Assembly: GCA_023444445.1 (NCBI GenBank)
Contig: JAEXMK010000230.1
Location: forward strand, 1-47,297
Length of the DNA: 47,297 bases
Source: Pseudomonadota bacterium
GTDB taxonomy: Bacteria; Pseudomonadota; Alphaproteobacteria; Rhizobiales; Rhizobiaceae
Direction: 5' to 3'
This document shows, one piece after another, positions 1 to 47,297 of this stretch. How positions within the stretch are numbered: position 1 is the stretch's first letter; each line of letters opens with the position of its first letter. Position numbers and translations under genes: made by a program. The notes below the pieces were generated by a model that worked only from the letters and a program-made list of their open reading frames with translations, had not been told where the DNA came from and made no database searches.

Positions 1-2189
<2,189 letters not shown>

Positions 2190-2323
2190 GACAAGGCTCG
2201 GACATTGATAACGGGCTTGGTGGGGCGGTCCCTTATGTAGGCACGCAACCGGAGGAGTCGAGGTCTATTCCCAATCGGCCAATCGGTTTTCAGCTCTCTT
2301 GACTCGAATTTCGGGGTTTAATA

Positions 2324-2338
2324 GAACAAAAAAAGAAC
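2324..2338. promoter_or_regulatory. LexA (SOS) box of alphaproteobacterial type
   Basis: GAAC at 2324-2327 and GAAC at 2335-2338 are separated by exactly seven A residues. This is the direct-repeat LexA site GAAC-N7-GAAC known from Rhizobium, Agrobacterium and Rhodobacter. It lies in the 308-base gap between divergent uvrA (start 2189) and ssb (start 2498), about 135 bases from uvrA and 160 from ssb, and could control either or both. I see no other clear element in the gap. Confidence 0.85.
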
Positions 2339-2497
2339 AAAAATCAAGCGGCAATGTCGCGCGGGTCGGAACGGGATTATTCTTTGTGGATAGAGTCCCG
2401 TCTGCGGGTGCCTTTCGCGGGCTGCGATGGTTATTGTGAACGGAATTTTTTGAAATGCAAAGGCCGGGCAGAACAACCGGCGGACAGGATTAAAGAG

Positions 2498-3052
2498 ATG
2501 GCTGGCAGCGTAAACAAGGTAATTCTGATCGGAAACGTGGGCGCCGATCCCGAAATTCGCCGGACGCAGGATGGCCGCCCGATTGCGAACCTGCGTATCG
2601 CGACCTCTGAAACCTGGCGCGACCGCAACAGCGGCGAGCGCAAGGAAAAGACCGAGTGGCACACTGTCGTGGTGTTCAACGAAGGTCTCTGCAAGGTTGT
2701 CGAGCAGTACATCAAGAAGGGCGCCAAGCTCTACATCGAGGGCCAGTTGCAGACCCGCAAGTGGCAGGACCAGAACGGCAACGACCGTTATTCGACGGAA
2801 ATCGTTCTGCAGGGCTTCAACTCGACCCTGACGATGCTCGACGGTCGTGGTGAAGGCGGCGGCGCAAGCCGTGGCGGTGACTTCGGCGGTGGCGACTTCG
2901 GCGGCAGCTCTTACGGCGGTGGCAGCGGCGGCGGTTCGAACTACGGCGGTGGCGGCGGTTACGACCAGCAGTCGTCGCGTGGCGGCTCCTCGCGTGGCGG
3001 CCAGCCTTCGGGCGGCTTCTCCAACGACATGGACGACGATATCCCGTTCTGA
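2498..3052 (+). CDS. ssb: Single-stranded DNA-binding protein
   Basis: Binds and protects single-stranded DNA and recruits repair and replication partners through its C-terminal tip. The protein has 184 residues: an OB fold over about residues 1-110 (start [15 protein letters not shown]), a glycine-rich linker of about 55 residues made of GG-S-Y-GG type repeats, and the classical acidic tip ending DDIPF. ATG at 2498 is chosen because it begins exactly at the family N-terminus; the upstream extension to 2354 has no SSB character. It is divergent from uvrA across the LexA box and is followed by a terminator hairpin at 3082-3112. Confidence 0.97.
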
Positions 3053-3081
3053 GAACCGGGGTTATCAGGCTCTGGAATACG

Positions 3082-3112
3082 AGGTGGCGGCCGAAGGGCT
3101 GCCACCTTTTTT
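3082..3112 (+). terminator. Intrinsic terminator after ssb
   Basis: Stem AGGTGGC (3082-3088) pairs with GCCACCT (3101-3107), and a T tract follows (3107-3112). It lies between ssb and the convergent HPP/CBS gene. The T tract serves the ssb strand only. Confidence 0.75.
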
Positions 3113-3127
3113 ATTGCCTGGATGCGC

Positions 3128-4276
3128 TCAGGCGGCGGCCTTGTCGGCCAGCATCGACACCATGACATCCGACTGCGACACAATGCCGACCATCTTGCCG
3201 TTGTGATCTGTCACCGGCAGGTAGTGCAGTCCTTCCTCGGCAAAGCGGATGATGACTTCCTCCACGGCCATGTCGGGCCTGACGGTCTTCACCGGTGAGG
3301 TCATGATATCCTTGACGGTGTCGTTCGGCGCCCTGGCGCCGGTCAGAATGAGCCGCAGCCGCTGGCCGAAGCCGATTGCCGGGCGCCCCTTGTTCCAGCT
3401 CGCCTTTTCGAGAAAATCCGTCTGCGTGACGATGCCGACGATCTCGGCCCGGTCATTTGTCACAGGCAGGGCCTTGAAATGGTGGCTGCGCATCAGCGCA
3501 TGGGCATGGGTAAGCGAATCCTCCGGCGCGACAGCCACGACATTGCGGGTCATGACGCTTTCGCAATCGAGGTGGCTGGCCCTGCGGCGGTAGGAGCGCA
3601 GTTCGGTCTTGCGCAGGATCAGTTCCAGCTCGTCACGGTCGATATCGAGAACCTGGTCGTATTCCTTCAGAACCTCGTCCAGATCGCTGGAGGCAAAACC
3701 GATCTTCTGGATCGAACCGAGATTGCCGGCGCCGTGGCTGGAGGCTGCGGGCTTGATCGAGTGCGGATAGGGGCGGCCCGTCATGTTGTTGTAGAGCAGC
3801 GCCAGCGCCAGCAGGATCAGCGAATTGCCGGCGACCGGCCAGAGCAGGAAACCGTAACCGAGATCGTGCACGGCAGGGCCGCCGAGAACGGCCGTCAGCG
3901 CCACGGCGCCACTTGGCGGGTGCAGGCAGCGCAGCGCCATCATCGCCGCAATGGCAAGGCCGATGGCCAGCGCACTGGCAAAGAACACATCCGGCACCAG
4001 CAGCGCGACCGTGACGCCGACGAAGGCCGCCACCAGATTTCCGCAGAGGATCGACCAGGGCTGTGCGAGCGGGCTGGAGGGCACGGCAAACAGCAGCACG
4101 GCGGATGCGCCCATCGGCGCGATCATGGCGGGCAGGGCGGGATCGAAGCGAAAGGCAAGACTGCCGAGAAGGCCGGTGACAAGTATGCCGACGAGGGCAC
4201 CGAGCGCGGCGCGCAGGCGCTCCTTGAGACTGGGCGGGGCGGCATCCGGGATGAGGCGGCGCAGCATGGATTGCAT
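3128..4276 (-). CDS. HPP-family membrane protein with C-terminal CBS pair
   Basis: A 382-residue inner-membrane protein. The N-terminal half is hydrophobic with several predicted membrane segments and carries the family signature HPPSGAVAL near residue 120. The C-terminal third (about 235-380) carries two CBS repeats, each with the MTRNVVAV/MTSPVKTV-type start and a G-I-V-(T/S)-Q end, which usually bind adenine nucleotides. HPP proteins have been linked to nitrite transport in plastids and cyanobacteria; whether that applies here is unknown. ATG at 4276 is preferred. A GTG three codons upstream (4285) and an ATG at 4267 are alternatives, and none has a convincing ribosome site. It is convergent with ssb. 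Confidence 0.85.
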   Translation of the reverse strand: MQSMLRRLIPDAAPPSLKERLRAALGALVGILVTGLLGSLAFRFDPALPAMIAPMGASAVLLFAVPSSPLAQPWSILCGNLVAAFVGVTVALLVPDVFFASALAIGLAIAAMMALRCLHPPSGAVALTAVLGGPAVHDLGYGFLLWPVAGNSLILLALALLYNNMTGRPYPHSIKPAASSHGAGNLGSIQKIGFASSDLDEVLKEYDQVLDIDRDELELILRKTELRSYRRRASHLDCESVMTRNVVAVAPEDSLTHAHALMRSHHFKALPVTNDRAEIVGIVTQTDFLEKASWNKGRPAIGFGQRLRLILTGARAPNDTVKDIMTSPVKTVRPDMAVEEVIIRFAEEGLHYLPVTDHNGKMVGIVSQSDVMVSMLADKAAA

Positions 4277-4399
4277 GGGAGGCACTTTCGATTGGTCGAT
4301 GGCCGCCTTTTAACCCGCGCACGCGCCGCAATCAAAGAACGGAATTTCCGCTCTTGTCCGACTTCAGGGATTTTGTTGCAAAAACGCCTTTCGGGCGGT

Positions 4400-5032
4400 C
4401 TATGGCAGCGCGAAGGCGGACCTTATGCCATCCACCACGAACTGCACGGAGAGCGCTGCAAGGAGCACGCCCAGCAGGCGCGTCAGGATTGCCCGGCCGG
4501 TATTGCCGAGAAAGCGGTCCATACGCTCTGCCACGATCAGCGCCGCATAGACCAGCGCCATGGCGAAGGCGAGGATCAGAATGAGGACGACCATCTCGAT
4601 GGTGGTTTTCATCGAGCCGGCCAGAAGCACGGTGGCGGAAATGGCGCCGGGCCCGGCAATCAGCGGCAGGGCCAGCGGAAAGACCGCCAGATTGTGCAGA
4701 TGGTCCTTGGTGATGGCGATCTCGGAGGTCTTTTCCTTGCGCTCCTGGCGCTTTTCGAAAATCATTTCGAAGGCGATCCAGAACAGCAGCAGGCCACCGG
4801 CAATGCGGAAGGCGCCGAGCGAAATGCCGAGCAGGTTGAGAATGGCAAGACCGAACAGAGCAAAGACGGCAAGAATGCCAAAGGCGATCAGCGAACCGCG
4901 CAGCGCCACCTGCTTGCGCTGGTCACGCGTCATCCCCACGGTCAGGGCAAGGAATACGGGGGCAAGGCCGGGTGGATCGAGCGTCACCAGAAGGGTGGTG
5001 AGCGCATTGATGAGCGTTTCGCTGCCAGGCAT
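4400..5032 (-). CDS. MarC-family integral membrane protein
   Basis: A 210-residue, very hydrophobic protein with about six predicted membrane segments, matching the usual length of the MarC/UPF0056 family. It starts MPGSETLINALTTLL and has the family-typical LDPPGLAPVFLALT in the first segment. Later it has GPGAISATVLLAG, the counterpart of the conserved G-P-G-x-I/A motif. The family was once thought to affect multiple antibiotic resistance, but this has not held up and the transported substrate is unknown. ATG at 5032 is preceded by GGGGAAAA. It is divergent from gyrA. Confidence 0.88.
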   Translation of the reverse strand: MPGSETLINALTTLLVTLDPPGLAPVFLALTVGMTRDQRKQVALRGSLIAFGILAVFALFGLAILNLLGISLGAFRIAGGLLLFWIAFEMIFEKRQERKEKTSEIAITKDHLHNLAVFPLALPLIAGPGAISATVLLAGSMKTTIEMVVLILILAFAMALVYAALIVAERMDRFLGNTGRAILTRLLGVLLAALSVQFVVDGIRSAFALP

Positions 5033-5183
5033 TTTTTCCCCTGTTTATGTTATTTTGGCCGTGAGCCTACGCAAGTCGATGGCGGTTTTAAAGGGAGGAG
5101 CGGTGCTTTTGGGCAGAGAAGGCGAGAAAAGCGCTGTTTGTCTTGCATTTGACGCAAAAGGCTGTTCAAAACTTGCCGGGAAA

Positions 5184-5213
5184 TTGGCTTAACCTTGCTG
5201 TTTCCGCTATAAA
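5184..5213 (+). promoter_or_regulatory. Candidate sigma70-type promoter of gyrA
   Basis: TTGGCT (5184-5189), an 18-base spacer and TATAAA (5208-5213) place transcription start near 5220, about 30 bases before the gyrA start codon. The same CGCTATAAA context occurs in the tRNA-Ser promoter of this window. Assigned from sequence only. Confidence 0.45.
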
Positions 5214-5249
5214 AATTCATCCGATTCTTAACAGAGAATGTGATCCGTT

Positions 5250-8042
5250 TTGACTGACCAAAGTCCCCCCGGCGGCGGAAAGCTTCCGCCAGGCATCGAG
5301 CCGATTTCCATCATCGAGGAAATGCAGCGGTCGTATCTCGATTACGCGATGAGCGTTATCGTGTCGCGCGCACTTCCCGATGTTCGTGACGGCATGAAGC
5401 CTGTTCATCGCCGCATCCTGTACGGCATGTCCGAACTTGGCATCGACTGGAACAAGAAATACGTAAAGTGCGCCCGCGTCACCGGTGACGTGATGGGTAA
5501 ATTCCATCCGCACGGCAACTCTGCCATCTATGACGCGCTTGCGCGTATGGCGCAGGACTGGTCGCTGCGTCTGCCGCTGATCGACGGTCAGGGCAACTTC
5601 GGCTCGATCGACGGTGACCCGCCGGCGGCTGAACGTTATACCGAGTGCCGTCTGGAAAAGGCGGCGCACGCGCTGCTCGACGATCTCGACAAGGAAACCG
5701 TCGACTTCCGCGACAACTATGACGGTACGCTTCAGGAACCGGTGGTCATTCCGGCCAAGTTCCCGAACCTCCTGGTCAACGGTGCTGGCGGTATCGCCGT
5801 CGGCATGGCAACCAACATTCCGCCGCACAACCTTTCGGAAGTAATCGACGGCTGTATCGCGCTCATCGACAATCCGGCCATCGAGCTGGCCGAGATGATG
5901 CAGATCATTCCCGGTCCCGACTTCCCGACAGGCGCCTTCATCATGGGCCGCTCCGGCATCCGCTCGGCTTACGAGACGGGCAGGGGCTCGGTCATCATGC
6001 GTGGCCGCGCCACCATCGAACCGATGCGCGGCGACCGCGAGCAGATCATCATCACCGAAGTTCCCTACCAGGTGAACAAGGCAACGATGATTGAAAAGAT
6101 GGCCGAACTGGTCAAGGAAAAGCGCATCGAGGGCATTTCCGACCTGCGCGACGAGTCCGACCGTCAGGGCTACCGCGTCGTCATCGAGCTGAAGCGCGAT
6201 GCCAATGCCGAAGTCATTCTGAACCAGCTCTACCGTTACACGCCGCTGCAGACCTCCTTCGGCTGCAACATGGTGGCGCTGAACGGCGGCAAGCCGGAAC
6301 AGCTTACGCTGCTCGACATGCTGCGCGCTTTCGTATCCTTCCGTGAGGAAGTCGTCAGCCGCCGCACCAAGTACCTGCTGCGCAAGGCGCGCGACCGCGC
6401 GCATGTGTTGGTGGGTCTGGCCATTGCCGTCGCCAACATCGACGAAGTCATCCGCGTTATCCGCCACGCGCCGGACCCGGCGTCCGCGCGTGAAGAACTG
6501 ATGACGCGCCGCTGGCCGGCCGAGGATGTCGAAAGCCTCGTTCGCCTGATCGACGATCCGCGCCACCGCATCAACGAAGACGGCACCTACAACCTCTCGG
6601 AAGAGCAGGCACGCGCCATCCTCGAACTGCGTCTGGCCCGCCTGACCGCACTCGGACGTGACGAAATCGGCGACGAACTGAACAAGATCGGCGCTGAGAT
6701 CAGCGAATATCTCGAAATCCTGTCGTCGCGCGTGCGTATCCAGCAGATCGTCAAGGACGAGATGGCCGCAGTACGTGACGAATTCGGCACACCGCGCCGT
6801 TCGGAAATCGTCGAAGGCGGCCCCGACATGGACGATGAAGACCTCATCGCCCGTGAAGACATGGTCGTGACCGTATCGCATCTCGGCTACATCAAGCGCG
6901 TGCCGCTGACGACCTACAAGGCGCAGCGTCGCGGCGGCAAGGGCCGTTCGGGCATGGCAACGCGCGACGAGGATTTCGTCAACCGTCTGTTCGTGGCCAA
7001 CACCCATACGCCGGTGCTGTTCTTCTCCTCGCGTGGCATCGTCTACAAGGAAAAGGTCTGGCGCCTGCCGATCGGCACGCCACAGTCCAAGGGCAAGGCG
7101 CTGATCAACATGCTGCCGCTGGAACCCGGCGAACGCATCACCACCATCATGCCGCTGCCTGAGGACGAGACGACGTGGGAAACCCTCGACGTGATGTTCT
7201 CGACGACGCGCGGAACGGTGCGCCGTAACAAGCTGGGCGACTTCGTGCAGGTCAACCGCAACGGCAAGATCGCCATGAAACTGGATGAAGAGGGCGATCA
7301 GATCCTCTCCGTCGAAACCTGTACCGACCGTGACGACGTGTTGCTGACGACGGCGCTTGGCCAGTGCATCCGCTTCCCGGTCGATGACGTTCGCGTCTTT
7401 GCCGGCCGTAACTCGGTTGGCGTGCGCGGCATCAATCTGGGCGACAGCGACCGCATCATCTCCATGACCATCGTTGGCAGCAGCGATGCGGCCCCATGGG
7501 AGCGTGCAGCCTACCTCAAGCGTTCGGCCGCAGAACGCCGTGCAGCCGGTGTCGATGAAGAAGACATCGCGCTGGTCGGCGAAGAGGTGACGGAAGAAGG
7601 CGAGCTCGGCGAAGACCGTTATCAGGAACTCAAGGCACGCGAACAGTTCGTGCTGACTGTTTCCGAAAAGGGCTTCGGCAAGCGTTCGTCCTCCTACGAC
7701 TTCCGCACCTCCGGCCGTGGCGGCAAGGGCATCCGCGCCACCGATACGTCGAAGACGACGGAAATCGGCGAACTGGTTGCAGCCTTCCCGGTTGAAGACA
7801 ACGACCAGATCATGCTCGTCTCGGATGGCGGCCAGCTGATCCGCGTACCGGTTGCCGGTATCCGCATCGCCAGCCGCGCCACCAAGGGCGTGACGATCTT
7901 CTCGACGGCCAAGGATGAAAAGGTCGTCTCGGTCGAGCGCATCAACGAGCCGGAAGGCGACGAAGACGCTGAAAACGGCAATGGTGCCGAGGTCGAAGAC
8001 CAGGTCACCGAGCAGCCGGAAGCACCGGAAGGCGAGGCATAA
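5250..8042 (+). CDS. gyrA: DNA gyrase subunit A
   Basis: The breakage-reunion subunit of DNA gyrase, which with GyrB introduces negative supercoils. The protein has 930 residues, of normal alphaproteobacterial length, with an extra charged stretch near residues 755-790 and a long acidic C-terminal tail. The catalytic tyrosine is Y130, in ERYTE. The quinolone-resistance region reads [10 protein letters not shown], with S91 and D95 at the positions of E. coli S83 and D87, so it looks like a quinolone-sensitive allele. The GyrA box QRRGGKG is at 559-565, followed by the beta-pinwheel domain. Translation starts at TTG 5250; no in-frame ATG is near the family N-terminus. A strong terminator follows at 8073-8107. 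Confidence 0.97.
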
Positions 8043-8072
8043 GCCTCAGCTTTCAGGTCTCGCAAAAAATCA

Positions 8073-8107
8073 AAACCCCGCGGAGCGATGGCACCGCGGG
8101 GTTTTTG
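8073..8107 (+). terminator. Intrinsic terminator after gyrA (repeat family copy 1)
   Basis: AAAACCCCGCGG (8073-8084) pairs perfectly with CCGCGGGGTTTT (8095-8106), with loop AGCGATGGCA. A and T tracts on both sides allow it to work in both directions. Near-identical hairpins occur at 20533 and 26525. Confidence 0.9.
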
Positions 8108-8164
8108 CTGTCTTGATGGAGATTACGGACCCCGTCTTGTCACCGGCAGGAGACTGTCAATATC

Positions 8165-8713
8165 TCAGCTCTGCCATTCAGAATTCAGAACGGCATAAAT
8201 GAACTCGTCACCCCAGACACCGTTGAAGCGATCGTTCTGCACAAGATGCGCTTCCCTGCGCAATTTCAGGCGTTCCACCACGCCGATGGAGCCGTGGTTC
8301 AGCGTGTCCAGCCGCGCGAAAATCCGGTGATAACCAAGGCTGTCGAAGCCGAGGCCGATCATGGCGCGCACCGCCTCTGTCGCATAGCCTTTTCCCGAAT
8401 ATGCCGGGTTGAAGATATAACCGACCTCGGCCTGAAGCGCCGCCGTACTGGCAATTTTCAGAAGCACCTCACCAAGCAAAGCATTGTCATCACGACGGAT
8501 GACGGCAAGTCGCAACGTATCGCCATCCTGTTCGAACGCCGCCGAAAGGATCGATGCGAACTGCGCTTCCAGCGCCGCCCTGGCTGGCGGCGCGGCGTAG
8601 AGGAACCGGTAAACGTCGCTGCGCGCATGATAATCGGCATAGGCGGAAAAATCCTGCGGCTGGAATGGACGAAGGATCAGGCGTTGCGTTTCGAGAGGCA
8701 AGGTCGGGATCAT
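8165..8713 (-). CDS. GNAT-family N-acetyltransferase (RimJ/RimL-like)
   Basis: An acetyl-CoA-dependent N-acetyltransferase of 182 residues. It begins MIPTLPLETQRLILRPF, the usual opening of the RimJ/RimL-like GNAT branch, and has the acetyl-CoA loop SGKGYATEAVRAMI in motif A, then LGYHRIFARLDTLNHGSI in motif B. The acceptor substrate cannot be told from sequence. The start at 8713 is chosen over the longer open frame (to 8872) because the family N-terminus begins here and the longer form would run into the LysR gene. Confidence 0.85.
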   Translation of the reverse strand: MIPTLPLETQRLILRPFQPQDFSAYADYHARSDVYRFLYAAPPARAALEAQFASILSAAFEQDGDTLRLAVIRRDDNALLGEVLLKIASTAALQAEVGYIFNPAYSGKGYATEAVRAMIGLGFDSLGYHRIFARLDTLNHGSIGVVERLKLRREAHLVQNDRFNGVWGDEFIYAVLNSEWQS

Positions 8714-8843
8714 GGATACTCGCTGCAAATGTCTCCCGGCTATTTGGGGTTGCAAGGGCACAACCACAAGACAAGACGGCACTGGTTTTGCGGTGCAGGC
8801 GACATGCGCCTGATCGGCATCGAACAAGGCAAAAGGAACGCTT

Positions 8844-9737
8844 TCAGCTTCGGTGGCGGACCGCGTCGACAAACAGGTTGAAGGCCGGGGAGGAGTGTCG
8901 GCGGCTTGGGTAATAGAGGTGGTAACCGGGCAGCGGCGGCGTGCTCTCCTCCAGCGTCCTGACGAGGCGGCCGGCGGATATATGCCCGGTCACCTGATCG
9001 AGCGGTAGATAGGCCAGCCCCAGCCCGTCGATTGCCGCATCGAGGATCAGTTCGATCGTATTGAAGACCAGCGGACCATCGACATGGACCCTGATCTCAC
9101 GCCCCTTGTCGATAAACCTCCACGCGTTCAGCACGCCTGTTGTCGGCAGACGCAGATTGATGGCGCGGTGATCGACAAGCTGTTCGGGATTTTCCGGGAG
9201 CGGGTGCCGCTTAAAATAAGCAGGGGAGCCGACGATCGCCATCGGTACATCCGGGCTCATCCGCACGGCAATCATGTCCTTCGCGACCTGCTCGCCCAGA
9301 CGAACACCCGCATCGAAACGGTCGGCGACGACATCGACCAGCCCGTAATCGACGACGACCTCGACATTGATGTCGGGATATCGGCTCAGCAGTTTGGTGA
9401 CAGCGGGGCGGATGATGGTTTTTGCCGCATGTTCGACCGAGGTGATGCGGATCGTGCCGGCCGGACTGTCGCGGAACTCGCTGAGTTCGGAAATGCGCTG
9501 GTCGAGATCGCGCAGCATCGGCGCCAGCGTCTGCACCAGCCGTTCCCCGGCTTCGGTCGGCGCGACGCTGCGGGTGGTGCGCGCCAGAAGCCGCACGCCG
9601 AGCCTTTCTTCCAGCCGCCTGACGATGCCGCTCAATGCGGACTGGGACAGGCCGAGTTTCAGCGCGGCGCGGGTGAAGTTGCGCTCTTCCGCGACAACGA
9701 CAAAAGCCGTCAGATCCGCCATTTCATCGCGTTTCAT
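8844..9737 (-). CDS. LysR-family transcriptional regulator
   Basis: 297 residues with an N-terminal winged helix-turn-helix (about 6-65; motif FTRAALKLGLSQSALSGIVRRLE) and a periplasmic-binding-like effector domain (about 90-295). ATG 9737 is preceded by GAGGTG. It is divergent from the two hydrolase genes at 9859-11818 and most likely controls them, since LysR regulators commonly act on the adjacent divergent promoter. The 49-base gap is packed with dyads and repeated GTGATAGGT elements that are good operator candidates. The ribosome site of this gene lies within one dyad, which suggests autoregulation. The effector is unknown. Confidence 0.92.
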   Translation of the reverse strand: MKRDEMADLTAFVVVAEERNFTRAALKLGLSQSALSGIVRRLEERLGVRLLARTTRSVAPTEAGERLVQTLAPMLRDLDQRISELSEFRDSPAGTIRITSVEHAAKTIIRPAVTKLLSRYPDINVEVVVDYGLVDVVADRFDAGVRLGEQVAKDMIAVRMSPDVPMAIVGSPAYFKRHPLPENPEQLVDHRAINLRLPTTGVLNAWRFIDKGREIRVHVDGPLVFNTIELILDAAIDGLGLAYLPLDQVTGHISAGRLVRTLEESTPPLPGYHLYYPSRRHSSPAFNLFVDAVRHRS

Positions 9738-9738
9738 T

Positions 9739-9788
9739 TATCACCTCAGTGATAGGTTCATGCAATTCTCTATCATAGAGTGATAGGT
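9739..9788. promoter_or_regulatory. Candidate LysR operator: two dyads with repeated GTGATAGGT
   Basis: Dyad 1 is TATCAC-CTCA-GTGATA (9739-9754). Dyad 2 is CTATCA-TAGAG-TGATAG (9770-9786). GTGATAGGT recurs at 9749-9757 and 9780-9788, 31 bases apart, which is close to three helical turns and so on one face of the DNA. The pair fills the space between the LysR start codon (9737) and the hydrolase leader. Confidence 0.6.
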
Positions 9789-9858
9789 GAGATGGATCTA
9801 TATTTCCAGTCATCCCTTCTGGTGCACGACAGACCAGACCAACCAAGAGGATATGACC

Positions 9859-10806
9859 ATGGGAAAGATCAGCTTCACCAATTCGAACAACCCTGAAATC
9901 ACCATGTCGGCCGTCATCAACTTCCCCGCAGGTTTTGATGAGAACCGCCAGTATCCTGCCATCGTCGTCTCCCATCCCGGCGGCGGGGTGAAGGAACAGA
10001 CCGCCGGCACCTATGCCCGCAAGCTTGCCGAAGCAGGTTTCGTGACGATTGCCTATGACGCCTCCTATCAGGGCGAAAGCGGCGGTGAGCCGCGCCAGCT
10101 CGAAAACCCGTATATCCGCACGGAAGATGTCAGCGCCGTTATCGATTACCTGACAACGCTTGCCTATATCGACCAGAGCCGCATCGGCGCGATGGGAATC
10201 TGCGCCGGCGCCGGTTACACCGCCAACGCTGCCATCCAGGACCGCCGCATCAAGGCCGTTGGCACAGTGAGCGCGGTCAACATCGGCTCGATGTTCCGCA
10301 ACGGCTGGGAAAACAACGTCAAGGACATCGACGCCTTGCCCTATATCGAGGCGGGATCGAATGCCCGTACGGCCGATGCGGCAAGCGCCCAGAAGGGACA
10401 GATGCCGCTTGCTCCGCTGAAGGAAGAGGACGCGCCGAATGAAGAACTGCGTCAGGCCTGGGAATATTACCACACGCCCCGCGCCGAATGCCAGACCGCA
10501 CCCGGTTTTGCGACGCTGCGCAGCCTCAACCAGATCATCACCTATGACGCCTACCACATGGCCGAGGTCTATCTGACACAGCCGTTGCAGGTCGTTGCCG
10601 GCAGCAAGGCCGGAAGCAAGTGGATGAGCGATGACCTTCTGAAGCGTGCTGCGAGCCGCGACAAGGCGCTGCATGTCGTTGAAGGCGCCAACCACATGGA
10701 GCTGTATGACGGCGAAAAGTATGTCGATGAAGCCGTTTCGGTCCTGGCACCGTTCTTTCGGGCAAAGCTCGTTGCCGACACCACTGCCAGCCAAGCCGCC
10801 GAGTAA
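9859..10806 (+). CDS. Alpha/beta hydrolase, dienelactone-hydrolase-like (paralogue 1)
   Basis: A 315-residue cytoplasmic alpha/beta hydrolase without a signal peptide. The nucleophile elbow is G-I-C-A-G with C115, as in dienelactone hydrolases, instead of the usual serine. The likely catalytic histidine is H279, in EGANHMELYD. SHPGGGVKEQTAG near residue 38 would form the oxyanion region. ATG 9859 has AAGAGG eight bases upstream; ATG 9853 is only two bases from it and a GTG at 9787 lies in the operator. It is followed after 52 bases by a paralogue of almost equal length, probably in one operon under the divergent LysR regulator. The substrate is unknown. Confidence 0.87.
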   Translation: MGKISFTNSNNPEITMSAVINFPAGFDENRQYPAIVVSHPGGGVKEQTAGTYARKLAEAGFVTIAYDASYQGESGGEPRQLENPYIRTEDVSAVIDYLTTLAYIDQSRIGAMGICAGAGYTANAAIQDRRIKAVGTVSAVNIGSMFRNGWENNVKDIDALPYIEAGSNARTADAASAQKGQMPLAPLKEEDAPNEELRQAWEYYHTPRAECQTAPGFATLRSLNQIITYDAYHMAEVYLTQPLQVVAGSKAGSKWMSDDLLKRAASRDKALHVVEGANHMELYDGEKYVDEAVSVLAPFFRAKLVADTTASQAAE

Positions 10807-10858
10807 CGGGACTAGAAACCACCGAGCGCAAGTCGCTTCAGGTAAACAGGAGAGTCAC

Positions 10859-11818
10859 ATGGAAACCGTGAACATCCGTAATCCCGGAATGCATTGGAAC
10901 ATCGCCGCCGACATTCACCTCCCACCCGACTTCAACGCCGGGAATCGCTATCCGGCAATCATTTCGAACCATCCTATCGGCAGCTGCAAAGAGCAGACGG
11001 CCGGCAACGTCTACGGCGCAGCGCTGGCAAAAGCGGGTTTCGTCGTCATTGTTCCGGACGCCAGCTTCCAGGGTGGCAGCGGCGGACAACCCCGCTGGAT
11101 CGAAGACCCGGAGCAGCGGGTGAAGGACTATCGTAATGTCATCGACTATGCCCAATCCTTGCCCTACGTCGATGCCAACAACATCGGTATCCTCGGCATC
11201 TGCGGTGGCGGCGGCTACTCCATCAAGGCCACCATCATCGATAAGCGCATCAAGGCGTTGGTCAGTATCACCGGTGTCAACTTCGGACGTCTGATGCGAG
11301 AAGGCTTCAGCAACTTCGACCCTGTCGGGGCGCTCGAAGGAATGGCCGCACAGCGAACGGCCGAGAACGCGGGAGCAGAAGAGCGCATAAACATCTTCTT
11401 GCCTGCCAGCGTCGAAGAGGGCAAGGCCGCGGGTATCACTGACATCGATGTGCTGGAAGCGACGGACTACTACCGCAACCGGTGCCCGGCCGCAGGGGCA
11501 GGGACGAGGATGTTGGTCTCGCATGCCGTGTCGGCGGTTGCTTGGGACGCCTTCGCTTTCGCTGAAACGCTTCTGACGCAGCCAATGATGCTGGTGCTCG
11601 GCGACAAGCCCGGCGGCTTTGGTGCCTATCGTGACGGGATGGAAATCTATGGTCGCGCCGCCTCGAAGAACAAGGAGCTGGTCGTCGTCGAAGGCTGGTC
11701 GCATTACGATCTCTACGACAAGCCTGAACCCGTGGGCAAGGCGCTCAAGGAAATCGTGCCGTTCTTCAGAAAACATCTGGCTGACGCATCGACGGCCAAG
11801 ACAAAGACAGCCGCATGA
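10859..11818 (+). CDS. Alpha/beta hydrolase, dienelactone-hydrolase-like (paralogue 2)
   Basis: A 319-residue paralogue of the preceding gene. The two proteins align almost without gaps at the N-terminal half, so the nucleophile elbow G-I-C-G-G again has C115. The likely catalytic histidine lies in EGWSHYDLYD near the C-terminus. The start ATG 10859 has a strong AGGAGAG site. The middle region (about 145-215) differs most between the copies, which suggests different substrates after duplication. The operon ends at the terminator at 11827. The function is not established beyond hydrolase fold membership. Confidence 0.87.
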   Translation: METVNIRNPGMHWNIAADIHLPPDFNAGNRYPAIISNHPIGSCKEQTAGNVYGAALAKAGFVVIVPDASFQGGSGGQPRWIEDPEQRVKDYRNVIDYAQSLPYVDANNIGILGICGGGGYSIKATIIDKRIKALVSITGVNFGRLMREGFSNFDPVGALEGMAAQRTAENAGAEERINIFLPASVEEGKAAGITDIDVLEATDYYRNRCPAAGAGTRMLVSHAVSAVAWDAFAFAETLLTQPMMLVLGDKPGGFGAYRDGMEIYGRAASKNKELVVVEGWSHYDLYDKPEPVGKALKEIVPFFRKHLADASTAKTKTAA

Positions 11819-11826
11819 CAAGACAG

Positions 11827-11862
11827 ACGCCCCGGATGCCAGCGCATGCCGGGGCGTTTTTT
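11827..11862 (+). terminator. Intrinsic terminator after the hydrolase pair
   Basis: ACGCCCCGG (11827-11835) pairs with CCGGGGCGT (11849-11857), with a smaller inner ATGC/GCAT stem, and is followed by TTTTTT. It ends the two-gene hydrolase operon; the next gene is convergent. Confidence 0.85.
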
Positions 11863-11905
11863 ATGGGTAGGGCGCAGGCTTTTGCAGCCGGTTCCGTATC
11901 AACAG

Positions 11906-12433
11906 TCACACAAAACCGGCTTCGACGAGCCTGCCGCGCAGTTCCTCGTCCGAAGCAGCCTCAAGGTCCAGCAATCCCAGATAGGGATCACCGGCGGACT
12001 GCAGAGCGCTCCAGAACGCCGGTTCGGTTTTCAATCCCTCGCTTCGGAGCGCGAGTATTTTCGATTTGAATGCATTGCCACCAAGGGCAAGAAGGCGTTT
12101 CTCGATCTGAAAATGACGCCATCCCGCCTGTGCGACGACTGGGATGCGGCTGGTAAATATTTCGAAGTCCCAACCTTCTGCGGTAAAGCTTGCGATGATT
12201 GGCTGGTCGTTCGACGTCCACTGCCAGACACAAAACGCCTTGCGGTCTCCATATAAATTTACGACGTCCCGCAGGAAGGATTGCTGGTCAGTCGCATGGC
12301 ACAGGATGTCGATATCGCTCTTTTCGGTATGCACACCCAGTGGGGGTGTTCCGGCGATATGTGGATCGTAAGCCGCAAGCGCCTCCATGATGCCGAGTGC
12401 CTGAATGGCCGTTTCATAGTGAGGACGTGTCAT
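11906..12433 (-). CDS. DUF4269-family protein (nucleotidyltransferase-like)
   Basis: A 175-residue protein matching the DUF4269 family in length and in its motif KSDIDILC, which resembles the G-S-x-x-D-x-D motif of minimal nucleotidyltransferases. Other recognisable stretches are WDFEIFTSRIPV and GWRHFQIEKRLLAL. No function is established. It reads away from the TetR gene with a 37-base gap and may share its transcript. Confidence 0.75.
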   Translation of the reverse strand: MTRPHYETAIQALGIMEALAAYDPHIAGTPPLGVHTEKSDIDILCHATDQQSFLRDVVNLYGDRKAFCVWQWTSNDQPIIASFTAEGWDFEIFTSRIPVVAQAGWRHFQIEKRLLALGGNAFKSKILALRSEGLKTEPAFWSALQSAGDPYLGLLDLEAASDEELRGRLVEAGFV

Positions 12434-12470
12434 AGCGACGGTTCGTTCCTTTACGCGATCACCGCATCCG

Positions 12471-13121
12471 TCACCTGGCCGCGGCCGAAGCCATGAAGAA
12501 GTCGATGCACCATCTGAGGTGGCGGCGGCGGTCTTCCAATGTGGCCCAGTCGCGGCGGCCGGGTCCGGTTGGGCCGAGCAGCATATCCATCAGCATGCGC
12601 GCCCCACTTTCGGGGTTGTCGATCTTCAGTCGCCCACGCTCGACCTGATTTTTCAGCCAGTCGATCAAATCGCGCCTTGAAGGATCGGCGCCTTCGTCGC
12701 GGATGAAATCGAACAGTTCGGGCACTTCTTTCGATTCGGCAAAAATGATCGAGAGAAAGCTGTCGCGTTCCGCGTCCATTTCCTCGTCGATATCGATGCG
12801 AAAGATACGTTCGATGACGATATCGACAGGTGCGTCTTCATCGGCAGGGCGGGGCAGGTCCAGCATCATGCGGCGGTGATCGCCCACCACGGCCTTGAAC
12901 AGATCGACCTTGCTCTCAAACGATTCGTAGATCGTCTGCTTCGAAATTTTGCAGCGCGCCGCGACCTTGGCGATGGTCGTGCGGCGAAAACCTTCCTCGG
13001 TGAAGGTGCGCCGCGCCTCGTCCAGAATCGTCTGTCGACGCTGCTCATCACTATAGATTTTCGGCCTGCCGCGGCTTCGTTCCGCCGGCCTTTCGGGCGT
13101 GTCTGCTGGTGAATTTTCCAT
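12471..13121 (-). CDS. TetR-family repressor, likely of the adjacent RND efflux operon
   Basis: A 216-residue TetR regulator. A basic RGRPKIYSDEQRR leader precedes the helix-turn-helix (about 45-75; TTIAKVAARCKISKQTIYESF), and an all-helical ligand domain fills the rest. It is divergent from the efflux operon starting at 13201, with 79 bases between. This is the classic layout of AcrR/IfeR/AmeR-type repressors next to the pump they control, and rhizobial pumps of this kind often respond to plant phenolics. I do not recognise it closely enough to name it. Confidence 0.92.
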   Translation of the reverse strand: MENSPADTPERPAERSRGRPKIYSDEQRRQTILDEARRTFTEEGFRRTTIAKVAARCKISKQTIYESFESKVDLFKAVVGDHRRMMLDLPRPADEDAPVDIVIERIFRIDIDEEMDAERDSFLSIIFAESKEVPELFDFIRDEGADPSRRDLIDWLKNQVERGRLKIDNPESGARMLMDMLLGPTGPGRRDWATLEDRRRHLRWCIDFFMASAAAR

Positions 13122-13154
13122 GAACGTCTCCCTAGCATGCGTTGACTCTTACCG

Positions 13155-13169
13155 CAAATTGATTATTTG
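13155..13169. promoter_or_regulatory. Candidate TetR operator upstream of the RND operon
   Basis: The inverted repeat CAAAT-TGATT-ATTTG lies between the TetR start (13121) and the adaptor start (13201). It is about 13 bases downstream of a possible -35 (TTGACT, 13142-13147), so it would cover the -10 region. The dyad is short and this remains a candidate only. Confidence 0.4.
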
Positions 13170-13200
13170 TACCCACCGTTACAGAAAAAGGTAAAAACCC

Positions 13201-14424
13201 GTGCCCCCCAGATCAAGACCCATTTTTGCAGCAGGTTTCGCATTCTTTGTGTGTGCAGCGCTCGCCGCCTGCAGCGATGAAAAGGCAGCAGCGCCACCGG
13301 CCGCAGCCGCCAAGCCCAATGTCAGTGTCGTGGTGCTGAACCCGCAGGACGTGGCCATTACGGCAGAGCTGCCGGGCCGGACATCCGCTTCGCTGGAAGC
13401 AGAGGTCCGTCCGCAGGTTGGCGGCATTATCCGCAAGCGCAATTTCAAGGAGGGCAGCGAGGTGAAGGCGGGCGACGTGCTCTACGAACTCGACCCCGCG
13501 ACCTACCAGGCGAGCTATGACAGCGCCGTTGCCTCACTGCAGAAGGCTGAAGGGGCTCTGCCGAGCGCACAGGCCAAGGTCGACCGTTACGGCCGCCTGA
13601 CATCGAACAACGCCGTCAGTGAGCAGGACCTTGAAGACGCGAAGTCGACGCTGGCACAGGCCAAGGCGGATGTCGCGTCGGCCAAGGCGAGCGTCGAGAC
13701 AGCCCGCATCAATCTCGAATACACCAAGATCCGCGCGCCGATTTCCGGCCGTGTCGATGCCTCGGCCATTACTGTCGGCGCGCTTGTCACGGCGGAGCAG
13801 ACCACGGCGCTGACGACGATCAGAAGCCTCGATCCGATCAATGTCGATGTGACGCAGGCCAGCTCGAAAATCCTCGATCTCAGAGAGGCCGTCGATGCCG
13901 GGCAGTTGCGTTTTTCGGGCATCAACGTTTCGGTCAACCTGAAACTCGACAACGGCAAGGAATACGCCAAGACCGGCACGGTGGAATTTGCCGAGGCGAC
14001 GGTCGATGAATCGGCCGGTACGGTCAAACTTCGCGCGCAGTTTCCAAACCCCGACCGCATCGTGCTGCCGGGCATGTATGTGCGCGCCGTGATCCAGGAA
14101 GGCGTTGCGCCAAACAGCTATCTGGTGCCGCAGCGCGGCGTGTCGCGCAACACCAAGGGTGAGCCGACCGCTCGTTTCGTCAGCAAGGACAACAAGGTCG
14201 AAGAGCGCGTCCTGACGGTGGACCGCAGCATCGGCAACAACTGGCTGGTGACAGCAGGTGTCGAAGATGGCGACCGGGTGATCGTCGAGGGTACGCAGCG
14301 CACACAGATCGGCCAGGATGTCGACGTGAAGGAAGTGACAATCGACAACGCGACCGGCGAACTCAAGGCTGCGTCCATCGACACGCCCAACAAGGTCGCC
14401 AGCCTGACGGAGGCGCAGCACTGA
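13201..14424 (+). CDS. RND efflux periplasmic adaptor lipoprotein (AcrA/MexA type)
   Basis: The membrane fusion protein of a tripartite efflux pump, 407 residues. It has a signal peptide ending in a lipobox LAAC with C24 as the lipidated cysteine, then an N-terminal barrel and lipoyl half ([21 protein letters not shown]). A coiled coil (about 105-165) and the second lipoyl half ([10 protein letters not shown]) follow. The start is GTG at 13201, preceded by AAAGGTA. The stop overlaps the start of the RND pump by one base (TGATG), so the two are translationally coupled. The divergent TetR gene is the likely regulator. Confidence 0.93.
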
Positions 14425-17400
14425 TGTCTCTGTTCTTCATCAACCGCCCCATCTTCGCATGGGTGATCGCCGTCTGCGTGATGCTGGCAGGCGTGCTGTC
14501 GATCACCGGTCTCTCGATCTCGCAATATCCGCAGATCGCCCCGACCTCGGTAACGATCAGCGCCAGCTATTCCGGCGCTGACGCCCAGACGGTCGAAAAC
14601 TCGGTGACCAAGGTCATCGAGCAGGGCATGACCGGTATCGACAATCTCGACTACATGACCGCCACGTCCACATCGACCGGTGAAGCCTCGATCGAGCTGA
14701 CCTTCACCAACAAGGCCGACCCCGATGTCGCGCAGATGCAGGTGCAGAACAAGTTGCAGCAGGTGGAGTCCAACCTGCCCACGGCCGTTCAGACGGCCGG
14801 CATCACGGTGACGAAGTCGACCTCCAGCTTCCTGCTGATTGCCGCCTTCGTATCGACGGACGGCAAACTCAGCTCCACGGATATTTCCGACTATATCGAC
14901 AGCACGCTGAAGGACCGCATTGCCCGCGTTGAAGGCGTTGGCGATACACAGATGTTCGGTTCCGGTTATGCCATGCGCATCTGGCTGGACCCCGACAAGC
15001 TGTCGAAATATTCGCTGACGGTCGGCGATGTCACCTCGGCCATCGAGGCCCAGAACACCCAGGTTTCGGCCGGGCAGCTCAGTGCCGCGCCGCAGCGCAA
15101 GGGCCAGCAGCTCAACGCCACGGTTACGGCGAAAAGCCGTCTCCAGACCCCTGAAGAATTCAGGAACATCATTCTGAAAAGCCTGACGGACGGCTCCGTC
15201 GTGCAGATGAGCGACGTGGCAACCGTCGAGCTCGGCGCGGAAAGCTACACCACAACGACGAAATACAATGGCCAGCCGGCCAGCGGTCTCGGCGTCAATC
15301 TCGCCACCGGCGCCAACGCCATCGACACCGCGAACGGCGTCAAGGCCGCCATCGAGGCGCTGAAGCCGACGATGCCGCAGAATGTCGAAGTGGTTTACCC
15401 CTACGACACGACCCCGTTCGTGGAACTGTCGATTGAAGACGTGGTCAAGACGCTTGGTGAAGCGATCGTTCTGGTCTTCGTCGTGATGTTCGTGTTCCTG
15501 CAGAGCTTCCGCGCAACCATCATTCCCACCCTTGCAGTTCCCGTCGTGCTGCTTGGCACCTTCGGCATCCTGTCGCTGTTCGGTTACTCCATCAATACGC
15601 TGACGATGTTCGGCATGGTGCTGGCCATCGGCCTTCTGGTGGACGACGCGATTGTCGTTGTCGAAAACGTCGAGCGCGTCATGGAGGAGGAGGGGCTGGA
15701 CCCCAAGGCCGCCACGATCAAGTCGATGAAGGAAATCTCCAGCGCGCTGATCGGCATTGCCACGGTTCTGTCGGCCGTGTTCATTCCAATGGCGTTCTTC
15801 TCCGGATCGGTCGGCATCATCTATCGCCAGTTCTCGGTCACCATCGTTTCGGCCATGGTGCTTTCGGTCGGCGTTGCCCTGATCTTCACACCAGCGCTCT
15901 GCGCAACGCTGTTGCGTCCACCCAAGCATGACGCAAAGAACAAGGGTATTTTCGGCTGGTTCAACCGCGGTTTTGAAAAGACCACCCAGGGCTACCAGAA
16001 AAGCGTCGGCGGCATCATTCGCCGCAGCCCGGTGTTCCTGGTGATCTTTGCGGCCATCGTCGTCGTCACGGGACTTGTCTTCACGCGCATGGAATCCTCG
16101 TTCATTCCGGATGAAGACCAGGGCGTGCTCATCGCCAGCGTCCAGCTTCCGCCGGGTGCGACCGAGGACCGGACCCGCAAGATGCTGGACGACGTCACCA
16201 ACTACTTCCTCAATGACGAGAAGGACTATGTCGAAGGCGTGATGTCTTCCGTCGGCTTCAGCTTCGGCGGCGCGGGCCAGAACGTCGGCATTGCCTTCGT
16301 CAGCCTGAAGGATTTTGCCGGACGTACGGATGACAAGGCGAAAGCCGGTGCCATTGCCGGTCGCGCCATGGCGGCATTCTCCAGATTTACCGATGGCAGC
16401 GCTTTTGCATTGCAGCCTCCGGCCATTCCCGGCTTCGGCACATCCGGCGGCTTCTCGTTCTACCTGATGGACAACAACAGTGCCGGTCACGCACAACTGA
16501 TCGATGTCCGAAACCAGCTTCTCGCCGCTGCCGCCAAGGATAAGCAGCTGAGCGGAACGCGACCGAACGGCCAGGAAGACACGCCGCAATATTCGATCCA
16601 GATCGATGACAAGAAGGCGAGCGCGCTCGGCCTCGACCTCTCCGACATCAACACCACGCTGTCGACCGCGTGGGGCGGAACCTATGTCAACGACTTCATC
16701 GACCGTGGCCGCGTGAAGCCGGTCTACGTGCAGGGTGCAACGGATTTCCGCATGCAGCCTGAAGACCTCAGCCGCTGGTATGCCCGCAATTCCAGCGAGA
16801 CGATGGTGCCATTCTCGTCCTTTTCGACGGGCAAATGGACCTATGGTTCGCCGCGTCTGGAACGTTACAACGGTGCGTCTGCCGTGGAAATCCAGGGGTC
16901 GGCCGCAGCCGGTGTCAGCTCGGGTACAGCCATGTCGTCGGTCGACAGCCTGATGGCGGAGCTGCCGGCCGGTTATGCGCATGAATGGACCGGCCTGTCG
17001 GCGCAGGAGCGTCTTTCCGGCAACCAGGCCCTGCAGCTTTATGCGATCTCGGTTCTGGTGGTGTTTCTGGCGCTGGCCGCACTTTACGAAAGCCTGACCA
17101 TTCCCTTCGCCGTTCTCCTGTCGGTGCCGATCGGCATTTTCGGGGCGGTGGTTGCGGCAACGATGTTCGGGCAGACCAACGACGTCTACTTCAAGGTCGG
17201 TCTGCTGACGACCATCGGTCTTGCCGCGAAGAACGCGATCCTGATCGTCGAATTCGCCATCGAACAGCAGGCGCATGGCAAGGGCCTGGTGGAAGCAACA
17301 CTCGAGGCCGCCCGCCAGCGTCTTCGCCCGATCCTGATGACCTCGCTTGCCTTCATCCTCGGCGTTTTGCCGCTGGCGATTGCCGATGGCGCGGGCTCCG

Positions 17401-17558
17401 GGGCGCAGAACTCGATCGGTATCGGCGTGATGGGCGGCATGATTTCGGCAACGGTGCTGGGTGTGTTCTTCATTCCGCTGCTGTTCGTCATCGTGCGCAG
17501 GATCTTCAGATCGAAAGCCGCAACACCCGCCGCGATCCCCGTCGCGCCGGCAGAATAA
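14424..17558 (+). CDS. RND multidrug efflux pump (AcrB/MexB type, HAE1)
   Basis: The inner-membrane proton-drug antiporter of the pump, 1044 residues, the normal length of the HAE-1 family. It starts [17 protein letters not shown]. The proton-relay residues are present: D407 and D408 in [13 protein letters not shown] and K936 in [14 protein letters not shown], equivalent to AcrB D407, D408 and K940. Two large periplasmic porter domains separate the membrane bundles. It overlaps the adaptor gene by one base and is followed 25 bases later by the outer-membrane channel gene. Substrates cannot be deduced; rhizobial relatives export flavonoids, phenolics and drugs. Confidence 0.96.
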
Positions 17559-17583
17559 CCACCCCAGCGTAAGGAACGCTCAT

Positions 17584-19068
17584 TTGCTCAATCCAACCTT
17601 CAAGCACGGTCTTGCGACCTGCGTTAAGGCCTCCTCTGCGTCCATTTTGGCAGTTCTGCTTGCCGGATGTGTTGTCGGCCCTGACTACCAGAAGCCCAAT
17701 CTTGTCGTGCCCGCCAGTTGGGGGGGCGGCGCGAAAGCCGGGGCGGCGGCGAAGAAACCCAACCTGACGGAGTGGTGGCGCCAGCTCAACGATCCCTTGC
17801 TGAACACGCTGGTCGCGCAGGCGGTCGACGGCAATCTGGATGTCGCCAGTGCAAAAGCCCGCATTCGCGAAGCTCGCGCCACCTATCGCCAGCAGACGGG
17901 GGCTTTCTACCCGAGCGTCAACGGTTCCGCGTCCGGCACGCGCAACCGCACGGCCAGCTCCGGTGAAACGGCCGTCTACAACCAGGCGCAGGCCGGGTTC
18001 GACGCGAGCTGGGAAATCGATCTGTTCGGCGGCAACCGGCGCTCGGCGGAAGCCGCGCGTTATGCGGCACAGGCGGCAGACGAAGATCTGGCGGATACGC
18101 TGGTGACACTGATCGGTGACGTCACGTCCTATTACGTTCAGGCGCGGCAATATCAGGCTCTGGTGGCGCTTTCCGAGCGCACCGCCAAATCGCAACGCCA
18201 GTCAGCCGTGCTGACCCGCGACCAGGTGCAGGCTGGGGCTGCAACGGGCGTGGACAGCGCAACGGCTGAAGGGCAGGCGGCTTCGACCGAGGCGGATATT
18301 CCTTCCTACCGCATTTCCTACATGCAGTCGGTCAACCGTCTCGCCGTGCTGCTTGGCAAGGCACCGTCAGAGCTGCAGCCGCTGATGGCGAAGGCCGGCA
18401 AGATACCCTCGCCGAAGATGGCAGCCGGTATCGGCATTCCAGCCGATGTCGTGAGCGGACGTCCGGACGTGCGTTCGGCAGAACGTGCACTGGCGCAATA
18501 CACCGCCAAGATCGGCAAGGCGGAAGCCGACCGTTATCCGTCGATCAGCCTTACCGGCGATATCGCCACGGCGGCGAGCAGCGTTTCCGACCTCGGCAAA
18601 AAATCGACGATCAGCTGGGCATTCGGGCCAAGTCTTTCCATTCCGATCTTCCAGGGCGGTCAGTTGAAGGCTGCCGTGGATGTGGCGAAGGCGCAGCGCG
18701 ACCAGTATTTCGTCGCTTACCAGTCGGCCGTGCTGTCGGCGATGGAGGACGTGGAAAATGCGGTCGTGGCGTTGACGCAGTCGCAGCAGCGCCGCGCCAG
18801 ACTGTCGGCCTCGGTGGCCGCCTACCGGAGAGCGGCCGAACTGTCGCGTCAGTTGAATGTCGATGGTGCGATCGACCGCCTGGACGTTCTCGAAGCCGAA
18901 CGCTCGCTTTATTCGGCCGAGGAAGAGCTGATCTCGAGCCAGGCCAATATCGCCACCTATTACATTGCGCTTCACAAGGCGCTGGGTGGCGGCTGGACCG
19001 GCACGGTCGATGTCGAAAAACCGGCGGTGGTCGATCAGGCCATCGGCCCACGGGTGGCAATGCGATGA
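17584..19068 (+). CDS. Outer-membrane efflux channel lipoprotein (NodT/OprM type)
   Basis: The TolC-like outer-membrane factor of the pump, 494 residues. It has a signal peptide with lipobox LLAGC (C29) followed by VVGPDYQKP, the usual start of mature NodT-family proteins. Two repeated halves of beta-barrel and alpha-helical tunnel follow. The start is TTG 17584, with AAGGAA seven bases upstream. No ATG fits the signal peptide, and upstream frame residues overlap the pump gene. Its stop overlaps the start of the MFS gene as ATGA. The three genes 13201-19068 form one complete tripartite system. Confidence 0.92.
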   Translation: MLNPTFKHGLATCVKASSASILAVLLAGCVVGPDYQKPNLVVPASWGGGAKAGAAAKKPNLTEWWRQLNDPLLNTLVAQAVDGNLDVASAKARIREARATYRQQTGAFYPSVNGSASGTRNRTASSGETAVYNQAQAGFDASWEIDLFGGNRRSAEAARYAAQAADEDLADTLVTLIGDVTSYYVQARQYQALVALSERTAKSQRQSAVLTRDQVQAGAATGVDSATAEGQAASTEADIPSYRISYMQSVNRLAVLLGKAPSELQPLMAKAGKIPSPKMAAGIGIPADVVSGRPDVRSAERALAQYTAKIGKAEADRYPSISLTGDIATAASSVSDLGKKSTISWAFGPSLSIPIFQGGQLKAAVDVAKAQRDQYFVAYQSAVLSAMEDVENAVVALTQSQQRRARLSASVAAYRRAAELSRQLNVDGAIDRLDVLEAERSLYSAEEELISSQANIATYYIALHKALGGGWTGTVDVEKPAVVDQAIGPRVAMR

Positions 19069-20270
19069 CGATGGACACCGCGTCTCCCGCAACCTCCCGA
19101 GGCCATCTGGTCACCATACTGGTTCTCGGGGCGATGACAGCCGTCACGCCGCTCGCCACGGACATGTATCTGGCGGCGTTTCCGGCGATTGGCGCCGACC
19201 TTTCGGCCTCGGCCGGGCAGGTCCAGTTCAGCCTGTCGATCTTCTTCATCGGCATGGCGCTTGGCCAGCTCATCTATGGCACGCTGATCGACCGGTTCGG
19301 GCGCAAACTGCCGTTGATGGCGGGCATGGCCGTCTTCACGCTTAGTTCGGTCGCAATGCCGTTTGCGCCCGACATTGTCACCTTCAACGGGTTGCGTCTG
19401 CTGCAGGCGGTCGGGGCGTGCTCCGGCATGGTCATCGGCCGCGCCGCCATCAACGATCTGTTCGATGCCACCGAGGGCGCGCGGGTGCTATCGCACATGA
19501 TGCTGATCACCGGACTTGGGCCCATTCTGGCGCCGATCCTGGGCGGCTACATCCTGATCTCCTGGGGATGGCAGGCGATCTTTATGGCGCTTGCCGCCAT
19601 TGCCGCCGCCAGCCTGTTTGCGATCGGCTTTGCATTTCGCGAAACGCTGCCGCCGGAAAAGCGCCAGCCGCAACGGATCGGCGAGACCAGCAGAACCTAT
19701 CTCAAGCTGCTGAAGAACAGGCAGTTTGTTCTGTTCACCCTCATCGGCTGCTTTGCGCTTGGCGGTCTCTTCGCCTTCATCACCGGATCGCCGCATGTGA
19801 TGATGGACCTCTACGGCCTGTCGCAGCAAACCTATGGCTGGGTATTCGCCGCCAACGCCGTGGCCATGGTCATCGGCTCGCAGATCAACGGTTACCTGTT
19901 GCGTCGGCATCCGCTCGCGACCGTCCTGAAATATTCGCTGCTGCTCTTCGTCGTCACCGGTGCTGCAACGGTGGCGCTCTCGGGGGCGGCGGATCTCATC
20001 ACCTTGATGATCCCGTTGACCCTGTGCCTTGCCAACGTGCCGGTCGTTGCCGCCAATTCCACCGCTCTGGCGATGGCGGCCTGCGGCAAGGATGCGGGCG
20101 CTGCATCGGGAATACTCGGCGTTCTGCAGTTCGGCATCGCCGGACTGGTCAGCGGCCTCGTCGGCATGATGGCGAACAATTCGCCGCTGCCGATGACCGT
20201 GGTCATAGCTGCGGCAGCTATGGCGGCGTTTGCGTGTTTTGCCGGATTTCAGAAAGACAGGAGAGTTTGA
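19065..20270 (+). CDS. MFS multidrug transporter, Bcr/CflA family
   Basis: A 401-residue major-facilitator drug-proton antiporter with about 12 membrane segments. It has ATDMYLAAFPAIGADL in helix 1, the motif A stretch GTLIDRFGRKLPL, and RLLQAVGACSGMVIGRAAINDLF, all typical of the Bcr/CflA group (bicyclomycin, chloramphenicol and sulfonamide export). It begins inside the last codons of the outer-membrane channel gene (ATGA overlap). Co-translation of an inner-membrane MFS pump with a complete RND system suggests periplasmic hand-over of substrates to the RND pump. Confidence 0.92.
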   Translation: MTMDTASPATSRGHLVTILVLGAMTAVTPLATDMYLAAFPAIGADLSASAGQVQFSLSIFFIGMALGQLIYGTLIDRFGRKLPLMAGMAVFTLSSVAMPFAPDIVTFNGLRLLQAVGACSGMVIGRAAINDLFDATEGARVLSHMMLITGLGPILAPILGGYILISWGWQAIFMALAAIAAASLFAIGFAFRETLPPEKRQPQRIGETSRTYLKLLKNRQFVLFTLIGCFALGGLFAFITGSPHVMMDLYGLSQQTYGWVFAANAVAMVIGSQINGYLLRRHPLATVLKYSLLLFVVTGAATVALSGAADLITLMIPLTLCLANVPVVAANSTALAMAACGKDAGAASGILGVLQFGIAGLVSGLVGMMANNSPLPMTVVIAAAAMAAFACFAGFQKDRRV

Positions 20271-20271
20271 A

Positions 20272-20481
20272 ATGAGACGTCTCACCCTCGCAATCACTTG
20301 CGTTGTCGCAACGGCCTTTGCCCTGCCGGCCATCGCCCAGGAGCCGCCGCCGCGCCAGCCGGCCAAACAGGTCGAACGCGGCCCGTCGAAAAAGCCGAAA
20401 CTTCACTGCAAGACGGTGCTGGTAAAAGCCAAAGACCGCTTCGGCCGGCCGATCACCAAGAAGGAAAAGGTCTGCCGATAG
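20272..20481 (+). CDS. Small exported protein at the end of the efflux operon
   Basis: A 69-residue protein starting one base after the MFS stop, with AGGAGAG upstream. Residues 1-22 form a clear signal peptide (MRRLTLAITC to AIA), followed by a proline-rich then lysine-rich mature part of about 46 residues with two cysteines (LHCKTVLV and the C-terminal VCR). No family is recognised. Position and spacing put it in the efflux operon, just before the terminator, so a periplasmic accessory role is possible but unproven. Confidence 0.7.
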   Translation: MRRLTLAITCVVATAFALPAIAQEPPPRQPAKQVERGPSKKPKLHCKTVLVKAKDRFGRPITKKEKVCR

Positions 20482-20532
20482 GCAAAACCTGACCCGAAAG
20501 ACTGATCTGCGCCTTTTCAGGTGCGACACATC

Positions 20533-20567
20533 AAAACCCCCGTGGCGCGATGGCGCTGCGGGGTTTT
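20533..20567 (+). terminator. Intrinsic terminator of the efflux operon (repeat family copy 2)
   Basis: AAAACCCC (20533-20540) pairs with GGGGTTTT (20560-20567) around an inner GTGGCGC/GGCGCTGC stem, with loop GATG. It is very similar to the hairpins at 8073 and 26525, including the CGATGGC core. Confidence 0.82.
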
Positions 20568-20719
20568 CTGTCCTGGAGGCGATTGGTGAGATGAGAACAA
20601 ACTCACAAGCGCTGTACCGAAACATGCACCTCAAGCGTCAAATCGCGTCCACGGGCGGTGACACCGCGTTCTTTCGTGTTATCACTTGCCAGAAGAACCG
20701 TTCATGTCTGGGAGGCATC

Positions 20720-20923
20720 ATGACAACCACTCCGGTAAAGGGCCCCGCATCCTATTTTCCATCCATCGAAGCCAAATACGGGCGGCCGATTGCCGAGTGG
20801 AAAGAGCTGATCCGTGCCCAGAGCGGCAAGAAACACATGGAACTGGTCGCCTGGCTGAAACAGGAACACGGCATGGGCCATGGCCACGCCAACGCGCTGG
20901 TGGCGGATACGCTGCGGGAGTGA
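20720..20923 (+). CDS. DUF4287-domain small protein
   Basis: A 67-residue protein that is almost entirely a DUF4287 domain: SYFPSIEAKYGRPIAEWKELI, then HMELVAWLKQEHGMGHGHANALVADTLRE. The domain is widespread in proteobacteria and actinobacteria, sometimes fused to DUF5655, and its function is unknown. ATG 20720 has GGGAGG four bases upstream. The upstream extension to 20591 lacks family character. It stands alone between the efflux operon terminator and a convergent methyltransferase gene. Confidence 0.82.
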   Translation: MTTTPVKGPASYFPSIEAKYGRPIAEWKELIRAQSGKKHMELVAWLKQEHGMGHGHANALVADTLRE

Positions 20924-20961
20924 GGGGATAATCCCACAGCGACTTTCGGGTGGCAGGCGGC

Positions 20962-21744
20962 TTAAACCTGTCTGATCGTGCCCCACAGCACTTGCGAACG
21001 CACCGAAAAGCGCAGCGTCTGATCGGTGGCATGGGGCACCAGAATGTCGCGCAGCTCCGCATCGAACCGGGGCAACAGTTCGCCAAGCCGAGATGGCGCG
21101 AATGTGTCTCTGGAATGCTGGCAGAGAATGAAGTCTTCGATGCTCTGCTCTACCGGCTCCGAACTGAAAAACTCCGTACCCTCGATATGCAGGAATGCCT
21201 TGTACCGGGAGCGTTTTTCGTCTTTCCGGTCGTGGTCGAACTCTTCGCCCGTAGCGATGGGAACCCATTTCGCCAGAAATGATTGCCAGTCGTCAGCCCA
21301 GGCAGGCTCGAACGGCGTATCGCCCGTCACGATCGCGACCTTGTGGAGTTCGGATGCCAGCATCCTGAGCCGCGGAAACAGGCGGTTGTGATCCATCCAG
21401 TGAATACTTGCAGCGGCGACCATGAGGTTGAACCTGTCATCCGCTGCAGTGTCGTAATCTTCCGCAAGACCAGTAACCCATCGAATATTCGCCGCCGTCC
21501 CACCCTCGAGCCGCCGGGCCAGATCGATCATGGCTTTCGAAGGGTCAACAGCAACGACATCAGTGAAATGCCGGGCTAGGGGGCGGCTGATTTTACCGGT
21601 CCCGCACCCCAGATCCAGAAGGCAATTGCGATGCGGGGTAATGGACAGAAGCCTGTCGTACACGCCTTGGGGATAGGGAGGGCGGTGGATGTAATTCTCC
21701 ACAACCAAGGGGTCTTCGAAGGAGACTCCATGCCGCTCGATCAT
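20962..21744 (-). CDS. Class I SAM-dependent methyltransferase
   Basis: A 260-residue Rossmann-fold methyltransferase. Motif I is LLDLGCGTGKISRPLA (about residues 43-58), the acidic end of strand 2 is VVAVDPSKAMIDLA, and a motif II-like stretch reads FNLMVAAASIHWMD. The small-molecule acceptor is not identifiable. ATG 21744 is chosen because GGAG lies six bases upstream; ATG 21756 is the alternative and lacks a ribosome site. Upstream, 21757-21894 shows nothing recognisable. Confidence 0.87.
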   Translation of the reverse strand: MIERHGVSFEDPLVVENYIHRPPYPQGVYDRLLSITPHRNCLLDLGCGTGKISRPLARHFTDVVAVDPSKAMIDLARRLEGGTAANIRWVTGLAEDYDTAADDRFNLMVAAASIHWMDHNRLFPRLRMLASELHKVAIVTGDTPFEPAWADDWQSFLAKWVPIATGEEFDHDRKDEKRSRYKAFLHIEGTEFFSSEPVEQSIEDFILCQHSRDTFAPSRLGELLPRFDAELRDILVPHATDQTLRFSVRSQVLWGTIRQV

Positions 21745-21894
21745 TCTCAGCTCCATATCTGTTTCAGCCGAGAACGGTTCTTTAGCCGCTCCTCATGATC
21801 GACAGATGACGGACGTGCTGATCGTCAGATTTTTCCTGCCTTCAAACTGACATCGCAGTAGCGACCGACTGGTTTCAGACAAGGCTCCCCGCAC

Positions 21895-22254
21895 TCATTT
21901 CAGTCTTGTGTCGATCTCGCTCATCAGGTCGGACAGGAGGGAGCGGCTTTCTGTCAGCGCGGCCATTTGCCGGTCGACGCCGTCGAGGTGTTTTTGCAGG
22001 ATGGCGCGCAGTTCGTCGCAGGGTTCGAATTCGTCGCGGCCGTCGAGGGAGCAGGGCAGGAATTGCTGGATGACCGGCAGTGTCATTCCGCAGGCTCCGA
22101 GCTTCCTGATCCTTGTGATCGTGGCAAGTTCTTCTGTGCCGTAGTCGCGGTAGCCGGCGGCGGTTCGACCGGGCGTCAGCAGGCCCTGTTCTTCGTAATA
22201 TCGCAGCATCCGGATGCTGATGCCGGTCCGCTCTGCCATGTCGCCAATCTTCAT
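21895..22254 (-). CDS. MerR-family transcriptional regulator
   Basis: A 119-residue MerR regulator with the N-terminal winged HTH (MKIGDMAERTGISIRMLRYYEEQGLLTP, shown here as the family hallmark R-M-L-R-Y-Y-E). A coiled-coil dimer helix and cysteines at GACGM, FLPCSL and EPCDEL follow. The cysteines are not in the exact metal-binding arrangement of MerR, CueR or ZntR, so the signal may be redox or organic. It is divergent from the class IV aminotransferase gene. The shared gap has a near-perfect 24-base dyad inside a long-spacer promoter, the usual MerR arrangement. Confidence 0.92.
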   Translation of the reverse strand: MKIGDMAERTGISIRMLRYYEEQGLLTPGRTAAGYRDYGTEELATITRIRKLGACGMTLPVIQQFLPCSLDGRDEFEPCDELRAILQKHLDGVDRQMAALTESRSLLSDLMSEIDTRLK

Positions 22255-22264
22255 GTTTTCACCC

Positions 22265-22296
22265 TTGACCCTAACAGCGCTGTCAGGGTCTATAGG
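22265..22296 (+). promoter_or_regulatory. MerR-type promoter with dyad in a 20-base spacer
   Basis: TTGACC (22265-22270) and TATAGG (22291-22296) are separated by 20 bases. The dyad GACCCTAACAGC / GCTGTCAGGGTC (22267-22290) spans the spacer with one mismatched pair. Over-long spacers with a central dyad are the hallmark of promoters activated by MerR proteins through DNA twisting. It reads toward the aminotransferase (start 22338). Confidence 0.72.
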
Positions 22297-22337
22297 ATTT
22301 GCTCGTCAATGCAAACACATCTGAGGAGCAAGAGACT

Positions 22338-23150
22338 ATGCAAGAACATCCTTCCTTCGTGACCATGCTGGATGGAAACGAGGCGACCGCAACGGATCTG
22401 TCGCCGCTGGCCTTTGCGGGCTTTGCCCATTTTACCGCAATGCAGGTGCGTGATGGCAAGGTGCGGGGACTGGACCTGCATCTCACACGCCTTCGCACCG
22501 CCTCGATGGCGATGTTTAGCCGCGCGCGGAGCGATGCCGACATCAGCCGTTTTCTGCGCATGGCGGTTGCGGCCGGGCCGCAGAACCTGTCTCTGACCGC
22601 CACGGTGTTTTCGCGGCATGGGGAGTTCACAGCGCAAGCGCCTGATGACGATCCGGCCATCTTGGTGCGGAGCTTTCCGGCATCGTCGGGTCCGGGCGGT
22701 CCTGTCGCGCTGGACATCGTTCACCACCAGAGGGCGCTTGCCAGCATCAAGCAGGTGGGTGAGCCGATGAAGACCTACGCGATGCGTCAGGCTGCACGCA
22801 ACGGTTTTGACGATGCCGTGTTTGTCGATCGACAGGGGCGTCTGGCCGAAGCCAGCATCTGGAATCTGGCATTCTGGGATGGGCAGACGGTTGTATGGCC
22901 GAAGGCCGATATCCTGCACGGCGTCACCATGCAGATCGTCGAGCGACAGCTTGCGAAACTCGGCATCCGCTCCCGAACGGAAGACATCAGCCTTGCAGAT
23001 GCCGAAAGCTTTGCCGGTGCCGCGCTGATGAATTCATGGACGCCCGGTGTCGCGATCCGCAGGATCGGCTCGTTTGAGATACCCCTGTCGGACACGTTCA
23101 AAGCCATGCTTCATGCCGCCTATCAGGCGGAGCCGGCAGTGCGGATTTGA
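22338..23150 (+). CDS. Class IV aminotransferase family protein
   Basis: A 270-residue PLP enzyme of fold type IV, the group of branched-chain aminotransferases, D-amino-acid transaminases and 4-amino-4-deoxychorismate lyase. The likely Schiff-base lysine is in GEPMKTYAMRQAA, and the following AVFVDRQGRLAEASIWNLAFW corresponds to the cofactor-phosphate region E-x-S-x-x-N. Short length suggests a D-amino-acid transaminase or ADC-lyase-like member. ATG 22338 has GAGGAG upstream. It is probably controlled by the divergent MerR protein through the dyad at 22267. Confidence 0.85.
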   Translation: MQEHPSFVTMLDGNEATATDLSPLAFAGFAHFTAMQVRDGKVRGLDLHLTRLRTASMAMFSRARSDADISRFLRMAVAAGPQNLSLTATVFSRHGEFTAQAPDDDPAILVRSFPASSGPGGPVALDIVHHQRALASIKQVGEPMKTYAMRQAARNGFDDAVFVDRQGRLAEASIWNLAFWDGQTVVWPKADILHGVTMQIVERQLAKLGIRSRTEDISLADAESFAGAALMNSWTPGVAIRRIGSFEIPLSDTFKAMLHAAYQAEPAVRI

Positions 23151-23307
23151 ACGGGCAAAGGCTGCGAAGCGGGAAGGCAGATGCGGTAGGGTCGCGCCTC
23201 ATGCCTGCCTTGCCGCGACACCCGCACAGGCCACTCTGAAATTCCATGAAGGGTTTGCAGGCTTGCGGTGTAAGCTTGGCGATCGTTGCAGACTGTGGAG
23301 GTGGTCC

Positions 23308-23646
23308 ATGCCGCGTTTTCTAGCCGTTTACACCATGATGCCCGAAGACCTCGCGGCCTTTCGGCGGATGCCGAAATCCGAGCAGGATGCTGTCGATGCC
23401 GTCGGCGTCAAGGCATGGGCGGCGTGGGAGGAGAAAAACGCCGCGTCCATTCTGGATCGCGGCGGCATGGTGGGGAAGACGACGCGCGTTAGCAGAGATG
23501 GCATACAGGCTGCGGTCAATCCGTTCTGCGGTTATCTGGTGGTTGAGGCTGAGAGCGCCGACGCCGCCGCACGGCTTTTTCAGGACCACCCGCACATCAC
23601 CGTCTTTCCCGGCGACGGTGTGGATATCATGCCCTTTGTCACCTGA
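23308..23646 (+). CDS. YCII-related domain protein
   Basis: A 112-residue protein with a ferredoxin-like YCII-related fold: MPRFLAVYTMMPEDLAAF at the start, then GYLVVEAESADAAARLFQDHPH and an end at MPFVT. Such proteins are often linked to DGPF/PhnB-like proteins or ECF sigma factors, but the function is unknown. ATG 23308 has GGAGG six bases upstream. It is the last plus-strand gene before the convergent citrate synthase-like gene. Confidence 0.82.
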   Translation: MPRFLAVYTMMPEDLAAFRRMPKSEQDAVDAVGVKAWAAWEEKNAASILDRGGMVGKTTRVSRDGIQAAVNPFCGYLVVEAESADAAARLFQDHPHITVFPGDGVDIMPFVT

Positions 23647-23667
23647 TGTCTTCGATGAGTGACCTGG

Positions 23668-24798
23668 CTACACGCTCGCGCGATAACGTGCGCGCGGGCG
23701 GATGATTTCGCCGGTTTGCTGTTGTTCGATGGCGTGGGCGATCCAGCCGATCAGTCTTCCGGTTGCGAAGATCGTGAAGGCGGCATCGTCGGGTAGTTTG
23801 TGCACCAGGCTCAAGGCGGCGAGGGCAGCGTCTATGTTGGGTGGAATGCCGAGTTCACTGGAGAGCGCCCGGACTGCGGCGACCGGGGATGCTGTCGCGC
23901 CGAGGCGGGCGAGGATGAGGCGTGCCCTTGGATCACCTTCCGGGTAGAGCGGATGGCCGAAGCCGTAACCATAGGGTGACTGGTCGGCGTGGTCCATGAG
24001 GAAGGCCTGCATTTTGCCGCTCACCGTGGCTTGCAGCGCCACCCGCGCCAGCGTGGCGACACCGCCATGGCGCGGGCCGCTGAGTGTGGCGAGACCGGAG
24101 AGCAGGGCGGCCGGAAGGCTTGCGCCCGTTGATGCGGCGATACGCACGGCGAAGGTGGACGGGTTCAATTCGTGGTCGCTCAGCAGCACCAGGGCGCGGC
24201 GCACATCGTCACAGCCGGATGCATCCAGACCCCAGCTCTGCCCGAGGCGCAGGTGGATCGGTCCCGATGCTGATTTACCGAGGAGGGCATTGGCGACAAG
24301 GGACATCAGCCTGCCGCCCTGTTTCCCAGCCGCATCCGGCTTCAGTTCCGGTGCTGTCGGTACCTCCCGGCTGAGAACCTCCAACGCGCGGCCGAGCGGA
24401 CTGGGCAGGGATGATGCCACCTCGCTCTCCGGCGCATCGACCGCACTGACGGCCCACAGATGTGCCGCCATATCCTCAAGCGTGAAATGCTCCGCGCAGT
24501 GTTCGATCGACAGGCCGCGCAGCCAGAGCATGCCGTCGCGCACCTCCGAAATGGCGGTGGAAAGCACGGGCTCGCCCCACCTGATCGCCTGTTCGGCAAT
24601 CTCCGCACGGGCGCGGGGACGTCGGTTCTGTTGCAGCAAGGCATCCACATCCGGGCGTGCATAAAGGCTGCGGCGTGCATCCTCGGCATCCGCCTCAGCC
24701 CGTACCTGACCACGGCTGACATAGGCATAAAGCGTCTGCGGTTTGACGCCGAGCATCGCACAGGCCGTCTGGGCGTCGATCCAGTCAAGAGAAATCAT
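23668..24798 (-). CDS. Citrate synthase-like enzyme with N-terminal HTH domain
   Basis: A 376-residue protein of two parts. Residues about 5-50 form a MerR/excisionase-type HTH (TACAMLGVKPQTLYAYVSRGQV). Residues about 90-370 are a citrate synthase fold with H in LSDHELNPS, H in GPRHGGV and the GFGHPLYPEGDPRA loop, equivalent to citrate synthase H274, H320 and the R329 region. Substrates may be an acyl-CoA and oxaloacetate or another keto acid. ATG 24798 is preferred; a TTG at 24816 is possible. It is divergent from a CaiB/BaiF CoA-transferase gene, which could supply or recycle the acyl-CoA. The HTH may bind the repeats in the shared gap. Confidence 0.85.
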   Translation of the reverse strand: MISLDWIDAQTACAMLGVKPQTLYAYVSRGQVRAEADAEDARRSLYARPDVDALLQQNRRPRARAEIAEQAIRWGEPVLSTAISEVRDGMLWLRGLSIEHCAEHFTLEDMAAHLWAVSAVDAPESEVASSLPSPLGRALEVLSREVPTAPELKPDAAGKQGGRLMSLVANALLGKSASGPIHLRLGQSWGLDASGCDDVRRALVLLSDHELNPSTFAVRIAASTGASLPAALLSGLATLSGPRHGGVATLARVALQATVSGKMQAFLMDHADQSPYGYGFGHPLYPEGDPRARLILARLGATASPVAAVRALSSELGIPPNIDAALAALSLVHKLPDDAAFTIFATGRLIGWIAHAIEQQQTGEIIRPRARYRASV

Positions 24799-24816
24799 AT
24801 TGATTATATTGATCAA
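24797..24816. promoter_or_regulatory. Repeats between the HTH-citrate synthase and CoA-transferase genes
   Basis: ATATTGAT occurs at 24797-24804 and again at 24806-24813, nine bases apart, and the second copy runs into the perfect palindrome TTGATCAA (24809-24816). The elements sit directly at the start codon of the citrate synthase-like gene, in an AT-rich patch of otherwise GC-rich DNA. An autoregulatory site for the fused HTH is a reasonable guess. Confidence 0.4.
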
Positions 24817-24877
24817 GATTTACAGCCGGTCAACTCGGCGGTCTCATGCGCCAATCATGCATTGAAGGCAGGCAGCG

Positions 24878-26215
24878 ATGGAGGCGAAGGTGACGCAGGA
24901 TTTCGACAGGGAGATCAACGAGGCGCTGGGGCACGAATTTGCCCCTGCAACAGAGGTGTCACGCCATGGTGACGGCGAGTTACCGTCGTGTTTCCGGGTG
25001 TCCGATCTGGCGGAGGCCTCGGTGCGCGCCGCCGCAGGCGAGCTTGCGGGACTGACAGGTGCGCGGGCGGTTTCGGTTGACCGCCGGTTGTCGCTGATGT
25101 GGTTCAGCATGAGCCTTCGCCCTGCCGGCTGGAGCCTGCCGTCCATATGGGACCCGATTGCCGGTGATTACCGCGCCGCCGATGGCTGGATCAGGCTGCA
25201 CACCAACGCGCCGCACCACCGCCACGCCGCGCTGCAGGTGCTGGACTGCGCCGGTGACAGGGAGAGCGTTTCAGGGGCGGTTGCGGCCCGGAACAAGGAC
25301 GAGCTGGAAGCGGCGATCGTGGCGGCGGGCGGTGCGGCGGCCGCCATGCGCACCCTGGAGGAATGGAGGACGCATCCGCAAGGGCAGGCAGTGGCGGCAG
25401 AACCGCTGATCCGGTGGCGAGAGATCGGGCAGGGACGCAGGATCACCGGTCTTGGTGGCCTGCGGGTGCTGGACCTGACCCGCGTTCTGGCCGGGCCGGT
25501 GGCAACGCGGTTTCTGGCGGGTTTCGGGGCTGATGTGCTGCGCATCGATCCACCCGACTGGAACGAACCGGCCGTGGAACCGGAGGTGACGGTGGGCAAA
25601 CGCCGCGCCGGGCTTGATCTGCACCGTGCCGATGACCGTCGCACTTTTGAAGCCCTGCTCTCAGAGGCCGATGTGCTGGTGCATGGCTACCGCCCCGGTG
25701 CGCTGGAAAAGCTCGGTTATGGCGATGACGAGCGCCAGCGCCTGTCGCCCGGTCTGATCGATGTCTGCCTTGATGCCTATGGCTGGAGCGGGCCCTGGGC
25801 GGGCAGGCGTGGTTTCGACAGTCTGGTGCAGATGAGCTGCGGCATTGCCGATGAAGGCATGACGCGATCCGGTGGCGCGCAGCCGGTGCCGCTTCCGGTG
25901 CAGGCGCTTGACCATGCGACGGGCTATCTGATCGCCGCAGCCGTGCTGCGCGCCTTGCGCCATGCGCAGGCAACCGGAACGAGGTTTTCCGCCCGCCTGT
26001 CACTTGCCAGAACGGCGGCCTTGCTGACGGGCGCCGGTGCCCGGCCATTTCAGGGATCGAAACTCGAGGACAGGGATGCCGATCTGGCTCCTGCCCTGGA
26101 ACAAACATCCTGGGGACCGGCGAGGCGGCTGACCTTCCCGGTTCGCGTCGATGGCAAGGGACCGGAATGGGCGCTGCCGGCGGGCCTGCTGCGCATCGAT
26201 GCGGCGCGCTGGTGA
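24878..26215 (+). CDS. CaiB/BaiF (family III) CoA-transferase family protein
   Basis: A 445-residue protein. The second half has the family III CoA-transferase pattern: LRVLDLTRVLAGPVATRFLAGFGADVLRID, VGKRRAGLDL, DVLVHGYRPGALEKLG, and RRGFDSLVQMSCG with the likely catalytic aspartate. The first 180 residues look like a degenerate second copy, as in proteins made of two fused CaiB halves (SLPSIWDPIAGDYRAADGWI fits the substrate-binding lobe). It moves CoA between carboxylic acids; the acids are unknown. It is divergent from the citrate synthase-like gene, and the pair may form one acyl-CoA pathway. Confidence 0.85.
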   Translation: MEAKVTQDFDREINEALGHEFAPATEVSRHGDGELPSCFRVSDLAEASVRAAAGELAGLTGARAVSVDRRLSLMWFSMSLRPAGWSLPSIWDPIAGDYRAADGWIRLHTNAPHHRHAALQVLDCAGDRESVSGAVAARNKDELEAAIVAAGGAAAAMRTLEEWRTHPQGQAVAAEPLIRWREIGQGRRITGLGGLRVLDLTRVLAGPVATRFLAGFGADVLRIDPPDWNEPAVEPEVTVGKRRAGLDLHRADDRRTFEALLSEADVLVHGYRPGALEKLGYGDDERQRLSPGLIDVCLDAYGWSGPWAGRRGFDSLVQMSCGIADEGMTRSGGAQPVPLPVQALDHATGYLIAAAVLRALRHAQATGTRFSARLSLARTAALLTGAGARPFQGSKLEDRDADLAPALEQTSWGPARRLTFPVRVDGKGPEWALPAGLLRIDAARW

Positions 26216-26585
26216 ACACGCGGCGTCCTTCCTCCATCGACATGGCGAGAGCAGATCGCTTTCATCCTCTGGCTTTCCCGGCCGCATTTCGTCAGCACAG
26301 CCGAAGATCGCCCCGGCGCAGGGCAATGGAGGGACACGAGCGCCTTGCGCGTGCCAGCGGCCGCAAGTGGTGTGCATCAGCGTGCTTGCAAACAACACCG
26401 CCGACCGCGCCATTCATGAGCATCCCGGTTAAAGGGACGACCTGATAACGATGGCAAGAGCGCCTGACTGAGAAACTGCCCGGCAGGGCAGGGTGCCCCA
26501 TGCCTATTCCGGCTGAAGAGACAAAAAACCCCGCGGAACCGATGGCGCCGCGGGGTTTTGTTATTGCTGTTCGGACAGTCGCGTT
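26216..26585. other. 370-base intergenic stretch between convergent genes
   Basis: No coding region is supported here. The only recognisable element is the bidirectional terminator at 26525-26559. The rest is GC-rich, with short frames that lack ribosome sites and family features. Confidence 0.6.
26525..26559. terminator. Bidirectional intrinsic terminator (repeat family copy 3)
   Basis: AAAACCCCGCGG (26525-26536) pairs perfectly with CCGCGGGGTTTT (26548-26559), with CCGATGGC in the loop. It sits between convergent genes (CoA-transferase on plus, small hypothetical on minus) and has A and T tracts suited to both. Confidence 0.85.
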
Positions 26586-26846
26586 TCAGCGCAGCTTCAT
26601 GTGAATGGGCGCGCGGCCGGAGCGGCCGGAAATGTGAAGATGGATCTTCGCTTCCGGCTGGTTGCTGCGCCATGCACGTGCGCCGTGGGAAAGCAGCAGG
26701 TTGACCAGATCACGCGTCTTATGCCGGGAACGGTTGAGGCCGATATCGGCAATGCGCATTGCGGCCTCATGAATGGGGTGCAGAACGGACAGGCTGCCCT
26801 GACCGTTGCCTGCTGCAATGTCCGAAAAATTCTCGTTGATTGCCAT
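26586..26846 (-). CDS. Small conserved-looking hypothetical protein
   Basis: An 86-residue soluble protein starting MAINENFSDIAAGNGQG, with a helical middle (HPIHEAAMRIADIGLNRSRHKTRDLVNLLLSHGA) and a basic C-terminus (KIHLHISGRSGRAPIHMKLR, split by a strand-like region). ATG 26846 has GAGG upstream; the longer frame to 26912 adds nothing family-like. I recall no named family. It is adjacent to, and in the same direction as, the D,D-carboxypeptidase, but upstream spacing (85 bases) leaves operon membership open. Confidence 0.6.
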   Translation of the reverse strand: MAINENFSDIAAGNGQGSLSVLHPIHEAAMRIADIGLNRSRHKTRDLVNLLLSHGARAWRSNQPEAKIHLHISGRSGRAPIHMKLR

Positions 26847-26931
26847 CTTTGAACGCCTCGTTACACAATACAAATTCGAGGGGATTTGAGCGGCGCCAAA
26901 ACCTTGAGGCACCGCCCGTTCAGGGTGACGA

Positions 26932-28461
26932 CTACTGTGCCGAGGCCCAGCAGCTTACGCCTTTCTTCTTCAACGCATTACACGCATTGACCGCAGCGTT
27001 CTGACCATCGAAGCCACCGAAGCGGGCGCGGTAGAACTGGGAGCCGTCCTTGTTGAAGGCGACGGTGAAGGGCTTGGCAGAGCGCAGTGCCGCGCCGCCT
27101 TTTTCCTGCGCCGACTGCAACAGGTTGCGGGCCGAGGTTTCGTCTGGCGAAGCGCCGATCTGGATGACCCAGCCGCTGGCCGGTGCTTCCATCTTCGGGG
27201 CAATGGCCGGCTTGGCTGCAGAGGCTGCAACGGACGCGGTGACGATGTTGTCGACCTTGGTGGAGTTGGTGATCAGGCTGCGATCCGGCGCAATCGGGGC
27301 GACAGGAACAGGTGCCTGGGTCTTTGCCTTCTGGCGGGTCGTTGCCATTTCCATGGCGTTGACAGCCGCGTTGGAAGACGAACCGGCAAAGGCGCTGACA
27401 GGTGCTTCATCGCCGTAACGGGCCTGCGGAACCGGGCCGGAGTGCGGCAGACCGCCAGCGGAGGCTGCGGCAACCGGTGCGGAAGGCACAGCGGCAGCAA
27501 TGGCCACTGGTGCGGCTGGGGCAATCGGCTCCTCAATCGGCGCGGAACGCGTCTGGGCAATCAGGTTGGAGTTACCGCCACGCGAAGCCTGCGGCAGATA
27601 GGTGGCAACCAGCTTGCGCATGGTGGCATCACGGGCTGCGCTGGAACGGCCACCGAGAACAACGGCGACGATGGAGCGGCCATCAAGCTGTGCCGAGGTT
27701 GCAAGGTTGGAGCCTGCAGCGCGGGTGTAACCGGTCTTGATACCATCAACGCCCTTGACCGTGCCAACCAGACGATTGTGGTTGCCGATGACCTGCTTAC
27801 CGAAGGTAAAGGTGCGGGTGTTGAAGTAACCGTAATATTGCGGGTAGTGCTGACGAAGGGCGATGCCGAGACGGGCCTGATCGCGTGCCGTGGTCATCTG
27901 CGCGGTGTTCGGCAGGCCATTGGCATTGCGGTAGGTCGTGCGGGTCATGCCGAGAGCACGTGCCTTGGCCGTCATCATGCGGGCGAAACGATCTTCAGAT
28001 CCGCCGAGATATTCACCAAGCGCCGTTGCCATATCGTTTGCAGAGCGGGTGACCAGCGCCAGAATGGCCTGTTCAACCGTGATGCTGCCACCGGCGCGAA
28101 CGCCGAGCTTGGAAGGCGGCTCCTTTGCGGCATTGGCCGAAACCGGAACCTTGGAGTCGAGAGAGATACGACCGGAGCTCAACGCTTCAAACGTAAGATA
28201 AAGCGTCATCATCTTGGTCAGCGAGGCCGGATAGCGCAGACCGTCCGGGTCTTCGCCATACAGAACCTTGCCCGTTTTCGCATCGATGACGATGCCGGCA
28301 TACTTCGGTTCTGCCTGTGCGGTCTGAACGGATGTTGCGGCCATGAACGCCGCAGCAAGGGTCAACGCAACGAACCTGACGAAAGACTTCACACCCGCTT
28401 TGCGCACATGTGCTCCAGATAGAATTTTCAACACCGCTGAACTCTTCAATCGCATATTCAT
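26932..28461 (-). CDS. D-alanyl-D-alanine carboxypeptidase with C-terminal SPOR domain
   Basis: A low-molecular-weight penicillin-binding protein (DacA/DacF type, S11 peptidase) that trims the terminal D-Ala from peptidoglycan pentapeptides in the periplasm. It has 509 residues. The signal peptide covers about residues 1-50, ending at AQA. The three catalytic motifs are SLTK (80-83), SAN (140-142) and KTG (242-244). A long Ala/Pro-rich linker (about 285-425) leads to a SPOR domain at the end (WVIQIGASPDETSARNLL onward), which in other proteins targets denuded septal glycan. ATG 28461 is preferred over 28455; the longer frame to 28632 is not protein-like. Confidence 0.93.
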   Translation of the reverse strand: MNMRLKSSAVLKILSGAHVRKAGVKSFVRFVALTLAAAFMAATSVQTAQAEPKYAGIVIDAKTGKVLYGEDPDGLRYPASLTKMMTLYLTFEALSSGRISLDSKVPVSANAAKEPPSKLGVRAGGSITVEQAILALVTRSANDMATALGEYLGGSEDRFARMMTAKARALGMTRTTYRNANGLPNTAQMTTARDQARLGIALRQHYPQYYGYFNTRTFTFGKQVIGNHNRLVGTVKGVDGIKTGYTRAAGSNLATSAQLDGRSIVAVVLGGRSSAARDATMRKLVATYLPQASRGGNSNLIAQTRSAPIEEPIAPAAPVAIAAAVPSAPVAAASAGGLPHSGPVPQARYGDEAPVSAFAGSSSNAAVNAMEMATTRQKAKTQAPVPVAPIAPDRSLITNSTKVDNIVTASVAASAAKPAIAPKMEAPASGWVIQIGASPDETSARNLLQSAQEKGGAALRSAKPFTVAFNKDGSQFYRARFGGFDGQNAAVNACNALKKKGVSCWASAQ

Positions 28462-28603
28462 AATCCGCTCGGACACGCCCCGCCCGAACTCTATGGGTCG
28501 GAACTTTATCGAGATGGCGTTACCAAGTGGTTTATGAAGGGTATCCGGATTCCATAAAATGCGACTTTTCGAGCGCATTGCGGGATGGGGCTTCCCGCAG
28601 TAT

Positions 28604-29314
28604 TCAGCCTTTATTGAGGCGGGCCTCGACATAAGTTTTCAGTGCCTGGTCGAGTTTTTGCCATTGCGGCAAGAGGCGTGCGGAAAAGCGGTAGAAGATC
28701 GTCAGGTCCTGACCGGCGCGAATATCCCGCTGGCAATCGTTTCCTGTTGATTCCTCGGGCTTTTGCGGCAAAAGGCAGCGCACCACGAAGTCGGTTTCGC
28801 CGTCACGCTTGCCAGTCAGAATGACTTCCTTGCCGTAACCGGAATCGGCTTTCAGGCGGTGCAGCATCAGGCCGTAACGCAGGGGCAGGGGCTCTCCTTC
28901 CGCCAGCCGCGCGTAGATTGGCAGGAAGCGGCCGGACATATCCTCCGACATGGTGCTGCGCGATATCTGTATGAAGATAAGGTCGGCCGTGCTGTTGGGA
29001 TTATCGAAAACCTTGCGATTCGCTTCGCCATATCCGCCGAGCTCCGGCCAGGTCAGATAAAGATCGACCCGGTCCGATTCGCCATCCTGGCGCTGCGCGG
29101 GCACGCGGATGGTGTTTTTGGCAAGCTGCAGCCTGTCATTGCCAATGGTAACGGTGACGGGATCGGTCGAGGTCGTGTGCCCGGCATTGAGGATCTGCTC
29201 GCCATACCAGCCCGCCGCAAACCACAGCGCCGCCAGAAGAACAAGGAACAGGGCTGCAAAAGCGGAGAGTACGAGGCGGAAACGGGAAGAAAAGAAGGGC
29301 GTTTCGTTCTGCAT
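28604..29314 (-). CDS. Membrane-anchored periplasmic hypothetical protein
   Basis: A 236-residue protein with a short cytoplasmic start, one membrane helix at about residues 13-36 (LVLSAFAALFLVLLAALWF) and a hydrophilic periplasmic body. Two cysteines (VVRCLLPQ and GNDCQRD) are close enough for a disulfide. I recognise no domain. ATG 29314 begins just before the membrane anchor; the open frame continues to 30166 but that part is antisense to two real genes. It lies upstream of the D,D-carboxypeptidase in the same direction with a 142-base gap. Confidence 0.72.
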   Translation of the reverse strand: MQNETPFFSSRFRLVLSAFAALFLVLLAALWFAAGWYGEQILNAGHTTSTDPVTVTIGNDRLQLAKNTIRVPAQRQDGESDRVDLYLTWPELGGYGEANRKVFDNPNSTADLIFIQISRSTMSEDMSGRFLPIYARLAEGEPLPLRYGLMLHRLKADSGYGKEVILTGKRDGETDFVVRCLLPQKPEESTGNDCQRDIRAGQDLTIFYRFSARLLPQWQKLDQALKTYVEARLNKG

Positions 29315-29502
29315 GGGCCCCTCAAGACGTCCACGGCGATAAAACTGTCCGGAAAGATCGACGCGATCGCAGCCGGCATGCGCGCCTGCTGGCCGCAGAG
29401 GACAGGGGATTCGGCCACTCTTTACTCTTAACGTCCGGCCCGAACCATTGAAATGCCCATTCGTCGCTGCTACCTGACCTTTGACAGTAAAAAGGACGGC
29501 AA

Positions 29503-29769
29503 ATGGCAGCGCGCGACAGATATTCCCGGAAACTCGAATGTTCGAAGTGCGGCCACCAGGGTTTTGCCGAAGCCTCTGAACTGGATGACAAGCGTTTGCC
29601 GGATGTGGACTTCCGCATTGACGAGATGCCGAGGGGGTTTCGCGCCGAGCGTCCTTCCGGCAATCCTTCGGAATACATGATACGCTGCGCGCAATGCGGC
29701 AATATATTCCGCTTTCTGCAAAAGACCGCCTATGCACCGGGCGGTGAACCGCGTGCGAGAGCGCGCTGA
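29503..29769 (+). CDS. Small zinc-ribbon protein
   Basis: An 88-residue protein with two CxxC knuckles, CSKCGH near the N-terminus (13-16) and CAQCGN near residue 62, a typical zinc ribbon. The end is basic (GEPRARAR). No enzyme domain is attached; a nucleic-acid or protein-binding role is likely but unspecified. The start ATG 29503 has AAGGACGG upstream. It is followed 28 bases later by a small membrane protein gene, probably co-transcribed. Confidence 0.75.
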   Translation: MAARDRYSRKLECSKCGHQGFAEASELDDKRLPDVDFRIDEMPRGFRAERPSGNPSEYMIRCAQCGNIFRFLQKTAYAPGGEPRARAR

Positions 29770-29797
29770 CACGCACTGAACGAAGGGCAGGAGAAAG

Positions 29798-30019
29798 ATG
29801 GCTGTCGAACAAGGCCCACCACCCCCGCCACGACCACCCCGCAAGAAAGCCATGTGGCCGTGGATCGTGCTGCTGGTTCTGACGCTGTGCGCGATCTATT
29901 CCTATAACCGGGCCACGGAAATCATCGCCGAGCTTTCCGATACGCTGCCGCCCGCCATCATCGATCTCTTCGAAGACCTGCTGCGTTACGACGGGCACCG
30001 TCCGGGCATTGACGTCTGA
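29798..30019 (+). CDS. Small single-span membrane protein
   Basis: A 73-residue protein with a proline-rich, basic cytoplasmic start (PPPPPRPPRKKA), one membrane helix at about residues 19-36 (WPWIVLLVLTLCAIYSY) and an acidic amphipathic tail. ATG 29798 has GGCAGGAGA upstream. No family is recognised. It probably shares a transcript with the zinc-ribbon gene. Confidence 0.7.
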   Translation: MAVEQGPPPPPRPPRKKAMWPWIVLLVLTLCAIYSYNRATEIIAELSDTLPPAIIDLFEDLLRYDGHRPGIDV

Positions 30020-30055
30020 GGCATCTGGCGGGCTTGAAACACGCAAGCCCGAAAT

Positions 30056-30080
30056 AAAAAAGCCCCGCGATAAGCGGGGC
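30056..30080 (-). terminator. Intrinsic terminator of the candidate small RNA
   Basis: Seven-base GC stem GCCCCGC/GCGGGGC with loop GATAA. On the plus strand it is preceded by A6, so on the minus strand it ends in U6. It could not serve the plus-strand gene that ends at 30019. Confidence 0.85.
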
Positions 30081-30171
30081 AAGGTTGATCGCTCGGGGAA
30101 AGTTGGGCAATGCCCGGGAGCGATGAATAATGAATAGCTCATTATGTCGTGGATGAGATAGGTCACATCCG
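30056..30171 (-). ncRNA. Candidate structured small RNA
   Basis: The minus strand of this otherwise geneless stretch (30020-30392) would fold into four consecutive hairpins: GGATG/CATCC (30151-30170), perfect ATAATGA/TCATTAT (30127-30145), perfect ATCGCTC/GAGCGAT (30088-30124) enclosing a small GGGC/GCCC hairpin and a single-stranded CUUUCCCC, and an intrinsic terminator GCCCCGC/GCGGGGC (30062-30080) ending in U6. The terminator has a T tract only on the minus strand, yet no minus-strand gene lies upstream of it. A weak promoter (CTGACA, 17-base spacer, TACCGA) would start the RNA near 30171, exactly at the first hairpin. The length is about 116 nt. Confidence 0.6.
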
Positions 30172-30392
30172 TCCCAATCGGTACGCTTTGCTAAAAAACA
30201 TGTCAGTACCCCCGACCCATCGGGCAGGGTAGGTTTGCGCGCCCGGCTATTTGCCGCTGAAAAGGGCGTTTTGCGGCGCCGCGCTGCGCAATTTCGTGCC
30301 ACTATGATACAAAACTGTCTCACGCCCTGATATATTAACTATCGCTTAATCAATGACTTGCGGAAGCAAGGCAGTAATGGCAATCTGCCGTC

Positions 30393-30629
30393 ATGCAGCA
30401 AATTCAACCCCCACGTTTTGCAGTTGACCAGACGGCCCGGATCGCCGAATGCCGGGAAACGTTTATTGCTGCCGCGCGGGCCCTGATCGTCAATGCCGTG
30501 GCAAATGGCTGGCGGGAAGAAGAGGCGGCGTTGGCGCTGGCCGATGCTGCCGACGATTACGTTCTCTACCTTGCCTCGACACCCGTTTCCAACCGCAAGC
30601 CGGCCAATCAGAACAAGCTTCCCGCCTGA
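30393..30629 (+). CDS. Small hypothetical protein
   Basis: A 78-residue soluble, mostly helical protein (TARIAECRETFIAAARALIV, then ANGWREEEAALALADAADDY in the middle). No family is recalled and the ribosome site is weak. It is accepted because the composition and codon use look like real protein and no competing frame is better. Confidence 0.55.
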   Translation: MQQIQPPRFAVDQTARIAECRETFIAAARALIVNAVANGWREEEAALALADAADDYVLYLASTPVSNRKPANQNKLPA

Positions 30630-30794
30630 AAAACGCCTGGCAGATGCCCGGCCGTATCCTTTGCATTGCAAAAATCCGACACCGCTTCCGGCATGAACCG
30701 TTGCAATGGCGCCGGGATGGTCGCAGGTTTGCACGCGGCACCGGATTTGCCCGGTCGCCTCGAATTGCACACATTTGGACATATCATCACGCCC

Positions 30795-30959
30795 ATGCGC
30801 AGACGAATGGACAAGTCGGGTTTGGTTTTTGTCGGGCTTCTGCTGGTACTGATCGCGATCGTGCTGAGCATCGCCTTCTTCGAAACCAGCCAGCAGATAC
30901 CGGCCGTCCCCACAGGACAAGGCTCCCTCCTGCCACCGGGCACCACGCCGGGGCAATAA
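30795..30959 (+). CDS. Small single-span membrane protein
   Basis: A 54-residue protein with a basic start (MRRRMDKSG), one membrane helix (about 10-26; LVFVGLLLVLIAIVLSIAFF) and a short Pro/Gly/Gln periplasmic tail. ATG 30807 is an alternative start. Positive-inside charge pattern supports reality, but the ribosome site is weak. It is the last chromosomal protein gene before the tRNA. Confidence 0.5.
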   Translation: MRRRMDKSGLVFVGLLLVLIAIVLSIAFFETSQQIPAVPTGQGSLLPPGTTPGQ

Positions 30960-31019
30960 GCTCTCTGGAGATCACCGGTGGATTATGACGGGGCGGGGCG
31001 CATCATGGCGTTAGCGGGA

Positions 31020-31047
31020 TTGACGGCTTTTTTCAAACCGCTATAAA
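31020..31047 (+). promoter_or_regulatory. Promoter of tRNA-Ser
   Basis: TTGACG (31020-31025), a 16-base spacer and TATAAA (31042-31047) place transcription start near 31054, about nine bases before the mature tRNA. The good match to sigma70 consensus fits a stable-RNA promoter. Confidence 0.7.
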
Positions 31048-31062
31048 GCCTCACCACTGCAG

Positions 31063-31152
31063 GGATGGGTGTCCGAGTGGTTTAAGGAACCGGTCTTGAA
31101 AACCGGCGTGCGTGAGAGCGTACCGTGGGTTCGAATCCCACCCCATCTGCCA
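31063..31152 (+). tRNA. tRNA-Ser (anticodon UGA)
   Basis: A 90-base class II tRNA with an encoded CCA end. The acceptor stem GGATGGG pairs with CCCATCT (one G-U), the anticodon stem-loop is CCGGT-CTTGAAA-ACCGG with anticodon TGA, a long variable arm follows, and the T arm is GTGGG-TTCGAAT-CCCAC. It decodes UCA serine codons. The prophage integrase follows immediately, so the 3' end of this gene is the probable attachment core. Confidence 0.96.
31124..31152 (+). other. Probable attL core of the prophage
   Basis: The T arm and 3' end of tRNA-Ser border the integrase side of the prophage. P4-type integrases normally recombine within the 3' part of tRNA genes and leave a duplicated 3' end at the far junction. 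That second copy should lie beyond the right edge of this window, so the exact core cannot be fixed. Confidence 0.55.
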
Positions 31153-31159
31153 TTTTTGT

Positions 31160-31247
31160 TTCCCATACGTTCCCTTTTGTTCTCATAGACCCTTGCGCGC
31201 TAGCGCTCTTCCGGTTCATATATTCCCACTGGTTCCCATAACGTTCC
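31160..31247. repeat. Paired TTCCCATA-CGTTCC elements
   Basis: TTCCCATACGTTCC (31160-31173) recurs as TTCCCATAACGTTCC (31233-31247), about 73 bases apart, with a partial TTCCCACTGG between. They lie between the attachment core and the integrase gene, where arm-type integrase or excisionase sites are expected. Confidence 0.5.
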
Positions 31248-31262
31248 GTACTATCCCGAGCA

Positions 31263-31307
31263 AAACCGGGTACGAAACCGGGTACAGGGCATAAAAAAAC
31301 CGGGTAC
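31263..31307. repeat. Three direct repeats AAACCGGGTAC upstream of int
   Basis: Exact copies of AAACCGGGTAC occur at 31263-31273, 31275-31285 and 31297-31307, with start-to-start spacing of 12 and 22 bases. The last ends 12 bases before the integrase start codon, so bound protein would also block int expression. They are candidate arm-type or excisionase sites. Confidence 0.65.
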
Positions 31308-31319
31308 AAGGGAGTGGGC

Positions 31320-32618
31320 GTGCTTACCGACACGGCGATTCGAAAAGCGAAGGCTCAAGAGAAGCCTTACAAACTTTCTGACACCAACGGGCTACACGTC
31401 CATGTCAGCAAAGCCGGTAATAAGACCTTCCGATATCGATATGAGTTTCTGGGCAAGGAAAAGACGCTTGTCCTGGGCGACTATCCCGAGATGGGTTTGC
31501 TCGAGGCGAGACGCGCTCGTGATGAAGCGCGCCAGCTTTTGAAATCTGGCAAAGACCCGTCCGCGCAAAAGAAGCTCGAGAAGGCTATCCAACGGTCCGA
31601 CGCCGAGTCGACTTTTGCCGCCGTCGCCAAGGAGTGGTTTGAACTGGCCAGCGTCGTGTGGTCGCCCGCGCATGCAGATGAAGTTTGGCACACGTTAGAA
31701 CGAGACGTGATCCCGCACATCGGCCAGCTTCCGATCAAAGACATCGATGCTCCGATTGTGCTCGGTGTTCTACGGCTGGTCGAAAAGCGCGGGGCGATTG
31801 AAACGGCGAAACGTCTTCGTCAAAGAATATCGTCAGTCTTTGTCTATGGGATTTCATCCGGTCGGGCGTCATCCGATCCTGCGGCCATAGTGCAGGATGC
31901 ATTGGCGCCACTCGAGAAAAAAAGGCACCCAGCGGTTACATCGGTTCCGGCGGTCCAGAAGCTCCTCAAAGACGTCTGCGCCACACCAGGCCGGCCACAC
32001 GTCAAGCTTGGGATTCGTCTTCTCACTCTTACCTTCGTTCGCCCTGGAACATTGGCGGCAACGCCGTGGTCAGAGTGGGACGATCTGGATTCGGAAAACC
32101 CGGTTTGGCGCGTGCCTGCGGCTCGCATGAAGCTCAAGAAGAGCAAAAAGAACGACGAGAACTTCGACCATTTTGTGCCGCTGCCGCGTGAGGCTTTGGA
32201 CATCATAGCGTTGCTTCGACGTTTGACAGGGCGAGGCAAGTACGTGTTCCCAAACGCGAGGCGCCCTAGTGCGCCGATGTCAGGGAACGCCTTGGGCTAT
32301 ATGCTCAACAGGGCGGGCTACTACGGGGATCACGTACCGCACGGTTTCCGTGTCTCATTCTCGACGATCATGAACGAGCTTTTCCCGCTCGAGTATCGGA
32401 CCATCGACCACATGCTCGCGCACTCGCCGAAGGATAAAACTGAGGGCACCTATAACCGCTCGAGGCATATCGACCGCCGCTGCGAACTGGCACAGATCTA
32501 TGCGGATCTGGTCTTGGAAGGTGCGCCGTCGCTCGAGGAGTTTGTGAACGGACCTATCCGGATAAACAAAAAGGGGCCAAACCCGGCCCCCTCGAGGAAA
32601 AAGCGGATAGCGGCTTAA
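31320..32618 (+). CDS. int: Tyrosine-type site-specific integrase (P4 family)
   Basis: Prophage integrase, 432 residues. An N-terminal DUF4102-type arm-binding domain (MLTDTAIRKAKAQEKPYKL) is followed by a core-binding domain and a C-terminal catalytic domain with R241 (FVRPGTL), H341 and R344 (HGFR), H368 (MLAHSP) and the nucleophile Y378 (EGTYNRS). GTG 31320 is chosen because AAGGGA lies six bases upstream and the family N-terminus starts there; GTG 31314 touches the ribosome site. It lies next to tRNA-Ser and reads into the prophage. Its 3' end hides a terminator for the opposing early operon, and its stop codon overlaps that of the convergent last early gene. Confidence 0.94.
   Translation: MLTDTAIRKAKAQEKPYKLSDTNGLHVHVSKAGNKTFRYRYEFLGKEKTLVLGDYPEMGLLEARRARDEARQLLKSGKDPSAQKKLEKAIQRSDAESTFAAVAKEWFELASVVWSPAHADEVWHTLERDVIPHIGQLPIKDIDAPIVLGVLRLVEKRGAIETAKRLRQRISSVFVYGISSGRASSDPAAIVQDALAPLEKKRHPAVTSVPAVQKLLKDVCATPGRPHVKLGIRLLTLTFVRPGTLAATPWSEWDDLDSENPVWRVPAARMKLKKSKKNDENFDHFVPLPREALDIIALLRRLTGRGKYVFPNARRPSAPMSGNALGYMLNRAGYYGDHVPHGFRVSFSTIMNELFPLEYRTIDHMLAHSPKDKTEGTYNRSRHIDRRCELAQIYADLVLEGAPSLEEFVNGPIRINKKGPNPAPSRKKRIAA
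32564..32590 (-). terminator. Terminator of the leftward early operon, inside the int coding sequence
   Basis: GGGGCC (32573-32578) and GGCCCC (32585-32590) form a perfect stem. On the minus strand it is followed by TTTTTGTTTAT. It lies 25 bases beyond the stop codon of the last minus-strand gene and within the last 18 codons of int, so it is strand-specific and serves the phage PL operon. Confidence 0.82.
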
Positions 32619-32887
32619 TTGCCGCCATCCAAGTCTGCGGGCTTTTCTATGCCAACATACCGCTCGTTTGGCCTGAGATATCGCGCAAGTCGTTCCTCAA
32701 CTCGGAGAGGACGTATTGTGCCCTTGCCTGCGTAGTAACTGCCAAGCTTTTCCATCATCTCTTCGAGATCTTTGGCGTGGCAATAGCACGCGAACTTTCC
32801 GGGAGGCTCATATGATGCCTCCCATATTGGCGGGTTGTGAAATGGGAGATAGCGCACTCGCATGCGCCTCAATGGCATTTCCATCAT
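32615..32887 (-). CDS. Phage early protein of unknown function
   Basis: The last gene of the leftward early operon, 90 residues, soluble and rich in arginine and aromatic residues (RVRYLPFHNPPIWEASYEPP). It has one C-x-C-H (ACYCHAKD), which is too little for a zinc-finger call. Its stop overlaps the int stop on the other strand, and it overlaps the upstream gene by four bases (ATGA). No family is recalled. Confidence 0.6.
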   Translation of the reverse strand: MMEMPLRRMRVRYLPFHNPPIWEASYEPPGKFACYCHAKDLEEMMEKLGSYYAGKGTIRPLRVEERLARYLRPNERYVGIEKPADLDGGN

Positions 32888-33207
32888 TGCTCCCCCACTG
32901 GCACGGCAAGTTGCCGGTCTTTGATCACTTTAAGACGAAGTGCAGCAGCACTACCGGCGTGGAACTTTGATGCGTCGGCCGCTTTTGCCATTCCAAGTTC
33001 CCCAGACCGGACGTCCTTGGACATGTTTTTGAGCATGCGGGCCTGCTTGTCGTGCCATTCTGCTACGACCTCAAAAGGTGACATGCCTTCCTTTTTCACC
33101 GCTTCAGATAGGGCAATGCGCAGACGGGTAATTTCTTCCGCCGCTTCCTGATGCAGCCGGTTTAGACTGCTGTGGTCAAGATTGAGCCGTTCCACGATAT
33201 CGCTCAT
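32884..33207 (-). CDS. Phage early protein with coiled coil
   Basis: A 107-residue protein. Residues about 1-40 are strongly helical and heptad-like (SSLNRLHQEAAEEITRLRIAL), as in many phage Ea-type early proteins. The function is unknown. It overlaps the following gene by four bases. Confidence 0.6.
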   Translation of the reverse strand: MSDIVERLNLDHSSLNRLHQEAAEEITRLRIALSEAVKKEGMSPFEVVAEWHDKQARMLKNMSKDVRSGELGMAKAADASKFHAGSAAALRLKVIKDRQLAVPVGEQ

Positions 33208-33208
33208 C

Positions 33209-33496
33209 CTACTCCTTCCTTACCCGTATGGCGGCGCTATCACGGGTAGATTGCCGATACCCGCAATCCCAGCCGTTGAGCCAGACCAGTTCCATCAAGG
33301 CGGAGACGCCCCATTCCTTGGCTCTCTCACGCAAGTCGGCAGGCATCTGGCGGTAAGCTTCTGCGACGATTGCCTGGCGCTCTGCTGCGATCCTTTCAGC
33401 ACGGAGCTGGGCCTGCGCCGCGTCGTCGGCGTCGAGAAACTCCATGAATGGCTGCGAGATCGAATTCGCGAATGATTTCTTGTTGTGGTCCCCCAT
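33209..33496 (-). CDS. Phage early protein of unknown function
   Basis: A 95-residue, charged, helical protein (AQAQLRAERIAAERQAIVAEAY), ending in an aromatic stretch (ELVWLNGWDCGYRQ). No family is recalled. One base separates it from the next gene of the operon. Confidence 0.58.
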   Translation of the reverse strand: MGDHNKKSFANSISQPFMEFLDADDAAQAQLRAERIAAERQAIVAEAYRQMPADLRERAKEWGVSALMELVWLNGWDCGYRQSTRDSAAIRVRKE

Positions 33497-33499
33497 GGA

Positions 33500-34402
33500 T
33501 CAGCCCTCCTGCTTTGCGAGGGCTGCGGCGACCATCGAGTGCCAAATGTTGTGTACTGCGGCAATCTCGTTTTCGTTCGACCAATCAACGTCGAGCGCAG
33601 CAGCAATCATCTTGTCAGTCGCGTCGGTCGGGACAAGGTTCCAGCCTTCCGGAATACGATGTGCTATCCGGTACAACTCGGCCAACTCCTCAGGCGTCGG
33701 GTCTATGCAGGCCGTAATTTTGCGGCATCCAGCGCCAGTCTCATGATCGCCTTCGAGCTTTGCCCGCTTTTCGAACCACTCTTTGGTGATGTTCAAATCG
33801 AGAGGCTTCTGATCATGCTTTGCGGGTGCTGCGGGGAGAGACTGATAGTCCGTCACCTCTTCCACCAAAGCGCCGTTGAGTTTTATTCGCCACTGCCTGT
33901 CGAAATCGGAATAGTATATCGGCTGTGCGCAGAAAGAGCCCGACACCTTTACCCACCCCATCACAGCATCGCCGTGCTTTGGTTTCAATGTCTCTATCGG
34001 TTGCCACCCCGCCACGTCTTGCACGTGTCCGGAGAGGGCGTTCTGTGCGACATCCCAAACCACAGCATTACTCTCTGCGGGGTGCGAAACGATCCACTCC
34101 AAAGCTTGCACGGCGGCGGGTGGAGCGGGAGGGGCGGCGTAGAGCGCGATGGGTCCATTAAGCCAGCTTGTATCTGCACCGATGTGTGCAAACAGGCCAT
34201 GTCGTTCTTTATTTTTCAACTCAGACGCATCGGTAAAGCCGATCGGCCTCGCAGAGGAAAGGGCGGCTATCTCTGCCTCGATCTCGGAGAGCACACGCTG
34301 CGCATCGCCACCTTCGGTATCATGGTTGCGGCCTTCACGCCCCTCAGCAACTCCCAGCTCGAAATACTTGTGAAGCAGATCGGCAAGTTTATTGTTCTGC
34401 AT
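33500..34402 (-). CDS. Phage early protein with repeated phage-type modules
   Basis: A 300-residue protein built from small modules seen in many phage early proteins: PIALYAAPPAPP (about 84-95), GWQPIETLKPKHGDAVMGWV resembling DUF551-like domains (about 131-150), and GWNLVPTDATDKMIAAAL near the C-terminus. These modules are frequently shuffled among phage genes. No biochemical role is established. It sits mid-operon with gaps of three and twelve bases to its neighbours. Confidence 0.65.
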   Translation of the reverse strand: MQNNKLADLLHKYFELGVAEGREGRNHDTEGGDAQRVLSEIEAEIAALSSARPIGFTDASELKNKERHGLFAHIGADTSWLNGPIALYAAPPAPPAAVQALEWIVSHPAESNAVVWDVAQNALSGHVQDVAGWQPIETLKPKHGDAVMGWVKVSGSFCAQPIYYSDFDRQWRIKLNGALVEEVTDYQSLPAAPAKHDQKPLDLNITKEWFEKRAKLEGDHETGAGCRKITACIDPTPEELAELYRIAHRIPEGWNLVPTDATDKMIAAALDVDWSNENEIAAVHNIWHSMVAAALAKQEG

Positions 34403-34414
34403 TTTACTCGATCC

Positions 34415-34816
34415 CTAGCTGGCGATGAAGGTGGTTTCGTGCGGACCAAGTGGCGAGACAATCGCGCACCAGAAAACCGCATCGACAGGCTTTTCGTCCC
34501 AAGTTCCGGTTTTCCAGTATTCGCAGCTTTCTTCGTCTTCGGCCTGGTCTCGGATGCAGTAGAACTCAAGGAGCGCGTAGGGATGCATGCCGGCGGGCAG
34601 GTTTTCGGTCATAGGCATCCACTTCTCGTAGCGATCGCGCATGCTTTTGAGTTCGTTTTTCATCCGTTCGTTTTCGCGCTGAACACTCTCGAGCGTTGAG
34701 GCATTGACGTATTCAACGCCCTCATCGCCCCACTGATTGTCAGAGCACCAGCACCGGTCCGGTGCGCCCTTCGGCTCGAGCCAGATGCGGGTGTGTTCGC
34801 CTTCAGTTGGCTTCAT
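34415..34816 (-). CDS. Phage early protein of unknown function
   Basis: A 133-residue protein with a central coiled coil (LESVQRENERMKNELKSMRD) and a Trp-rich end (EYWKTGTWDEKPVDAVFWC) resembling the DUF551-like module of the preceding gene. Its start overlaps the upstream gene by 14 bases. The function is unknown. Confidence 0.6.
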   Translation of the reverse strand: MKPTEGEHTRIWLEPKGAPDRCWCSDNQWGDEGVEYVNASTLESVQRENERMKNELKSMRDRYEKWMPMTENLPAGMHPYALLEFYCIRDQAEDEESCEYWKTGTWDEKPVDAVFWCAIVSPLGPHETTFIAS

Positions 34817-35648
34817 TGGTATTCTCCTGCTGGCTAGCGATATATGGCTGAGTGAGGGCCTGAACTTGCGCGATGTGCTGGCGAAGGTCGTTCAGCCATT
34901 CCTTTTGGTTTTCGCCGCCACGCCAGTTGATGCATCCCGCCCAAGAGGCCAGCTCATGCGATGCCACTGCGCAGGAGCGAAGGGATTGCATCGTCGACGA
35001 TATCTCCGCCGGAAGTTGCTGCATAAATTCCAAGGTGCACTTCTGCGAGATGAACGCCCCGGTGCCGAGAGCGTCGGCGCACTTGCTAATAATGGCCCGC
35101 AGCTCGTCGTTTTCCTGCGATAGCGCTGTGCTGTCCTTGATGCCGCGTTCGAAACCCAACTCCTCCGCTGCGCGAAGTTGCTCACCATGGCGAGACTGCT
35201 GCGCATAATAGGCCTTCGCGGCTTCTGTCGTTTCGTTGTGGATCGCTGCCCATGCTTCCTGCAGTTCCGTTTCGGCGCGTCGCAGCGCTACAAGCAGGCT
35301 TTTCTCTGCGCCCATCTTGATCTTGCATGCCGGGTCGCTGCACTGGTCCATGCCGAAGTGCAGGCGGGCGTCGTCGGCGGTGAAGAATACCTCATCGCAA
35401 TGGAAGCAGCGCCAGCCAGTGGGGCGGCTGAATTTCGACAATCCCTCTGCGACGATATTCTGCCAGGTGGCTTTGATCTGGCCCTGCACCTCGAGGTCAA
35501 TTCCCCGCAGTTCCTCGCCGTCTTCGAACTTGGCAATGAAGTGTTCCGTTCCGTGGGTGTCGAACAGCCATTTGATCACTGCGCGACCACGGATATCCGC
35601 GAAAATGGCCTCTACGACGTCGAGTGCCGCCGAATCTACATCGCTCAT
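34803..35648 (-). CDS. Phage early protein with C2H2-like finger and coiled coil
   Basis: A 281-residue protein. WRCFHCDEVFFTADDARLHFG near residue 78 resembles a single C2H2-type zinc finger (C-x-x-C then H). A long helical region (about 115-200) and an aromatic C-terminal part (ASWAGCINWRGG) follow. It overlaps its upstream neighbour by four bases. The function is unknown. Confidence 0.62.
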   Translation of the reverse strand: MSDVDSAALDVVEAIFADIRGRAVIKWLFDTHGTEHFIAKFEDGEELRGIDLEVQGQIKATWQNIVAEGLSKFSRPTGWRCFHCDEVFFTADDARLHFGMDQCSDPACKIKMGAEKSLLVALRRAETELQEAWAAIHNETTEAAKAYYAQQSRHGEQLRAAEELGFERGIKDSTALSQENDELRAIISKCADALGTGAFISQKCTLEFMQQLPAEISSTMQSLRSCAVASHELASWAGCINWRGGENQKEWLNDLRQHIAQVQALTQPYIASQQENTNEAN

Positions 35649-36286
35649 GCCTTGTTCCTTTCGCGATAGCGTGCCAACAGCTTTTTGCCGACTTCTTCAT
35701 CGATATGGTCGAGCTGATGCAGCGCCCAATTCAGCCCTTCGGCGAAACCGCTGCGGCTTCCCTTGTCATACTCGTCGATGTTGCGCTGGGCGGCTTTGCG
35801 CTCGCGGTCATCAACAATAGTGGTGACGGTAACGGGGAATGCTCCGCGAGAATGCGGCTCCGCGGAGTGATAAACGCTGTGCCCAGGTTGACCGGAGACG
35901 GGGACGGTTCGCCACCATTCATGGCGGACAGGGTGAGGTTCAGACCCGATGACGCGCGCCATGGTGACATGCCTCGAGTCGTAGTAGCAATCGGCGCCGG
36001 TGTATTCGTTTACCGCTTCTGCGAAGGCGTAACGATCGTGATGGCCCTTTGCCCAATACCCCATGAGACCGCCGCCGTCTGAGCCAGCCTCGCGGAGATC
36101 TATGATTTCGATCTCTGGCGGGCGACGTCCGATAAAGGAGGTCAGGCACTCCGCCGCCGTCCGGACCGAATCCTCGTACGGTCCAAGTGGGTTGATACCC
36201 GCCAGGCTAAAATCGCTCTCAATCGTTATGACCTGCTCGCCGTCGACGCGGACCTCTACGGCCCAATGTTGCTTTTCCTCAGCCAA
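35645..36286 (-). CDS. Phage early protein of unknown function
   Basis: A 213-residue acidic protein beginning MAEEKQHWAVEVRVDGEQVITIES, with mixed alpha and beta character and no recognised domain. It overlaps neighbouring genes by 4 and 8 bases, consistent with translational coupling in the operon. Confidence 0.6.
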   Translation of the reverse strand: MAEEKQHWAVEVRVDGEQVITIESDFSLAGINPLGPYEDSVRTAAECLTSFIGRRPPEIEIIDLREAGSDGGGLMGYWAKGHHDRYAFAEAVNEYTGADCYYDSRHVTMARVIGSEPHPVRHEWWRTVPVSGQPGHSVYHSAEPHSRGAFPVTVTTIVDDRERKAAQRNIDEYDKGSRSGFAEGLNWALHQLDHIDEEVGKKLLARYRERNKA

Positions 36287-36620
36287 GGCCGTTCTCCTTC
36301 ATGAAGTCCTCGAGGCCAACGGGCTGCTCGGAGGTGGTAAAATATTGGGTGATCGATGAGATGAGCTTGTCCCACGACTGCCTGTAGAAGCGATCGATGG
36401 TGTGCCATTGCTCGAGGCGGTCTTGCTGCGCGGGCTTCTGCTTGTCGAAGATGCGATCGAGTTTTCGGCTCCGTTTTTTCAACGAATTCCACCGGGCACG
36501 ATATCGGGTGGGCATAGCCTTCCAGCACTTCCCGCAGATGATCCACGTCGAGCCCGGATGCTTCTCCTGGGCGGCGGTGCGGCGGCAGTTGGGGTTGATG
36601 CAGGCGATGCGGTCAGTCAT
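36279..36620 (-). CDS. Phage early zinc-ribbon protein
   Basis: A 113-residue protein with CINPNC near residue 7 and CGKC near residue 30, a likely zinc ribbon. A very basic helical segment follows (ARWNSLKKRSRKLDRIFDKQ). A nucleic-acid-binding role is plausible. It overlaps neighbours by eight bases on each side. Confidence 0.62.
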   Translation of the reverse strand: MTDRIACINPNCRRTAAQEKHPGSTWIICGKCWKAMPTRYRARWNSLKKRSRKLDRIFDKQKPAQQDRLEQWHTIDRFYRQSWDKLISSITQYFTTSEQPVGLEDFMKENGLG

Positions 36621-36831
36621 TTGGCACCGCGTAAGATGCGCCGACAGCGAGAACGGTAGTCACGATGTCCGAGACGGTAGACGAAACAGATTTGCCTCGC
36701 TTTTTGGCGATGCGGTTCAGCGTGTCCATCGTTTCGCCATCAAACCCGATGGAGATCCGGTGTTTTCCTGTTGCGGAAACGAAGCCTTTCGCTTCGCCTC
36801 TAAAACGCTGGGTGTGAGCGCGTTTAGTCAT
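36613..36831 (-). CDS. Small ribbon-helix-helix-like protein
   Basis: A 72-residue protein with a basic start, then KHRISIGFDGETMDTLNRIAKKRGKSVSSTVSDIVTT around residues 23-59. This strand-helix-helix pattern matches Arc/CopG-like DNA-binding proteins (written here as a motif description, not a family hit). It may be a minor regulator of the operon. It overlaps the Gp37/Gp68 gene by four bases. Confidence 0.6.
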   Translation of the reverse strand: MTKRAHTQRFRGEAKGFVSATGKHRISIGFDGETMDTLNRIAKKRGKSVSSTVSDIVTTVLAVGASYAVPND

Positions 36832-37748
36832 GCCGCCAACGCCTCCGGAAACTGCAGGTATTCGGTGCCGTAGATCTCGCGGCCGGCGGCTTTCTTGCCG
36901 ACGCGAACCATCATCACGGTGCCGAGATTGGTCATTGAGAACGCATTGTTCTCGCGCCGCAGCTCCATGACCGGGTAGGGCGCCATCGGCTTGATGCTGG
37001 GAAGCTTGCGCGCCACATCATGAGGCACCCATTCACCCCACTGCTTGAACAAGAACGGTACTGGTTTGCGCGGGTGGCGGCGCATCGTGCAGGCGTTCTT
37101 GATCTCGTCGAGCCAGTCGGGATGCATCGGGCGGGCTTCCTTGCCGCTTTCGCCACCGACAATCACCCAATCGATATGATCCAGCCATTCGGCCTTGAGG
37201 CGAGTGAGGCCCAGAAGCGGCTCCATGCTCAATCCAATCCACGGCAGGCCGAGACGCTGCTTGAGTTCGATGAGGCGGGGAATGTCGCGATCTGCTTCGC
37301 GCTGGCTTGTGATGGAGAACATCAGGCCAATGTGGCGGGGCCAACGGTGCAGCCAGGTCTCAGGCACCATCTTGGAGACATTCGCCCCGCGCTTTGTCAG
37401 GAAAATGATCTGCAGGTTAGTCGCCCAGGCCGCGGCCTTGAACAGCTCGTGCCGCCAGCCTTCGGACACCTCGTTGTCGAAGGTGTCAGACATCGACTGC
37501 ATGAAGACGCGCATCTGTCGGCCATGCTCGTTAAAAAACGAGCCCGACGATCTGGTGTTCAGCCTTCTGACCAGCGACGGCGCACCAACAATCTTACGAC
37601 GTGGCGCATTCGGTCCCCATTCGCCGTTGCCACGAAACGCGTTCCAGCTCTCGGCGTAGCAGTGATCGCAGCCGGGAGAGACCTTTGTGCAGCCCCACCA
37701 GAATGAAACCGTCGCATCACACCATTCTATTTTGGTCTTTTCAGCCAT
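36828..37748 (-). CDS. Phage Gp37/Gp68 (DUF5131) family protein
   Basis: A 306-residue protein of the DUF5131 (phage Gp37/Gp68) family. It opens AEKTKIEWCDATVSFWWGC and carries cysteines C10, C20, C27 and C30 in the family pattern C-x6-C-x-x-C. Later signatures are LTKRG, WVIVGGESG and FLFKQWGEW. The family is thought to be related to radical-SAM/spore photoproduct lyase-like folds, but the C-x3-C-x2-C motif of classical radical-SAM enzymes is not present and no reaction is known. ATG 37748 is the family start and overlaps the HNH-like gene by eight bases. No TcmP-type partner is visible next to it. Confidence 0.85.
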   Translation of the reverse strand: MAEKTKIEWCDATVSFWWGCTKVSPGCDHCYAESWNAFRGNGEWGPNAPRRKIVGAPSLVRRLNTRSSGSFFNEHGRQMRVFMQSMSDTFDNEVSEGWRHELFKAAAWATNLQIIFLTKRGANVSKMVPETWLHRWPRHIGLMFSITSQREADRDIPRLIELKQRLGLPWIGLSMEPLLGLTRLKAEWLDHIDWVIVGGESGKEARPMHPDWLDEIKNACTMRRHPRKPVPFLFKQWGEWVPHDVARKLPSIKPMAPYPVMELRRENNAFSMTNLGTVMMVRVGKKAAGREIYGTEYLQFPEALAA

Positions 37749-38136
37749 TCTTCTTCCTCGCTCTGCGGTCTCTCCACCATTCAGCGGTTTTTTTGTTTTT
37801 CTCGCGCATGCGCCTACATTCCCGACAAAAGCGAGTGCCGTTAGATTTTCGGCCCGTGTTTTCGGGTGTGTAGGGGTGGCCATGAATGCAGTGTGTTTGT
37901 TTCGCACGCGCGTTGTCTCGTGCTACGTGGCACGCTTTGCAGACTGGTTGAATTTTGAGGTGATGCGCAGGCTCGTACCCCAAATGATGATCGTATTCAT
38001 GCCGGTTGCCTTTCCCTGTCCAAATGTGACCGCAATCTACGCATGGAAGGGCCGCAGGCTTCGGTATTGAGCCACCTCGAACCGCGAGGTTCACTGCACG
38101 CCGAGCGGCCAGCTTTTGAGGGGAGGTTTCAGCCAT
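37741..38136 (-). CDS. HNH-type endonuclease-like protein
   Basis: A 131-residue protein with zinc ligands C32-x-x-C35, the core EYDHH (47-51) in place of the usual D-H, and C66-x-x-C69-H. A second CxxC unit follows (GTRFCREC). The layout fits phage HNH nucleases that use a structural zinc. It overlaps the DUF5131 gene by eight bases and the upstream gene by eight. Confidence 0.75.
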   Translation of the reverse strand: MAETSPQKLAARRAVNLAVRGGSIPKPAALPCVDCGHIWTGKGNRHEYDHHLGYEPAHHLKIQPVCKACHVARDNARAKQTHCIHGHPYTPENTGRKSNGTRFCRECRRMREKNKKTAEWWRDRRARKKNG

Positions 38137-38491
38137 GGACGGCCTCTGTGCGCTGGCGTGACTTCCATTTCAGATAGTCGATAAAGGACATGCTGCCGTC
38201 GTAGCTGAGATAGTCCTGGTAGCGCTGCTGACTACGTGTAAGCTTGGGCGGCTTCGGACTATGCTCCTGTACTGCGCGCTTACCGTCTTCGGTGACCCAA
38301 AAAGCATCATCACCGCCCGCTAGCGGATGGTTCTTGCGGATGCCCATGTGACCAGCATCGACGAGCGCCATGCAGTCGGCGTGATCCTTGCTACCTTCGC
38401 CGGTAACGAAGTGGTTGCGATAAAACGTGCCGCGCCCGTAGTCGTCGAGGCCAAGGGAATGTTGAAGGATATGCAAGAGAGAAGGTTTCAT
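38129..38491 (-). CDS. Phage early protein of unknown function
   Basis: A 120-residue protein starting MKPSLLHILQHSLGLDDYGRG, with a conserved-looking YRNHFVTGEGSKDHADCMALVDAGHM block followed by a winged-helix-like end. Similar short proteins occur in rhizobial phages, but no function is known. ATG 38491 is the internal start; the longer frame to 38827 is a shadow of the next gene. Confidence 0.65.
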   Translation of the reverse strand: MKPSLLHILQHSLGLDDYGRGTFYRNHFVTGEGSKDHADCMALVDAGHMGIRKNHPLAGGDDAFWVTEDGKRAVQEHSPKPPKLTRSQQRYQDYLSYDGSMSFIDYLKWKSRQRTEAVHG

Positions 38492-38913
38492 CAGTCGCTC
38501 GTCCTCGGAAATAGAGAGAAAGGCAGGGGCGCAGCAAGCACCCACAGGTGATACATGTCGGCGTCGTCTACGATTTCGGCGTGTGGCGGGTAGACCTCGA
38601 CCGCAGTCGCTTCCGGTCCCGCGATCTCGTCCTTGATGCGCTGCATTTCCGGCCATGTCGGACGGACGCCAGAGAGCGACGTGATAGCCAGGTGGCGCGT
38701 GCCATCGGGCAGGGTGCGATCGAGGACGCTGAAAACGTTGTTTCGATGAGCCGTGGTGATATAGGCGGTCCAGCCGTGTGGGTGGACGGTGCCGTGGGGA
38801 AAGTTGAAAGTTTGCCATCGTCCCCACTTGCCCGCACGGCGGGCGATGCCTTCATCGCGCAGAACGAGCCGACGATTCCGCCGTGGCATGTCGTCGAAGG
38901 TGGAATAGCTCAT
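38491..38913 (-). CDS. DUF7694-like phage protein
   Basis: A 140-residue protein whose centre follows the DUF7694 pattern: HLAITSLSGVRPTWPEMQRIKDEIAG then EATAVEVYPPHAEIVDDADMYHLWVL. The domain is found in many tailed phages of proteobacteria and has no assigned activity. ATG 38913 is chosen as the family start. It overlaps the ASCH-like gene by four bases. Confidence 0.7.
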   Translation of the reverse strand: MSYSTFDDMPRRNRRLVLRDEGIARRAGKWGRWQTFNFPHGTVHPHGWTAYITTAHRNNVFSVLDRTLPDGTRHLAITSLSGVRPTWPEMQRIKDEIAGPEATAVEVYPPHAEIVDDADMYHLWVLAAPLPFSLFPRTSD

Positions 38914-39608
38914 GCTGCCACCTTGTCGACATTCGCGTTGATCGTGACGAAGGTGTACGCAACCACCCACGGGTTGACGTCCCAAGCGCCTTTGCCATTC
39001 ACGTTGTCCCAGAGACTATCGAACATTCGTTTTGGGCCACCGGGCCAGTAGAAGCCGTCGATGTCCACATCGCGTCCAGCGACGGGCGCAATCGTTCCCT
39101 CAACGCCCTCAGCAAGAGCATCATCGTCGCTTATGTCTTGCAGACGCTCGATCCTCACGTCTGTCACGAGCAACGTGATGCGCGACGCCCAGCGCGGCAT
39201 GAAGATTGAAGGGCGCCAGTAATCAGGCCCTTTTGGCGCGTAATATTTGAACGCGTTTTTATCGCCGTGAGGGTAGTGGATCTGCTCGTGCTGCTCAGAC
39301 CAGCCCACCATTCCGCGTTGGGCCGCATATGCGATCTCTACGAGATCAGAATGCCAGCCGTGAGCCCGCCATGTCTCACGAACCCAAAGATGATCACCGA
39401 CCTTTGAGCGTACAGTGACTATCTCCGGCTCGCCAGGCGGATAGTCGCTTTTCCCAAAGACGGCACGTGTCTCTCCGACACCTACGAATCCGTGAAATTT
39501 ATCCGAGTTAGCAGGCTGAGGTGTAAGGACACGGCGCGTCTGCGTCTTACGACCGGCAAGAAGGGCACGAACCATCTCGCCGCTGAATAGGATCGGGCGA
39601 TCAGTCAT
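38910..39608 (-). CDS. ASCH/PUA-like phage protein
   Basis: A 232-residue protein of a type common in phages: DRPILFSGEMVRALLAGRKTQTRRVL at the start, then GDHLWVRETWR, APKGPDYWRPSIFMPRWASR and RLQDISDDDALAEG. The pattern resembles ASCH/PUA-like domains, which bind RNA or modified nucleobases. Its exact role is unknown. ATG 39608 matches the family start. It overlaps the next gene upstream by eight bases. Confidence 0.75.
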   Translation of the reverse strand: MTDRPILFSGEMVRALLAGRKTQTRRVLTPQPANSDKFHGFVGVGETRAVFGKSDYPPGEPEIVTVRSKVGDHLWVRETWRAHGWHSDLVEIAYAAQRGMVGWSEQHEQIHYPHGDKNAFKYYAPKGPDYWRPSIFMPRWASRITLLVTDVRIERLQDISDDDALAEGVEGTIAPVAGRDVDIDGFYWPGGPKRMFDSLWDNVNGKGAWDVNPWVVAYTFVTINANVDKVAA

Positions 39609-39999
39609 AAACTTCCACCATTTTATCGTCAGGACTGCCACCTGCAGCAATGTGAGCATCGAAAGCAGCGCGAAGATCGTCCGGGCTCGATGGCATCTCG
39701 TTGATGAGGGAGACGAACAGCTCAGGCTCGTCGAGCAGTGATTGGAAGGTGGGCGCGCACTCGTAGCAAAGAGCCGTCGCGCCACCGTGGTATCGATCGC
39801 CTGGGAAAATTGGTGTGGCGCAGGCGACGCACAACATGGCATCGCCCTTCACGCACTCGTCGACAACGCTCTGGAACGCCGTTTGAGCCTCGAGCCATTC
39901 TTGTTCTGTATGTGCTAGGAGCTGGTAGCGCTGCTTATCCAGCAGCTCGACGCGCTCGTTTGCTTCCGTCCAGCGCTTGCGGAGATCTTCGTTCGTCAT
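39601..39999 (-). CDS. Phage early protein with CxxC pairs
   Basis: A 132-residue protein: an N-terminal coiled coil (NEDLRKRWTEANERVELLDK), a likely zinc module CVACATPIFPGDRY...CYEC in the middle, and an acidic C-terminal half. No family is recalled. ATG 39999 is chosen since it overlaps the upstream stop as ATGA-type coupling. Confidence 0.6.
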   Translation of the reverse strand: MTNEDLRKRWTEANERVELLDKQRYQLLAHTEQEWLEAQTAFQSVVDECVKGDAMLCVACATPIFPGDRYHGGATALCYECAPTFQSLLDEPELFVSLINEMPSSPDDLRAAFDAHIAAGGSPDDKMVEVYD

Positions 40000-40220
40000 T
40001 CCGCACCGCCTTCCGGAACGGACGATGGTACAGAAACCTCCTCCAATCCCTTCTCGGAGATATGAGCGGCTAGATGCTCGATAAGGTCTCCGGGCGTCGT
40101 GAACGCGCCCAGAATGTCCGTCACATGACCGTTTGACCCGTCGTATTGAAGCAGCCAGCCGCCGTTTGCAGCGCGGCGGCATGTGAACTTGGGATAGAAT
40201 ACGCCGGTACGCCTGCTCAT
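39996..40220 (-). CDS. Small phage protein of unknown function
   Basis: A 74-residue, mostly beta-strand protein (FTCRRAANGGWLLQYDG) with a helical end. It is coupled to both neighbours by four-base overlaps. No family is recalled. Confidence 0.55.
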   Translation of the reverse strand: MSRRTGVFYPKFTCRRAANGGWLLQYDGSNGHVTDILGAFTTPGDLIEHLAAHISEKGLEEVSVPSSVPEGGAE

Positions 40221-40738
40221 GCCGCACCGCCTTCCGCTGACGCAGCCTTGCCAATGGTGCCGACGATCAGGATGGCGTCTTCGAAGTCGATGAGGTGTTT
40301 GCGGTCGATGCCGCTGTCACGATCCTCGTCGCTCTGCACCGCGAGCTGCGCCGTCGAGCGGTCGAAATCTTTGACCGTTCCGGCGCGCAACGTCGGCGTG
40401 CAGACACGATCTCCAATATTGAAGGGGATTTTGACGTTGTAGAGCGTGACCCACGCCCGCACCACATTCTGGTGCGCGCCGCGGATATCTAACCTTCCCA
40501 AGATGTCGACCAAATCGCCATCCGGTTCCCAGCCGTCGCGCTGTTCCAGTTTTTTGGCGTACTCATAGGCGTTGTTATCAACGCAGTCCGTCAGTTGGGC
40601 TTTTAAATTCTTGGGCTGGAACTGCGCTCGGACGTCTAACCAATGTCGGACATCCGTCAGTATTTTCTCGACTGCCCTTTCGACAACCACGTCCTCGTGA
40701 AATTTTGGACGAGGGGGAATTTTTACTGTTTCCGTCAT
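40217..40738 (-). CDS. Phage early protein of unknown function
   Basis: A 173-residue protein with a helical N-terminal half (VVERAVEKILTDVRHWLDV) and a beta-rich C-terminal half (IPFNIGDRVCTPTLRAGTVKDFDR) that could be a small SH3- or KOW-like barrel. ATG 40738 is preferred because GGAG lies six bases upstream; ATG 40750 is possible. The 62-base gap to the preceding gene holds a GC-rich hairpin. Confidence 0.58.
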   Translation of the reverse strand: MTETVKIPPRPKFHEDVVVERAVEKILTDVRHWLDVRAQFQPKNLKAQLTDCVDNNAYEYAKKLEQRDGWEPDGDLVDILGRLDIRGAHQNVVRAWVTLYNVKIPFNIGDRVCTPTLRAGTVKDFDRSTAQLAVQSDEDRDSGIDRKHLIDFEDAILIVGTIGKAASAEGGAA

Positions 40739-40765
40739 TTCAAACTCCATGACCTGTTCGGGAAA

Positions 40766-40787
40766 CCCCGCCCGAAGGCAGGCGGGG
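40766..40787 (-). other. GC-rich hairpin between early genes
   Basis: CCCCGCC (40766-40772) and GGCGGGG (40781-40787) form a perfect seven-base stem with an eight-base loop, in the only sizeable gap (62 bases) of the lower early operon. On the minus strand only TTT follows, so it is a poor terminator. A partial terminator or mRNA-processing site is possible. Confidence 0.45.
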
Positions 40788-40800
40788 AAACCGGAGCGGG

Positions 40801-40971
40801 TCAGCGCTTGCCAAGTTGAAGAGCGAGACGCAGGAGAAGCAGGAGGAAAAAGCCAAGGATCGCATCGATGATCCAGCCGGTGAAAATCGACAGAACGACC
40901 AACGCTGTGGCTGTTGTGAGGATGATCCCCGACGCCCGCTCTTTCGCCCACGCTTTTGCCCGGGCGATCAA
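40801..40971 (-). CDS. Small membrane protein partner of the TAXI-like gene
   Basis: A 56-residue protein read from TTG 40971, which overlaps the stop of the preceding gene as TTGA; GGAG lies eight bases upstream. The sequence has a basic amphipathic start (ARAKAWAKERA) and a hydrophobic core in two blocks separated by TGW (IILTTATALVVLSIF and IIDAILGFFLLLLL), ending LALQLGKR. It looks like a helical hairpin or two-span membrane peptide. Coupling to the exported TAXI-like protein suggests they act together, but small phage membrane peptides can also be holin-like or anti-superinfection factors. Confidence 0.65.
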   Translation of the reverse strand: MIARAKAWAKERASGIILTTATALVVLSIFTGWIIDAILGFFLLLLLRLALQLGKR

Positions 40972-41858
40972 TTCCCGTACTCCGCCTTCACAGCTTGTGC
41001 TGCGCGGGCCGCTGCCTGGACAAAGGTTGTCAGGGTCTTGGCGTCGATACGGTCAGTGTTGACGAAGATGGCGGCGGGCCAAGAGATTGTGCTGCGCGAC
41101 GAGAACCAGCCGCTCTGCAGATTGCGCGGGTAGGTGCCTTTCGGGATATCGCGATACTCATAGAGCGGATCGCCCTTGATATCGGTGGCATCGTCGAAGT
41201 CGCGATCCTTTGCGCCGGCCAACAGCACGGTATCGCCATAGACCTGATCTGCCTCGTTGACGATCCCGTTTTTCAGGCCAGCCGGAACCAACATGCACGT
41301 CGTTTCACCGCTCGAGACAGCAGACAGAGCGAGGGTGCCGCCTTCATTGCGAACCGGAACCTTGCCGTAGGATTCGTCCTCAGCAACGATGTTCTGCCAG
41401 ATCAGCCAAGCACCGCTGCCGGGTTCACCGATGGCGATCGAATACTTGGCAGGATCGTCGGGCAGGTCAGAGAGATCATCAACGCCCGACTTCTTGCCGC
41501 ACAGCACATGCAGGTATTCCCGGTGCAGCGTTGCCACCTGCCGCAGCTTCTTCACCTTGGCCGGTGACGAACGTCCGACGTAGACCGGGCCGTCAGGCTG
41601 GCCGATCATGGCGTCGCACGCTTCGGGGTTGGACGGGTCGAGATCGAGGACACGCTCGAGGTTATCAATCGTGCCTTCGGTCGGCACGTTGATGACGGTG
41701 AGCGATTTGCCAGCCATCTTTACAACGGCGTCACCCGCAGCGAAGTAGTTTCCGCTCTCAGCGCCGGTGCAGAGCCGGATTGACGCGGCCTTGGCGTGGC
41801 TGGCATGAAACGCCACGGCGAATAGAGCCGCGAGCATCAAAAAAATCAATGGCTTCAT
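40968..41858 (-). CDS. Secreted TAXI/TRAP-type solute-binding-like protein
   Basis: A 296-residue exported protein with a clear signal peptide (residues 1-24, MKPLIFLMLA to AKA). The mature part begins SIRLCTGAESGNYFAAGDAVVKM, which fits the TAXI family opening, where a binding protein of TRAP transporters has a G-x-x-x-G-x-Y-x-x-x-G loop. Further family-like parts are ERVLDLDPSNPEACDAMIGQ and YSIAIGEPGSGAWLIWQNI. No TRAP permease gene is nearby; the only coupled gene encodes a 56-residue membrane peptide. It lies inside the phage early operon, so it may be a lysogenic or early-infection cargo protein working in the periplasm. Confidence 0.75.
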   Translation of the reverse strand: MKPLIFLMLAALFAVAFHASHAKAASIRLCTGAESGNYFAAGDAVVKMAGKSLTVINVPTEGTIDNLERVLDLDPSNPEACDAMIGQPDGPVYVGRSSPAKVKKLRQVATLHREYLHVLCGKKSGVDDLSDLPDDPAKYSIAIGEPGSGAWLIWQNIVAEDESYGKVPVRNEGGTLALSAVSSGETTCMLVPAGLKNGIVNEADQVYGDTVLLAGAKDRDFDDATDIKGDPLYEYRDIPKGTYPRNLQSGWFSSRSTISWPAAIFVNTDRIDAKTLTTFVQAAARAAQAVKAEYGN

Positions 41859-41884
41859 AAGAAGTCCTCAAGTTGGAGATTAAA

Positions 41885-42295
41885 TTATTCGGCGCTGGGG
41901 TGCGCCGCGACCAGTTCGATCACGTTCAGAAGCTTGCGGCGGGCTTCACTGTCGCCGATGCGCGACCAGAGGCGCACAAGACGCTGACCATCCGTCGTCT
42001 GCAGGAGAGCAATTGCGCTGTCCTGTGTGACGTCTGAGGAGACGCCGTGCGACGGAACACCTTCGAAGAAGTAGGACGGCGAGACGCCGAGAAAGTCGGC
42101 AATCTGCTGCATACGGCTTCCACCGATGCGGTTCGTGCCCTTCTCGTATTTCTGGATCTGCTGGAAGGTGATGCCGATGGCGTTACCCATCTTCTCCTGG
42201 CTGCTACCCAGAGCGATCCGGCGGGCACGAATACGAGCCCCGATGTGGACATCGACCGGGTTCGGCTTCTTTGCGTGCTGTGCTTTATCGAGCAT
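41885..42295 (-). CDS. XRE-family HTH regulator, PraR/PhrR-like
   Basis: A 136-residue regulator. The basic start KKPNPVDVHIGARIRARRIALG is followed by an HTH with SSQEKMGNAIGITFQQIQKY, EKGTNRIGGSRM and FLGVSPSYFFEG. This is close in pattern to the rhizobial PraR/PhrR group, which represses quorum-sensing and adhesion genes. ATG 42295 is preferred (GGAG six bases upstream); ATG 42307 overlaps the upstream gene. As a phage early gene it could act on host promoters bound by the host homologue. Confidence 0.82.
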   Translation of the reverse strand: MLDKAQHAKKPNPVDVHIGARIRARRIALGSSQEKMGNAIGITFQQIQKYEKGTNRIGGSRMQQIADFLGVSPSYFFEGVPSHGVSSDVTQDSAIALLQTTDGQRLVRLWSRIGDSEARRKLLNVIELVAAHPSAE

Positions 42296-42296
42296 T

Positions 42297-42515
42297 TCAG
42301 TCTCCATTGGTGAGGCCCATGCGGGCGTTGTGGTGGCGATCGTATTCAGCGGCTTGGCGCAGCATGGCGTTGCGCGTCGCCTCGATGTGAGTGAGGTGAG
42401 ACCGGCCATGGAATGACCGGTGAGCCCTGCCGATGAGCCAGCCGCCGCCGAAAACGGCGATGGGCAGGGCGAGGCAGAACAGGGCAGTGAGAGCGGGGTC
42501 AGGCTGCACGCTCAA
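42297..42515 (-). CDS. Small single-span membrane protein
   Basis: A 72-residue protein with an N-terminal membrane helix (about 8-29; LTALFCLALPIAVFGGGWLI) and a basic, histidine-rich cytoplasmic tail. The function is unknown. It overlaps the methyltransferase gene by 17 bases. Confidence 0.6.
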   Translation of the reverse strand: MSVQPDPALTALFCLALPIAVFGGGWLIGRAHRSFHGRSHLTHIEATRNAMLRQAAEYDRHHNARMGLTNGD

Positions 42516-43080
42516 ACTCCGGATACTGGATCTCGGGGCGTGCCATCTTGCGGATGCGGCGCTTGTCGATGAGCTGCATGATGTGCATCACCGGTCCACG
42601 CCGATGCTGCTGGTGGAACCTGAACCACGCAAAATTGTCTTTGCTGTCGTGCTCCGTCTCGGAAAACCATCGCACGCGACCGATCGGCACGATGTCGGTG
42701 CACATCGGCATGAACTTCGCGCTCTGCAGGTTGAAAGCAAAATCCGCCTCGAGCAGAAGCCAGGTAGGCGCGATCTTCATGAACCGCACCAGCATCGCCT
42801 CGAGGATTTCCCACGTGTACGGCGGGTTGGTGATGATGGTGTCCGCCTTGGCAAGAGCGAGCCAAGGATCAGTCAGCGCATCAACGCCGTCCTGAATGTC
42901 TCCACTATGGACGCAAGACAGGTCGAAGCTCTCAAGCCAGCGGATCAGCCGGCCATCAGCTCTGCAGGGCTCCGCGAACGTCTCCACCCCCTCCAAGAAG
43001 GGGCGGAGCGGCAAAGCAGCCTCGTAGGGCGTCAGATACTGGTCGTGCTTGTTACGGGGGAAGTTGGAATACTTGCTCAC
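42499..43080 (-). CDS. Phage DNA N6-adenine-type methyltransferase-like protein
   Basis: A 193-residue protein: KYSNFPRNKHDQYLTPYEAALPLRPFL at the start, AEPCRADGRLIRWL as a motif I-like loop, and the catalytic motif TNPPY with NPPY at 85-88. The arrangement is that of short phage adenine methyltransferase-like proteins. GTG 43080 with GAGGG upstream fits the family start and leaves one base to the preceding gene; an ATG at 43140 would overlap that gene. It may protect phage DNA or alter host methylation. Confidence 0.78.
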   Translation of the reverse strand: MSKYSNFPRNKHDQYLTPYEAALPLRPFLEGVETFAEPCRADGRLIRWLESFDLSCVHSGDIQDGVDALTDPWLALAKADTIITNPPYTWEILEAMLVRFMKIAPTWLLLEADFAFNLQSAKFMPMCTDIVPIGRVRWFSETEHDSKDNFAWFRFHQQHRRGPVMHIMQLIDKRRIRKMARPEIQYPEFERAA

Positions 43081-43081
43081 G

Positions 43082-43369
43082 TCAGTTCGCCCTCTCACCG
43101 TACTGAGGGGCGACAATGGTGCCGACGACGTGATCGACATCGACCGTGTTGAACACGTTGGCGTAGAGGTAGATCAGCGACATAGCCTCAGCGAGGCCGG
43201 GTGTCGAATACCCGACCGCAGCCCCGAGCCAACGCTGGGGTGCCCCGGGGTAGAGGTAGCTCAACGCCGTGTAAGCAATGAGCTGCTGCGCAATAGGAGA
43301 GGTGGAGCGCTCAGAGGCGGCGTAGAGCGCAATGTGGGTGGCTTCTGGAAACTTGGGCAGCTCGCTCAT
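43082..43369 (-). CDS. Small phage early protein of unknown function
   Basis: A 95-residue protein, moderately hydrophobic with aromatic clusters (LIAYTALSYLYPGAPQRWLG and SLIYLYANVFN). No family is recalled. Coupled to the zinc-ribbon gene by a four-base overlap. Confidence 0.55.
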   Translation of the reverse strand: MSELPKFPEATHIALYAASERSTSPIAQQLIAYTALSYLYPGAPQRWLGAAVGYSTPGLAEAMSLIYLYANVFNTVDVDHVVGTIVAPQYGERAN

Positions 43370-43671
43370 GCCGCCTCACTGTAGATCGCCTGCATCATTG
43401 CGATGCGGTTCTGCAGCAACAGAGTGTCGATCATGTCCTGATCGAACGAACGGGTAGGCGCGCACTCCTGCCAGAGAATGACGTTCGCCTCCGGATCGCC
43501 CTCAGCCGCAGCGGTGCGCAGCTCGAAGCAATCCAAAACGTGGGTTTCGACGCGGCCATTCGTCGTACGGCCATCGTCACAGATCATGGGGCTGCTGCAG
43601 GCAGAGCAGCAGTCAGGGAAGATGTTGAGGCGTTCAACGTTGCCGCAGCCGGTGCAGGTCCAGAATTTCAT
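43366..43671 (-). CDS. Small phage zinc-ribbon protein
   Basis: A 101-residue protein with two CxxC-type knuckles at the N-terminus (CTGCGN and CCSACSS), making a likely zinc ribbon, followed by an acidic helical body. It may bind nucleic acid or RNA polymerase, but no family is recalled. Confidence 0.6.
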   Translation of the reverse strand: MKFWTCTGCGNVERLNIFPDCCSACSSPMICDDGRTTNGRVETHVLDCFELRTAAAEGDPEANVILWQECAPTRSFDQDMIDTLLLQNRIAMMQAIYSEAA

Positions 43672-43680
43672 GCCATCACC

Positions 43681-43800
43681 TCAACGGTTCAAGGTGACGT
43701 GGCACGTCGCGGACGACGCGGTGCAACGGCTCATGCCGTCATCGACATTGAAAATCAGGGCAAGCGATATCGCTCCCGCCAAAGCAAGCAGGGTCCGCAT
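43681..43800 (-). CDS. 39-residue exported or membrane peptide, first gene of the PL operon
   Basis: MRTLLALAGAISLALIF forms a signal-like hydrophobic start, followed by a short tail with two cysteines (SRCTAS and ATCHVT). A strong GGAGAGAG site precedes ATG 43800. It is the first gene after the leftward early promoter, about 49 bases from the inferred start point. It is too short for family assignment. Confidence 0.6.
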   Translation of the reverse strand: MRTLLALAGAISLALIFNVDDGMSRCTASSATCHVTLNR

Positions 43801-43855
43801 TCGTCTCTCTCCATCGGTAAATTCCGGTTGCGGCGAAGCAACCGTCGATGGAATG

Positions 43856-43885
43856 AAACTACTAGTAAACTTGTATCAATGTCAA
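43856..43885 (-). promoter_or_regulatory. PL-type leftward early promoter
   Basis: On the minus strand, TTGACA (43885-43880), an 18-base spacer and TAGTTT (43861-43856) place the start near 43849. The same hexamers occur in the rightward cro promoter. Operators at 43861 and 43885 cover it. Confidence 0.7.
43861..43874. promoter_or_regulatory. OL operator site 1
   Basis: ACTAG-TAAA-CTTGT: two five-base half-sites with a four-base centre, one mismatch from perfect symmetry. It lies in the PL spacer and touches the -10. Confidence 0.7.
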
Positions 43886-43898
43886 CTAGGAAACTAGT
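43885..43898. promoter_or_regulatory. OL operator site 2, with an extra half-site
   Basis: ACTAG-GAAA-CTAGT is perfectly symmetric in its half-sites, 24 bases from OL site 1 and touching the PL -35. A third half-site CTAGT follows at 43903-43907. Confidence 0.72.
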
Positions 43899-43937
43899 GA
43901 ACCTAGTAAAACAAAAAATCATCATTCAGAATCAATA

Positions 43938-43958
43938 GGGTGCTTCACCGGGGCACCC
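43938..43958 (-). terminator. Weak terminator candidate after the exported ClpP-like gene
   Basis: GGGTGC (43938-43943) pairs with GCACCC (43953-43958) and overlaps the 3' end of the gene. On the minus strand a T-rich stretch comes only some 20 bases later, so termination efficiency is doubtful. It would separate the repressor transcript from the PL operon. Confidence 0.4.
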
Positions 43959-44682
43959 CATAAGAACTCATGATGAGAAAGACGCACGTATGACGCTGTA
44001 TCGCATCGGCAATAGTTGAGCAGGCGCTCGTGTCTGCGGAGAGAAAGCTGGCCCAGCGCTTAACGTATTCCTTCTTGGAGATTTTCAGCCGCTTTGCCTC
44101 GCGTTCCTGAAAAGGAACGGGCTTGTGAGGGACGGAGAGTTTGAATTTCTGCAACTCGTCCGGCGTAAATATATGCATTTGGTCGGGCAGGGTACTCGAC
44201 GATATCTCGATCACTTCACCGGAAACACCCATTTCACGGGCAAATTTGAACAGCTCCGCAGTCGAATACTGAGTGAAACCTTGTGAGGCGGTCCGCTCAC
44301 CGCCGCCATAGAACTGGTGCCCGCCCAGCTCACCACCGGGATAGACGAAACGCTGCTCTCCTCCCATGAATGCGAACAAGCAGGCAGACACGCATTCTTC
44401 GCCTGGTCGGACATATGTAGAAAAACCTCGGTACCGCAGAATGCGGCCGAGCAGAACGCCCTCCCAGAGCGAGCCCCCAGGAGAGTTGAACGCAATGGCT
44501 CTGGAATCAGCCTTGCCAGACAGCAAGAGATTTTCGAGACGATCCGTATCGCCTTCCTCAATCCTACCCTCGAGAACAAGATAGGAACCTGTACTTGCAC
44601 TTGATTTCTCGACAAAATCGGCTGCGCTCGCTGTTGAGAACGTTACACCCGCCAGAATGACAGCCAACAAGCGCCGCAGCAT
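43945..44682 (-). CDS. Exported ClpP/crotonase-fold protein in the immunity region
   Basis: A 245-residue protein with a signal peptide (about 1-20, ending ASA) and a ClpP-like core. SPGG at 67-70 precedes GVLLGRILRYRG. CVSACLFAFMGG follows with S99 as likely nucleophile, then H122 in GGHQF. The serine-to-histidine spacing is close to that of E. coli ClpP (S97, H122); the third residue is uncertain. Relatives are periplasmic proteins of unknown function (COG3904 type). Its ATG directly abuts the repressor stop codon, so it is made with the repressor in lysogens. It occupies the place of rexAB in lambda, which suggests an exclusion, stress or surface-altering role. Confidence 0.8.
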   Translation of the reverse strand: MLRRLLAVILAGVTFSTASAADFVEKSSASTGSYLVLEGRIEEGDTDRLENLLLSGKADSRAIAFNSPGGSLWEGVLLGRILRYRGFSTYVRPGEECVSACLFAFMGGEQRFVYPGGELGGHQFYGGGERTASQGFTQYSTAELFKFAREMGVSGEVIEISSSTLPDQMHIFTPDELQKFKLSVPHKPVPFQEREAKRLKISKKEYVKRWASFLSADTSACSTIADAIQRHTCVFLIMSSYGVPR

Positions 44683-45276
44683 TTATAGGTCCATAAACGA
44701 TCTGTGCACACGTCCGATGACGGTGGGGGTGTTATCGGGAAACAGGGTAGGGAAGTCCTCTGTAGAAACGGGCTCGAAGCGATCAGGGTTCGAACGGTAG
44801 CGCTTGAAGGTCGCGTGTCCTTCTCCATCATCGATAACATAGCACTTATTCGAAATAAGCGTCTTGTCCTTCCGATTCACGATAATCGTGCTGCCATCCG
44901 GCGAGATACGATTCATCGATTCACCCTTCACCTGTAGCGCGAGCCAATCACCCGGCGGCAGGTCAGTGAAGTACAACGTAGCAAGGCGCTCTACGGTGAT
45001 GTCTGGCTGCATGAGATTTCCAGCGCTGACCCATGTCACGAGCGGGACGGGGGTTGTCGGGATGCCCGAGGTGTCGGGGGTATATGCATCATCAATTGCG
45101 TGAACCGGGACGCCAAGAGCATAGGCGAGGCCGGGTAGCTCTGTGGTCGCTGAGTTTTTCCCGTTCTCGAGCTGAGAGACAAGCTGTTGGCTCACGCCTG
45201 CTTTTTCCGCGAGTGTCGCCTGTGACAGGCCCGCGGCTTTTCGAAGTCTTTTGAGATTTTCTGCGATTGTTGCCAT
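44683..45276 (-). CDS. CI-type S24 phage repressor
   Basis: A 197-residue lysogeny repressor. The N-terminal HTH (about 5-40; LRKAAGLSQATLAEKAGVSQQ) binds operators. The C-terminal LexA/S24 domain has the cleavage pair A85-G86 in VSAGNL, the catalytic serine S120 in GESMNRI and lysine K158 in TFKRY, spaced as in LexA. RecA-driven self-cleavage and SOS induction of the prophage are therefore expected. ATG 45276 is chosen; the upstream frame runs into the operators. It is divergent from cro. Confidence 0.92.
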   Translation of the reverse strand: MATIAENLKRLRKAAGLSQATLAEKAGVSQQLVSQLENGKNSATTELPGLAYALGVPVHAIDDAYTPDTSGIPTTPVPLVTWVSAGNLMQPDITVERLATLYFTDLPPGDWLALQVKGESMNRISPDGSTIIVNRKDKTLISNKCYVIDDGEGHATFKRYRSNPDRFEPVSTEDFPTLFPDNTPTVIGRVHRSFMDL

Positions 45277-45286
45277 AGGCCATTTT

Positions 45287-45300
45287 ACCAACGTGCTAGT
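45287..45300. promoter_or_regulatory. OR operator site nearest the repressor gene
   Basis: ACCAA-CGTG-CTAGT has one perfect half-site and one degenerate half-site. It lies 24 bases from the middle site and 11 bases upstream of the repressor start codon, a good position for repressor autoregulation. Confidence 0.5.
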
Positions 45301-45310
45301 AAATACGCAC

Positions 45311-45324
45311 ACAAGGAAACTAGT
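45311..45324. promoter_or_regulatory. Middle OR operator site
   Basis: ACAAG-GAAA-CTAGT is one mismatch from the symmetric site, and its end touches the cro -35 (45324-45329). Confidence 0.7.
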
Positions 45325-45352
45325 TGACACACATCGTCGTTGTTACTAGTTT
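45324..45352 (+). promoter_or_regulatory. Cro promoter (PR type) giving an apparently leaderless mRNA
   Basis: TTGACA (45324-45329), a 17-base spacer and TAGTTT (45347-45352). Start seven bases after the -10 falls at 45359, the A of the cro start codon. No ribosome site is present because operator sequence fills the space up to the ATG. Confidence 0.65.
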
Positions 45353-45358
45353 TCTTGT
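45345..45358. promoter_or_regulatory. OR operator site abutting the cro start codon
   Basis: ACTAG-TTTT-CTTGT ends one base before the cro ATG and covers the -10 of its promoter, so binding would shut off cro. It is 34 bases from the middle site, one helical turn more than the 24-base spacing used elsewhere. Confidence 0.7.
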
Positions 45359-45589
45359 ATGTCTGATTTTCGCCCATTAATCCGTCGCGCCATTGAGGTT
45401 GCAGGCAGCCAGGAAAAGCTCGCTGAAAAAGCGGGCTGTTCTCAGCAGCAAATTTCATGGCTGCTTACCAAAGCCAAGAAAGTCAGCGCTGAGCACGCTG
45501 TTGGCTTTGAGCGCGCCACCGACGGTGCCGTGAAGCGCAACGAGTTTCGTCCGGACCTCTTTCCGACGGAAGGAGCCGATGCCGCATGA
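45359..45589 (+). CDS. Cro/YdaS-like HTH protein
   Basis: A 76-residue helix-turn-helix protein (about 8-42; IEVAGSQEKLAEKAGCSQQQ followed by ISWLL) of the YdaS/Cro type, located where lambda has cro. It likely competes with the repressor for the operators and favours lytic growth. ATG 45359 directly follows an operator and coincides with the inferred transcription start. Its stop overlaps the next gene as ATGA. Confidence 0.85.
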   Translation: MSDFRPLIRRAIEVAGSQEKLAEKAGCSQQQISWLLTKAKKVSAEHAVGFERATDGAVKRNEFRPDLFPTEGADAA

Positions 45590-46281
45590 CGTCGCTCAAG
45601 CCGGTTGAAACCATTCATTTCAGCAAACATCAGGGGGCCCATTTGAACATTCTCCAATTTCCCACCCCAGCAGCACCTCACGTCCCCGGGCGCTGCGACA
45701 CCGAAGCGGCAGGTATTGCGTCCGCTTCGGTGCCCCAATCCCAGCATTCCGCGTCCCTGCGGTTTGCGTGGCTGGCCATGATCGCGTCTACTGTCCGCAA
45801 AACCCTTCGCCTGATTGCCCAGCCATCGCATTCCACTGCTTCTTCCGTTCGCACCGGTCGAAGCGTCTTCGGTTTCTCCGAAGAGGATCACCGACGTTTT
45901 GACAATGCCACGTCACGACGTACCGTTTCCGCAGGGAAGATCCCGCAAAGTTGCGGGGCTGGCTCATCACCTCTGTTTGACGTGACGGGCCTGATTGACT
46001 GGCTGCGCAAGAAATACCCGCGATCCACGACGTTCCACGTCGAAGCCAAAACGGGAATTCCAGCCGCCAGCGTAGAGAACTGGCTGCACCGGCGCTCTCA
46101 GCCGTCGGTGCAGCATTTCTCAATCCTTATCGCCGTGTTCGGTCCCAGCCTTCTCGCTGCTTCCTTTCCGAAGCCACCGATGTGGGTGTCGGAAGCCGTC
46201 CAGGCGCAGCGCCGACGCGAGATCGACGCTCAGATCGAAATGCTGCAGCGAGAACGCGACAATTTCAGCGAGGTGGCGTGA
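45586..46281 (+). CDS. Phage protein in the CII position, HTH-like C-terminal half
   Basis: A 231-residue protein coupled to cro by ATGA. The first 120 residues are of low complexity (Ser, Ala, Pro, Arg) and recall no family. Residues about 130-185 (LIDWLRKKYPRSTTFHVEAK, then TGIPAASVENWLHR) look like an HTH with a downstream helical tail. The real protein may start further in, but no good ribosome site marks one. By position it could be a CII-like regulator or an early replication gene. Confidence 0.55.
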   Translation: MTSLKPVETIHFSKHQGAHLNILQFPTPAAPHVPGRCDTEAAGIASASVPQSQHSASLRFAWLAMIASTVRKTLRLIAQPSHSTASSVRTGRSVFGFSEEDHRRFDNATSRRTVSAGKIPQSCGAGSSPLFDVTGLIDWLRKKYPRSTTFHVEAKTGIPAASVENWLHRRSQPSVQHFSILIAVFGPSLLAASFPKPPMWVSEAVQAQRRREIDAQIEMLQRERDNFSEVA

Positions 46282-46575
46282 GTGAACGGACTTCGCCGCA
46301 CCTCAGTGGAAAACGCCGCTCACGCAGCAGAAGAAGCCCACATTCAGCAGCAGATGCAGGAAGCTCGCCAAAACAAGCTGGTCCTGCGGATGATCCTACA
46401 GCACCTCGACAAGATGGCGCGCAGCAAGATCTGGTGGCTGAACCGGTTCGGCTCAGGGAAGGGCGCTCGTCCTGCTCATGAGATCGAAACGCATCGCGGC
46501 CATCTCGAGGCTTTGGTGCAGGCCCGCGACCTCCTGAAAAACGGGAGCGGCGATGCAACCGAACGCGGCGGATGA
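46282..46575 (+). CDS. Small helical phage protein
   Basis: A 97-residue protein read from GTG 46282, with GAGGTGG upstream. It has a long helix (NAAHAAEEAHIQQQMQEARQ) and a basic C-terminal half. No family is recalled. It overlaps the next gene by 23 bases. Confidence 0.6.
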   Translation: MNGLRRTSVENAAHAAEEAHIQQQMQEARQNKLVLRMILQHLDKMARSKIWWLNRFGSGKGARPAHEIETHRGHLEALVQARDLLKNGSGDATERGG

Positions 46576-46969
46576 TCCTGAACGGGTGAGTTATCACGCC
46601 GTAGCGCGTTACGTGCAGCGCATCCTGCACATCGATACCATGGAAGAATTTGAGAGTGAAAAGGCGAGGGCGCATGCGCTCTGTGCCGCGGCTGGCATGT
46701 CGATCGTCGACATACGCGAATTGATTTGGACGAAGGGGCTGCAAACAGCCGCCAAGTTCGGGGTGACGTCTTTCGACAATCGTGTCTTTGCCGCCCGTAT
46801 CGCCCAGCCCGCAGGTGTCGTCGTCACGATCTGGAACTCCAGGCATCGCGACACCGCGAAACTCAAAATGCTCTCCGACAACGAACTGAAACAGAAAGCC
46901 TGCCGGCTCAATCGGCGGGCCAAAGCGCGGCGCGTGACGCTGCAGAGCCTAGAAGGGACTGACGGGTGA
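46553..46969 (+). CDS. Phage protein of unknown function
   Basis: A 138-residue protein. [16 protein letters not shown] near the start resembles short RNase-toxin-like or phage DUF pieces, and the C-terminal part is basic and helical ([20 protein letters not shown]). No function is assigned. Its stop overlaps the GTG start of the next gene. Confidence 0.6.
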
Positions 46970-47297
46970 CGATTTCTGGTGAGCTTGCACAGGGTAACAT
47001 GAAGGGCGCAGCGCGCGCCGTGACCAACACTGCGAAGAACAGGGCGCACAATCCGCCTATGTCCGGACAGGTCGAGGCATTCGACCGCGACGAGACGGGC
47101 GAGACCACGGTTGAAACCGTTGCTGCCGCCGAGTTGCGTCAGTTCATTGAGCGCGTCGAGCGCCTCGAGGAAGAGAAGCAGGCGATTGCCGACGACATCA
47201 AAGACGTGATGGGCGAAGCCAAGGGTCGAGGTTACGACACCATGGCGATCCGCACAATCATTCGCCTTCGAAAGAAGGACGCCAACGAGCGTATCGA
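46966..47297 (+). CDS. GapR-like (DUF2312) protein, cut by window end
   Basis: 110 residues are visible. After a flexible start the family core is clear: [26 protein letters not shown] as a coiled coil (described by its L/I heptads), then [27 protein letters not shown]2312 proteins include Caulobacter GapR, which binds overtwisted AT-rich DNA ahead of forks. GTG 46966 overlaps the preceding stop and has AAGGG upstream; ATG 46999 is an alternative. A phage copy at the head of the rightward region may modulate replication or transcription. The C-terminus lies beyond 47297. Confidence 0.85.

Follow-up and report, generated by a model that had tools for sequence, protein, structure and literature searches.

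A predicted secreted ClpP-like protein encoded behind the repressor of a Rhizobiaceae prophage, a candidate envelope cargo of lysogeny

The lambda slot that holds rexAB, between the repressor and PL, is classic, yet few of its gene families are understood. Why, then, would a prophage place a gene for an apparently exported ClpP-like protein there? We addressed this question in the window, by which we mean the whole analysed stretch of 47,297 bases. An earlier note on this DNA had proposed that the gene, made together with a CI-type repressor, might encode an exclusion or envelope-modifying system. The prophage runs into the window's end, and a tRNA-Ser(tga) gene is followed by an integrase gene whose DNA shares 79% identity with the integrase region of Agrobacterium phage Atu_ph08. 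From 42.5 kb on, the window matched Atu_ph08 at 78% identity (35% of that stretch covered) and Sinorhizobium phage PBC5 at 70% identity (25% covered). The prophage is a member of the Atu_ph08/PBC5 group. Reading from right to left, its immunity region comprises a Cro-like gene, OR, an S24 repressor gene, the ClpP-like gene, OL and the left operon, which continues with a microprotein, a Zn-ribbon protein and a methyltransferase-like protein. The features are as follows.

31314-32618, plus strand: prophage integrase, adjoining tRNA-Ser (31063-31152)
42499-43080, minus strand: DNA-methyltransferase-like phage protein (phrog_799), the anchor of the slot survey
43366-43671, minus strand: Zn-ribbon-like phage protein (phrog_32954), a left-operon marker
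43681-43800, minus strand: microprotein of 39 aa whose N-terminus is signal-like; it opens the left (PL) operon and is conserved among relatives
43853-43902, unstranded: OL operator cluster, with an exact site at 43861-43874 and weaker sites at 43885-43902
43945-44682, minus strand: predicted exported ClpP-fold (COG3904-type) protein, 245 aa, in a slot conserved in relatives; S99 codon at 44386-44388, H122 codon at 44317-44319
44683-45276, minus strand: CI-type repressor, HTH_3 plus S24 (Peptidase_S24), 197 aa, its stop abutting the ClpP-like ATG
45287-45358, unstranded: OR operator cluster, with exact sites at 45311-45324 and 45345-45358
45359-45589, plus strand: Cro-like gene (YdaS_toxin/Cro HTH family match)

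The gene order and coordinates in the earlier note proved accurate, as did its zero-base junction, at which the repressor TAA and the ClpP-like ATG are adjacent (44683/44682); the HTH_3 and Peptidase_S24 domains agree with its CI-type repressor. Its flanking operators were also recovered. The sequence ACTAGTNNNNTTGT has exactly three exact matches in the 47,297 bases, starting at 43861, 45311 and 45345, where 0.02 are expected and none of 100 shuffles reached three. All three lie in the two intergenic gaps, one in OL and two in OR. When two mismatches were allowed, the pattern was not enriched across the window (14 found versus 10.8 expected), so the operator claim rests on the exact sites. 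A scan of 43600-45700 returned no promoters (1.2 expected) and two terminators (2.3 expected).

The translation contains every element that the earlier note had listed: a signal peptide, an SPGG motif, a C-V-S-A-C nucleophile turn with S99, and H122. The signal peptide was read by eye as MLRRLLAVILAGVTFSTASA/A, and a hydrophobic-window rule called export for the window protein and for six of the seven slot ClpPs tested, with L034 falling short. The ClpP-like protein should thus be secreted, to judge from its signal peptide. The motifs are NSPGG (residues 66-70), C97-V-S99-A-C101 and H122. The CxSxC turn occurred in 43 of 43 aligned rows, and S67, G69, G70, S99 and H122 (the serine, histidine and oxyanion positions, whose conservation the earlier note's reading required) occurred in 79 of 79 rows of an alignment built from 69 of 124 collected proteins plus ten locus translations, chosen for length. 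T164 and Q138 were also invariant. No conserved ClpP-type acid was found near residue 167 in this alignment, position 167 being D in 47 of the 79 rows and E, N, Q, S, A, K or T elsewhere. Of the Ser-His-Asp triad of ClpP (MEROPS S14), the Ser and His are therefore conserved and the acid is not. No Lys appeared among the invariant columns of the 79 rows, whereas NfeD/1510-N proteases have a catalytic Lys.

Database searches returned no Pfam, NCBIfam or PADLOC match for the ClpP-like protein; with no Pfam family at E ≤ 1, it lacks even the PF00574 match that some of its relatives carry. PHROGs gave phrog_30575 (unknown function, 5e-10) and, weakly, phrog_1827, "ATP-dependent protease" (0.014). 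A PDB search with the single protein sequence yielded nothing below E 0.48. By contrast, a search with the family profile reached 5e-4, which supports the predicted ClpP fold; among the three alignments printed, S99 coincides with the ClpP serine only in the best, and the other two are off by two residues at that point. Two other identities were ruled out: a head-maturation ClpP protease by the signal peptide and the immunity-region position, and a RexA/RexB homologue or listed defence gene by the lack of any Pfam, NCBIfam or PADLOC match. RexA/RexB models are included in Pfam. The protein shares with ClpP (S14) and NfeD/1510-N proteases the fold, the Ser nucleophile and the oxyanion GG, and its family shares a His with ClpP. 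It differs from both in its signal peptide, in the absence of a conserved ClpP acid and an invariant Lys, and in that no ATPase partner was seen. The NfeD/1510-N PDB entries are K138A mutants.

To survey the slot, we used the methyltransferase-like neighbor as the anchor rather than the ClpP-like gene itself and obtained nine bacterial and 35 viral loci. We scored the 25 of these 44 loci that shared the layout and left out the other 19; L054 was scored by its layout, its Zn-ribbon gene having given no match. The 25 loci formed 18 clusters at 90% identity, outside which stand the window and two loci found via the ClpP-like gene, L108 and L132. A ClpP-like gene occupied the slot in 13 of the 25 loci and 11 of the 18 clusters, and the other 7 clusters had none. 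It stood behind three types of repressor, all of them HTH proteins, so the rexAB-like placement seen in the window recurs. Type I (S24) comprises the window, L040 and L044, with a gap of 0 or -1 between the repressor and ClpP-like genes. Type II (a short HTH_3 protein without S24) comprises L041-L043, L046-L050 and Atu_ph08, with gaps of 151-164 bases. Type III (another, weakly matched HTH protein, resembling the PBC5 repressor, with an L132 match at 5e-3) comprises L032, L034 and L054, with a gap of -1, or -4 if L032 starts at TTG; it was named from HTH matches below the Pfam cut-off for L032 and L034 and from likeness read by eye for L054.

Operators were checked for types I and II. L040 and L044 carry the same three exact operator sites at the same positions as the window, and type-II modules have their own, TATCCTCTATAGAGGATA-like operators flanking the repressor and ClpP-like genes on both sides. 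Because nothing separates the repressor and ClpP-like genes in types I and III, where they either touch or overlap, lysogens carrying these modules should make the protein, probably through coupling to the repressor. Co-transcription is uncertain in type II, where 151-164 bases, with a conserved ORF on the opposite strand, lie between the two genes. That ORF, of 61-68 aa, opposes the type-II repressor gene, overlaps its 3' end and reaches into the gap before the slot; most copies carry the motif MR[IV]S.L[VI]..L..L..EQK..C. It was present in nine of the ten loci scanned (Atu_ph08, L003 7728-7916, plus strand; also L041, L042, L046, L047, L049, L050, L108 and L033) and absent from L043, and it is possibly an antisense regulator. 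A third gene between the type-II repressor and ClpP-like genes was rejected, since L041, L042 and L043 have an interrupted forward ORF.

The type-II and type-III ClpP-like proteins are only 26-38% identical to the window protein, whereas the flanking phage DNA stays similar, which suggests that the immunity module may be exchanged as a block, cargo included. For the type-II ClpP-like genes, dN/dS was 0.08-0.20 where dS was computable, several dS values exceeding 2 and thus approaching saturation, and 0.12 for the L040/L044 pair; dS between the window gene and those of L040 and L044 was saturated. Among Atu_ph08, L041, L042 and L043, repressors were 96-100% identical, compared with 78-93% for the ClpP-like proteins. 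Related copies are under purifying selection, kept functional and changing faster than the repressor. The ClpP tree contained no single clean slot clade: the slot label needs two changes, and L034/L054 group, at middling support (82/83), next to a chromosomal protein. We therefore do not claim a single origin for the slot ClpPs.

Other genes use the same slot. It holds a lipoprotein-like gene in L045 and a membrane protein gene in L033, neither with a Pfam match above the cut-off. A second survey, with the type-II repressor as the query and occupants read by eye, covered 23 loci and gave exported or membrane occupants, namely lipoprotein-like (L177, L178), secreted (L174/L176) and small membrane (L182) proteins, as well as an Arc-like protein (L165-L167) and soluble small proteins (L175, L180). 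PHROGs had no match for the occupants of L033, L045, L177 and L178, and a PADLOC search of five slot proteins, three of them ClpPs, gave none at E ≤ 1. Picking occupants from gene lists and calling export by the hydrophobicity rule, we counted 7 of 10 co-directional occupant families as exported or membrane proteins versus 52 of 438 other locus genes (12%; P = 3e-5), a background that includes 56 window genes, some of them bacterial (38 of 382 without them). This count leaves out eight locus groups without a nearby co-directional gene (L031/51/53, L052, L055-58, L059, L060, L171/172, L173 and L181). A stricter count, in which L173 and L181, with their next same-strand ORFs more than 500 bases away, were entered as non-exported, gave 7 of 12 families (P 1.5e-4). 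In L055-L058 the slot contains an opposing ORF with a signal-like N-terminus, in PBC5-like regions an opposing ORF with a weak HTH match, and in L059 and L060 no gene.

We propose that the slot is a site at which envelope-acting genes of lysogeny are interchanged, the ClpP-like enzyme being the commonest of them in this phage group. With one exported enzyme family behind three repressor types, and same-strand occupants that are mostly lipoproteins, membrane proteins or exported proteins, the prediction is that slot genes in alphaproteobacterial prophages work at the cell envelope, with other phages as their probable target. Since a gene of this kind recurs at this position in related phages that have different repressors, its product probably shields or modifies the host's outer cell layers.

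The family extends well beyond this slot. At E ≤ 1e-8, with at most six candidates scored per genome, the broad family was present in 253 of 394 Rhizobiaceae genomes, and in a single-sequence search 55 of 101 relatives were from Rhizobiaceae. Periplasmic ClpP-like proteins of this kind, for which the name COG3904 was taken from the source names of relatives, share C-x-S-x-C, NSPGG, G-x-H-Q and an N-terminal signal or anchor with the window protein, and many have 250-300 aa. Those we looked at differ in lying in host genomes and not behind a repressor: we fetched 20 genome regions, 16 of which were wider-family loci, and in the 15 of these that were read no neighbor matched the repressor queries. 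They differ also in profile score: among the best 120 of 192 relatives (7999 candidates sharing most words were scored), 14 proteins, the short prophage subfamily, scored at least 213 bits and the next 154. Several host-genome relatives share one recurring neighborhood. Those in L109, L110, L111, L113 and L118 adjoin a membrane protein of one kind and about 440-460 aa (..LETMTRFVLATLALGSGVYTYLGVRSLLDG..), which suggests a conserved envelope gene pair in Rhizobiaceae.

Where DNA was readable, 17 of 18 prophage-subfamily loci were in the slot; in L105, on mobile-element-like DNA, a subfamily member lies near an XRE gene outside the slot. For relatives on viral contigs the split was 13 of 34 in the slot and 21 of 34 elsewhere. 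The earlier note's reading would have suffered if homologues lay mostly outside immunity regions; members of the broad family do, those of the prophage subfamily do not. In L152, L156 and L157, a repressor-like XRE gene pointing the other way lies, by eye, no more than about 1.3 kb from a lower-scoring relative, and relatives in Atu_ph07 and VnaP lie outside any repressor operon seen. With the family common in host genomes and most viral relatives off-slot, the ClpP-like fold is not specific to immunity. The viral-contig relatives in L148, L149, L154, L155, L158 and L159 are not of the prophage-slot type, and several have, by eye, a glutaredoxin-like or large nucleotide-metabolism-type ORF nearby.

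Known systems give the closest guide to function. Like lambda rexAB, the window gene lies between the repressor and PL in the direction of the repressor. RexB is an inner-membrane protein, and RexA is cytosolic. Lambdoid phages are known to carry morons in the repressor-n region, according to the accessible text of PMC7067206. In the parts consulted of PMC3952083, Ltp of TP-J34 is a lipoprotein from a lysogeny module that holds a CI-type repressor and is transcribed one way, and Glo of K139 is described as soluble and periplasmic. Both are exclusion proteins with an exported product, as is predicted for our candidate, although those parts mention no ClpP fold, and their function is reported whereas that of the window protein is conjectural. 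In Atu_ph08, AUZ95488.1, a "putative periplasmic protein", occupies the same slot between the repressor and OL, with 33% identity to the window protein overall and 38% over 68% of the query; it differs in its type-II repressor without S24, its operators, its 164-base gap and its C-terminus (CPFP...DPLNLYPAC). The published gp71 of that phage, which we infer from gene order (71st of 75) to be AUZ95488.1, is called "predicted to be a Clp protease" in PMC6630229, whose available portion does not connect it with immunity. The slot itself and envelope exclusion as an idea are already known. New, as far as the literature searched and the extracts seen go, is a secreted ClpP-fold enzyme as a recurrent occupant; that search found no ClpP-like protein linked to exclusion.

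Taking placement and predicted export together, we favor, at a probability of roughly 45%, a lysogeny-expressed envelope cargo that is most likely a periplasmic superinfection-exclusion hydrolase; its placement is solid, and its function is proposed. On this view the repressor gene of a prophage of the Atu_ph08/PBC5 group is followed, in second place, by the gene for a secreted serine hydrolase with the ClpP fold. Every lysogen would make the protein by coupling to the repressor, and in the periplasm it might block incoming phages or disarm them, either by cleaving a tail, ejection or receptor protein or by binding to such a protein. By analogy, a periplasmic exclusion protein like Glo and Ltp is the best fit. 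The more specific version, in which a secreted ClpP-fold serine protease encoded in an interchangeable envelope-cassette slot cuts the incoming phage's tail or ejection protein or the receptor, we regard as rather unlikely in that exact form. A catalytically dead ClpP-fold plug or decoy seems improbable: some exclusion proteins do act by binding, and the variable residue at position 167 would suit such a role, but S99, H122, the oxyanion glycines, T164 and Q138 were invariant in all 79 rows, and one solved ClpP structure, that of Listeria ClpP1 (titles of 4jcq/4jcr), has Asn where the acid would stand, N165 being taken as the acid position.

The gene might instead serve host fitness, as a spare chromosomal COG3904 copy engaged in envelope quality control or in nutrient or stress work unrelated to other phages. 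We consider such lysogenic conversion unlikely, though a genuine competitor, given how common the family is in Rhizobiaceae genomes, several times in one recurring neighborhood, and given that the exported TAXI/NMT1-like protein of this prophage hints at general envelope cargo. The score gap that sets the slot subfamily apart speaks against it, as does the sharing of the slot with lipoproteins and membrane proteins, which are common among the exclusion proteins described in the consulted parts of PMC3952083. Still less probable is control of lysogeny, in which the protein would sense or cut an envelope protein and feed back on induction or establishment; adjacency to or overlap with the repressor gene, kept with three repressor types, would suit this idea, but the protein has a signal peptide, and the gene lists examined contained no signaling partner common to the three module types. 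If the proteolytic version is true, it would mean enzymatic exclusion in the periplasm by a module swapped between immunity types. A role of the slot genes at the envelope would also provide a function to test for this widespread secreted ClpP-like family, for which we found none.

Two further left-operon genes encode putatively exported products. The TAXI/NMT1-like solute-binding protein (phrog_6856, TRAP_TAXI) is encoded at 40968-41858 on the minus strand of the window, and similar ORFs occur in Atu_ph08 (L003) and PBC5 (L004). A microprotein of 39-45 aa with a signal-like N-terminus (for example, MRTLLALAGAISLALIFNVDDGMSRCTASSATCHVTLNR) opens the left operon in several relatives (L032 6207-6335, L045 6279-6398, L046 6039-6167, L055 6004-6132 and L060 6501-6629) and is present also in relatives without a ClpP-like gene.
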